Shown here in pieces: positions 1-38,669 of a stretch of DNA of 38,669 nt (the first letter of the stretch is position 1; each line of letters opens with the position of its first letter). The DNA is taken from positions 1-38,669 of the forward strand of contig JAAYNP010000009.1 in assembly GCA_012520795.1 (NCBI GenBank). Direction: 5' to 3'. This DNA comes from Bacillota bacterium. Its GTDB lineage: Bacteria > Bacillota > Limnochordia > Darwinibacteriales > DTU012. A model generated the notes under the pieces. That model ran no database searches and was not told the DNA's origin. It saw only the letters and a program-made list of their open reading frames with translations. The position numbers and the translations under genes were made by a program.

Positions 1-114
1 GCGGCAGAGCAGCTGCTCAACCTTTCCTTGGACGCGGCCTGCGGTGAAAGGACCAAATCCGAACTCATGGGCTTTCGCGAGATCGCCATCTGGAAGAATG
101 GTGTTACTCTATAA
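1..114 (+). CDS. uxaA: Altronate dehydratase (C-terminal end only)
   Basis: The reading frame is open from the first base and stops at a TAA at 112-114, giving the last 37 residues of a protein that begins outside the window. The tail contains the segment GERTKSELMGFREIAIWKNG, which resembles the end of UxaA-type altronate dehydratases. That family removes water from D-altronate to give 2-keto-3-deoxygluconate in galacturonate breakdown. The genes directly downstream, 25 bases away, encode tagaturonate epimerase and uronate isomerase, which supports the call. Only the tail is visible, so related dehydratases such as galactarate dehydratase remain possible. Confidence 0.7.
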   Translation, partial: AAEQLLNLSLDAACGERTKSELMGFREIAIWKNGVTL

Positions 115-122
115 TCCAATAT

Positions 123-129
123 CAAGGAG
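123..129 (+). promoter_or_regulatory. Strong ribosome binding site of uxaE
   Basis: The sequence AAGGAGG lies about 10 bases before the ATG at 140. It fixes that ATG as the start and rules out the overlapping frame that opens at 133. Confidence 0.75.
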
Positions 130-139
130 GAATTGAACA

Positions 140-1672
140 ATGGTGACAAGCAGCAATTGGCGGTCAGTCTTTCCCGATTCTGGGAGCAGTACTGCAGCAC
201 TGAACGAAAAGCTGGCCACAACCACGGATCCATCCGTTTGCAACCAATCCGTGCAAACAGTAGGCGATATGCTTTTTTTTATGGTGCGGGAAGGGCTCGG
301 ACGGAAACTGATAATTGCAGGTGAAGGCGAAGCCGGCGGCAGGTTTTCCGGCGATTTGGAAAAAGTCTATGATTACCAAGTAAAGGTTTGTCTCTTGACT
401 ACAGAAAATCGTATTGCCCTCCAATCGATCTTTGAATGGCTCATCCCTCAGGCCTCTGGCAGGCAAAAAGCATCAATTGGGCTTGGCGATCGCCTAGGGT
501 TGGCTACTCCGGGGCACATTGCCACTGTCCGCAACCGCAATGTGATGCCAATTCTGGCTCAGCAGTCAATCCGCGAACTGGACCTTACCGGGCGTGATTA
601 CATCGAGGTCCTGGATGCAGCAGCCTGGACTGTATTTCAGGAAGGTTACACCCACGGTTATGGTGCCGATGGTGACCACCTGAAGCGGAAAGATGATGTG
701 AAGATGGCTCTGGATTTGGGTTTTAGCATGATTACCCTCGACTGCAGCGAACACATTAATGACCAGGTCAGTTCCATGAGTGATGCAGAAGTGCTTGAGC
801 ATTACCAACAGCTTGATGCCGGCCTGCGCAACCATTTTGAAGCTGCATACTTGGGCCAGGAATTCACTCTGGCAAGCGGCACCACGATCACATTCGCAGC
901 CAGCAGTTTCCAGAAAATGGTCCTAGTGTATGTCAGAGCCCTGGATTTTGCAGAAGAAGTCTATCAAACCCTGATTAAGCCAGCTAACCGCAATATTGAT
1001 TTTGAAATGAGCATCGATGAAGTTGCCACACCCACAACTCCACAAGATCATTTTTTTGTGGCCAACGAATTGATTTCCCGCGGGGTCGAGCTCAACAGCC
1101 TTGCGCCCAGGTTTGTAGGGGAATTTCAAAAAGGGATCGACTATATTGGCGATCCCAACCAGTTCGAATCCGAATTCAAGATCCATGCCGAGATAGCCGA
1201 TCACTTCGGTTACAAGATCAGCGTCCATTCCGGAAGCGACAAGTTCATGGTCTTTGATGTCATCGGCAGATATACCAAATGCAGGTTCCATATCAAGACT
1301 GCAGGCACCAACTGGCTGGAAGCTGTGCGAGTCATTGCCGAAGTGAACCCTCAGCTGTACCGGGAAATGCACGAATATGCCCTAAGACACCTTGATGAAG
1401 CCAGGAAGTACTACCATGTCGCATTCAATGAATCCGACATACCTAAGCTGGGCACCTTAAGTGATCAGAAGCTGCCGGATCTGATGAATCAGCCCGCCGC
1501 CAGGCAAGCAATTCACATCGCTTACGGCGTGCTGCTGCAGGCCAAAACAGCTGACGGTGAATATCTGTTCAAGGATCGCCTGTACCGGGAGCTTCTGATC
1601 AATCAGGAACTGTACACGCAGAGGCTGAAAGAGCACATTGGCAAGCATCTGGATCTTTTGAACGTGAGATAA
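140..1672 (+). CDS. uxaE: Tagaturonate epimerase UxaE
   Basis: A 510-residue cytoplasmic protein resembling the UxaE family first described in Thermotoga maritima. The family interconverts D-tagaturonate and D-fructuronate at C3 and has a TIM-barrel fold. It links galacturonate breakdown to the fructuronate/mannonate branch. Recognisable blocks include GLGDRLGLATPGH (around residues 113-125), QQSIRELDLTGR and TLDCSEHIND. The length is normal for the family. The ATG at 140 follows a perfect AAGGAGG site. The gene lies between the end of an altronate dehydratase and a uronate isomerase on the same strand, with gaps of 25 and 16 bases, so the three form one operon. Recognition is by overall similarity from memory, and catalytic residues were not assigned. 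Confidence 0.85.
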   Translation: MVTSSNWRSVFPDSGSSTAALNEKLATTTDPSVCNQSVQTVGDMLFFMVREGLGRKLIIAGEGEAGGRFSGDLEKVYDYQVKVCLLTTENRIALQSIFEWLIPQASGRQKASIGLGDRLGLATPGHIATVRNRNVMPILAQQSIRELDLTGRDYIEVLDAAAWTVFQEGYTHGYGADGDHLKRKDDVKMALDLGFSMITLDCSEHINDQVSSMSDAEVLEHYQQLDAGLRNHFEAAYLGQEFTLASGTTITFAASSFQKMVLVYVRALDFAEEVYQTLIKPANRNIDFEMSIDEVATPTTPQDHFFVANELISRGVELNSLAPRFVGEFQKGIDYIGDPNQFESEFKIHAEIADHFGYKISVHSGSDKFMVFDVIGRYTKCRFHIKTAGTNWLEAVRVIAEVNPQLYREMHEYALRHLDEARKYYHVAFNESDIPKLGTLSDQKLPDLMNQPAARQAIHIAYGVLLQAKTADGEYLFKDRLYRELLINQELYTQRLKEHIGKHLDLLNVR

Positions 1673-1688
1673 ACGAGGAGGATTTTTA

Positions 1689-2939
1689 ATGATTAGAGAC
1701 AAACAGGCTTTGCGCGATGTAGTCTACCGGGAAGTTGAGAATGTCAAGATCACTGATATCCATACTCACATCTACCCCGGCCATTTCGGCGGCTTGCTGT
1801 TGTGGGGTGTGGATGAACTGATTACCTACCATTACCTGATAGCTGAGTATTTTCGCTACAGCGGCATGGCATATGATGAGTTCTTTGCCCTGCCCAAACA
1901 AAAGCAGGCTGAACTCATCTGGCAAACACTCTTTATCGATCATTCCCCAGTCAGCGAAGCCCAACGGGGAGTCTTGACCGTGCTGGCAGAATTGGGGCTG
2001 GATGTTGCTGCCCGGGACTTGAATGCCTATCGAAGCTATTTTGCCAAAATGACTGTCCAGGATTATATTGACAAAGTTTTCGATGTGGCCGGTGTCAAAA
2101 CCGTAGTGATGACCAACGATCCTTTTGATCCCTTGGAAAAGCCTTTCTGGGACACAGCAGGCAACAGCGATCGCCGTTTCAGGGCGGCTTTGAGAATCGA
2201 CCCTTTGCTCAACGACTACCAAAACTCATACCGGAAACTGCAGGATTGGGGTTATGATGTCTCTGTCGACCTGAACCAAAACTCCCTGGCTGAAATCAAG
2301 CGGTTCCTCACCGACTGGATCAGGAAAATGGACGCCCTTTACTTGGCCGTTTCACTGCCGCCAAGCTATACGATCCCTGAGGATTCGCTCCGTTCCCGGA
2401 TTGTGGAGCAGTGCATCATCCCGGTTTGCCGTGAGCAAAACATCCCCTTCGCCATGATGATCGGAGTCAAGAAACTGGTCAATTACGCGCTGGGGTTGGC
2501 TGGAGATTCCGTTGGTAAGGCTGAAGTACAGACCATTGAATACCTGTGCCGCACATATCCGGATAACAAATTCATGGTGACCTTGCTCTCCAAGGAAAAC
2601 CAGCATGAACTGGCAATTACCGCCCGAAAGTTCCGCAACCTAATGATCTTTGGCTGCTGGTGGTTCCTGAACAACCCCAGCATTATCGATGAAATCACCC
2701 GGTTGAGGATGGAGACTCTGGGCCTTTCCTTCATTCCCCAGCATTCGGATGCCCGGGTGCTGGATCAGCTGATCTATAAATGGAACCATTCACGAAAAAT
2801 TATTGCTGGGATCCTCGTAGACAAATACAGCGACATCATGGATGCAGGCTGGAGTGTAACCGAGGATGAAATCAAGCGTGATGTTGCCGACTTGTTCGGA
2901 GAGAATTTCTGGCGGTTTATTGAACGCAAAAACGGCTGA
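1689..2939 (+). CDS. uxaC: Uronate isomerase (Bh0493-type)
   Basis: A 416-residue member of the amidohydrolase superfamily, the first enzyme of hexuronate breakdown. It converts D-galacturonate to D-tagaturonate and D-glucuronate to D-fructuronate. It resembles the shorter Bacillus halodurans Bh0493 subgroup (about 427 residues) rather than the E. coli type (about 470). The metal-binding HTH motif is at H25 and H27. Other strong blocks are LLLWGVDELITYHYL, VVMTNDPFD, FAMMIGVKK, FGCWWFLNNP and FIPQHSDARVL. The gene starts 16 bases after uxaE with GAGGAGG upstream, and a clear hairpin terminator follows its stop. It is therefore the last gene of the operon. Confidence 0.93.
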   Translation: MIRDKQALRDVVYREVENVKITDIHTHIYPGHFGGLLLWGVDELITYHYLIAEYFRYSGMAYDEFFALPKQKQAELIWQTLFIDHSPVSEAQRGVLTVLAELGLDVAARDLNAYRSYFAKMTVQDYIDKVFDVAGVKTVVMTNDPFDPLEKPFWDTAGNSDRRFRAALRIDPLLNDYQNSYRKLQDWGYDVSVDLNQNSLAEIKRFLTDWIRKMDALYLAVSLPPSYTIPEDSLRSRIVEQCIIPVCREQNIPFAMMIGVKKLVNYALGLAGDSVGKAEVQTIEYLCRTYPDNKFMVTLLSKENQHELAITARKFRNLMIFGCWWFLNNPSIIDEITRLRMETLGLSFIPQHSDARVLDQLIYKWNHSRKIIAGILVDKYSDIMDAGWSVTEDEIKRDVADLFGENFWRFIERKNG

Positions 2940-2960
2940 TGCGTAATCGAGCCTAAAACT

Positions 2961-3000
2961 AAAAGCTGTGGCGTGGAATCTTTTCCCAGCCACAGCTTTT
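2961..3000 (+). terminator. Intrinsic terminator of the uronate operon, probably bidirectional
   Basis: A perfect 12-base-pair stem, AAAAGCTGTGGC with GCCACAGCTTTT, encloses a 16-base loop. It ends in T-rich sequence on both strands. It lies between uxaC and the convergent small gene ending at 3003, so it can serve both. Confidence 0.85.
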
Positions 3001-3002
3001 GC

Positions 3003-3257
3003 TTACCCGTTATTCGGCATTGGCCCGGGCGGTGCTTCAGCCAATCCGACGATCTGGTCACAGAAGAGAATTGCCGTCTGAGTTCCGCCTATATCAACCA
3101 CAAATCGCCTGACCACGATATAGTTGACTCCGACATCAACCAATTGCCATTGAACATCAAAAAACGCCTCGCCGTCGTTCACAGTGTAGATAAAGAACCA
3201 GTCATTGATAAACTGTTCGAGAATGTCGGGACAAATACAGCGGCTGTGGATCCCCAT
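3003..3257 (-). CDS. Small protein of unknown function (84 aa)
   Basis: I do not recognise this protein. The reading frame opens further upstream at 3275. The AAGGAG site at 3265-3270 sits 7 bases before the ATG at 3257, so the shorter form is preferred. The predicted protein begins MGIHSRCICPDILEQFINDW, has three cysteines, many aromatic and beta-forming residues, and a proline-rich tail (APPGPMPNNG). It has no signal peptide or membrane helix. It lies 81 bases downstream of the oxidoreductase gene on the same strand and ends just before the bidirectional terminator. The upstream sequence CATATAGTA (rc of 3292-3300) fits the -10 pattern of mother-cell sigma factors, but no good -35 is seen. 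A spore-associated role is only a guess. Confidence 0.55.
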   Translation of the reverse strand: MGIHSRCICPDILEQFINDWFFIYTVNDGEAFFDVQWQLVDVGVNYIVVRRFVVDIGGTQTAILFCDQIVGLAEAPPGPMPNNG

Positions 3258-3338
3258 TTGATCACTCCTTGCCATGATGTCTTCTTCAGTACTACTATAT
3301 GATCATGGCATTTGCGGGGACACAAAATTGGTCCAAAA

Positions 3339-4535
3339 TTACTGCGGGAAACTGCGGTAATGCTCCAACCTGATGAGCTGCCCCGGTTGGGACCAGCTGA
3401 TCCCTTCATCACTGGGCAAGCGTTCGCTTTGATACAGATGCACCATTAGATCACCAAGGTGGTCAGCATAGATGGTGTCTGATTCTGGATCATGTTTGAT
3501 CAGCTGTTTGGGAAACCAGGTAATCTCCGGCCTGCTTTCATGAATCCCATTGATGCACACAGTCTGAGTCATAGCCGCTTCAATACCGCAGGGGACAGTA
3601 TCGTTGTTCAAGATGGCATCGATCATTACCCAAAGCTTCCGCCGGGGCTCGAGCTTCGGGTTGCCATACGACTTCCAAGTACCGTCGTTATACTTGGCTA
3701 CAATGCCGGGCTCAGAACTGCTTTCGTTGTACCGAACCACAGCATCGCTGAAGCGGTACTCAAAAATGGGGCCAAGCGATTCCTTCGCCGCATGGCTGGC
3801 GTAGAACAGAATTTCAGCGCCATTGCCGGCCTCGCCCCTTACCATGCAGGTGTCGAAGCTTTCAATTTGATTTGCCCGGTATACTTCGGCTTCCACATAT
3901 TTCAAACCGGCACTGGTGTCGACGGCATCACCAAGGACGAAAAACATATTGTGGAGATGATGGGCGGCGGCATTGTTGGCCACACTGTCCAGGATCCAAC
4001 TGCCATCTTCGGCTTTCAACCTGCCGGCCCATCCCCGGGCGTAATAAGCCTGGTTGCGCGGCCACAAAACCAGTGTTTTCAACAGCTGCGGCTCTCCCAG
4101 TTTGCCTTCAATGATATCCTGCTTTAATGCCAGGATAGGATCGCTGAATGACCATTGATAACCAATCCCTACAAGTTTGCGGGCCCGGTCCCGGGCTTCC
4201 AGCATTTGCAGCGCTTCCTGAACAGTCGCTGCTATGGGTTTTTCGCAGAGTACATGGCTGCCCTGGGCCAATGCCAGTGTGGACTGGGGACAATGGAAGT
4301 GGATCGGCGATGAAATAACAGCCAAATCTGCCTTATGCTCGGCATAAAATGCTTCCAAAGAGTGGTAAACGGGTATGTTCTCAACCTTTAGCCTGTCCAA
4401 CCCAGAGTAGTTCTCAGGATAAGGGTCAACCGCTCCGGCAATTTCCACTTCCCGGTGCGATTCGTAAAGGAGCTGATCGACATAACCGCTGCCATAGCCG
4501 CCAATGCCCACGAGTACAACAGTCAGCCTGCTCAC
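3339..4535 (-). CDS. Gfo/Idh/MocA family NAD(P)-dependent oxidoreductase
   Basis: A 398-residue cytoplasmic oxidoreductase. The N-terminal Rossmann domain starts with a glycine-rich loop (VGIGGYGSGY, about residues 8-17). The family's EKP motif is present as LCEKPIAATVQEAL, in which the lysine is usually catalytic. The C-terminal half has the usual sheet-domain character. Such enzymes act on sugars, inositols or sugar acids, and the substrate cannot be told here. The GTG at 4535 is chosen because AAAGGAG (4545-4550) lies 8 bases before it, whereas the GTG at 4544 would overlap that site. The uronate operon next door makes a role in sugar or sugar-acid metabolism plausible. Confidence 0.85.
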   Translation of the reverse strand: MSRLTVVLVGIGGYGSGYVDQLLYESHREVEIAGAVDPYPENYSGLDRLKVENIPVYHSLEAFYAEHKADLAVISSPIHFHCPQSTLALAQGSHVLCEKPIAATVQEALQMLEARDRARKLVGIGYQWSFSDPILALKQDIIEGKLGEPQLLKTLVLWPRNQAYYARGWAGRLKAEDGSWILDSVANNAAAHHLHNMFFVLGDAVDTSAGLKYVEAEVYRANQIESFDTCMVRGEAGNGAEILFYASHAAKESLGPIFEYRFSDAVVRYNESSSEPGIVAKYNDGTWKSYGNPKLEPRRKLWVMIDAILNNDTVPCGIEAAMTQTVCINGIHESRPEITWFPKQLIKHDPESDTIYADHLGDLMVHLYQSERLPSDEGISWSQPGQLIRLEHYRSFPQ

Positions 4536-4667
4536 CTGTTCCACTCCTTTTGATCATTTTCCATATCTGACCTTCACCTAAAGGTTATCAAAACTTGCCA
4601 AGGAAAACAATCCAAAAAATCCCCGCAGTAAGAAGGACTTTGTAAGGGCAAACCGAATATTTTAGAT

Positions 4668-4684
4668 ACTGGAAACAATGATGG
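4668..4684 (+). promoter_or_regulatory. Promoter-like motif, copy 1
   Basis: The sequence CTGGAAACAATGATG recurs almost identically at 5005-5019. It contains GGAAACAATG, which fits the published Bacillus sigma-F -10 pattern GGNNANAHTR. A GAATA element 11 bases further upstream is too close for the usual sigma-F spacing. The downstream unit is a short hairpin-terminated RNA. Function is inferred. Confidence 0.35.
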
Positions 4685-4734
4685 TTGTCTGTATGAGTGG
4701 GCACTGAAGGACAATCCTGAGTTGCTAGTGCAAC

Positions 4735-4761
4735 CGGCCAGTATGTCTGGCCGTTTTTTTT
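4735..4761 (+). terminator. Strong intrinsic terminator before the 48-residue ORF
   Basis: The stem CGGCCAG/CTGGCCG has a 5-base loop and is followed by eight T. No gene recognised upstream on this strand needs it. It either ends a short untranslated RNA or acts as an attenuator for the 48-residue ORF downstream. Confidence 0.85.
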
Positions 4762-4791
4762 ATATGAGGGTGTCCGAAAGGAGTGAAACTC

Positions 4792-4938
4792 GTGCCTTAT
4801 TTGGTATTCAGGGAAATCTGGACTCCTCTTAGGCTGTTTCGAATTCGCCTTTTCCAGGAACTGGGCACACAGGATATTTATATCAAGATTGGAGCCCGGC
4901 CCCGCAGATGCCTGATCCGCAAGAGCAAGGCAATTTAA
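4792..4938 (+). CDS. Small basic hypothetical protein (48 aa)
   Basis: I do not recognise this product. A GTG start at 4792 lies 8 bases after AAAGGAG (4777-4783). The frame runs to a TAA at 4936 and is followed 26 bases later by a perfect terminator. The predicted peptide starts MPYLVFREIWTPLRLFRIRL. It is rich in arginine and lysine, with a single cysteine near the end (ARPRRCLIRKSKAI). It could be a small spore or nucleic-acid-binding protein, but nothing in the sequence proves this. The evidence is the sum of binding site, intact frame and flanking terminators. Confidence 0.45.
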   Translation: MPYLVFREIWTPLRLFRIRLFQELGTQDIYIKIGARPRRCLIRKSKAI

Positions 4939-4964
4939 TTATCTGTTTGCTTAAACAACAGGAC

Positions 4965-5001
4965 GATCATGGTGGAATCATTTGCACCATGATCTTTTTT
5001 T
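4965..5001 (+). terminator. Intrinsic terminator after the 48-residue ORF
   Basis: The perfect 10-base-pair stem GATCATGGTG/CACCATGATC is followed by seven T. The second promoter-like motif begins four bases after the T-run, so the next transcription unit starts immediately. Confidence 0.9.
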
Positions 5002-5004
5002 ATT

Positions 5005-5019
5005 CTGGAAACAATAATA
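5005..5019 (+). promoter_or_regulatory. Promoter-like motif, copy 2, upstream of the DUF1540 gene
   Basis: CTGGAAACAATAATA matches copy 1 at 4668 in 13 to 14 of 15 bases. It includes GGAAACAATA, a fit to the forespore sigma-F -10 pattern. The DUF1540 ribosome binding site lies 14 bases downstream, leaving room for a very short leader. No convincing -35 was found. Confidence 0.4.
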
Positions 5020-5047
5020 CAGACTGAACAACAAGGAGGTGTTAGCC

Positions 5048-5290
5048 TTGCCTGATGTTTACTGCAGTGTCGACAACTGCCATTACTGGAGCCAGGGCAA
5101 TGTCTGCCGGGCATCGCAGATTCTGGTTGCCACTGATGCGTGGGCGGAACAAGCCAGCGAAGCCATCGATGCAACCTCGCATATGGAAGTGCCCACGGCC
5201 AGTGCTGATTCATGTATGGAGACCTGCTGCAAGACCTTTGTTGCAGAAGGTTCGGCCGCCACCAAAGATGACAGCATCATAAAGAATTAA
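5048..5290 (+). CDS. DUF1540 domain protein
   Basis: An 80-residue protein with the cysteine pattern of DUF1540, a small putative metal-binding module of Bacillota. The core reads CSVDNCHYWSQGNVCRA, followed by the usual hydrophobic strand ILVAT. A second cysteine group lies near the end (SCMETCCKTF). The TTG at 5048 is the best start, because AAGGAGG (5033-5039) lies about 8 bases before it and an upstream in-frame GTG overlaps that site. Transcription probably starts at the motif at 5005 and ends at the hairpin after the stop. The family has no firmly known function. A sporulation role would fit the motif but is inferred. Confidence 0.8.
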   Translation: MPDVYCSVDNCHYWSQGNVCRASQILVATDAWAEQASEAIDATSHMEVPTASADSCMETCCKTFVAEGSAATKDDSIIKN

Positions 5291-5317
5291 ATCGAGGAGC
5301 AATCCGCTCCTCGATTT
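5289..5317. terminator. Bidirectional terminator between DUF1540 gene and galE
   Basis: The 12-base-pair perfect stem AAATCGAGGAGC/GCTCCTCGATTT has a 5-base loop and touches the stop codons of both convergent genes. Confidence 0.85.
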
Positions 5318-6338
5318 ATTTACCAGGCTCTTGTTCATACCCTTCGGGGTTATTCACCTGCCAGCGCCAGGAGTCAATACACATGTCCAGCAGATCTCGC
5401 CGGGCTTCCCAATCAAGTTCTTGCTTTGCTTTGGCCGGATCGGCGTAGCTTGCTGCAACGTCACCGGGGCGCCTTTGCGTGATTTCATACGGAATCTTTT
5501 TCCCGGATGCCTTTTCAAATGCGGAAATAACGTCCATGACACTGTATCCTTTGCCTGTACCCAGGTTGTAAATGTATACTCCCGGGCCCTGCACTTTCTC
5601 TAAAGCCCGCAGATGCCCTACAGCCAGATCAACAACGTGAATATAATCCCTTACCCCAGTCCCGTCATGGGTGGGATAATCACTGCCGAACACCTTCAAA
5701 ACCGGCAGTTTCCCTACAGCCACCTGGGTAATGTATGGCATCAGATTATTGGGTATACCTTGAGGGTCCTCGCCTATGCAGCCGCTTTTGTGAGCGCCGA
5801 TGGGGTTGAAATAGCGCAGCAAAGCGATGCCCCATCGATGATCCGCCTGATGCAAGTCCTGGAGAATCTGTTCGATCATCAGCTTGGTACGCCCATAAGG
5901 GTTAACCGGTGCCAACGGAGCCTCTTCATTAATCGGCACCGACTCTGGGACTCCGTAGACCGTGGCGGATGAACTGAACACCATTTTCTTGACTCCGTAT
6001 TCCTGCATTACCTCGCATAAAACCAAAGTGCCGGCCACATTGTTATGGTAGTACCGCAGTGGGAATTCCACCGATTCCGCTACCGCTTTGAGTCCGGCAA
6101 AATGGATTACAGCATCTATGCGATTATCCATAAAAACAGCTGATAGCGCAGGTTTGTCCAGGATGTCAACAGGATAAAACCGGAAATCTTTACCGGTAAT
6201 AGCCCGAATCCGTTTGATTACTTCCGGCTTGCTGTTCGACAGATTATCCACAATCACGATTTCATAGCCCGCATCCAAAAGCTCAACACAAGCATGGCTG
6301 CCAATATATCCTGCCCCACCTGTTACCAGTATCGCCAT
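5316..6338 (-). CDS. galE: UDP-glucose 4-epimerase
   Basis: A 340-residue extended short-chain dehydrogenase that interconverts UDP-glucose and UDP-galactose, for galactose use and for making surface polysaccharide. The NAD-binding loop GGAGYIGS is at residues 7-14. The catalytic set is S124 in SSSATVYG, then Y148 and K152 in NPYGRTK. Other family marks are VIHFAGLKAVAES and the C-terminal RRPGDVAASYADP. Length is standard. The binding site GGGGGGATC is poor by comparison with its neighbours. The gene stands 193 bases from the next upstream gene, and the convergent terminator at 5289 closes it. Confidence 0.96.
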   Translation of the reverse strand: MAILVTGGAGYIGSHACVELLDAGYEIVIVDNLSNSKPEVIKRIRAITGKDFRFYPVDILDKPALSAVFMDNRIDAVIHFAGLKAVAESVEFPLRYYHNNVAGTLVLCEVMQEYGVKKMVFSSSATVYGVPESVPINEEAPLAPVNPYGRTKLMIEQILQDLHQADHRWGIALLRYFNPIGAHKSGCIGEDPQGIPNNLMPYITQVAVGKLPVLKVFGSDYPTHDGTGVRDYIHVVDLAVGHLRALEKVQGPGVYIYNLGTGKGYSVMDVISAFEKASGKKIPYEITQRRPGDVAASYADPAKAKQELDWEARRDLLDMCIDSWRWQVNNPEGYEQEPGK

Positions 6339-6531
6339 CCTGATCCCCCCAATAATGATCGTCCACTATATATGATAATCGTGCAACCTAAATTTATCTA
6401 CCGGATTAACAGAAAGTTAAATCTAAATTTACTAATCAGATCTTCACCACAACCTGCGGCATTTCCGTGGGCTAAACGAGCAGTGGATCATGAGGGGATG
6501 AGCAATACCGGCAGCGTATCAAATCTTTCTG

Positions 6532-7305
6532 CTACAGCATCAGCGGCGGCTCGTTGACAATGCTTTCCACGATCTGGCGGGCAGTCTGCAGCTGTTCTGC
6601 AGTACCTGTGACCGCAATCCGACTGCTGCCTTCCGCACCTGAAACACCTCCGCCGGCAACGAGTTCCGCCTCCACGCCGCTTAAGACATGAATTGCCTCC
6701 AGCTCCGTGATAATATTACCCCGCACAGGGAAATACCTCGGGCCTGAAGCGTTGGCCGCATTCAGCCTGTTCGCTATCGCTCCGATGCTGCCGGTGACCC
6801 GTTTTTCCAAACCAACAGGAATCACCAGCTCAACGCGGCGGCCGATCACTGCCTGAATTGCGGTACCAATCGTTCCAGCCCTCAGATGCCCAATCAAGAC
6901 AGCGGCCTCCCGGTCTTGAAGGTTGACAGCATTGGCGCCTTTGACAATCACATCACCCGGCTTGAGCTCGTCCGCGACATCAAAGATGGTCAATCCCCGC
7001 TCCCACTGGCCTGCCCGCAAGACCACATCGCCGAGAAACTGCTCCGGTTCACCCTCCAGTATAGTCTTATAACCGGAAGGCACTGTATACCCCCGGTAGA
7101 AGTGCTGATACGAAAAACCTGTTCCCTGCCGGAGGGATCTTAGAATCTCATCAGCAATGTATGCGTTGGTTGTACCGGCTGTTATCACAATTACGCTTTC
7201 AGCAAGAGCCTGCTTGACACTGGGAAGTTCGCACACTGCTTTGGCAATCAGCCGTTTTCCAGCGGCAACAGACAACACATGCTGCTCGGTGAATATCTCG
7301 ACCAT
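6532..7305 (-). CDS. Conserved-looking protein of unknown function (257 aa)
   Basis: I cannot name this family. The soluble protein has no signal peptide or membrane helix. It has several glycine-rich turns (ITAGTTNAYIADEIL, GDVIVKGANAVNL, VAGGGVSGAEGSSRIAVTG) that suggest a nucleotide- or phosphate-binding alpha/beta fold. Two adjacent ATGs follow AAGGAGG (7313-7319). The one at 7305 has the better 7-base spacing, so 7305 is preferred to 7308 or to the in-frame ATG at 7323. It lies 42 bases after the FlaA1/CapD-type gene on the same strand and may be co-transcribed with it. Confidence 0.7.
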   Translation of the reverse strand: MVEIFTEQHVLSVAAGKRLIAKAVCELPSVKQALAESVIVITAGTTNAYIADEILRSLRQGTGFSYQHFYRGYTVPSGYKTILEGEPEQFLGDVVLRAGQWERGLTIFDVADELKPGDVIVKGANAVNLQDREAAVLIGHLRAGTIGTAIQAVIGRRVELVIPVGLEKRVTGSIGAIANRLNAANASGPRYFPVRGNIITELEAIHVLSGVEAELVAGGGVSGAEGSSRIAVTGTAEQLQTARQIVESIVNEPPLML

Positions 7306-7347
7306 CATAATACCTCCTTGCATGGCTTCGCTTCAACCGCCCTCCGC

Positions 7348-9279
7348 TTACTGATCCCCTGCGGCGGCAGCTTCATATAGCGTGTGATAGGCCACCGGTT
7401 CCGCCTTGTCGTGCCGGACAAGTTTGAACTCAGGCAGCAGCCGTTGGATCCAGGCCTCCGTTTCCTTGGGCCCCACCGGGAAGATCCCGTGTTTGAACTC
7501 AGAGACAATCCGAGCCACAATCTTGTGATCAATTCCGGTCGGAGGGGCAATGAATATCCGCTGATGTTTAGTCTGGTTTTTTCGTACTTCCTCTGTAGTC
7601 AGCAATTCCTCATACAGCTTTTCCCCGGGCCGCGCTCCGGTGATCACAATGCCAATATCCTCCACTTCAAATCCCGACAGTTTGATCAAAGTCTGGGCCA
7701 GATCGATAATCCGCACCGGCTCTCCCATGTCCAGGACAAAAATCTCGCCATTATGGGCAAAAGCACCCGCTTGAATAATCAACTGGACAGCTTCACGAAT
7801 GGTCATAAAATAGCGGACCATGTCTTCATGGGTGACAGTCACCGGACCGCCTTGGGCAATCTGCTTCTTAAACAAAGGCACAACACTGCCGGTACTGCCC
7901 AAAACGTTGCCAAAACGGACTCCCGCATACTGTGTTTCGCTGACAAGGTTCAGATATTGGATCAGCATTTCTGCAATCCGTTTTGAAGCTCCCATGACAC
8001 TGGTGGGATTGACAGCCTTGTCGGTGGAAACCAGCACAAACCGTTTGGCATGGTGCACATTGGCTGCTTGTGCCACATTATGTGTACCCCAACAATTGTT
8101 CTTGATTGCTTCTTCCGGGTTATACTCCATCAAAGGGACATGTTTGTGTGCCGCGGCATGGTAGACCACATCCGGCCGGTAAAGCTCAAACACGCCATTG
8201 ATGCCCTCCCAGTCACGGATATCTTTGATCAAGGGCACTAACCTCACACCATTCTGCTCCCGGAGATCAAGGATAATATCGTGAATGCCGTTTTCATTGA
8301 TATCCAGCAGCAGAAGCTCCCTGGGTGCCAGGCGCATCAACTGCCGGCAGAGTTCACTGCCAATGGAGCCTCCCGCTCCAGTTACCAGCACTACCTGATC
8401 GCGGATATACCCGGCCATACTGGCCAGGTCCACCTTAACAGGTTCGCGCCCCAACAAGTCCTCAACCTGGACCTCCCGGATTTGGCTGACAGTAACATTC
8501 CCGTCAATAAGGTCAAACATTCCCGGGAGAATCTTCACATCGGCCGGAGTGGTATGACAGATTTCCACAATGTCACTGATGATTTTGTCGGACACAGATG
8601 GCATGGCAATTACAATTTCTTCGATCCGGTATTCGTTCACTACCTTGGGGATGTCATTACGAGTCCCGAGCACATCATGGCCCAGCAGCTGTAGTTTTTG
8701 CTTGCGGGGATCATCATCGATAAACCCGATCACATTCACAGACTCATGGTAATGATTCTCAAATTCTTTAGCCGCTAAAGCACCGGCATCTCCCGCTCCA
8801 ACGATCAATACCCTCCGGCCTTTGGAAGCCGGAGTGATGATCCGGTTGCCTTGCTGGCGGATCCGGAGGAACAGGCGGAATCCGCCAATGAACACAATAT
8901 TGATAAACCAGTTAATCAATTCCAGCCCAAAGGCGCGAAAGGGATCGGCCAGGACCTGAACCATAAAAAAGACGCTGATCAGTGAACTGGCGGTAACCGC
9001 CTTGATAGTACTAATCAGCTCATTAATGCTGGCATATTCCCAGATGCGGTTGTAAAGGCCAAAATAATAAAGGCAGAACAGCCGGATAATCGTAAAAGCG
9101 ATCACAAGGCTAAGGTAGGAAGAAGCTTTTATTTGCAATACCCCGCTATACGGCAATATTAATGTTAAGAGCAGGGCCAGGTTTACCAATACTGCATCAA
9201 TCAACAGCATAAAGAATTTTTTGCGCGGACACACGAAAATTCCCCCCCAATATCCGACCCAAAGATTATAATTCGGCAT
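7348..9279 (-). CDS. Membrane-bound nucleotide-sugar 4,6-dehydratase (FlaA1/CapD/PglF type)
   Basis: A 643-residue polysaccharide biosynthesis protein. Membrane helices occupy about residues 24-140. A CoA-binding-like Rossmann domain follows (VGAGDAGALA at 160-169), and then a short-chain dehydrogenase domain with TGAGGSIGSE at 300-309. The family's modified active site is present as SVMGASK (about 427-433), where methionine replaces the usual tyrosine. Such enzymes convert UDP-GlcNAc to a 4-keto-6-deoxy sugar for surface glycans. The ATG at 9279 is given as start. A GTG at 9234 preceded by GGGGGGAA is an alternative and would begin MCPRKKFFMLLIDAV, closer to relatives. Confidence 0.92.
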   Translation of the reverse strand: MPNYNLWVGYWGGIFVCPRKKFFMLLIDAVLVNLALLLTLILPYSGVLQIKASSYLSLVIAFTIIRLFCLYYFGLYNRIWEYASINELISTIKAVTASSLISVFFMVQVLADPFRAFGLELINWFINIVFIGGFRLFLRIRQQGNRIITPASKGRRVLIVGAGDAGALAAKEFENHYHESVNVIGFIDDDPRKQKLQLLGHDVLGTRNDIPKVVNEYRIEEIVIAMPSVSDKIISDIVEICHTTPADVKILPGMFDLIDGNVTVSQIREVQVEDLLGREPVKVDLASMAGYIRDQVVLVTGAGGSIGSELCRQLMRLAPRELLLLDINENGIHDIILDLREQNGVRLVPLIKDIRDWEGINGVFELYRPDVVYHAAAHKHVPLMEYNPEEAIKNNCWGTHNVAQAANVHHAKRFVLVSTDKAVNPTSVMGASKRIAEMLIQYLNLVSETQYAGVRFGNVLGSTGSVVPLFKKQIAQGGPVTVTHEDMVRYFMTIREAVQLIIQAGAFAHNGEIFVLDMGEPVRIIDLAQTLIKLSGFEVEDIGIVITGARPGEKLYEELLTTEEVRKNQTKHQRIFIAPPTGIDHKIVARIVSEFKHGIFPVGPKETEAWIQRLLPEFKLVRHDKAEPVAYHTLYEAAAAGDQ

Positions 9280-9338
9280 TTCACCAAAATTATCCTCTTA
9301 TGGCTGGGAAAGGATCGGACATTGGGAGAAAATGGAAC

Positions 9339-11846
9339 TTAACTCTGAATTGGGCAAATCAAAACGGGAGCCAGCAAACCTGACTTCAGCCGCCGCCGAT
9401 CATAGTGTGCCAGGTGGGCAAAGCGGCCGTGATAGCGTTCCCGCTCAAGCTCGAGTGTGCCGGCAACGCTGTTGGCTTCAGTGTTATAGACTCGAATAGC
9501 GATCTGGTGTCTGCCCGCCTTAAGGCATCCTACTCTCACCCGGTATGGGCGATACGCCATTTTACCGGCCAACTCTCCATCAATAAAAATCTCTGCATGA
9601 CTGTAAAGTTCCCGGGCAATGATTTCTGCCTGATCCGTCTCATCAGACCATTCAAATACGGCCCGGTATGTCAAACAGCCGGAGAACTCAGGAATCCCCA
9701 GTTCACTCCAATCGGGAAAAACTTGTTCCTGAAGCGGGCATGAACTGCCGTCTGGCAGTTGGATGGTCCAACCAGCCGGCACAACTGCTCTGCCGCAGTC
9801 GGCACCAAGCACTCCCGGAACGTTTACGTCCAGGCTTGAATCCAGCAAGAAGACTTTTAACTGCATCGGTTCAAACTCCACTGTTACACCGTTTTGAGCT
9901 CCGGCAGCAGGCGTAAGGCTCAAATCGGGCAGATTGACCTCATAAACGTTACCGGGCTTGAAGCTGATTCTGGTTGCGGTCTCTTGATCGTCTTCATTCA
10001 GCAAAAGGTACAAGGTATACCCGTCAGCCTTTCTGGAAGCCATGGAAATCTTCCCGGCAGGCTCAAGCTTCAACTCCCGGCCCAAAACAGTACCTAGATC
10101 CCTTACCTGGTTGCACATGACCGCCCTATCCATCAATGGCCAGGCAGGCTTGAAAACGCAGACAATCCTACCTCCATTCGCGGCAAACTGCTGCAGCCTG
10201 GCAATCACATGGGGAGCTAGAGTTACGCCCGGCGGCAGAATTATCGTGTCGATAATCCGCCCGCCCTTGGTGATGAGGCCTCCTGCACCGAAATCCAGCT
10301 CACACAAGGCTTCTTGCCAAAGATAGCAAAAATCCACCGGTAGATAGGTCAGGTATTCCGCAATTTCTCTGATCCATTCCCACGGCAGGCGGTCGGCATT
10401 GGTGATGCCGACATTACGCAGAGCCAGCTGTGCCCGGTTAATATCTTGTGCCGGCAAATACAAGGCTGTGCGGATATCGGCTTCACCAACACTGCCCAAT
10501 GCTGCAGCAAGGCCTATCCTTTCATAGATCAGCGTGCCGAATGGTTCCTGGAGCATATGATTGGGCATCTGCGGGCTTTTTTCGTGGGCCGGTGGTTTGT
10601 TCGACGAATACATCAGATGGAAATCGTTAATTCCCCTGATTACTTCATGGTCAGTGATGAACCTCATCAAGTCGCCGCTTAAGCCCAGCCCCATTCCGGC
10701 AAAGGTTTCGCTGGTTGCCCTCTCCCTGCCCAACAAGTATTTGATTGAACCGGCAAACCGGGGGAAGTCACTGTACTCCCCAGGGGCGATCTGGGCCCAG
10801 ATCACATCGACAGCGGGCCGGTGATTGTGGCGCAGATTCTTATAGATGTGACCGCTGATGGAAAAAATGGTATTGTAATGATGATCCAAATCAAGGTGGC
10901 CTGTTAATTCCAGCCCCCGTTCGGCACACCATCTGCTTAACTCGCCATAATAGTTTTCGGCGGCCATATCGGTCCAAACATCAAAGAAATCATCGGCATA
11001 TTTCGCGATTTCACCGCGGGCATTATAAATCTTCGCCAGCAGTTCCGGCAGGATCGGAAGCAGATTATAGCCTTTTTTCTGTCTGAAAACTTCCGGCAGC
11101 TTCTCAGTCCAGGGGAACTGATAGGGCAGAAAGGGCTCATCGTAGAAAAAGCCTTTGATTACGCTGCCCATATAATCCTTAAACCTGGCATAATACCGCT
11201 CATGCATCACCTCAATGAACCGCCGGGCTGCCTTGGGATTGAGCATGTCGATACAGGACATAGCCGGATCCCCGGGATAAGACTTACAGCTGGACTTGGC
11301 CTGATGGGGATCATAATTCCAGCCCACAACGAGCAGTCGCACGGGCTGGTCAGCCTGGTAGGTAAACTTCCTGCCCGGCTGCAGTTCCAATGCTTGGTAA
11401 GGGCCCCGGGCCGGAAGGATTCCTGCAGCTACATATCGTTGGGGAACGGTAATGGATACCGTTTCCCCAACTGAAAGCCGGCAGTCATAGACAATGTCCA
11501 GCCGTTTCAGCCGGAACTCGGGGTTGGTACAGACCAACCCCCCGGCTGTACCGCTCGGATAACCCCAGTCGTCAAAAATCCAGACTTCAAGGCCTACTTC
11601 TTTGGCTGTCCTGATTGCCACTTCATAGGCATGGAGCAGTTTTTCGATCCAGGCATCATGTGCCCGGCCCTCGCAGCCGGAACCGATGATAATGTTAAAA
11701 CCGCCGAAACCTTGTTTTTTGCACCACCGCACCCATTGCACAATGTTTTCATCATCTTGATCGATGTTAATCCCAAAAAAGGCCAAGGGGCGGTATTCTT
11801 CCCGATTCAGGCTCAGCACCTGATCCAGTCTCGATGCACTAGTCAC
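9339..11846 (-). CDS. GH106-like glycoside hydrolase (putative alpha-L-rhamnosidase)
   Basis: An 835-residue enzyme with no signal peptide, so probably intracellular. The N-terminal half looks like a TIM barrel of the GH106 or related rhamnosidase-like group. It has an acidic FDDWGYPSGTAGG motif at 91-103 and a second acidic motif FFYDEPF at 233-239, both typical positions for catalytic or calcium-binding acids. The last 150 residues (EIFIDGELAGKMAYRPY, AGRHQIAIRVYNTEAN) form a beta-sandwich like those ending GH2 and GH106 enzymes. The GTG start at 11846 follows AGAGGTG. It lies 14 bases after the sugar-binding protein gene, so the two are an operon. The assigned sugar is inferred from family resemblance. 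Confidence 0.72.
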   Translation of the reverse strand: MTSASRLDQVLSLNREEYRPLAFFGINIDQDDENIVQWVRWCKKQGFGGFNIIIGSGCEGRAHDAWIEKLLHAYEVAIRTAKEVGLEVWIFDDWGYPSGTAGGLVCTNPEFRLKRLDIVYDCRLSVGETVSITVPQRYVAAGILPARGPYQALELQPGRKFTYQADQPVRLLVVGWNYDPHQAKSSCKSYPGDPAMSCIDMLNPKAARRFIEVMHERYYARFKDYMGSVIKGFFYDEPFLPYQFPWTEKLPEVFRQKKGYNLLPILPELLAKIYNARGEIAKYADDFFDVWTDMAAENYYGELSRWCAERGLELTGHLDLDHHYNTIFSISGHIYKNLRHNHRPAVDVIWAQIAPGEYSDFPRFAGSIKYLLGRERATSETFAGMGLGLSGDLMRFITDHEVIRGINDFHLMYSSNKPPAHEKSPQMPNHMLQEPFGTLIYERIGLAAALGSVGEADIRTALYLPAQDINRAQLALRNVGITNADRLPWEWIREIAEYLTYLPVDFCYLWQEALCELDFGAGGLITKGGRIIDTIILPPGVTLAPHVIARLQQFAANGGRIVCVFKPAWPLMDRAVMCNQVRDLGTVLGRELKLEPAGKISMASRKADGYTLYLLLNEDDQETATRISFKPGNVYEVNLPDLSLTPAAGAQNGVTVEFEPMQLKVFLLDSSLDVNVPGVLGADCGRAVVPAGWTIQLPDGSSCPLQEQVFPDWSELGIPEFSGCLTYRAVFEWSDETDQAEIIARELYSHAEIFIDGELAGKMAYRPYRVRVGCLKAGRHQIAIRVYNTEANSVAGTLELERERYHGRFAHLAHYDRRRLKSGLLAPVLICPIQS

Positions 11847-11860
11847 CCAAACACCTCTTT

Positions 11861-13189
11861 CTACTGGCCAAACAGATCGTCCAACCTTCCTTGAATCACA
11901 GGCTTGATCTCAGCCATGGCCGCTGCGGCACTCTTGCTTCCCGATTGTACATCGCGGGTCAGCTGGCCGTAGCCGTCCGAGAAGGGCTGAAACAAGCTGG
12001 ACGCTGTGCCGTCCCATTCCCTGTTCGCCGTCAGCAGCACCTCAGCCGCCTGTTGGCTGTGGGCATGGGTGGCAAGAAAGTCATTGAGTTCCACGTCTTC
12101 TTCACGCCAGAGGAAACAGCGCAAAGCTGCCAAGGCTTCAGGGTTCTCGGCATTGACGGGGATTACAGTTGTATTCAAAGCTTGCACTGTCCAATGATGG
12201 CGATCAGTGCTTGGCCCTTTCGGGAACGGCACGATTCCCCAGTCATCCACCACGTCGTTGATCCGATCAGGCAAATTGTAGGCAGATACTGAGAAGTACA
12301 TCGCAGCCCTTCCGCTTGTAAATGCGGTGCGCAAATCGCCCGAACCATAGCTCGGCATCTGAACGCCAAGTTCAGTCCACCATTGATAGCACTGCTCCAA
12401 AGCCTCAAGATATGCCGGTTCATCAGCAGCAAACACAATCCGCCCGGTTTCGTCAACCTTAGTCATGGTGGCGCCATTTGCCACCGCCAGATCCCACGGC
12501 CTGGCGTCAACAATGCCCCAGATATCCACCACACCGTCGCCGTCGATGTCTTGAGTGGCTTTAACAGCTATTTCTGTAGCCATATCCCAGGTCCACTCAC
12601 CGTCGAGATACAGTTCGTACAAATCGGGCAGCCCCTCACGCTCAAACAAATCTTTGTTGTAGGCCACAAACATGATATCGTTTTGATACCCGTATGTCGG
12701 CCTCCACTCCATAGTACCGATTCCCCAATACTTGCCCTCGTATTTAAGTGCCTCTTCGGTAGCAATAAAGCTCGGCGGCAGCATGGCGTAATACTCTTCA
12801 CCCAACAACTCATACACGTCGTATACTGCACCGCCTGAAACTAACTCCCAATAACCAATTTTGTTCTGAACATGCCAGAGGTCGTTCACTGATTCGCCCG
12901 CCAACAACCGGGCGAAATTCATTTCAGGGATTTCGCGAGTGTACAGAAAGTCGATCTTGCAATTAAAAGCGGCCTCGGCTTCTGCTATCCGATCCACTAC
13001 CGGCAGATAATTCTCGAAGTACCCAGGGATCCGGTCACTGGTCCAGGAAATAATCGTTACAGTCGCGCCGCCGAAATCATAGTTTTCGGCTGGTTGCAAC
13101 CCGAATTCCGTAAGATCAAAAGCGCTGACAGGCCAACAGATAACCAAAACTACAGCAGCAGCTAGCAAAAGCATGTGTTTCTTACTCAT
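11861..13189 (-). CDS. Extracellular sugar-binding protein of an ABC importer (orphan)
   Basis: A 442-residue family 1 solute-binding protein. A signal peptide covers about residues 1-23 and ends VSA before F24. The cysteine at position 18 is not in a lipobox. The mature part begins with the usual TVTIISW strand, and further family features include EGKYWGIGTMEW, MFVAYNKDLFEREGLP and FTSGRAAMYFS. It should capture an oligosaccharide outside the membrane. The start ATG follows GGAGGTAA. No permease or ATPase genes lie nearby. The gene is clustered with glycosidases on both sides, which suggests the same substrate. Confidence 0.88.
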   Translation of the reverse strand: MSKKHMLLLAAAVVLVICWPVSAFDLTEFGLQPAENYDFGGATVTIISWTSDRIPGYFENYLPVVDRIAEAEAAFNCKIDFLYTREIPEMNFARLLAGESVNDLWHVQNKIGYWELVSGGAVYDVYELLGEEYYAMLPPSFIATEEALKYEGKYWGIGTMEWRPTYGYQNDIMFVAYNKDLFEREGLPDLYELYLDGEWTWDMATEIAVKATQDIDGDGVVDIWGIVDARPWDLAVANGATMTKVDETGRIVFAADEPAYLEALEQCYQWWTELGVQMPSYGSGDLRTAFTSGRAAMYFSVSAYNLPDRINDVVDDWGIVPFPKGPSTDRHHWTVQALNTTVIPVNAENPEALAALRCFLWREEDVELNDFLATHAHSQQAAEVLLTANREWDGTASSLFQPFSDGYGQLTRDVQSGSKSAAAAMAEIKPVIQGRLDDLFGQ

Positions 13190-13295
13190 TCATTTACCTC
13201 CGATCATAAATTTAAGCTGAATGATACCGCGATTTCAGCTATATGTTTATATTTTACATCTAATTCGCATTTCCCTGCTTATTTTTTTACATTTT

Positions 13296-14597
13296 TTATC
13301 TAAACCTGGGCAGCCAATCACCGTGGGCGTCAATCATGTCATCGCACAGCTGCACGATTTGATCAATAGTCAATTCGCTGCTGGTATGGGGATCGAGCAA
13401 GGCTGCATGGTAAATATGCTCCTTCTTCAAAGTGGCAAAGGCTTCAATAGTCAGCAGATGGACATTGATATTTGTCATATTCAACGCCGCCAGTTGGGGC
13501 GGCAGTTTTCCTACATAACAGGGAGAAACACCACCGGAGTCAACCAGGCAGGGTACTTCCACACATGCTTCATACGGCAGGTTGGGAATCATCCCCCGGT
13601 TGAGCACATTGCCGCCAATCTTGATAGGCTGGTCAGCCTCCATCGCTTCCATGATGTATGAACCATACTCACTTGTGCGGCTGTGGCTTAAATTTGGGTT
13701 CTCCACCAATGACTGCCGCATTTTTTCCCAGCCTTTGATCTGATTTACACAGCGGCGCGGGTACTCGTCCAATGGGATGTTGAACCGTTCAATCAGTTCC
13801 GGGAACTGGCTTTTGATAAAATATGGCAGGTATTCAGCATTGTGTTCACTCGATTCCGTGACATAATACCCGAAGCGGAGCATAATCTCAAAACGCACCA
13901 TATCGTGATGTTTCCCCTGTTTCTGTTTTTCTGCAGCCCGCTTTTTAATCTCCGGGTACAAGTCCTCCCCGCTGCGCGTTATTTCCAAAAGCCAGGCCAT
14001 GTGATTAATCCCCGCAATTGTCCACTGCACTCCCTCTTCCTGCATCTCAAGCGAACGCAGCAGGTGGCTGGCGCAGACCTGCACACTGTGGCACAAACCT
14101 ACAGTTTTGACACCAGTATACCTCAGCAAAGCGCCTGTCAAGATCGCCATGGGATTGGTGTAATTGAGAAACCAGGCATCAGGGCAAACTTCTTCAATAT
14201 CCCGGGCAAAATCAAAGAGTACCGGCAGAGTGCGCAGTGCCCGGAAAATCCCGCCAATCCCCAATGTATCGCCGATAGTCTGCCGTAGGCCGTATTTCTT
14301 GGGGACTTCAAAATCGATCACTGTACAGGGCTCATAGCCGCCAACCTGAACCGCATTGATTACATAATCAGCGCCGCGGAGGGCTTCCTTGCGATCTATA
14401 TAGGCCACAATCTTCCCATAGTTGCCGGAATTGGCATTAATGGCGTTAAGCATCCGCTCCGAGTCATGCAGCCTTTGCAGATCAATATCGTAGAGAGCAA
14501 ATTCCGAATCCCTCAAGACCGGACTTAAAAGACAGTCGCCAAGAATATTTTTGGCAAAAACAGTGCTTCCGGCCCCCAGGAAAGCGATCTTAGGCAT
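13296..14597 (-). CDS. GH4 family alpha-galactosidase-like enzyme (MelA-like)
   Basis: A 433-residue NAD- and Mn-dependent glycosidase of family GH4. The Rossmann loop FLGAGSTVF starts at residue 6. The family motifs QVGGYEPCTVIDFEVP, TIGDTLGIGGIFRALRT, NYTNPMAI, GLCHSVQ (C169 and H170, metal site) and GINHMAW are all present. The match to E. coli MelA is close along the N-terminal half, but GH4 members also act on alpha-glucosides and alpha-glucuronides. The ATG at 14597 is chosen because GAGAGGAG lies 6 bases before it. The gene follows the GH95-like gene after 22 bases and is co-transcribed. Confidence 0.88.
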   Translation of the reverse strand: MPKIAFLGAGSTVFAKNILGDCLLSPVLRDSEFALYDIDLQRLHDSERMLNAINANSGNYGKIVAYIDRKEALRGADYVINAVQVGGYEPCTVIDFEVPKKYGLRQTIGDTLGIGGIFRALRTLPVLFDFARDIEEVCPDAWFLNYTNPMAILTGALLRYTGVKTVGLCHSVQVCASHLLRSLEMQEEGVQWTIAGINHMAWLLEITRSGEDLYPEIKKRAAEKQKQGKHHDMVRFEIMLRFGYYVTESSEHNAEYLPYFIKSQFPELIERFNIPLDEYPRRCVNQIKGWEKMRQSLVENPNLSHSRTSEYGSYIMEAMEADQPIKIGGNVLNRGMIPNLPYEACVEVPCLVDSGGVSPCYVGKLPPQLAALNMTNINVHLLTIEAFATLKKEHIYHAALLDPHTSSELTIDQIVQLCDDMIDAHGDWLPRFR

Positions 14598-14619
14598 CAG
14601 CATTCTCCTCTCAACCTTT

Positions 14620-17007
14620 TTATGATTTGGAACAGACCAGCAGTTGTGCCCCTGCAGGCAGTTCAATTCGCCAGCAGCTGCTCTTGTCCAGTCTCTGTAC
14701 GGACCCTTTACTGCAGGCTAGTTCATACTCCCCATAACCCTCCGGCAGCTTCAGCTTGGCCTGTGTCGGCCTCTCCGCTGTCAAAACAGCCTTTAGCTCA
14801 CCCTTCCCCCTGTTCCAACTGATGTCGGCAGCGCCGGTGCAGAAGCGCAGCCCTTCCACCTGCCCTTGTTCCCATTTGCCGGGACAGGCAGGCAGAATCT
14901 TGATTAACTCCGGTGAAGCATACAACAGCATCTCTTGCACTGCCGCAGCCCAGCCGAGGTTGGCGTCAAGCTGGATCGGTGCTGAAGGCATCTGCAGTGT
15001 AATGCCCATGCTGCGCCAATCATTATGAAGCGTAAAGAAATTGTTGATCAAACAAGAACGGGAAAGAAGCTCCAGGCACTCAAGGGCCTTGTCGCCATCC
15101 TCCAGCCGAGCATAGATACTGGCCATGTGCGCCAAAGACCATCCCGTCTGATCGCCAATGCCCACTGCCAAGCGCTTTTGCACTGCATGGCAAAAGGCCT
15201 GATACAGCTCAGGATCTGAGTCTTGCGTGATTTCATGGCCGGGGAAGAGCGGATAAAGATGGGAAAGGTGCCGGTGGTTGTAATTATCTTCAAAATCCGG
15301 AGCCATCCATTCCCTGACTGCTCCATCCGCATTAATCTGGTAGGGTGGTATTTTGGCCAGCATATCCCTCCACTTTTCGCGCTCGGCATCGTAAATGCCC
15401 AAATGTTCACTGCCGGCAATCAAGTTCGTTAAAAGCTCTTTAATAATGGCGAAGTCCATCGTGGCGTTGACGGCTGTAGGCATTGGATGGCCCAGGGCTT
15501 GCGCCTCAGGGGTGATATAATTGCGGGGCGAATTCTCAGGTGAAACTGAAGGATAGATCCGAAAATACCCATCGTCCCCTTCCACCAGGAAATCTTCGTA
15601 AAACAGTGCTGTCTCCCGCATAAAGGGCAGGGCTTTGGTCTCCAGGAAGGTGTCATCACCGGTGTAAAGCCAGTATTGGTAAAAATGCTGTGCCAACCAG
15701 CCGGCAGCGCCTGTCCAATTCAGGATAACCGGCACGACCTGGCTTGGCAGCCCAGAAAGCGGCGTAGTCCCCGCAGGGATAAAGATCCCCCGGCAGCCAA
15801 ATAGCTTGCAGGCATTTTCCCGAAAATCTTCCATCAACCCATGACAGTACTGGTAAACAGCTCGAATGAAGTGGGCCAGTCCGCCCCCCAGGGCATGCCA
15901 GTACATCATCTGGATATTCTCGTTAGCCATATAATGACTCCAGATCGCCCGGTAGGAGCCAACCCACAGTCCATACATATGCATTGGATAACTTGACTCA
16001 TCTGCAGCGGAAATAAACAGATAACGGCCGTACGCCCACATTTTTTCCACAAGTTCCGTTGGGCATGATCCCTCATAGGCAGCAAGCAGCAGCTCTTCAT
16101 TCGTCCTTCCCCGGCTGCTTTTCAAATCAAGCTTCACCGCATTGAAGAGCCGGCTGTGAATCTGACAGTGAGCCTCCAACAGCTGCTGATACGAACGGGC
16201 TTCGGCCGCAAGTTCCTGCTGCAAGCGCTGCCATGCTCTGTGCCGCCGGCCTGAAACAAAAACTTTGATCAACACCAAAATCTCCGCCGCGCCCTTAACA
16301 ACCAGCCAGCCATCAGCTGCAGCTGTTTCACCCTCATTCACAATCACTCTGGCCACAGCGCCAAAATCAGTCCCATCGGGATGCTGTACCGCATAGTATA
16401 GGTATTGATCATCCGCCAGGCCTGCTTCCGACTCCTGGTATTCAGCCCTTTTGGGATGATCTTGTTCATGCATACCCAATTTCAAAGAACAGTTGAGCCC
16501 GCCGCCAGTTATTATGTATGCAATCAAATTATCCGCTCTGGAAACAAAGAGCTTGCGCTCGAATTGGCGGCCGCATTCATCCCAAGTGACACACACCTCG
16601 CCAGTTTCCATATTTACCATGCGGCGGTAGTTGGTAAACCCCGTACTGACAGCCATATTGAGACGCAAATCACCCAAAGGCAAAGGTGAAGCCATACGAT
16701 TTTGGTAGCCCTGTTCCTTCAACGCATTGGCCAGAATCCAGTTGGCTTCGTGATACTGTTTCTGATCCATCAAAACCCGCACCCGGCTTAGGGTATCACT
16801 GACATCAGGAAGGGGGTCCCTTAGCCCACCGTGCCATAGCCCATGATGATTGATGAGCACAGTTTCCCGGTGAATACCGCCATAGACAGCAGCGCCGATA
16901 CAGCCATTGCCGCTCGGCAAAACATCACGCCATGGATTGGACCACCACGACGAGGGGTACCTTAAGACCAGGGTGTTTTTGTGGGAAGGATCCTGCCTCA
17001 GTACCAA
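14620..17007 (-). CDS. GH95-like glycoside hydrolase (alpha-L-fucosidase or alpha-L-galactosidase)
   Basis: A 795-residue enzyme without a signal peptide. The N-terminal region has the GH95 pattern LPSGNGCIGAAVYGG followed by INHHGLWHGG. The (alpha/alpha)6-barrel marks are present: NENIQMMYW, corresponding to the two active-site asparagines of characterised GH95 enzymes, PSVSPENSP with the likely acid, and HRHLSHLYPLFPG. GH95 enzymes invert alpha-L-fucosidic or alpha-L-galactosidic bonds, as found in xyloglucan and rhamnogalacturonan II. The start is a TTG at 17007 preceded by AAGGTGGG. It is the first gene of the GH95-GH4 pair. Substrate choice within the family is uncertain. Confidence 0.85.
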   Translation of the reverse strand: MVLRQDPSHKNTLVLRYPSSWWSNPWRDVLPSGNGCIGAAVYGGIHRETVLINHHGLWHGGLRDPLPDVSDTLSRVRVLMDQKQYHEANWILANALKEQGYQNRMASPLPLGDLRLNMAVSTGFTNYRRMVNMETGEVCVTWDECGRQFERKLFVSRADNLIAYIITGGGLNCSLKLGMHEQDHPKRAEYQESEAGLADDQYLYYAVQHPDGTDFGAVARVIVNEGETAAADGWLVVKGAAEILVLIKVFVSGRRHRAWQRLQQELAAEARSYQQLLEAHCQIHSRLFNAVKLDLKSSRGRTNEELLLAAYEGSCPTELVEKMWAYGRYLFISAADESSYPMHMYGLWVGSYRAIWSHYMANENIQMMYWHALGGGLAHFIRAVYQYCHGLMEDFRENACKLFGCRGIFIPAGTTPLSGLPSQVVPVILNWTGAAGWLAQHFYQYWLYTGDDTFLETKALPFMRETALFYEDFLVEGDDGYFRIYPSVSPENSPRNYITPEAQALGHPMPTAVNATMDFAIIKELLTNLIAGSEHLGIYDAEREKWRDMLAKIPPYQINADGAVREWMAPDFEDNYNHRHLSHLYPLFPGHEITQDSDPELYQAFCHAVQKRLAVGIGDQTGWSLAHMASIYARLEDGDKALECLELLSRSCLINNFFTLHNDWRSMGITLQMPSAPIQLDANLGWAAAVQEMLLYASPELIKILPACPGKWEQGQVEGLRFCTGAADISWNRGKGELKAVLTAERPTQAKLKLPEGYGEYELACSKGSVQRLDKSSCWRIELPAGAQLLVCSKS

Positions 17008-17084
17008 TGATTAACCCACCTTTCCAGTCAAACATATCTTTCTGCATCATCAACCATAAACCTGCCGAGGATCACAAAATAAAG

Positions 17085-17110
17085 AAGGCGACCGGATGAT
17101 CGCCCTTTAA
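17085..17110 (-). terminator. Terminator of the 164-residue protein gene
   Basis: On the minus strand the stem GGCGA/TCGCC has an 8-base loop and is followed by TTCTTTATTTT, 28 bases past the stop at 17133. Confidence 0.6.
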
Positions 17111-17132
17111 ATGATTATCATTCATTCAACTG

Positions 17133-17627
17133 TCATTCTGTGCCATCGTCCACTGCCGTTTGTTCTCCGGTTACGATTTCTGTCAAGACTTCACTGACCT
17201 GCTCCAGATTCGGATCTTTGGCCTCCGGATTCATTTTGTTCAATTCTGTCAGCACTCGCAGCAACTCAGGTAAGAGCTCTATCAGCCGCGTCGAAAGCTC
17301 TTCGGTGTTGTCTCCGCTTCCGGACAACACTGATTGTAAACGCTCAATGGCTTGCTGGGCAGAAGCGTCATCAGCCCCGGTTGCCGCAGCCTTTAAAGCC
17401 GGCAAAGCGGTGGTCAGGGCCGGGATCAGCTTCATCAGCGCATCGATACTGGATGTTTGCTGTTCCGGTTCCACATTTTTGCCTTTGTAAGCCCTGTCTC
17501 TGGCCCGGAGCCGGTCTTTTTCCCGCCTCAGCCCGGACCCAAGCTTAATATGTGGAGCCAAGGCCATGACCGCAGGCAGGACAATTGACAGGGTATCCAT
17601 GTTCAAGAAACTTAATTTGGTCCCCAA
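17133..17627 (-). CDS. Unknown acidic helical protein (164 aa)
   Basis: Not recognised. A TTG at 17627 is the likely start, since AAGGAGG lies 8-9 bases before it and the in-frame GTG at 17636 overlaps that site. The N-terminus has a short hydrophobic stretch (SIVLPAVMALAPHI), then a strongly basic stretch (RREKDRLRARDRAYKGKN). Helical segments rich in leucine and alanine follow (LMKLIPALTTALPALKAA, LIELLPELLRVLTELNKM), and the tail is acidic. A sigma-A-type promoter lies upstream and a hairpin downstream, so it is a single-gene unit. Its charge pattern recalls small spore-coat or shaft proteins of Bacillota, but this is only a resemblance. Confidence 0.7.
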   Translation of the reverse strand: MGTKLSFLNMDTLSIVLPAVMALAPHIKLGSGLRREKDRLRARDRAYKGKNVEPEQQTSSIDALMKLIPALTTALPALKAAATGADDASAQQAIERLQSVLSGSGDNTEELSTRLIELLPELLRVLTELNKMNPEAKDPNLEQVSEVLTEIVTGEQTAVDDGTE

Positions 17628-17653
17628 GGATTCCACCTCCTTAAACCTACATC

Positions 17654-17683
17654 ATTATACTGAAACACACTGCAAGATGTCTT
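17654..17683 (-). promoter_or_regulatory. Sigma-A-type promoter of the 164-residue protein gene
   Basis: On the minus strand AAGACA (rc of 17678-17683) and TATAAT (rc of 17654-17659) are 18 bases apart, with the ribosome binding site 13 bases further on. Confidence 0.55.
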
Positions 17684-17763
17684 AGTAACCTGATCCTATT
17701 TTGAAGGGTAGTGAGCAAACCCACTACCCCCCAAAGAATTGATGGTTCCGGCTTAGCGCATTA

Positions 17764-17844
17764 CTAGGCTAACAAAATGATAGCCAATGCAAACACGATA
17801 ACCAAAGCTACGAAAATCAAGAAGGTTTGTTGTGCACCTGTCAA
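17764..17844 (-). CDS. Tiny one-helix membrane protein (26 aa)
   Basis: A TTG start at 17844 lies 8 bases after GGAGG (17853-17857). It opens a 26-residue peptide, MTGAQQTFLIFVALVIVFAL plus six more hydrophobic residues, that is a single membrane helix. It is too short for usual gene finders. The polar head with all-hydrophobic tail recalls YjcZ-type and other tiny spore-membrane proteins of Bacillota. It lies directly before the divergent YheC/YheD gene. A similar peptide gene lies at 19024 on the other side of that gene. Confidence 0.55.
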   Translation of the reverse strand: MTGAQQTFLIFVALVIVFALAIILLA

Positions 17845-17974
17845 GTGGTTCACCTCCCACCCAGAAACTGAAGCGGCTGCAATCACCCCTTCATTCTTTA
17901 GAGTATTCATTTGGGGCATGAAGCGAGCTGAGAGTGGGGGACTATCTTTATGTGATTGAAAGGCGGTTTCCATC

Positions 17975-19003
17975 ATGCATCCGGAACATCCAACGGGAAT
18001 TTTGGCCGACAACCATGCAAGCGAGCCTTACGCTGATCTTGCCGCCAGGTTCAAACTCAAGCTGCTGTTGTTCACACCGGAGGGTATCGATTGGAAAACG
18101 CACACAGCAGCCGGGTTCTATCTGACAAAACACGGAGTACATTTCAAGCGCCTGCCTCTCCCTCGGGTAATCTACAACCGCTTGTACCCCCATAACCAGC
18201 AGCTGATCAGCCGTCTGAATTCACTTTTGCCGCCGATCCAGGTCTTCAACCAGATCACTCAGTTGGATAAGTGGATCGTCTACAAAATGCTTGCTGCCAG
18301 CGTTTTGGCGGATCATTTGCCCCAGACTTATGAATACGACATTACCACGTTGCATCACGCATTGCTCGAACATGGGGATATTGTGATCAAACCGCGCCTT
18401 GGCCGCCAAGGTTCGGGGTTGTGGCGCCTGGCTCTCCTGCCTGGTGGCCGGCTGCTGGTCAAATCAGCCCTGCCCGTGCCGATTGCGCTGCCCTATACAG
18501 AGGCAATCATCAATGTTTTTCATATCCTGATGGTTCCCTATACAATGGTTGTTCAAGAGTTTGTCGATCTAGCGGTAGTGGATGGGTGCCGGTTTGATCT
18601 CAGAGCCCTGGTGCAGAAAAACCGGTACGGCCGCTGGCAGGTCACTGCACTGACTGCAAGAATCGCCCAGGCGGATCAGTATATCACCAACTACTACCAA
18701 AAAGTGGCGGCCGCAGGACAACTGCTGGCTGCCCACCACTTTCCCGTTGAAGCAATTGTGGGCGAAGCAGAAATAATCAGCATCAAAGCCGCCTGCCTGC
18801 TTGAAAAACAGCTTGGGCACCTGGCGGAGCTCAGCGTTGATTTTGGCCTTGATCACGCCAACAAACTGTGGATTATCGAAATCAACGGCAAACCGGACAA
18901 ACAGCTGTATGCTGAGCTTGATGATCCCAAGCTTATGGAACAAGTGTATTTGACACCGCTGGAGTACGCCTTGTACTTGCCCAAAAAAAGACGCCTTCAA
19001 TGA
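17975..19003 (+). CDS. YheC/YheD family endospore coat-associated protein (ATP-grasp)
   Basis: A 342-residue protein of the YheC/YheD family found in spore formers, which has an ATP-grasp fold and an unknown reaction. Marks of the family are GILADN near the start, PRVIYNRLYPHN, KWIVYKML, IVIKPRLGRQGSGLWRL (ATP-grasp lysine and glycine loop), RFDLRALVQKNRYGRW and the C-terminal LWIIEINGKPDKQLY (metal-binding E and N). Start ATG 17975 follows AAAGGCGG. The stop lies inside the terminator of the convergent tiny gene. B. subtilis relatives are linked to the spore coat, and the surrounding tiny proteins suit that setting. Confidence 0.9.
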   Translation: MHPEHPTGILADNHASEPYADLAARFKLKLLLFTPEGIDWKTHTAAGFYLTKHGVHFKRLPLPRVIYNRLYPHNQQLISRLNSLLPPIQVFNQITQLDKWIVYKMLAASVLADHLPQTYEYDITTLHHALLEHGDIVIKPRLGRQGSGLWRLALLPGGRLLVKSALPVPIALPYTEAIINVFHILMVPYTMVVQEFVDLAVVDGCRFDLRALVQKNRYGRWQVTALTARIAQADQYITNYYQKVAAAGQLLAAHHFPVEAIVGEAEIISIKAACLLEKQLGHLAELSVDFGLDHANKLWIIEINGKPDKQLYAELDDPKLMEQVYLTPLEYALYLPKKRRLQ

Positions 19004-19012
19004 GGCGTCTTT
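18987..19012 (-). terminator. Terminator of the 29-residue protein gene, overlapping the YheC/YheD stop
   Basis: The perfect 10-base-pair stem AAAGACGCCT/AGGCGTCTTT has a 6-base loop. The run of seven T is on the minus strand, so it mainly serves the gene at 19024-19113. Confidence 0.8.
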
Positions 19013-19023
19013 AAAGTGATAGT

Positions 19024-19113
19024 CTAGAGCAATAATGCGACTACAAGAATCAACACCAGTAACACAATTACAAAGATCCACAGATCATCCAGTTTGCAGC
19101 ATCTTTTTCCCAT
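19024..19113 (-). CDS. Tiny cysteine-bearing one-helix membrane protein (29 aa)
   Basis: An ATG at 19113 lies 7 bases after GGGAGG (19121-19126). It encodes a 29-residue peptide starting MGKRCCKLDDLWIFVIVLLV and ending in hydrophobic residues. A basic, double-cysteine head precedes one membrane helix. A strong terminator follows 11 bases after the stop. Size, position and character match small spore-membrane proteins. No family could be assigned. Confidence 0.6.
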   Translation of the reverse strand: MGKRCCKLDDLWIFVIVLLVLILVVALLL

Positions 19114-19198
19114 AGAGTTACCTCCCTCGTACCCTACTTGACTAACCTTCATTGTCAACATATGTTACTGGCGGGTAAGATGCGTCAGGAACAAGTTA

Positions 19199-19993
19199 CT
19201 ATCTTGTAACCCATTCCCCGTCGGGAGAACTCGAGCCGCTGGATGAGCGCACACCCCCTGTATTGTCCAGGACTGCATATTCGCTGCCGTAGACAATGAA
19301 CACCGGGCCGGGGAAGGCCTCTTCACGCCATACGCCTGTGGGGCGATGGCGGACTTCGAAGCTCAACACATCGACATTGCGAAGATATGGAGCCCGCATT
19401 GTCAAGGTAAGCCCGGGCGGCTGATATTCAATGATGTTGGAATGGTAATAGTAAAGGCCTGGTTCATAACTGACGGAGATTTTGCCGCGTGGCCTGTTGT
19501 AAAACAAGGTATACTCATTATCCACCATGATCCTGCCGCTGGAAGCACCCCTCTGGATGCCTTCAAGATCAACTTCCACCGTAAAGGAAGCATTTGCGGG
19601 TATAAGATAGTCTTGGACCACGAACATTGAATGATCTTGGATCTTGATTCTCCGGCCATAGAATTCGGCATAAATACCTACTTCCTTAATTGGGTAAGGT
19701 GTGTACCTGAGGTCGCGGGACTCAAAACTCTCAATCAGGATCGACTTGCCTGGAACAAGCACTTCCCGCTGGGCCAGAACATCCCGGCGCTGAGCGTTAT
19801 AAATCTCAATCCGGTACAGGTAACGGGATGTATATTCATTAACGACGGCAACATAGATCGTGTCCCTTTCCCGCCAGGCAATGGCCATAGGCGATTCAGC
19901 ATAGTCTGCCAGCGCCCTGCTGTCAAGGGCCATAGCCGGCAGGGATGCAATCAACACTATTAAGAAAACCAATGGTACAGCTTTCAATCTCAT
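19199..19993 (-). CDS. Exported beta-rich protein of unknown function (264 aa)
   Basis: A signal peptide covers residues 1-22 (MRLKAVPLVFLIVLIASLPAMA), probably cut by signal peptidase I. The mature protein has no cysteine and is dominated by beta-strand patterns (TIYVAVVNEYTSRYLYRIEI, PRGKISVSYEPGLYYY), as in extracellular sandwich domains. It ends in a serine-rich stretch. No domain was recognised. The ATG at 19993 has AGGAGG 8 bases before it. It starts 12 bases after the caspase-like lipoprotein gene, so the two are almost surely co-transcribed and may work together outside the membrane. Confidence 0.75.
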   Translation of the reverse strand: MRLKAVPLVFLIVLIASLPAMALDSRALADYAESPMAIAWRERDTIYVAVVNEYTSRYLYRIEIYNAQRRDVLAQREVLVPGKSILIESFESRDLRYTPYPIKEVGIYAEFYGRRIKIQDHSMFVVQDYLIPANASFTVEVDLEGIQRGASSGRIMVDNEYTLFYNRPRGKISVSYEPGLYYYHSNIIEYQPPGLTLTMRAPYLRNVDVLSFEVRHRPTGVWREEAFPGPVFIVYGSEYAVLDNTGGVRSSSGSSSPDGEWVTR

Positions 19994-20005
19994 CTCGCCA
20001 ACCTC

Positions 20006-21172
20006 CTACCAGTAATATGAGTTTTTCACATGGAGCAGTGTATTCCCAGAGCCTTCCAACTTTGGAGTTTGGGGAAAGTCTCCTTCCTCCATCTTTGACG
20101 TGGCATAGTCAAACAAGTCGCCGGCTGTGATCCACTTGTAGGGGAGCTCTTCGATTCCCCTGACCAGCCAGTAAGTAAACAGGCTGTACTTGTCCTTATT
20201 GACAATATTACGCTCATCCGAAGCTGTAGCTGCCAGCACTGTGTAACCCTTATTCTTCAACGCCAATAGTTCGATTTCCCCAAGTGATTGCTCTCGGGCT
20301 ACACCGTCAATGAAAGTCGCGGCATAGGCTACATCGAGGATCACTGTCACGTTCTTGTTGGGAAACAGGCTCAGCCATCTTTCAAGCTCGCCATCGGTGA
20401 TCACCGAATTCATGATTTGTTCAAGAGTGCCGTAATTGGTCCCGTCATACGGGACAAGATGATCCAGCGGTTTGGCATCTCCACCGGCATAAATCTCATA
20501 GTCCGCATATCCGGAGAAGTAGAGCACTAAAGCATCGTTGGGTTTGGCAATCCGGGCGGCATTCCGGATCGCGTTGTAAATCCTGGCCTTCGTAGCCTGG
20601 TCGTTAATCAGCTCTTGACAACTGCCGACCATCCGGTTGCCCTTGACAAATGCGCGGCGCATCATATATACATCCTTTGCTGAAACATCCAGGTTCGCTC
20701 TCTCCGGATCCTGAACCTCCGGATCCTGAACCCTGATGTATGGATACTCGTCAATCCCGATGAACACATAGTGGACAACCGGTTCTGAGGTTGTCATGTT
20801 GATGCCTTTTAGGATATGGATGGGGATCTCATATGTGATACTGCTGTCGCGCGGATGGTAAATCACAATCTTTTTCTTGCCGCCGGGGATATCGCTGAAG
20901 GAAAAACAGCCTTCGCTGTCTGTATAGGTAGAAGCCTCCAGCTCATTTGTATACTGATCCCGTACTTCGACTCTGGCATTGCCTAACGGCAAGTATCCTG
21001 TGGGCGTATGGGGATATGACATGACCATGATTTTTTCAGGGTGTTCAGTTGATTCAAAAACCCAGGCAGTAACACTGCCGAGCGTGATCCCAATCCCAAA
21101 CCGGATAATACACCCGTTCAGCACCAAAGCAATCAATAACAGCCCCATCAGCAAAGCAGTAGGTTTCTTCAC
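20006..21172 (-). CDS. Caspase-fold lipoprotein lacking both catalytic residues
   Basis: A 388-residue protein. The GTG at 21172 is the start because AAGGTGG lies 8 bases before it and a clean lipoprotein signal follows (MKKPTALLMG, lipobox LNGC with C21). The longer frame from 21247 adds a hydrophilic, unlikely leader. Residues about 63-106 resemble a carboxypeptidase-regulatory-like beta sandwich (GNARVEVRDQ, DSEGCFSFSDIPGGKK). From 137 a C14 caspase-like domain runs FIGIDEYP, AKDVYMMRRAF, NDALVLYFSGYAD, VTVILDVAYAATF, YTVLAATASDE and SLFTYWLVRGI. The catalytic His is Tyr222 (SGY for SGH) and the catalytic Cys is Ala282 (DVAYAA for DACxSG), so it should be inactive as a protease. Confidence 0.82.
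   Translation of the reverse strand: MKKPTALLMGLLLIALVLNGCIIRFGIGITLGSVTAWVFESTEHPEKIMVMSYPHTPTGYLPLGNARVEVRDQYTNELEASTYTDSEGCFSFSDIPGGKKKIVIYHPRDSSITYEIPIHILKGINMTTSEPVVHYVFIGIDEYPYIRVQDPEVQDPERANLDVSAKDVYMMRRAFVKGNRMVGSCQELINDQATKARIYNAIRNAARIAKPNDALVLYFSGYADYEIYAGGDAKPLDHLVPYDGTNYGTLEQIMNSVITDGELERWLSLFPNKNVTVILDVAYAATFIDGVAREQSLGEIELLALKNKGYTVLAATASDERNIVNKDKYSLFTYWLVRGIEELPYKWITAGDLFDYATSKMEEGDFPQTPKLEGSGNTLLHVKNSYYW
20703..20732 (-). repeat. Tandem 15-base duplication within the pseudo-caspase gene
   Basis: Two exact head-to-tail copies of TCCGGATCCTGAACC (plus strand) add an in-frame five-residue repeat, VQDPE-VQDPE, in a surface loop after the first strand of the caspase domain. Confidence 0.85.
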
Positions 21173-21329
21173 AATATCAACCACCTTCGTGTCGCCATCT
21201 TCTGTTGTTAAGTTTCGCAAGGGTTCCTCATTTGATGACCGCAACATTCACTTTTTTGGAAAAACTGATCACTATATTCCATTATACGCGCCTTCCGCCA
21301 CCGGCGAAACCGTCCGGACCGGCCGGGGC

Positions 21330-21360
21330 AAAAAATTAGGATGGGATCCCTCTCATCCCA
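21330..21360 (-). terminator. Likely terminator of the iron alcohol dehydrogenase gene
   Basis: On the minus strand TGGGAT/ATCCCA with a 7-base loop overlaps the stop codon. TCCTAATTTTTT follows. The stem is short and the T-run is spaced, so the call is moderate. Confidence 0.5.
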
Positions 21361-22456
21361 GACTCTTGCTCAAAATCTCGATACAGATTTCAGAACTGAC
21401 TTCGCCCAGGGAATGATTTGCATTTTTTGTCCTGCTGGCGGCAATGCCATACTCATTGATCTGCTCCGGCGCAAGCTTCAATTCACAGGGCAGCAGCTGC
21501 TGCATCAGTTCTTTGAATTCGCCGATATCTTTCAGGTTCAGGATTTTTAGCACTCTGGCCACCCGTGATTTGGCATGCTGCTGATTATAGCGGAGATATT
21601 CCGCCAGCAGCAGCCCGTTGACCTTGCCGTGGGGTATGCCATGGAAAAAGGTGAGGGGGTAACCCAGGGCATGGACAACCGTAGTGCCGGTGTGGGCTAT
21701 GGCCATGCCTCCCAGAGTGGACGCACTCAGCAGACTGTCCCGCATACCAGTGGAAAAAGCAGCCGATTTCAAATCATCCAGTGCCCGGCCCCACAGCCGC
21801 AAACCCGATTCCACCAACATATCGCTGAAATCCCCGGCCCTCCGGGAGAGAAAAGCCTCAATCAAATGGGACAAGGCGTCAACTGCAGTATTCCTGGTTG
21901 GTTCCAGCTCCAAACTCTCAGTATAACGGTAGTCCAAAAATGCCAGCCTGGGAAAAATGCTCCTGTCCCCAAACGCCGCCTTGGTTTGTTTGTCGGTCAG
22001 GGTCAAGACCGAGTACTGCGTTACTTCACTGCCGGTACCTGCTGTGGTCGGGACTGCAACCACAGGCAGGGGCGGATGGGGATAGCCTCCGTCATAGAGT
22101 CTCTCAGGGCTAAACTTGTTCACCGCCAAGACAGCGATAGCCTTGGCAGCATCCAAAGGAGAACCTCCTCCGATCCCAATAATAAAATCCGGCTCCAACT
22201 GGCGGGCTACCTTGGCACCTGCAGCTACGTTTGCCAGGGAGGGGTTGTTTTCCACCTGATCAAACACCTGGTACCCGATACCGCAGTGATCCAAAGCGGC
22301 AACCACGTCCTCAAGGGCTCCGCTTAACCGGGCAGAATGCCTGCCCGTTACCAGCAGCGCTTTCCTGCCAAATTCCTTGAGCCGATCCCTGTAACGCCTT
22401 ATTACCTCTGAACCGTGAAGTATTTCCGTAGGCAAAAAAAAGCTGATATTTAGCAC
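21353..22456 (-). CDS. Iron-containing alcohol dehydrogenase
   Basis: A 367-residue group III alcohol dehydrogenase, which reduces aldehydes or oxidises alcohols with NAD(P). Family motifs are IGIGGGSPLDAAKAIA, VPTTAGTGSEVT, and the metal ligands in NTAVDALSHLIEAFLS (D and H) and TFFHGIPHGKVNG. The GTG at 22456 is preferred to the ATG at 22480, since AAGGAG lies 8 bases before it and overlaps the stop codon of the LiaF-like gene, pointing to coupled translation. The substrate is unknown. The C-terminus retains NHSLGEV, a usual family ending region. Confidence 0.92.
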   Translation of the reverse strand: MLNISFFLPTEILHGSEVIRRYRDRLKEFGRKALLVTGRHSARLSGALEDVVAALDHCGIGYQVFDQVENNPSLANVAAGAKVARQLEPDFIIGIGGGSPLDAAKAIAVLAVNKFSPERLYDGGYPHPPLPVVAVPTTAGTGSEVTQYSVLTLTDKQTKAAFGDRSIFPRLAFLDYRYTESLELEPTRNTAVDALSHLIEAFLSRRAGDFSDMLVESGLRLWGRALDDLKSAAFSTGMRDSLLSASTLGGMAIAHTGTTVVHALGYPLTFFHGIPHGKVNGLLLAEYLRYNQQHAKSRVARVLKILNLKDIGEFKELMQQLLPCELKLAPEQINEYGIAASRTKNANHSLGEVSSEICIEILSKSLG

Positions 22457-22460
22457 TCGA

Positions 22461-23192
22461 TCAACTCCTTCGCGACTCATACTTCACTGCCACACTACCG
22501 AAACAAGAACGGATCACTAACAGCAAACGGGGGTTCTGGCTCTCTGCCGCCGGGCTGCGCACAACCTCCCCGCCAACGAGCTTGCGGGAGAGTTTTCCCA
22601 AGACGTCTGCAGCGGCAAACAATGCTTTTTGTTCTGCCAGCACACCCACATCCTCAGGAACAACTATCTCCACCTTGCCGAACAAAGCAAGGATGTCCAA
22701 CCGCACAGCACGGTGGCTTACGGATTTGAGGTTCATCACGAATGTCAATTTGCCCAATACAGTGCTTAGAGATGTATCCAAAAGCTCCTGTTCAGGGCAC
22801 TCAACAGTCCGCTGGGTCAAAAAGCTTTTGTGGACCTCTTCTCCCTTGTCAAAAAGGCTGACAAGCACTGAAAGAAAAAACATGATCATCACCAGCGGCC
22901 AAAAAATCAACGTCCCGGCAACCGTGATGTAGTAGATTGAGTCCTGGGTTTCGGAAAACAGCTCAATCATGCTCATGATAAGCATAAATCCTGCAAATAC
23001 GATTAAAACAAACCCAGAGGTTTTCATGCTTTTTGATTTTTGCTGTGCCAGCTTGATGCCGTACCACATGGGAATCAAATACCATGTATGAGAGAATACA
23101 TACAAAGCTCCGAAATCGATAATGCCCTGCCATCTCAAAAACTCGACGGCTACAAAAAAAGCGGCAACGACAGCGACGGCGAGCCTGCGCAT
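22461..23192 (-). CDS. LiaF-like membrane protein
   Basis: A 243-residue protein. The first half has about four membrane helices (for example LAVAVVAAFFVAVEFL, GFVLIVFAGFMLIMSMI, TLIFWPLVMIMFFLSVLVSL). The C-terminal cytoplasmic or exposed domain has the beta-helix-like pattern of LiaF/DUF2154 proteins (SHRAVRLDILALFGKVEIVVPEDVG). In B. subtilis LiaF restrains an envelope-stress two-component system, but no kinase or regulator gene is present here. The ATG at 23192 has GGGGGAG close upstream, and the in-frame GTG at 23198 overlaps that site. Its end is translationally coupled to the alcohol dehydrogenase. Confidence 0.72.
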   Translation of the reverse strand: MRRLAVAVVAAFFVAVEFLRWQGIIDFGALYVFSHTWYLIPMWYGIKLAQQKSKSMKTSGFVLIVFAGFMLIMSMIELFSETQDSIYYITVAGTLIFWPLVMIMFFLSVLVSLFDKGEEVHKSFLTQRTVECPEQELLDTSLSTVLGKLTFVMNLKSVSHRAVRLDILALFGKVEIVVPEDVGVLAEQKALFAAADVLGKLSRKLVGGEVVRSPAAESQNPRLLLVIRSCFGSVAVKYESRRS

Positions 23193-23265
23193 CTTCACTC
23201 CCCCATGACATTCATGAGATCATGTTCCATAAACTCCAACCAAAATCCTGCCGTGCTCCCAAGAT

Positions 23266-23292
23266 AAAAAAGCCCTATCTCTGGATAGGGCT
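23266..23292 (-). terminator. Terminator of the coiled-coil protein gene
   Basis: The perfect 9-base-pair stem AGCCCTATC/GATAGGGCT has a 4-base loop and is followed on the minus strand by TTTTTT, 15 bases past the stop at 23307. Confidence 0.88.
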
Positions 23293-23306
23293 TCCCTCAG
23301 GAGTGC

Positions 23307-23735
23307 TCAAGCATGCGCCTTTTTCTCCGCCTGGCTGTCTTCCGCTGCTTCAACATTATATGTCGGCCCGTCTTTTATCACAAACACGGCAATCTTGTTT
23401 CCACCAACCTCGATTTCTGTCGGCTTCTGCTTCCTGCTTACCTGGTACAATGTGGAGCGGATAGTCGACTCATTCACATCTTGCCGTTGTTTGAAAAATT
23501 CCTTGACCACTGCTTTGGCTGTTATCGGGTGCCCTTGGCTTGAAACAAGCTGGTAAACTATTTGTACAATACGCTTTGTCAAGGAGATACCGTTCCCGCT
23601 GCTTGTATAAGGTTCTCTAAGAAAAGCGTCAAGTTTTCTCAAGTTTTGCTCTTTTCTCGCCAACTGTTCTTTAAGTTCATTAATCTCAAGGAGTAATAGC
23701 TCCCTCGCTTGCCTTAAAGAATCTTCATAGCCCAC
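23307..23735 (-). CDS. Coiled-coil protein with a winged-helix-like C-terminal domain (142 aa)
   Basis: Not assigned to a named family. The N-terminal 45 residues form a coiled coil (LLLLEINELKEQLARKEQNL). A compact domain follows with a helix-turn-helix flavour: LTKRIVQIVYQLVSSQGHPITAKAVVKEFF with STIRSTLYQVSRKQ, then a beta hairpin GGNKIAVFVIKDGPTYNV. This fits a small dimeric DNA-binding protein. The GTG at 23735 is the start, because AAGGAG lies 8 bases before it and the longer frame from 23777 begins before that site. It has its own sigma-A promoter and terminator, making it a single-gene unit in an AT-rich gap. Confidence 0.7.
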   Translation of the reverse strand: MGYEDSLRQARELLLLEINELKEQLARKEQNLRKLDAFLREPYTSSGNGISLTKRIVQIVYQLVSSQGHPITAKAVVKEFFKQRQDVNESTIRSTLYQVSRKQKPTEIEVGGNKIAVFVIKDGPTYNVEAAEDSQAEKKAHA

Positions 23736-23868
23736 ACTTTTCACTCCTTCTCCAATATTGGGTTTAAGCCACAACATCTAGTAGCTATTATTGTCCTATA
23801 TAAGCTCAATTATTACTGCTGTTTTTCGCCTGCAAACGTATAAGGGTGCTTTCATAATCGATAAATAT

Positions 23869-23897
23869 AAAATATCATATTATGCATTATATGTCAA
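23869..23897 (-). promoter_or_regulatory. Sigma-A promoter of the coiled-coil protein gene
   Basis: On the minus strand a perfect TTGACA (rc of 23892-23897) and TATTTT (rc of 23869-23874) are 17 bases apart in the most AT-rich stretch of the window. The leader to the start codon is over 120 bases long. Confidence 0.7.
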
Positions 23898-23942
23898 ACA
23901 AATAGACATTTTTGCAAAGTAGGCACGCTTCAGTTTGCTCTC

Positions 23943-25430
23943 TCACTCTGGAAACACCAGTTTTTGCCAGTCCCGGACCGTGTAGATGTCAATCAGATCA
24001 ATGTCTGAGTAAAACGACTTCAGGATCTCTCCATAGTCATAGCCTGCCTCTGCCATCCCCCTGGCACCCCACTGGCTCATGCCGACACCATGGCCGATTC
24101 CTCCGCCGTAGATAATCACCTGGGCGATTTCACCACCTGCATCCCTGATGATCTCAAAGGCGATACTGGTGCTGGGCAACATCGGGTAGTTCACAATCTG
24201 ATCCTGCATCCGGTGAATCACAATATCTTCGTTTGTATACAGTTTGCTTGGGCGGATCAGGTTCCGGATATTCAACTCCTTGCTCACCTGAAAAGTGCCG
24301 TTCGAGCCCACGATTTCCAATGTGAGCAGATTGCCGCCGCCGCCCCGCCCGGCAACCCTAAGATCCTTTAATCTGCCGATCCCCGATTCCGGCACAGGAG
24401 TCGAAGCAAATCTGCCATCATCCTGCAGTGTCTCGACAAACTGCGGCTGAATTTGATACAGACTTGCCAAATTGGCATTGATCGTGGCCTCCAGCTGAGC
24501 CCTGGTAAAACCAATTTCCCAGCGGAACCACGGTGATTTCCGTTCATATCCGGAAATGGCCTTGTTTTTCAGAAACCTCAATACATCAGCATCATCATTC
24601 CAGTCAACTGTCACATCGGTTGTTAAAACCGACCGGGGCAGCAAATAGGGAGTTGGCCTCCCTGGATAGCTGTCCCGGGTACCGCCGCCCCATACCTCAT
24701 GGGAGGCAGCTGTATACCCGCAGGAAGTGGAATGAAAATAAGCCTTTACCAGCAAATTGTCCTGATCAACCATCACGAGGCCCCGAGTCTGATCCACTGC
24801 CTGTTTTGCGTTCAGATCCTCCTGCCGGTTGTTGTACACTTGGGCGAAAACACTGTCGTCAACATGATAATTGCGACCCATTGCCCTGGCCTCAATTATC
24901 GCCCTCACCACAAAAGTCCGCGATGCAACCGCCTGAGCGCACAAGGCGGCCAAAGGGGCGCTGGACGGCATTTCACTGGGGACGACACCATACAAATATT
25001 CCTCAATCTTGACCGTATTGATGATCTGCAGTTGACCGTTTTCTGTCAGATTGACTTCCAAAAAGCCCCTGTATGAAGGGCTGAACTCCCAGGCGTCACC
25101 ACGCTTGATGCTTTCCAGGATCAAGCGGCAGGCATGATCAGGGTAAACCCAGACAGGCGACCCCATCAGCAGTTCTTCAGCGCCGTTTGCCACCAGGATC
25201 CCTTCAGCTGTTGGCAGCAGTGTTACAGGAGATTCGCTGACAAAGTTCTGGCCGTAATCGACCAAGGTAATGGACCGTCCGTCCGAGGAAATGACTGCAC
25301 TGTCATGATAGAGATCCTGGAAATTGTCGGTTTTGATGGTAACACGGAATTCATCATCCCGCCCAAAGGCAGTGCCGCACAGAACCAGGAGCGCCGCGGC
25401 CGCCCATACTATGATTATGCGCCGGTTCAA
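23943..25430 (-). CDS. SpoIID/LytB domain protein
   Basis: A 495-residue exported or membrane-anchored protein with an N-terminal hydrophobic segment (IIIVWAAAALLVLCGTAFG). The SpoIID/LytB domain runs from about residue 130 and includes EYLYGVVPSEMP with the likely catalytic E153, AQAVASRTFVV, YFHSTSCGYTAASHEVWGG and GHGVGMSQWGARGMAEAGYD. SpoIID is a lytic transglycosylase that trims peptidoglycan during engulfment, and LytB-type relatives modify autolysins. The protein is longer than B. subtilis SpoIID (about 340), so a paralogous role is possible. The TTG at 25430 follows GGTGGGTGG, and a GTG at 25445 is an alternative. The gene lies 23 bases behind xylB. Confidence 0.85.
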   Translation of the reverse strand: MNRRIIIVWAAAALLVLCGTAFGRDDEFRVTIKTDNFQDLYHDSAVISSDGRSITLVDYGQNFVSESPVTLLPTAEGILVANGAEELLMGSPVWVYPDHACRLILESIKRGDAWEFSPSYRGFLEVNLTENGQLQIINTVKIEEYLYGVVPSEMPSSAPLAALCAQAVASRTFVVRAIIEARAMGRNYHVDDSVFAQVYNNRQEDLNAKQAVDQTRGLVMVDQDNLLVKAYFHSTSCGYTAASHEVWGGGTRDSYPGRPTPYLLPRSVLTTDVTVDWNDDADVLRFLKNKAISGYERKSPWFRWEIGFTRAQLEATINANLASLYQIQPQFVETLQDDGRFASTPVPESGIGRLKDLRVAGRGGGGNLLTLEIVGSNGTFQVSKELNIRNLIRPSKLYTNEDIVIHRMQDQIVNYPMLPSTSIAFEIIRDAGGEIAQVIIYGGGIGHGVGMSQWGARGMAEAGYDYGEILKSFYSDIDLIDIYTVRDWQKLVFPE

Positions 25431-25453
25431 TATTGAGCCACCCACCTTGATAC

Positions 25454-26980
25454 CTAAAACAGCTTAGCCATTTGATCATACATTGGTTTTAAAGCCGGAT
25501 AGAGGCTTTTATAAACTTGATAGATCTCCAGGTACAATGAATGCCATTTTTCGACCGGGTCGATCGTATCGATTACCTTGATCAGCGCCTCAGAAGCTTC
25601 CTTGGTATCTGCAAACGCACCGGTGCCGACACCGGCAAGGAGAGCTGCACCTAAACCGGGGCCTTCATCAACATTTAGCGTCTGCATCTGCAGTCCAAGA
25701 ATACTCGCCAAAATCTCCAGCCACAATCTTGACTTAGCGCCACCACCGATACACCTGACCGTCTTGCCGGTCCAACCAGCCTGCTGCAGTAAACAGAAGG
25801 AATCCCTGAAGGCAAAACCAACACCTTCCAAGATCGCCCGCACCAGATCACGGCGCTGATGGCTGCTGGAGAGGCCGAAGAAACACCCGCGGGCATTCCC
25901 GTCCCCATGAGGGGTCCGCTCACCTGTCAAATAAGGCAGGAAAATCACACCTTGACTGCCCGGTGTGCCGTGGGAGGCCGCTTCAGACAAGAGCACATAG
26001 GGGTCGGTATCGAGGCTTTCAGCCAAGACCGATTCCATCTGTCCGAACTGATCCCGGAACCACCTGAACGATAACCCGGCGGACAGGATCACACCCATCA
26101 TATAGAAACGGTCTTTTACCGCGTGGTTGAACATATGTATAGTCCCGCCGTTGGGCAATTTGGGCACATCCAAATGAGCCAGCATCACGCCGCTGGTGCC
26201 AAGGCTGATCATGGCCCGGCCGGCAGCTACAATACCAGCCCCCACTGCGCCGCAGGCATTGTCGGCGCCACCGCCAACTACCGGTGTGCCAACGGTCAAA
26301 CCGGTCAATTCTGCTGCCTCAGGATTGATTGTTCCCGCAATTTCACTGGATCCCACCAGTTCAGGCAAGATCTCCATGGGAAGGTTGAGCTTACCCATAA
26401 TAGTCTTGGACCACTGTCTTTGTTTAACATTGAGCAAGAGCGTGCCTGCAGCATCGCTCAGTTCCATTTTCAGCTCACCGGTCAACCGGTAACGGATATA
26501 GTCCTTAACCAAAACCAACCAGCGCACTTTGGTAAAGTTCTCCGGCTCATGTTCCCTGAGCCACAAAACCTTCGGGGCTGTAAAGCCCTCCAAAGCCGGG
26601 TTGCACGCTTCCTCCAAAAGCAGGCGCTTCCCCACCAGGCTCTCGATTTCATAGCACTGCTTGGTTGTCCGTGTATCGTTCCACAGGATTGCCGGCCGGA
26701 TCACTGTGCCGTCCTTGTCCAGAAAAACTGAGCTGTGCATCTGCCCGGACAAGCCAATACCCTTGACCTCACTTGGATCCACGTCATATTTGTCAAGGAC
26801 TTTGCGCAGTGCCAGGACCGTGCCCTGCCACATATCTTCCGGATCCTGCTCCATCCACCCCGGCCGCGGTGCATACAGCGGATATTCCTGTGCCGTCGAA
26901 CCGACAATTTCACCTTCGACCGTGACCAACAGTGCTTTTACCTGTGATGTGCCAATATCCAGACCTAAAAGATAACCCAT
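25454..26980 (-). CDS. xylB: Xylulokinase
   Basis: A 508-residue FGGY sugar kinase that phosphorylates D-xylulose with ATP for entry to the pentose phosphate pathway. The N-terminal phosphate loop is GLDIGTSQVKALL. The substrate-binding GLSGQMHSSVFLD motif, ILWNDTRT and the catalytic base D240 in GGGADNACGAVG all fit XylB. ATP-binding marks such as SLGTSG and RCIGGGAKSRLW are present. Length is normal. AAGGAG lies 10 bases before the ATG. No xylose isomerase gene is nearby, so the xylulose source must be encoded elsewhere. Confidence 0.94.
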   Translation of the reverse strand: MGYLLGLDIGTSQVKALLVTVEGEIVGSTAQEYPLYAPRPGWMEQDPEDMWQGTVLALRKVLDKYDVDPSEVKGIGLSGQMHSSVFLDKDGTVIRPAILWNDTRTTKQCYEIESLVGKRLLLEEACNPALEGFTAPKVLWLREHEPENFTKVRWLVLVKDYIRYRLTGELKMELSDAAGTLLLNVKQRQWSKTIMGKLNLPMEILPELVGSSEIAGTINPEAAELTGLTVGTPVVGGGADNACGAVGAGIVAAGRAMISLGTSGVMLAHLDVPKLPNGGTIHMFNHAVKDRFYMMGVILSAGLSFRWFRDQFGQMESVLAESLDTDPYVLLSEAASHGTPGSQGVIFLPYLTGERTPHGDGNARGCFFGLSSSHQRRDLVRAILEGVGFAFRDSFCLLQQAGWTGKTVRCIGGGAKSRLWLEILASILGLQMQTLNVDEGPGLGAALLAGVGTGAFADTKEASEALIKVIDTIDPVEKWHSLYLEIYQVYKSLYPALKPMYDQMAKLF

Positions 26981-27058
26981 ACCCGTCTCTCCTTAATGAA
27001 TTTATTCTTCCTTCGTCCTGACTCAAGGGTTCACAAACTGGTTTTGGATAAGCTTCTA

Positions 27059-27067
27059 TGCTATAAT
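27059..27067 (+). promoter_or_regulatory. Extended -10 promoter of the exonuclease gene
   Basis: TGCTATAAT is a full extended -10 element, 31 bases before the ATG at 27099. The -35 region (GGTTTT) is weak, as is usual with extended -10 promoters. Confidence 0.6.
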
Positions 27068-27098
27068 TAGCATATCGACCTGGTAGAGGAGTCTTGGA

Positions 27099-27959
27099 AT
27101 GAAACAATGCTGCCTAATCATTGATGGATTTGCCCTGGTCTATCGTGCCTACTATGGCCTGCCCAACACAATCCGCAACAGCAGCGGGCTTGCAGTCAAT
27201 GCCGTGATTGGGTTTTACAACACTCTGTCATCACTCATCAGCCAGATCCAGCCGCAGTACTTGGCTGCGGTCTTCGACCATCCCCAGCCTACCTTTCGCC
27301 ACAAGCTCTACCCGCCCTATAAGGCAAACCGGCCGCCAATGCCTGTGGAACTGCAGGAACAGCTGCCTTTAATTGCGGAATTACTGGCAGCAATGGAGAT
27401 CCCCATTCTGAAGCTGCCGGGTTACGAAGCTGACGATGTAATCGGCACAATTGCAGCCAACCTGCCTTACGGCACCGAAGCTTATATCGCAACTGTCGAT
27501 CGGGACACACTCCAGCTGGTAAACGACACGGTAACCGTTCTAATACCCAACAGGCGCTCCAATAGAATCTACACACCGGATACGGTTGAAGCTGAGATCC
27601 AACTGCCGCCGGCATTAATCCCTGATCTCAAAGCATTAATGGGTGATGCCAGTGACAATATTCCCGGTATCAGCATGATCGGCCCAAAAACAGCAGTAAA
27701 ATGGCTCAAGCGTTTCGGCGGTTTGGAACAGATTATTGCCAATGCCCAGCTGCTGAGGGGAAAAGCTGGAGCCAATTTGCGGGCAAACAAATCCCAGGCC
27801 TTGCTTTTTAAAAACCTAAGCACGATCCGAATCAATGCTCCGATTGCCTGGTGCTGGAAACATTGCAGGCTAACCCCGGATCTCAGCCCGGTACTGCCTA
27901 CACTGGCAGCGTTTGGGATCCGGGCCAAGTTACCTCAGACATTCACCACCACATCATAA
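27099..27959 (+). CDS. Stand-alone 5'-3' exonuclease (PolA N-domain type)
   Basis: A 286-residue flap-type nuclease related to the 5' nuclease domain of DNA polymerase I and to B. subtilis YpcP. It removes 5' flaps and RNA primers. The metal-binding acids are conserved: IIDGFALVYRAYYG, AAVFDHPQPTFRH, GYEADDVIGTIA, ATVDRDTLQLV and MGDASDNIPGISMIGPKTAVKWL, which also holds the helix-hairpin-helix. Start ATG 27099 follows GAGGAG. Its size is normal for the stand-alone class. Confidence 0.93.
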   Translation: MKQCCLIIDGFALVYRAYYGLPNTIRNSSGLAVNAVIGFYNTLSSLISQIQPQYLAAVFDHPQPTFRHKLYPPYKANRPPMPVELQEQLPLIAELLAAMEIPILKLPGYEADDVIGTIAANLPYGTEAYIATVDRDTLQLVNDTVTVLIPNRRSNRIYTPDTVEAEIQLPPALIPDLKALMGDASDNIPGISMIGPKTAVKWLKRFGGLEQIIANAQLLRGKAGANLRANKSQALLFKNLSTIRINAPIAWCWKHCRLTPDLSPVLPTLAAFGIRAKLPQTFTTTS

Positions 27960-28024
27960 ATTTAACACACCAACAATATTCTTGAGAAATTCAAAAAACC
28001 CTGCGCTGAATTTTGCGTCTAATT

Positions 28025-29839
28025 TTACATTAACGCTTTCAATTCTGATGCGAGCCTTTCCATTTGATCAACAAGCGACCCGAACACATCAATTGCCTTC
28101 ATGATCGGTTCCGGAGTGGTCAAATCCACACCGGTCTTCTTCAACAGATTGAGAGGATAATCGGAACCACCGTTTCTTAAGAACTCCAAGTACCGGGTTA
28201 CCGCGCCATTTTCATTCAGGATCTTCTGTGCTATGGTTACAGCGGCGGAAAAACCGGTGGCATACTTGTAGACATAAAACGGCCGGTAAAAATGGGGAAT
28301 CCTGGCCCACTCCATTGCTATGTGCGGATCGCTTATCACCTCAGGCCCGTAGTATATCTGGTTCAATTCATGATAAGCCTGGCACAAGCTTTCCGCTGTC
28401 ATGGGAACCCCACTGCCGATCCTGTCATGAACAATCATTTCAAACTCAGCAAACATGGTTTGCCTGAATACAGTACCTCTAAACTGTTCCAAATAGTGAT
28501 TGAGAAGGTAAAGCTTTTGCTTCGGATCATCAGCCTTTGCCAACAGATCGTTCATAACCAGGCACTCATTCACCGTAGACGCAACTTCAGCGACGAAAAT
28601 CGCATAGTCCGCATTGATAAACTCCTGATTCAAATCGGAATAGTATGAGTGCATGGCATGGCCCATTTCATGAGCCAAGGTGAACATGTCGTCAACCGTG
28701 TTCTCATAGTTTAGCAGAACATAGGGATGCACCCGGTAAACACTGGCAGAATAGGCTCCGCTGGTCTTGCCCTTGTTCTCAAACCAGTCGATCCACCCTG
28801 CGGACAAGCCCTTGCTGAGATCCGTGACATATTCCCCTCCCAAAGGTGCCAATCCCGTTTTCACCATTTCCACCGCCTGTTCAGGCCGGATTTTGATGTC
28901 CAGATCCTGCACCAAAGGCACATTAATGTCATACATGTGCAGCTCATCAAGCCCGAGCATTTTCTTGCGCAGCTCCATATAGCGGTAAAAAGCAGGAAGG
29001 CCCTCATGGACAGCCTTGATTAAGCTGTGGTATACATCGGGCTGCACATTGTCTAGATCCAAAGCCGCCTCCAACGACGATTCGTACTTTCTGGCCCTGG
29101 CAAAAAACAAAGCCCTCTTCACTGCCGAAGCATAGGTGGCGGCCAAAGTGTTTTTCCACTGTTCATAGGTTGAATACAAAGCCTTAAAGGCGGATTTGCG
29201 TACATCCCTGTCCCGGCTTTCCATAAAGCGCAGATAACGCCCGTGGGTCAGTTCCACCTCATTGCCATTTTCATCCTTGATGGTGGGAAACCGCAGATCC
29301 GCATTATTGAACATCCGGAAAATCTGGCTGGTAGCCTGGGCCATCTCACTGGCCCGTGCCAGGAGTTCTTCTTGTTCCGTCGGGAGCGTGTGGGGTTTCA
29401 TCCGCAGAATATTGTCCAGATAGTGGCCGTAGGTTTTAAGCCCTGGGGTTTGCTCCACCCACTCCCGTACAGTTGCGGCAGGCAGAGCCAGTATATCCGG
29501 CTCAATATAGGCAAGATTGCTGCCGAGTTCTGCTCCGATACCAACGATCCGATCCCAAAATCCCTGGTATACTGGGTTGGTATTGTCCTGATCCTTACTC
29601 ATCATGGCATAGCCTGCCAAGCGATCAAATTTGATTCTGACTTGATCCTGCAGCTTCAGGCACGCCAGCAGGTTCTCTGCGGTCGTGAGCCGGCCTTGGT
29701 AATCCTTGAGCGAAGGCATCATTTGTTTCAATTCCTCAAAGTCTTGTTCCCACACCTGGTCTGAAGGATACAGATCCGTTAGTTTCCACTTGTACTGATC
29801 GGCGATTTCACTGCGCTGCGGTATTGTTTTTGCGGCCAT
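28025..29839 (-). CDS. pepF: Oligoendopeptidase F
   Basis: A 604-residue cytoplasmic M3 zinc peptidase that cuts short peptides. The zinc motif HEMGH is at H390-H394, within AHEMGHAMHSYYS, and the third ligand lies in the following helix (VASTVNECLV). The M3B family N-terminal helical domain precedes it. The ATG at 29839 has AAGGAG 8 bases upstream, so the GTG at 29845 is rejected. The gene is a single-gene unit with its own promoter and converges on the exonuclease gene. Confidence 0.95.
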   Translation of the reverse strand: MAAKTIPQRSEIADQYKWKLTDLYPSDQVWEQDFEELKQMMPSLKDYQGRLTTAENLLACLKLQDQVRIKFDRLAGYAMMSKDQDNTNPVYQGFWDRIVGIGAELGSNLAYIEPDILALPAATVREWVEQTPGLKTYGHYLDNILRMKPHTLPTEQEELLARASEMAQATSQIFRMFNNADLRFPTIKDENGNEVELTHGRYLRFMESRDRDVRKSAFKALYSTYEQWKNTLAATYASAVKRALFFARARKYESSLEAALDLDNVQPDVYHSLIKAVHEGLPAFYRYMELRKKMLGLDELHMYDINVPLVQDLDIKIRPEQAVEMVKTGLAPLGGEYVTDLSKGLSAGWIDWFENKGKTSGAYSASVYRVHPYVLLNYENTVDDMFTLAHEMGHAMHSYYSDLNQEFINADYAIFVAEVASTVNECLVMNDLLAKADDPKQKLYLLNHYLEQFRGTVFRQTMFAEFEMIVHDRIGSGVPMTAESLCQAYHELNQIYYGPEVISDPHIAMEWARIPHFYRPFYVYKYATGFSAAVTIAQKILNENGAVTRYLEFLRNGGSDYPLNLLKKTGVDLTTPEPIMKAIDVFGSLVDQMERLASELKALM

Positions 29840-29881
29840 TTTCACATCTCCTTAAAATCCTAAGTTTTCCTGTATGTTTGT

Positions 29882-29890
29882 ATTATACCA
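29882..29890 (-). promoter_or_regulatory. Extended -10 promoter of pepF
   Basis: On the minus strand TGGTATAAT is found 43 bases before the pepF ATG. A -35 like GACTTT lies about 17 bases further up. Confidence 0.55.
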
Positions 29891-29959
29891 AAAACTACGA
29901 AGGAAAGTCCGGCTATTTCGTGGAATTACTAAGTATTAACACAATTGAGGATGAGGGTA

Positions 29960-31906
29960 ATGAGTACTATCTTTGCCTTGGATATTGGAACACGCAAGAT
30001 AGCCGGTTTGCTGATGGAACAGGAAGCACAGCAATACACAGTCCATCATGTGGTAATCAAAGAACAGCTCCCAAATGCCATGCAGGACGGGCAGATTCAT
30101 GACATACCAAAAGTGGCACAAGTGATCCGGGAAGTTGCCGCAGAGATTAGTACTCACACATCTGAACCAATTACCGAGGCCGTTGTTGCCGCCGCCGGGC
30201 GCTCTTTGCGTACTCAGCGCGGCCAGGCCACGATCAAGCTGCCCTTGAATCAAGAGATTACCTGGGAATTCTTGGGCGAGCTGGAATTGAGTGCTGTTCA
30301 GGATGCTCTCAGCCAGACAAGCCAATATCGAGTGCAGACCGCTGTAGACACCTACTTGTGTGTCGGCTATTCGGTAGTCCAGAAGTATCTCGACGACCAG
30401 CCAATCGAAAATCTCGTCGGCCACCAGGGGTACTCTGCATCGGTGGAAGTGATTGCCACATTCCTCCCCCGGATTGTTGTTGATTCCTTGATGACAGCGC
30501 TGCGCCTGGCCGGCTTGGGAATCCAGTCTTTGACTCTGGAACCGATTGCCGCCATGCATGCCGTAATCCCGCCGTCGATGCGCATGCTCAATCTGGCGCT
30601 GGTGGATGTGGGTGCAGGCACATCTGATATTGCCATCACCGCAGATGGAACAGTCAAAGCTTTTGGCATGATTCCGCAAGCCGGGGACTTGATTACCAGG
30701 ATCACAGCCGATCACTATCTCCTTGATTTCATGGAGGCCGAGCAGGTAAAGCGTCAGCTCAACACTAATTCGGTTATCAGATATACGGACGCCTTAGGGA
30801 ACCGGCTTGAAGTCAGCCAGGAAGAGGTTTTGGCCCTAATTCAGCCGGCGGTTGCTACTCTGGCTCACAAGATCAGCAATGAAATCAGTGCCTTGAACGA
30901 CGGTGCTCCAAAAGGCGTAATTCTGATCGGGGGCGGCAGCCTCACACCGCACCTGGATCGGGAGATTGCCAAGTACCTGCAGCTGCCGGACAATCTGGTC
31001 AGAATCCGGGATCGGGCCAGCCTCAGCAATATCAGGGGGGCCAACGAGTATCTCGGCCCGCAGTTGGTGACTCCAATCTGCATCGGCTGCAACCACCTTG
31101 ATCAATTGGCTATGAAACTGCAGAAAGTGACGGTCAACGGCAAGACTGTCCATTTTCTGCGCCTGAGCGATGCCACAGTCGGTGATGCCCTGCTCAACGC
31201 CGGGTACGATATCGATCGCCTGATCGATCATACTGCCCGCACCTTGGAATTGACGATCAATCAGGAGCCCTTCACCATCCGCGGGCACGGGCGGGCGCCA
31301 ACCCAGATTCTATGCAACGGTGAACCGGCGACGCTCCGGACCAGACTGCAGGGCAAGGATGTCATTGAAATCGACATAGTTGAAAACCAAGAGGCACGCC
31401 CAATCCTGCTTCAGGATCTTGTGGAACAGCTGCGGCTGTACAAATCCTTGATCATCAACGGTGAGCATACCGCCATTATCCCTGCCATCACAGTAAACGG
31501 GCAGGAGCAGCCGTTAACCTATGCGCTCGATGATGGTGACAGCATAACATACGAGCCTGTTGAAACGGTGGGGGCAGCGCTGAAACGTGCTGGAGTTGAA
31601 GTTGTTCAGAGTTCCATTACTGTGTACGTTAACGACGAAAAGGTCGAATTGAAAGGCCCGCCCCGAGTCCTGATTAACGGTCAGCCGGGAAGCCTTGACC
31701 TGGCAGTGAACGACGGCGACCGGGTTGAGTGCCGTCCTCAGTCAGAAGCGAGATTTATCCTGGCCGATATTTTCCAGGTATATCAGCCCTACAGGCTGGA
31801 GGATATTAAGCAGATCACGTTCTGGATCAACGGGCAGCCGGCGGGATACACCGATCAAATCCACGGCGGTGATCAGATCCGCCTGGAAATCGACCATAAA
31901 GAATAA
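29960..31906 (+). CDS. FtsA/PilM-like actin-fold ATPase with a repeat-bearing C-terminal extension
   Basis: A 648-residue protein. Residues 1-380 have the actin-like fold of FtsA: the phosphate-1 loop ALDIGTRKIAGLLM at 6, an SHS2-like insertion (AVVAAAGRSLRTQRG), the phosphate-2 loop LVDVGAGTSDIAI at 214, and the adenosine motif GVILIGGGSLTPHL. It lacks an FtsZ neighbour. From about 390 to the end there is a beta-rich tail with recurring units of the type ING.P..L..V..GD.I, at about 449, 510, 570 and 619. Comparable long FtsA-domain proteins occur in Clostridia, but their function is unknown to me. GAGG lies 10 bases before the ATG at 29960, and a TTG at 29945 is less likely. Confidence 0.85.
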   Translation: MSTIFALDIGTRKIAGLLMEQEAQQYTVHHVVIKEQLPNAMQDGQIHDIPKVAQVIREVAAEISTHTSEPITEAVVAAAGRSLRTQRGQATIKLPLNQEITWEFLGELELSAVQDALSQTSQYRVQTAVDTYLCVGYSVVQKYLDDQPIENLVGHQGYSASVEVIATFLPRIVVDSLMTALRLAGLGIQSLTLEPIAAMHAVIPPSMRMLNLALVDVGAGTSDIAITADGTVKAFGMIPQAGDLITRITADHYLLDFMEAEQVKRQLNTNSVIRYTDALGNRLEVSQEEVLALIQPAVATLAHKISNEISALNDGAPKGVILIGGGSLTPHLDREIAKYLQLPDNLVRIRDRASLSNIRGANEYLGPQLVTPICIGCNHLDQLAMKLQKVTVNGKTVHFLRLSDATVGDALLNAGYDIDRLIDHTARTLELTINQEPFTIRGHGRAPTQILCNGEPATLRTRLQGKDVIEIDIVENQEARPILLQDLVEQLRLYKSLIINGEHTAIIPAITVNGQEQPLTYALDDGDSITYEPVETVGAALKRAGVEVVQSSITVYVNDEKVELKGPPRVLINGQPGSLDLAVNDGDRVECRPQSEARFILADIFQVYQPYRLEDIKQITFWINGQPAGYTDQIHGGDQIRLEIDHKE

Positions 31907-31938
31907 TACGGGGGCGCTAAACCGCTCCCGTATTTTTT
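31905..31938. terminator. Bidirectional terminator between the FtsA-like gene and the convergent gene
   Basis: A 12-base-pair stem with one G-U pair (31905-31916 with 31923-31934) and a 6-base loop is followed by a T-run to 31938. It overlaps the last codons of the convergent gene. Confidence 0.9.
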
Positions 31939-32432
31939 GCTTCACCGATAGCCAGAGTATACTGGTAAAGCTGATCCCGATCTGATTCCTCCACAAACCT
32001 TAAGTTCCGCAGCAACCTTAAGTCTTCCCACAAAGGCTCCAAATACCTTCTGGATTTGGGAATCAGCAAATCCTTGATCATCAGGCGGGCTAGGATGTCT
32101 ATTAGCCGCTGCGGCAAACACTTCATGAGAAACTTCTGTTCCGGTGTTGCCATGGACCACAGGTCATGAGGGATATCCACTTCTATTTGATGGCGAAAAT
32201 GCTTGCCCATTTCCAGGAATTGGTAAACAGTACTGCCGAGGGCAGCTGCCGCTTCCGCCAAACAGATTTCGTTGCTGACATAAGCATCCCAGGCAAGCCG
32301 AAAAGTCAAAGCCGGCTTGTCTGCCATATAAACGGCAACCAGCTCCGCCAGCTGATCAGGCCCCCACTCCTGTTCTTGTTCTTGCTGTAAACCAGCGGCA
32401 ATACCATTAGTGTTCTTTTCGGTTCTATTCAT
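31917..32432 (-). CDS. Unknown protein with a helix-turn-helix-like segment (171 aa)
   Basis: The product is not recognised as a whole. The N-terminus is polar and glutamate/glutamine-rich (GLQQEQEQEWG). A middle segment, FRLAWDAYVSNEICLAEAAAALGSTVYQFLEMGKHF in the flow of the protein, resembles the UPF0175-like helix-turn-helix pattern. The C-terminal half is helical with many leucines and arginines. The ATG at 32432 is preferred, with GAGAGGGG upstream, but a TTG one codon earlier and a GTG at 32456 cannot be excluded. It lies 116 bases downstream of the diguanylate cyclase gene. Confidence 0.65.
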   Translation of the reverse strand: MNRTEKNTNGIAAGLQQEQEQEWGPDQLAELVAVYMADKPALTFRLAWDAYVSNEICLAEAAAALGSTVYQFLEMGKHFRHQIEVDIPHDLWSMATPEQKFLMKCLPQRLIDILARLMIKDLLIPKSRRYLEPLWEDLRLLRNLRFVEESDRDQLYQYTLAIGEAKNTGAV

Positions 32433-32548
32433 CAAATAAGAGCCCCTCTCACTCACCGTCTCCCTTGGGCCCCTATATTATGATCTTCTATCTTGTTCTA
32501 AAATTTCCTTCTTTGTCTACACAATTATTGCAAATCAGACATCATTGC

Positions 32549-33736
32549 TCAACCCACTTCGTCAACCGCCGTGCAGCATTGGTTTTTCCCCATCGACTTA
32601 GCCCGGTACATGGCAAAGTCAGCACGCCGCAGCAGTTCCATCCGATCCACCGCATCATCGGGATAGCTTGCAATGCCAATTGAAACTGTCAAAGGCCTTT
32701 TCAGCCCTGTCTCTGACAGCTCGGCCAGTTTGGCCTGAATCCGTTTGGCAATCTGCACACCTCGGCTTCGAGGCGTATTGGACAGGATCACCACAAACTC
32801 TTCCCCTCCGAAACGGATCACACAATCATTTTCACGAACGCTTCGGGAAATGGTTTGCGCCACAGTGTAAAGAGCTTGATCGCCGTACTCGTGGCCGAAG
32901 AGGTCATTGAAAACCTTGAAATCGTCAATATCAATGAAAAGCATTGTCACCTGCATATCGCTGTCTTGATCCAGCCAGTCGCTTAAGAAACGATAATTGT
33001 AGACTTTGGTCTTGGAATCTAGGATCAGCTCTTGTTCCGCTTTGATCCGCCGCTGCTGTTCCACAACCATTTGCATGCTGTAGTGCATCAGTTCGGCGAT
33101 GCCGATCATGAGAATGCTGAAAAACAACAACCCTGCAAGCTGCCAGCTGCTGATAAACACGGCATACACGATCCCGGTGTAACCATACAGCAGTGAATTC
33201 AACCAAATGTGAGGCCTATAAGCCTTGATCACCCTTGGGGCAACTTCCGGTTGGGCCAGAATAGTCAGGACCGAAACCAGGGACAAATTGACGAATGTGT
33301 AGAGCACAAGGCTGAGCAGCATTGGCCCCAAGCTTGTAGAGAGGGCCAGAGGCTGGGCCGCCTGCCCGTGAAGATGGTTAAAAACCACACCTGTAACCAA
33401 ACTTGCCAAGGAACGCTGAAGCAAGTTTAGGTATACTTTGAACGGTTCAATCTTGGCCAGAAGGCCGAACATAATGTTTGACAACACTGCCATCCAGATG
33501 GCTTCGCCTGTCCCGTAGACAAAAATGGTGGTAAGATAAATGGAGACCGACAATGACAGCTTCATATGGCTTGATACGCCAACTCCCCGGAATTGAAAGA
33601 AAACCAGCATGATCAAGAGCAGGATCAACTCCAACCCCCGGTCCAGAGCGAGTGCCGGCGTATAATGGAGCAAACCTGCTGCTACAATCAAAGCCGCAAT
33701 CGTACTCACGATCAATAGACCTGTTTTCGTCTTCAT
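32549..33736 (-). CDS. Membrane-bound diguanylate cyclase (GGDEF)
   Basis: A 395-residue protein. Roughly the first 220 residues hold several membrane helices forming an integral sensor of unassigned type. A short coiled-coil linker follows (MVVEQQRRIKAEQELIL), then a GGDEF domain with the active-site GGEEF at 310-314 and an intact product-inhibition site RxxD at R301-D304. It should make cyclic di-GMP from two GTP. The ATG at 33736 has GAGGGG 7 bases upstream, and the longer frame starting at 33751 is rejected. It starts 11 bases after engB, so it belongs to the lon-engB operon. Confidence 0.92.
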   Translation of the reverse strand: MKTKTGLLIVSTIAALIVAAGLLHYTPALALDRGLELILLLIMLVFFQFRGVGVSSHMKLSLSVSIYLTTIFVYGTGEAIWMAVLSNIMFGLLAKIEPFKVYLNLLQRSLASLVTGVVFNHLHGQAAQPLALSTSLGPMLLSLVLYTFVNLSLVSVLTILAQPEVAPRVIKAYRPHIWLNSLLYGYTGIVYAVFISSWQLAGLLFFSILMIGIAELMHYSMQMVVEQQRRIKAEQELILDSKTKVYNYRFLSDWLDQDSDMQVTMLFIDIDDFKVFNDLFGHEYGDQALYTVAQTISRSVRENDCVIRFGGEEFVVILSNTPRSRGVQIAKRIQAKLAELSETGLKRPLTVSIGIASYPDDAVDRMELLRRADFAMYRAKSMGKNQCCTAVDEVG

Positions 33737-33747
33737 TGTGGAACCCC

Positions 33748-34329
33748 TCACTTGTCGCCAACCAGCTGATTAAGTACTACAATAAGGGTGTCCCGCCCAA
33801 CTCTTGTTGCGGCAGAAAACACGAACCCAGGCAAATTTATGATACTTGTGATGGCGTCCAACTGCTGTTTTTGCCTTGAGCGGCTGAGTTTATCAGCTTT
33901 TGTAGCCGCTACCCAGGCCGGAAAACCGATACTGGCGATCCACTCGGCCATAACCTGATCATCAGAAGTTGGTTGACGCCTGATGTCAACCACCATCAAC
34001 AAACCCACCAGGTTTTCGCGCTTGGTTAAATAACCCTCGATCATCTTTTGCCAATGTGCCTTGATCGACTGAGATACTCTGGCATAGCCGTAACCCGGCA
34101 GATCCACCAGTACAAGGCGATCAACCCGGTAGAAGTTCAGCGTTCGAGTCCGCCCAGGCTGGCTCGACACTTGAGCCAGCCTCTTGCGGTTGACCAAAGT
34201 ATTGATCAATGATGATTTGCCCACATTCGACCTGCCAACCAAGGCTACTTCTGGAAACTGATGCCTGGGGTATTGGTCTGGCCTTACCGCACTGGTGATA
34301 AACTCACAATCGTGCAAGTTTAAACCCAT
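33748..34329 (-). CDS. engB: Ribosome biogenesis GTPase EngB (YsxC/YihA)
   Basis: A 193-residue essential-type GTPase for large-subunit ribosome assembly. The P-loop GRSNVGKSS is at 32-40. The switch region carries RTRTLNFY, G3 is DLPGYGYA from D76, and G4 is ATKADKLS. Its ATG shares its A with the TAA stop of lon, so the two are translationally coupled. This lon-engB order is common in Bacillota. Confidence 0.96.
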   Translation of the reverse strand: MGLNLHDCEFITSAVRPDQYPRHQFPEVALVGRSNVGKSSLINTLVNRKRLAQVSSQPGRTRTLNFYRVDRLVLVDLPGYGYARVSQSIKAHWQKMIEGYLTKRENLVGLLMVVDIRRQPTSDDQVMAEWIASIGFPAWVAATKADKLSRSRQKQQLDAITSIINLPGFVFSAATRVGRDTLIVVLNQLVGDK

Positions 34330-36719
34330 TATCGCTCAATCCACTGCTGAGGATCGTTGAACTCTTCTGTAGGTACAAAACCCAGATCCTTGCCTGCATC
34401 AGGCTGAGGATCATTCCCTACCAAGGCCATTTCCAAGACAGTATCCATATGATCAACGAATTCGATTTCGATCTTCCGCAGTACATCCTCAGGTATATCC
34501 TCTAGATGCTTCTGATTGTCCTTGGGCAGGATAACATGGGTGATCCCGCTGCGATGAGCGGCCAGCAGCTTCTCCTTGACGCCGCCAATAGGCAGGACTC
34601 TCCCGCGCAAGGTGATCTCTCCAGTCATGGCCAGTTCCCGCCGCACCGGCCTGCCGGTCAAAGCACTGACCACAGCTGTGGCAATGGTAATCCCCGCCGA
34701 TGGCCCATCTTTAGGGACTGCTCCTTCAGGCACGTGGACATGCACATCATATTTCTCATGGAAATCGGGATCAATATTAAGCTGATCAGCCCGGGAACGA
34801 ATGTAACTGATTGCGGTCTGGGCTGACTCGCGCATTACCTCACCCAGTTTGCCCGTCAGTGTGATATTGCCTTTGCCTTTTACAATAGTAACCTCAATCG
34901 ACAGCATTTCACCGCCAACGGAAGTGAACGCCAATCCGGTAGCCACACCAACCCGGTCTTCAGTATCCACCAGGTGATGCTGGTATTTGGGCACCCCAAG
35001 GTATTTTTGGAGCGAATTGACAGTGACCCTGATGGGGGTCTTGCCTCCCCGGACAATCTCTGTGGCAATCTTGCGGCAGATCGCTGCCAATGATCGTTCC
35101 AAATTGCGCACCCCGGCTTCCCGGGTATAGTCGCTGATCACCCGCACAAAGGCATTGCCCGAAATCTGGACTTGCTCCAGGCTTAGACCGTGAGCCGCCA
35201 GCTGTTTGGGCCACAGATGGCGTTTGGCAATCTCCAATTTCTCATGCTCAGTGTAACCGGGTATCTCAATCACTTCCATCCGGTCCCGCAGCGCCGGGGG
35301 AATCTGATGGAGTAAGTTGGCAGTTGTCAAAAACATAACCTGTGACAAATCAAAGGGCACTTCCAGGTAATGATCACTGAAGCTTCGGTTTTGTTCAGGA
35401 TCAAGGGCTTCCAGCAGCGCCGATGTGGGATCGCCGCGGAAATCCGCACCGAGTTTGTCGATTTCGTCCAAGAGGAAGACTGGATTGCGGCTGCCGCAGA
35501 CCTTCATGGCCTGAATGATCCTTCCAGGAAGGGCACCCACATAGGTGCGGCGGTGCCCGCGGATTTCCGCTTCATCTCTGATCCCCCCAAGGGAAATGCG
35601 GACAAACTTCCGCCCCAGGGCTTCAGCAATCGAACGGGCTAGGGATGTTTTCCCTACACCGGGAGGCCCGACCAGGCATAGAATCGGGCCTTTCAGCTGT
35701 TTTGTCAGCTGACGGACGGCCAAATACTCCAGGATCCGCTGTTTGACTTGGTCCAAGCCGTAATGATCCCGCTCAAGAATCTCTTCCGCCTGATTGATAT
35801 CCAGCCGGTCCTTGGTGGTTTTTGACCACGGCAAAGACAGCATCCAGTCAAGATAGTTGCGGACCACCACCGCTTCCGCCGCCATAGGCGGCATCTTCTC
35901 AAACCGGTGCAGCTCATGAACCACCTTGGCCTTTGCCTCTTTCGGAAGCTTCGCTGCCGCGAGCTTCCGCTTGTATTCTTCCACCTCATTGAAGCGATCA
36001 TCTTTGTCGCCAAGCTCGCCTTGGATCGCTTTCATCTGCTCCCGCAGATAATACTCCCGTTGGGTGCGCTCCATTTGTTTGCGGACCTTTAGCTGTATCT
36101 TCCTTTCCAGTTCCAAAAGGTCCAGTTCCTTGGAAAGCAGCTGCAGCAGCATTTCCAGGCGCTTCTTTGTGTACAACTCCTCCAACAGCGGTTGGCGCTC
36201 TTCCACTGTGGTCATAATCTGGCCGGCAACGGCATCGGCAAAACGATCCGGATCGCTGATGCTGTTCACCGAGCTGATCACTTCATTGGGAATCTTCTTG
36301 GACATCCGGACATATTTTTCAAACAAGTCCAGGACACTGCGCTTAAGCGCCTCCGTCTCTATGTCGTGGGTGATAATGCTGTCTCTTGGTTCAACAGCAA
36401 CTTGAAAATAGCTGCCGTCCTCGATAAAATAGCGAATCTCTACCCTTTGGATGCCTTCCATCAATACGCGAATCTGGCCTTCCGGCATTTTCAACAGCTG
36501 TTTGACCTCGCAGATCGTGCCAACATCGTAGATATCTTCAGGCAGTGGTTCAACAATACTGGCATCCTTCTGGGCGGCCAAGACCAATTTCTTGTCTCCA
36601 GTCATCGCTGCCTCAAGTGCGTAGATTGATAGTTCTCTGCCAACCTCCAGGGGTGTGACCATATCAGGAAAGACAATAGTGCCTCGTAAAGCCAGCAAAG
36701 GATAGACCGTCTCTTTCAC
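34329..36719 (-). CDS. lon: ATP-dependent Lon protease
   Basis: A 796-residue LonA protease that degrades damaged and regulatory proteins. The N-terminal substrate domain starts [20 protein letters not shown]. The AAA+ module has Walker A GPPGVGKT at 351-358 and [10 protein letters not shown] as Walker B. The protease domain has catalytic S674 in DGPSAGI and K717 in GGVKEKLL. The GTG at 36719 is chosen because GGAGG lies 8 bases before it, and the in-frame GTG at 36728 overlaps that site. It is first in the lon-engB-cyclase operon and has its own extended -10 promoter. Confidence 0.97.
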
Positions 36720-36760
36720 AGCTTTCACCTCCGTATGCAGATATCTATCATGCTATTCTC

Positions 36761-36769
36761 ATTATACCA
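36761..36769 (-). promoter_or_regulatory. Extended -10 promoter of lon
   Basis: On the minus strand TGGTATAAT lies 42 bases before the lon start. No CIRCE or CtsR-type operator was seen around it. Confidence 0.6.
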
Positions 36770-37169
36770 TATTGATCCAAAAATCCATAGCTACTTCCTT
36801 GCCCAGATAGTATCAACCCACTGTCGGATCGAAGATCTCGTTTATCCCTGTGACGAGCCAGAACGACTTTTTGTTTCGTAGATTTAGAATCTGAAAGTCT
36901 CGTTAGCAAGTTGCCTTAACCAAGCTGACCAGAGCTTATTTCCTCTTCCAAAAGAAGGAATATTGCCCAGAATTTCAAAACTAGAACCAAGAGCCTTAGG
37001 AAGCGATACCAAAGATTGCTGACTAAGTCTCATGGCCTTTTCATTGTTTGTTTTGTCTTTTCGCTCTAGTAAATTTGGGCTAGATTGGCACCATTTTCTC
37101 GGTGAACTCTTAGATGAGCCATCTGGTTCGCCCCTAAATAAGACCAAACCATAGGACGGCTGCTCAATC
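36770..37169. other. Gap with decayed sequence between lon and the transposase remnant
   Basis: About 400 bases without an intact gene. On the minus strand an open frame (36884-37213) ends with a protein-like tail, LGSSFEILGNIPSFGRGNKL and so on to ETFRF. This looks like the end of a lost protein, possibly another transposase. No family could be assigned and no start or ribosome binding site supports it. The upstream sequence to the lon promoter shows nothing recognisable. Confidence 0.35.
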
Positions 37170-37979
37170 GCGCCGATAAAACATGGCTTACATGGCCTGA
37201 GAAAGCGGGACACCTACCTAATCTGTTTTTTGGATGATGCTTCCAGGCTCGTTCCCTACAGCGGGTTTGTCTTTAAACAAGACTTCTTAACTCTGCGGTA
37301 TTTCCTCAAAGAAGCGGTTTTGCGCCGAGGAAAGCCAAAAATGCTCTGCACAGACAATGCCAAGATTTACCGGACGCAGCAGCTGGCGTTGATCTGTGCC
37401 GGATTTGGCTGTTCTGTAGTCCACGCACGTCCTTACCACGCTGCTGCCAAAGGCAAACAGGAACGGTTCTTTCAAACAGTAAGAACCAGATTTTTAAGTA
37501 CGGTTGGCACAGATCTTAACATTGACGAACTGAATGATCGTTACTGGCGCTGGCTGGATACAGATTACCACCGTAAAGTGCACAGCGCATTGGGTAAAAG
37601 CCCATTGGAGTTTTTCATGGAACAAGCCAGCCGTATCGATCATATTGGAGACCCAACTGTTGTAGATGCATTGTTCTTACTGCGTACTACCAGAAAAGTG
37701 CGTCCCAATGCAACCTTACAGGTTAGCAACATGATCTATGAGACAGATTATTCACTGGCCGGTTCAACAGTTGAAGTCCGTTATGAACCGGAATGGCTTG
37801 GACAGCCTCACATCAAGCTCCCTCTATATGTGGATAGTGTTCACGTGGGGAAGCTTCATTCGTTCAACTATATGACAATGCTCTCAGACGCAGGCCGCCG
37901 GGAAGGCCTGAAATTGAATCAAAACCTAAAGAAGAGCTTGGACACCTTCTCTCGAAAATCTCTTACACACAGGCTCTGA
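37170..37979 (+). pseudogene. 5'-truncated DDE (integrase core) transposase
   Basis: The homologous frame begins about 37170 (KHGLHGLRKRDTYLICFLDD) and runs to a TGA at 37977. A stop at 37152 and unrelated sequence precede it, so the N-terminal DNA-binding part and the first catalytic Asp are missing. The second Asp is in MLCTDNAKIY and the Glu in AAKGKQERFFQTV. A beta-barrel Mu-type C-terminal region follows (VEVRYEPEWLGQPHIKLPLY). Together with the ATPase gene directly behind it, this resembles two-gene TniA/TniB-like or IS21-like elements. It cannot be active. Confidence 0.85.
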
Positions 37980-37994
37980 AAGGGATGAAAGCTG

Positions 37995-38500
37995 ATGCGT
38001 TTTTTGCAATTCTTCGGATTGAAGTTTAATCCGTTTCGCAAAGAAGCCCCTATTGAGCAGCTGTTTTCTACAGGTTCAATCATAGAGCTGCGCTCTCGCT
38101 TGGAGTTTTTAGAAGCTACCAGAGGCATTGGCCTTGTAATTGGTGAGCCGCTAGTAGGCAAGACTACGTCGCTTAGGGCATACTTAAAGCGGCTTAACCC
38201 CGCTTCTTACCACGTCTGCTATTTTGCACTGTCCACCTTAAACGTCCGTGAGTTTCTAAACGGATTGGCAATCGAGTTAGGTGAAACCCCTGCATTTCAG
38301 CGAACCTTAACGTTCATTTACCTTTACGGCAGCGGATTCTGGTTAAGCATACCCTGCAGGGTTTGAAGGAAGAAGAACTGGAAGACTATCTATCCTCCAG
38401 ACTGGCGTTTGCCGGAAACCACGATCAGATCTTCCAAGCCCAATCGCTTTCAGCCATTTATTCGATTAGCCAAGGCCTGCCCAACAGCCTCTTTTGGTAA
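37995..38500 (+). pseudogene. ExeA/TniB-like transposition ATPase, broken by an internal deletion
   Basis: The start ATG at 37995 follows AAGGGATG, 15 bases after the transposase stop. The first 101 residues are intact: FFGLKFNPFRKEAP, then Walker A GEPLVGKTTS, to LAIELGETPAF at about 38297. Downstream, homology continues only in another frame: NVHLPLRQRILVKHTLQGLK, EEELEDYLSSRLAFAG and SAIYSISQGLPNSL up to about 38494, with TAA at 38498. The part with Walker B and sensor residues is missing, so there was a deletion with frameshift near 38297. The end is cut by another element. Confidence 0.8.
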
Positions 38501-38669
38501 ATCCGCTTCCAGAAGATTGTCCAACCGCTGATGAGGTGTGTATCCCACCAATACATCAGCAAGATAGGCATACTTTCCGGTTTTGTTGTGTTGAAAATAC
38601 GTCCGCTCATAGCGTACTTCACTGAAAGGCGATATAACGGTTTTAACCCGCCCTCTGCGTTCAATAGAC
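38450..38669 (-). pseudogene. Fragment of an ISLre2-family (UPF0236) transposase
   Basis: On the minus strand the frame enters from the window edge and reads SIERRGRVKTVISPF, then VRYERTYFQHNKTGKYAYLA and DVLVGYTPHQRLDNLLEADL, ending at a TGA at 38450. The pattern RYERTY(F/Y)..K.TGKY.YL.D..(L/V)G matches ISLre2-type transposases. The homology stops around 38490, where the frame runs into the ATPase remnant, so the C-terminal part is missing. The rest of the gene lies beyond the window. It is probably inactive. Confidence 0.7.

Follow-up and report, generated by a model that had tools for sequence, protein, structure and literature searches.

Pseudo-orthocaspases, caspase homologues in which the catalytic His and/or Cys is substituted, make up 8.6% of bacterial orthocaspases, and 90% of them are found in Alphaproteobacteria and Cyanobacteria (PMC6426788). 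Their common forms include Tyr-Ser and Tyr-Ala pairs in place of the dyad, with the acidic pocket retained (PMC6426788), and an earlier survey had likewise found Tyr and Ser to be the most frequent substitutes (PMC3501461). A dead bacterial caspase homologue as such is therefore known and not new. The remark of the first-pass annotation of the locus studied here, that an extracellular lipoprotein form seemed undescribed, agrees with our search of open-access full text, in which we found no description of an exported lipoprotein pseudo-caspase.

The window, by which we mean the whole 38,669-nucleotide stretch analysed, encodes a protein of this kind. Like the pseudo-orthocaspases of Cyanobacteria and Alphaproteobacteria (YS, YA, YG and YN forms, for example SyOC of Synechocystis 6803; PMC6426788, PMC7889975), it has a p20-like domain in which both the His and the Cys are replaced, and, as often in those proteins, Tyr is combined with a Ser/Ala-type replacement; the acidic pocket is kept as well (PMC6426788). 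The surroundings of that domain are different: the known proteins carry TPR repeats, a trypsin-like domain or no further domain, whereas here the domain is accompanied by a lipobox and a transthyretin-like domain. Also unlike them, the protein belongs to uncultured Bacillota, and its gene shares a fixed operon with that of a secreted partner. What appears to be new is thus the exported lipoprotein form with its sandwich, its fixation across an order of uncultured Bacillota (with JAAYLQ01, JAAZMN01 and FIZJ01 as named relatives), and a partner operon shared with an active relative; together these extend pseudo-caspases to likely exported lipoproteins of Bacillota. The features of the locus are as follows.

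20006..21172, minus strand: pseudo-caspase lipoprotein gene, 388 codons from a GTG start, plus stop
21181..21187, minus strand: AAGGTGG, resembling a ribosome-binding site, 8 nt ahead of the GTG
21110..21172, minus strand: lipoprotein signal peptide ending in the lipobox LNGC; the predicted lipid-bearing residue is Cys46 of the 413-aa ORF
20840..20989, minus strand: carboxypeptidase-regulatory-like / transthyretin-like beta sandwich (PF13620, AF2 model)
20039..20782, minus strand: caspase (C14 p20-like) domain (NF047832, VIA-align)
20672..20674, minus strand: Asp192, acidic residue of the specificity pocket, probably equivalent to Asp95 of TbMCA2
20507..20509, minus strand: Tyr247 (Tyr222 from the GTG), codon TAT, replacing the catalytic His of SGHG
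20333..20335, minus strand: Asp305, second acidic residue of the pocket, probably equivalent to Asp211 of TbMCA2
20327..20329, minus strand: Ala307 (Ala282 from the GTG), codon GCC, replacing the catalytic Cys of DxCxSG
19199..19993, minus strand: partner gene, a secreted 264-aa protein, beginning 12 bp past the stop codon of the caspase gene

A longer ATG frame, starting at 21247 and open throughout (20006-21247, minus strand), would give 413 aa. The GTG at 21172 nevertheless appears the likelier start, because AAGGTGG lies upstream of it and the homologue in genome G004 has its ATG start at the matching place. Residues are numbered here on the 413-aa ORF, on which Tyr222 and Ala282 become Y247 and A307. 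The equivalence of D192 and D305 to Asp95 and Asp211 of TbMCA2 is inferred from motif position, with the pocket residues taken from PMC6426788. Scans for promoters and terminators returned sites no more numerous than in shuffles.

We examined the fold of the protein with profiles and with a structure model. The NCBIfam caspase model NF047832 matched it at E 3e-10 and 39.9 bits, under that model's own cut-off of 140, and a Pfam scan of the window protein did not detect the caspase domain. Across the homologues of its GTDB order, however, PF00656 was found in 13 of 22 (best E 8e-14), and a profile of the order family matched metacaspase-4 (7.5e-12) and metacaspase-9 (3e-9) in the PDB. The AF2 model, built on an alignment four sequences deep that drew on the window and its related loci, is of moderate confidence (mean pLDDT 63; sandwich blocks 81-94). 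In VIA-align the first place went to metacaspase-4 (6w8r; Z 13.6, 197 residues aligned) and the third to GSU0716 (3bij; Z 12.7), a bacterial caspase-like protein. These are the closest solved folds, and both are without anchor and sandwich; metacaspase-4 is an active plant enzyme. Taken together, profiles and model confirm that a homologous p20 caspase-fold domain, beyond a chance motif, is predicted in the window protein, as the first-pass annotation had supposed. Its carboxypeptidase-regulatory-like sandwich was likewise borne out: PF13620 (CarboxypepD_reg) matched the window protein at E 1.8e-5 (25.4 bits, under the curated cut-off of 32.3) and 19 of the 22 order members at E<=0.01, and the sandwich of the AF2 model resembles CnaB/SdrD B-like folds (Z 8-9, VIA-align), that is, a transthyretin/CnaB-like fold. 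In Foldseek the full-length model was topped by glycosidases with TM near 0.2; we judged this likeness spurious or sandwich-driven, and VIA-align resolved both domains. Single-protein scans of genome contigs and viral contigs gave no match, and in one alignment (A1) no stretch reached the conservation required for a scan.

The His-Cys dyad of active peptidase family C14 is absent from the protein; the proposed changes of His to Tyr and Cys to Ala were read directly from the codons. A homologue is present in eight of the nine genomes of the window's GTDB family, and one that contains the caspase domain in 23 of the 37 genomes of the order (31 order genomes were scored as matches, of which eight match the N-terminal part only and stand outside the 23). 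All congeners that have a copy are Y/A. At the catalytic Cys column no Cys occurs in any of the 22 readable order sequences, distant families included, and His is kept in just two of the 21 full rows. The dyads of these 21 rows are YA (five), LS (four), YS (two), and one each of RN, HN, RD, HG, IS, RS, VS, KT, NA and TS; E/H was read by eye in a partial copy from genome G031, and the G020 copy is truncated before it reaches the Cys column. The His column thus holds Y, L, R, H, I, V, K, N or T, and the Cys column S, A, N, D, G or T. A family with conserved Tyr and Ala, which had been named as support for a true pseudoenzyme, is therefore seen at genus level only, since in the wider order both columns vary, the Cys column never to Cys. 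The refuting case raised in the first-pass annotation, in which close homologues would keep Cys and His and only the present copy would be altered, did not arise.

Outside the order the picture is the reverse: H/C is present in each of the 25 aligned relatives whose dyad can be read. They come from family f9, which is in the same class, and from other families of the phylum, and these active lipoprotein caspases often have the same order of lipobox, CarboxypepD_reg and C14 domain. Pfam searches of five of them found PF00656 well above cut-off, together with CarboxypepD_reg.

Next, we compared what was lost and what was kept, scoring in the 21 dead sequences those columns that are invariant in the 25 active ones. 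G164, A218, D238, G246, L288 and F357 are kept in all dead copies. Lost are H247 (kept in two of 21), G248 (in none) and C307 (in none); Q393 has changed too, and G310, the oxyanion-side Gly, is kept in eight copies and lost in 13. D192 is Asp in 16 of the 21 dead and in all 25 H/C copies, and D305 is Asp in 19 dead copies and Glu in the other two; the window protein, with D192 and D305, has both Asp residues of the acidic pocket. New near-invariants have arisen in the dead clade at P266, F295 and M386. The loss is therefore specific, with catalytic positions gone and fold residues and acidic pocket mostly retained. Among relatives pN is 0.21-0.40 against a pS of 0.71-0.86, values that give no exact ratio because synonymous sites are saturated; the remainder of the protein nonetheless shows purifying selection in these comparisons. 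The claim of selection rather than decay thus holds up, and the order-wide loss together with this selection rules out decay of a single copy. We regard a dead, selected pseudo-enzyme as very probable.

When both catalytic columns were masked for tree building, a single branch set all 21 dead copies apart from the rest; its support of 91/79 is good though not starred, and none of 500 label shuffles gave a dead/active split as low. With H/C in the outgroups, the change is most simply explained as a loss, and tree and gene order both support the suggestion that the active form is older than the dead one. The nearest sister of the dead clade may be f9 or f23, either being compatible with the gene tree; holding f9 and the dead clade together was not rejected (p-AU 0.06).

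The gene order in question concerns the secreted partner, which had no Pfam, NCBIfam or PDB match and whose predicted fold is of low confidence (pLDDT 45). In 21 of the 23 order genomes it follows the matched caspase stretch at a distance of 13-74 bp; in the two others the caspase runs into or near the contig end. We initially took the partner to be confined to the order, but this was overturned by f9 partners that the profile had missed and that a neighbourhood comparison found. In f9 the same partner stands beside H/C-type caspase genes in five places (G053 and G035 partners homologous at E 8.5e-10), so the f9 caspases share the downstream partner with the window protein and differ from it by their intact dyad. 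One of these five genes (G044 C84, L129 1405-2438), the second f9 active-type copy, is split between two frames, possibly by a frameshift or an assembly error. Among the active caspases inspected outside the class, none was seen with the same partner. Since it adjoins an active caspase in f9, the two-gene unit probably predates the loss of catalysis. The link is one-sided, however: the partner occurs without a neighbouring caspase in G036, G009, G011, G033 and G025 and as a second copy in G010, and can thus act alone or with something else. Members of this secreted family of about 260 aa are often neighbouring paralogues (G016, G028 and G034).

Export of the pseudo-caspase by the lipoprotein pathway is likely. 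The window protein has a signal peptide followed by Cys, with LVLNGC read by eye; the Asn at -2 is atypical, and homologues have canonical boxes (LTGC, LSGC or FSGC) at the same place. Lgt is encoded in the window genome (E 1e-52), and the lipobox noted in the first-pass annotation accordingly stands. Display outside the membrane, as proposed there, is likely as regards export, but less so as regards the surface: the genome also has an Omp85 match (C119:23897-24763, E 2e-47), so this Bacillota lineage is probably diderm, with an outer membrane, and the lipoprotein may face the periplasm rather than the surface.

How might such a protein work? On our reading, the exported protein would consist of a caspase-fold domain unable to cut, joined by a transthyretin-like spacer to its lipid anchor, and that domain would now serve as a binding module in the envelope for a protein or peptide ligand. 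The retained acidic residues of the pocket suggest that the ligand is perhaps a basic segment, although pocket Asp192 is missing from five of the 21 dead copies, which is a point against a binding role. Judging from conservation and gene order, the partner protein could be a co-subunit or the ligand itself, and the domain would act as an adaptor, sensor or holdase instead of a protease. The broad outline, a pseudo-orthocaspase of the envelope that works with its partner by binding and not by cutting, we hold slightly more probable than its alternatives combined; the particular mechanism of binding with the partner is more tentative and falls somewhat short of even odds. More doubtful still, though worth stating, is the historical version, in which an active lipoprotein caspase with a secreted partner gave up proteolysis in the ancestor of the order and came to serve that partner as a receptor or assembly factor. 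If true, it would offer a natural before-and-after pair for a caspase fold gaining a non-catalytic job. In any case, the caspase of this two-gene unit is of the active type in one family and dead across a related order, a clean comparison that could reveal roles of the caspase fold apart from cutting.

The caspase domain might instead be a structural remnant, a stable exported platform, while either the transthyretin-like sandwich or the partner carries out the function. The drift of the His column over nine residues would fit this, as would the partner's ability to stand alone and the short lipoproteins of 120-180 aa that are related to its N-terminal half and stand alone in many order genomes (for example L070 1447-1899, without caspase domain). 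Constraint persists around the old site, however (D305, the ITDGEL motif, W291 and P266), near-invariants have newly arisen, and the full-length members are free of internal stops, so we think a remnant unlikely. Somewhat less likely again is an inhibitor or decoy that occupies a caspase-like recognition site and in this way either blocks an envelope protease or keeps substrates out of its reach. The mostly kept acidic pocket is in its favour, and pseudoproteases signal elsewhere, as does the subtilisin-like CspC of Clostridioides difficile, which is reported to be a germinant sensor (PMC6636752). A PF00656 search for other C14 proteins in the 37 order genomes returned no active copy, only six dead copies scoring, and no C11 protein was found in the window genome; this speaks against an inhibitor of proteases of these two families and makes a regulator of an active C14 or C11 paralogue unlikely as well. 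That the protein is still an enzyme, with Ser, Asn or Thr as a substituted nucleophile in the Cys column, is very improbable: Ser replaces the Cys more often than any other residue in the order (in 10 of 21), but Ala occupies this column in the window copy and in six order members, most copies are without a general base in the His column, and the oxyanion-side Gly is gone in 13 of 21.

Other lipoproteins with a similar N-terminal region were also observed. One, in genome G158 (L118 5244-6938), is clostripain-like (HYVLVLWDHGDGW), and similar proteins occur in G271 and G120. The G158 gene adjoins that of an active C14 lipoprotein, possibly placing two clan CD proteases side by side.
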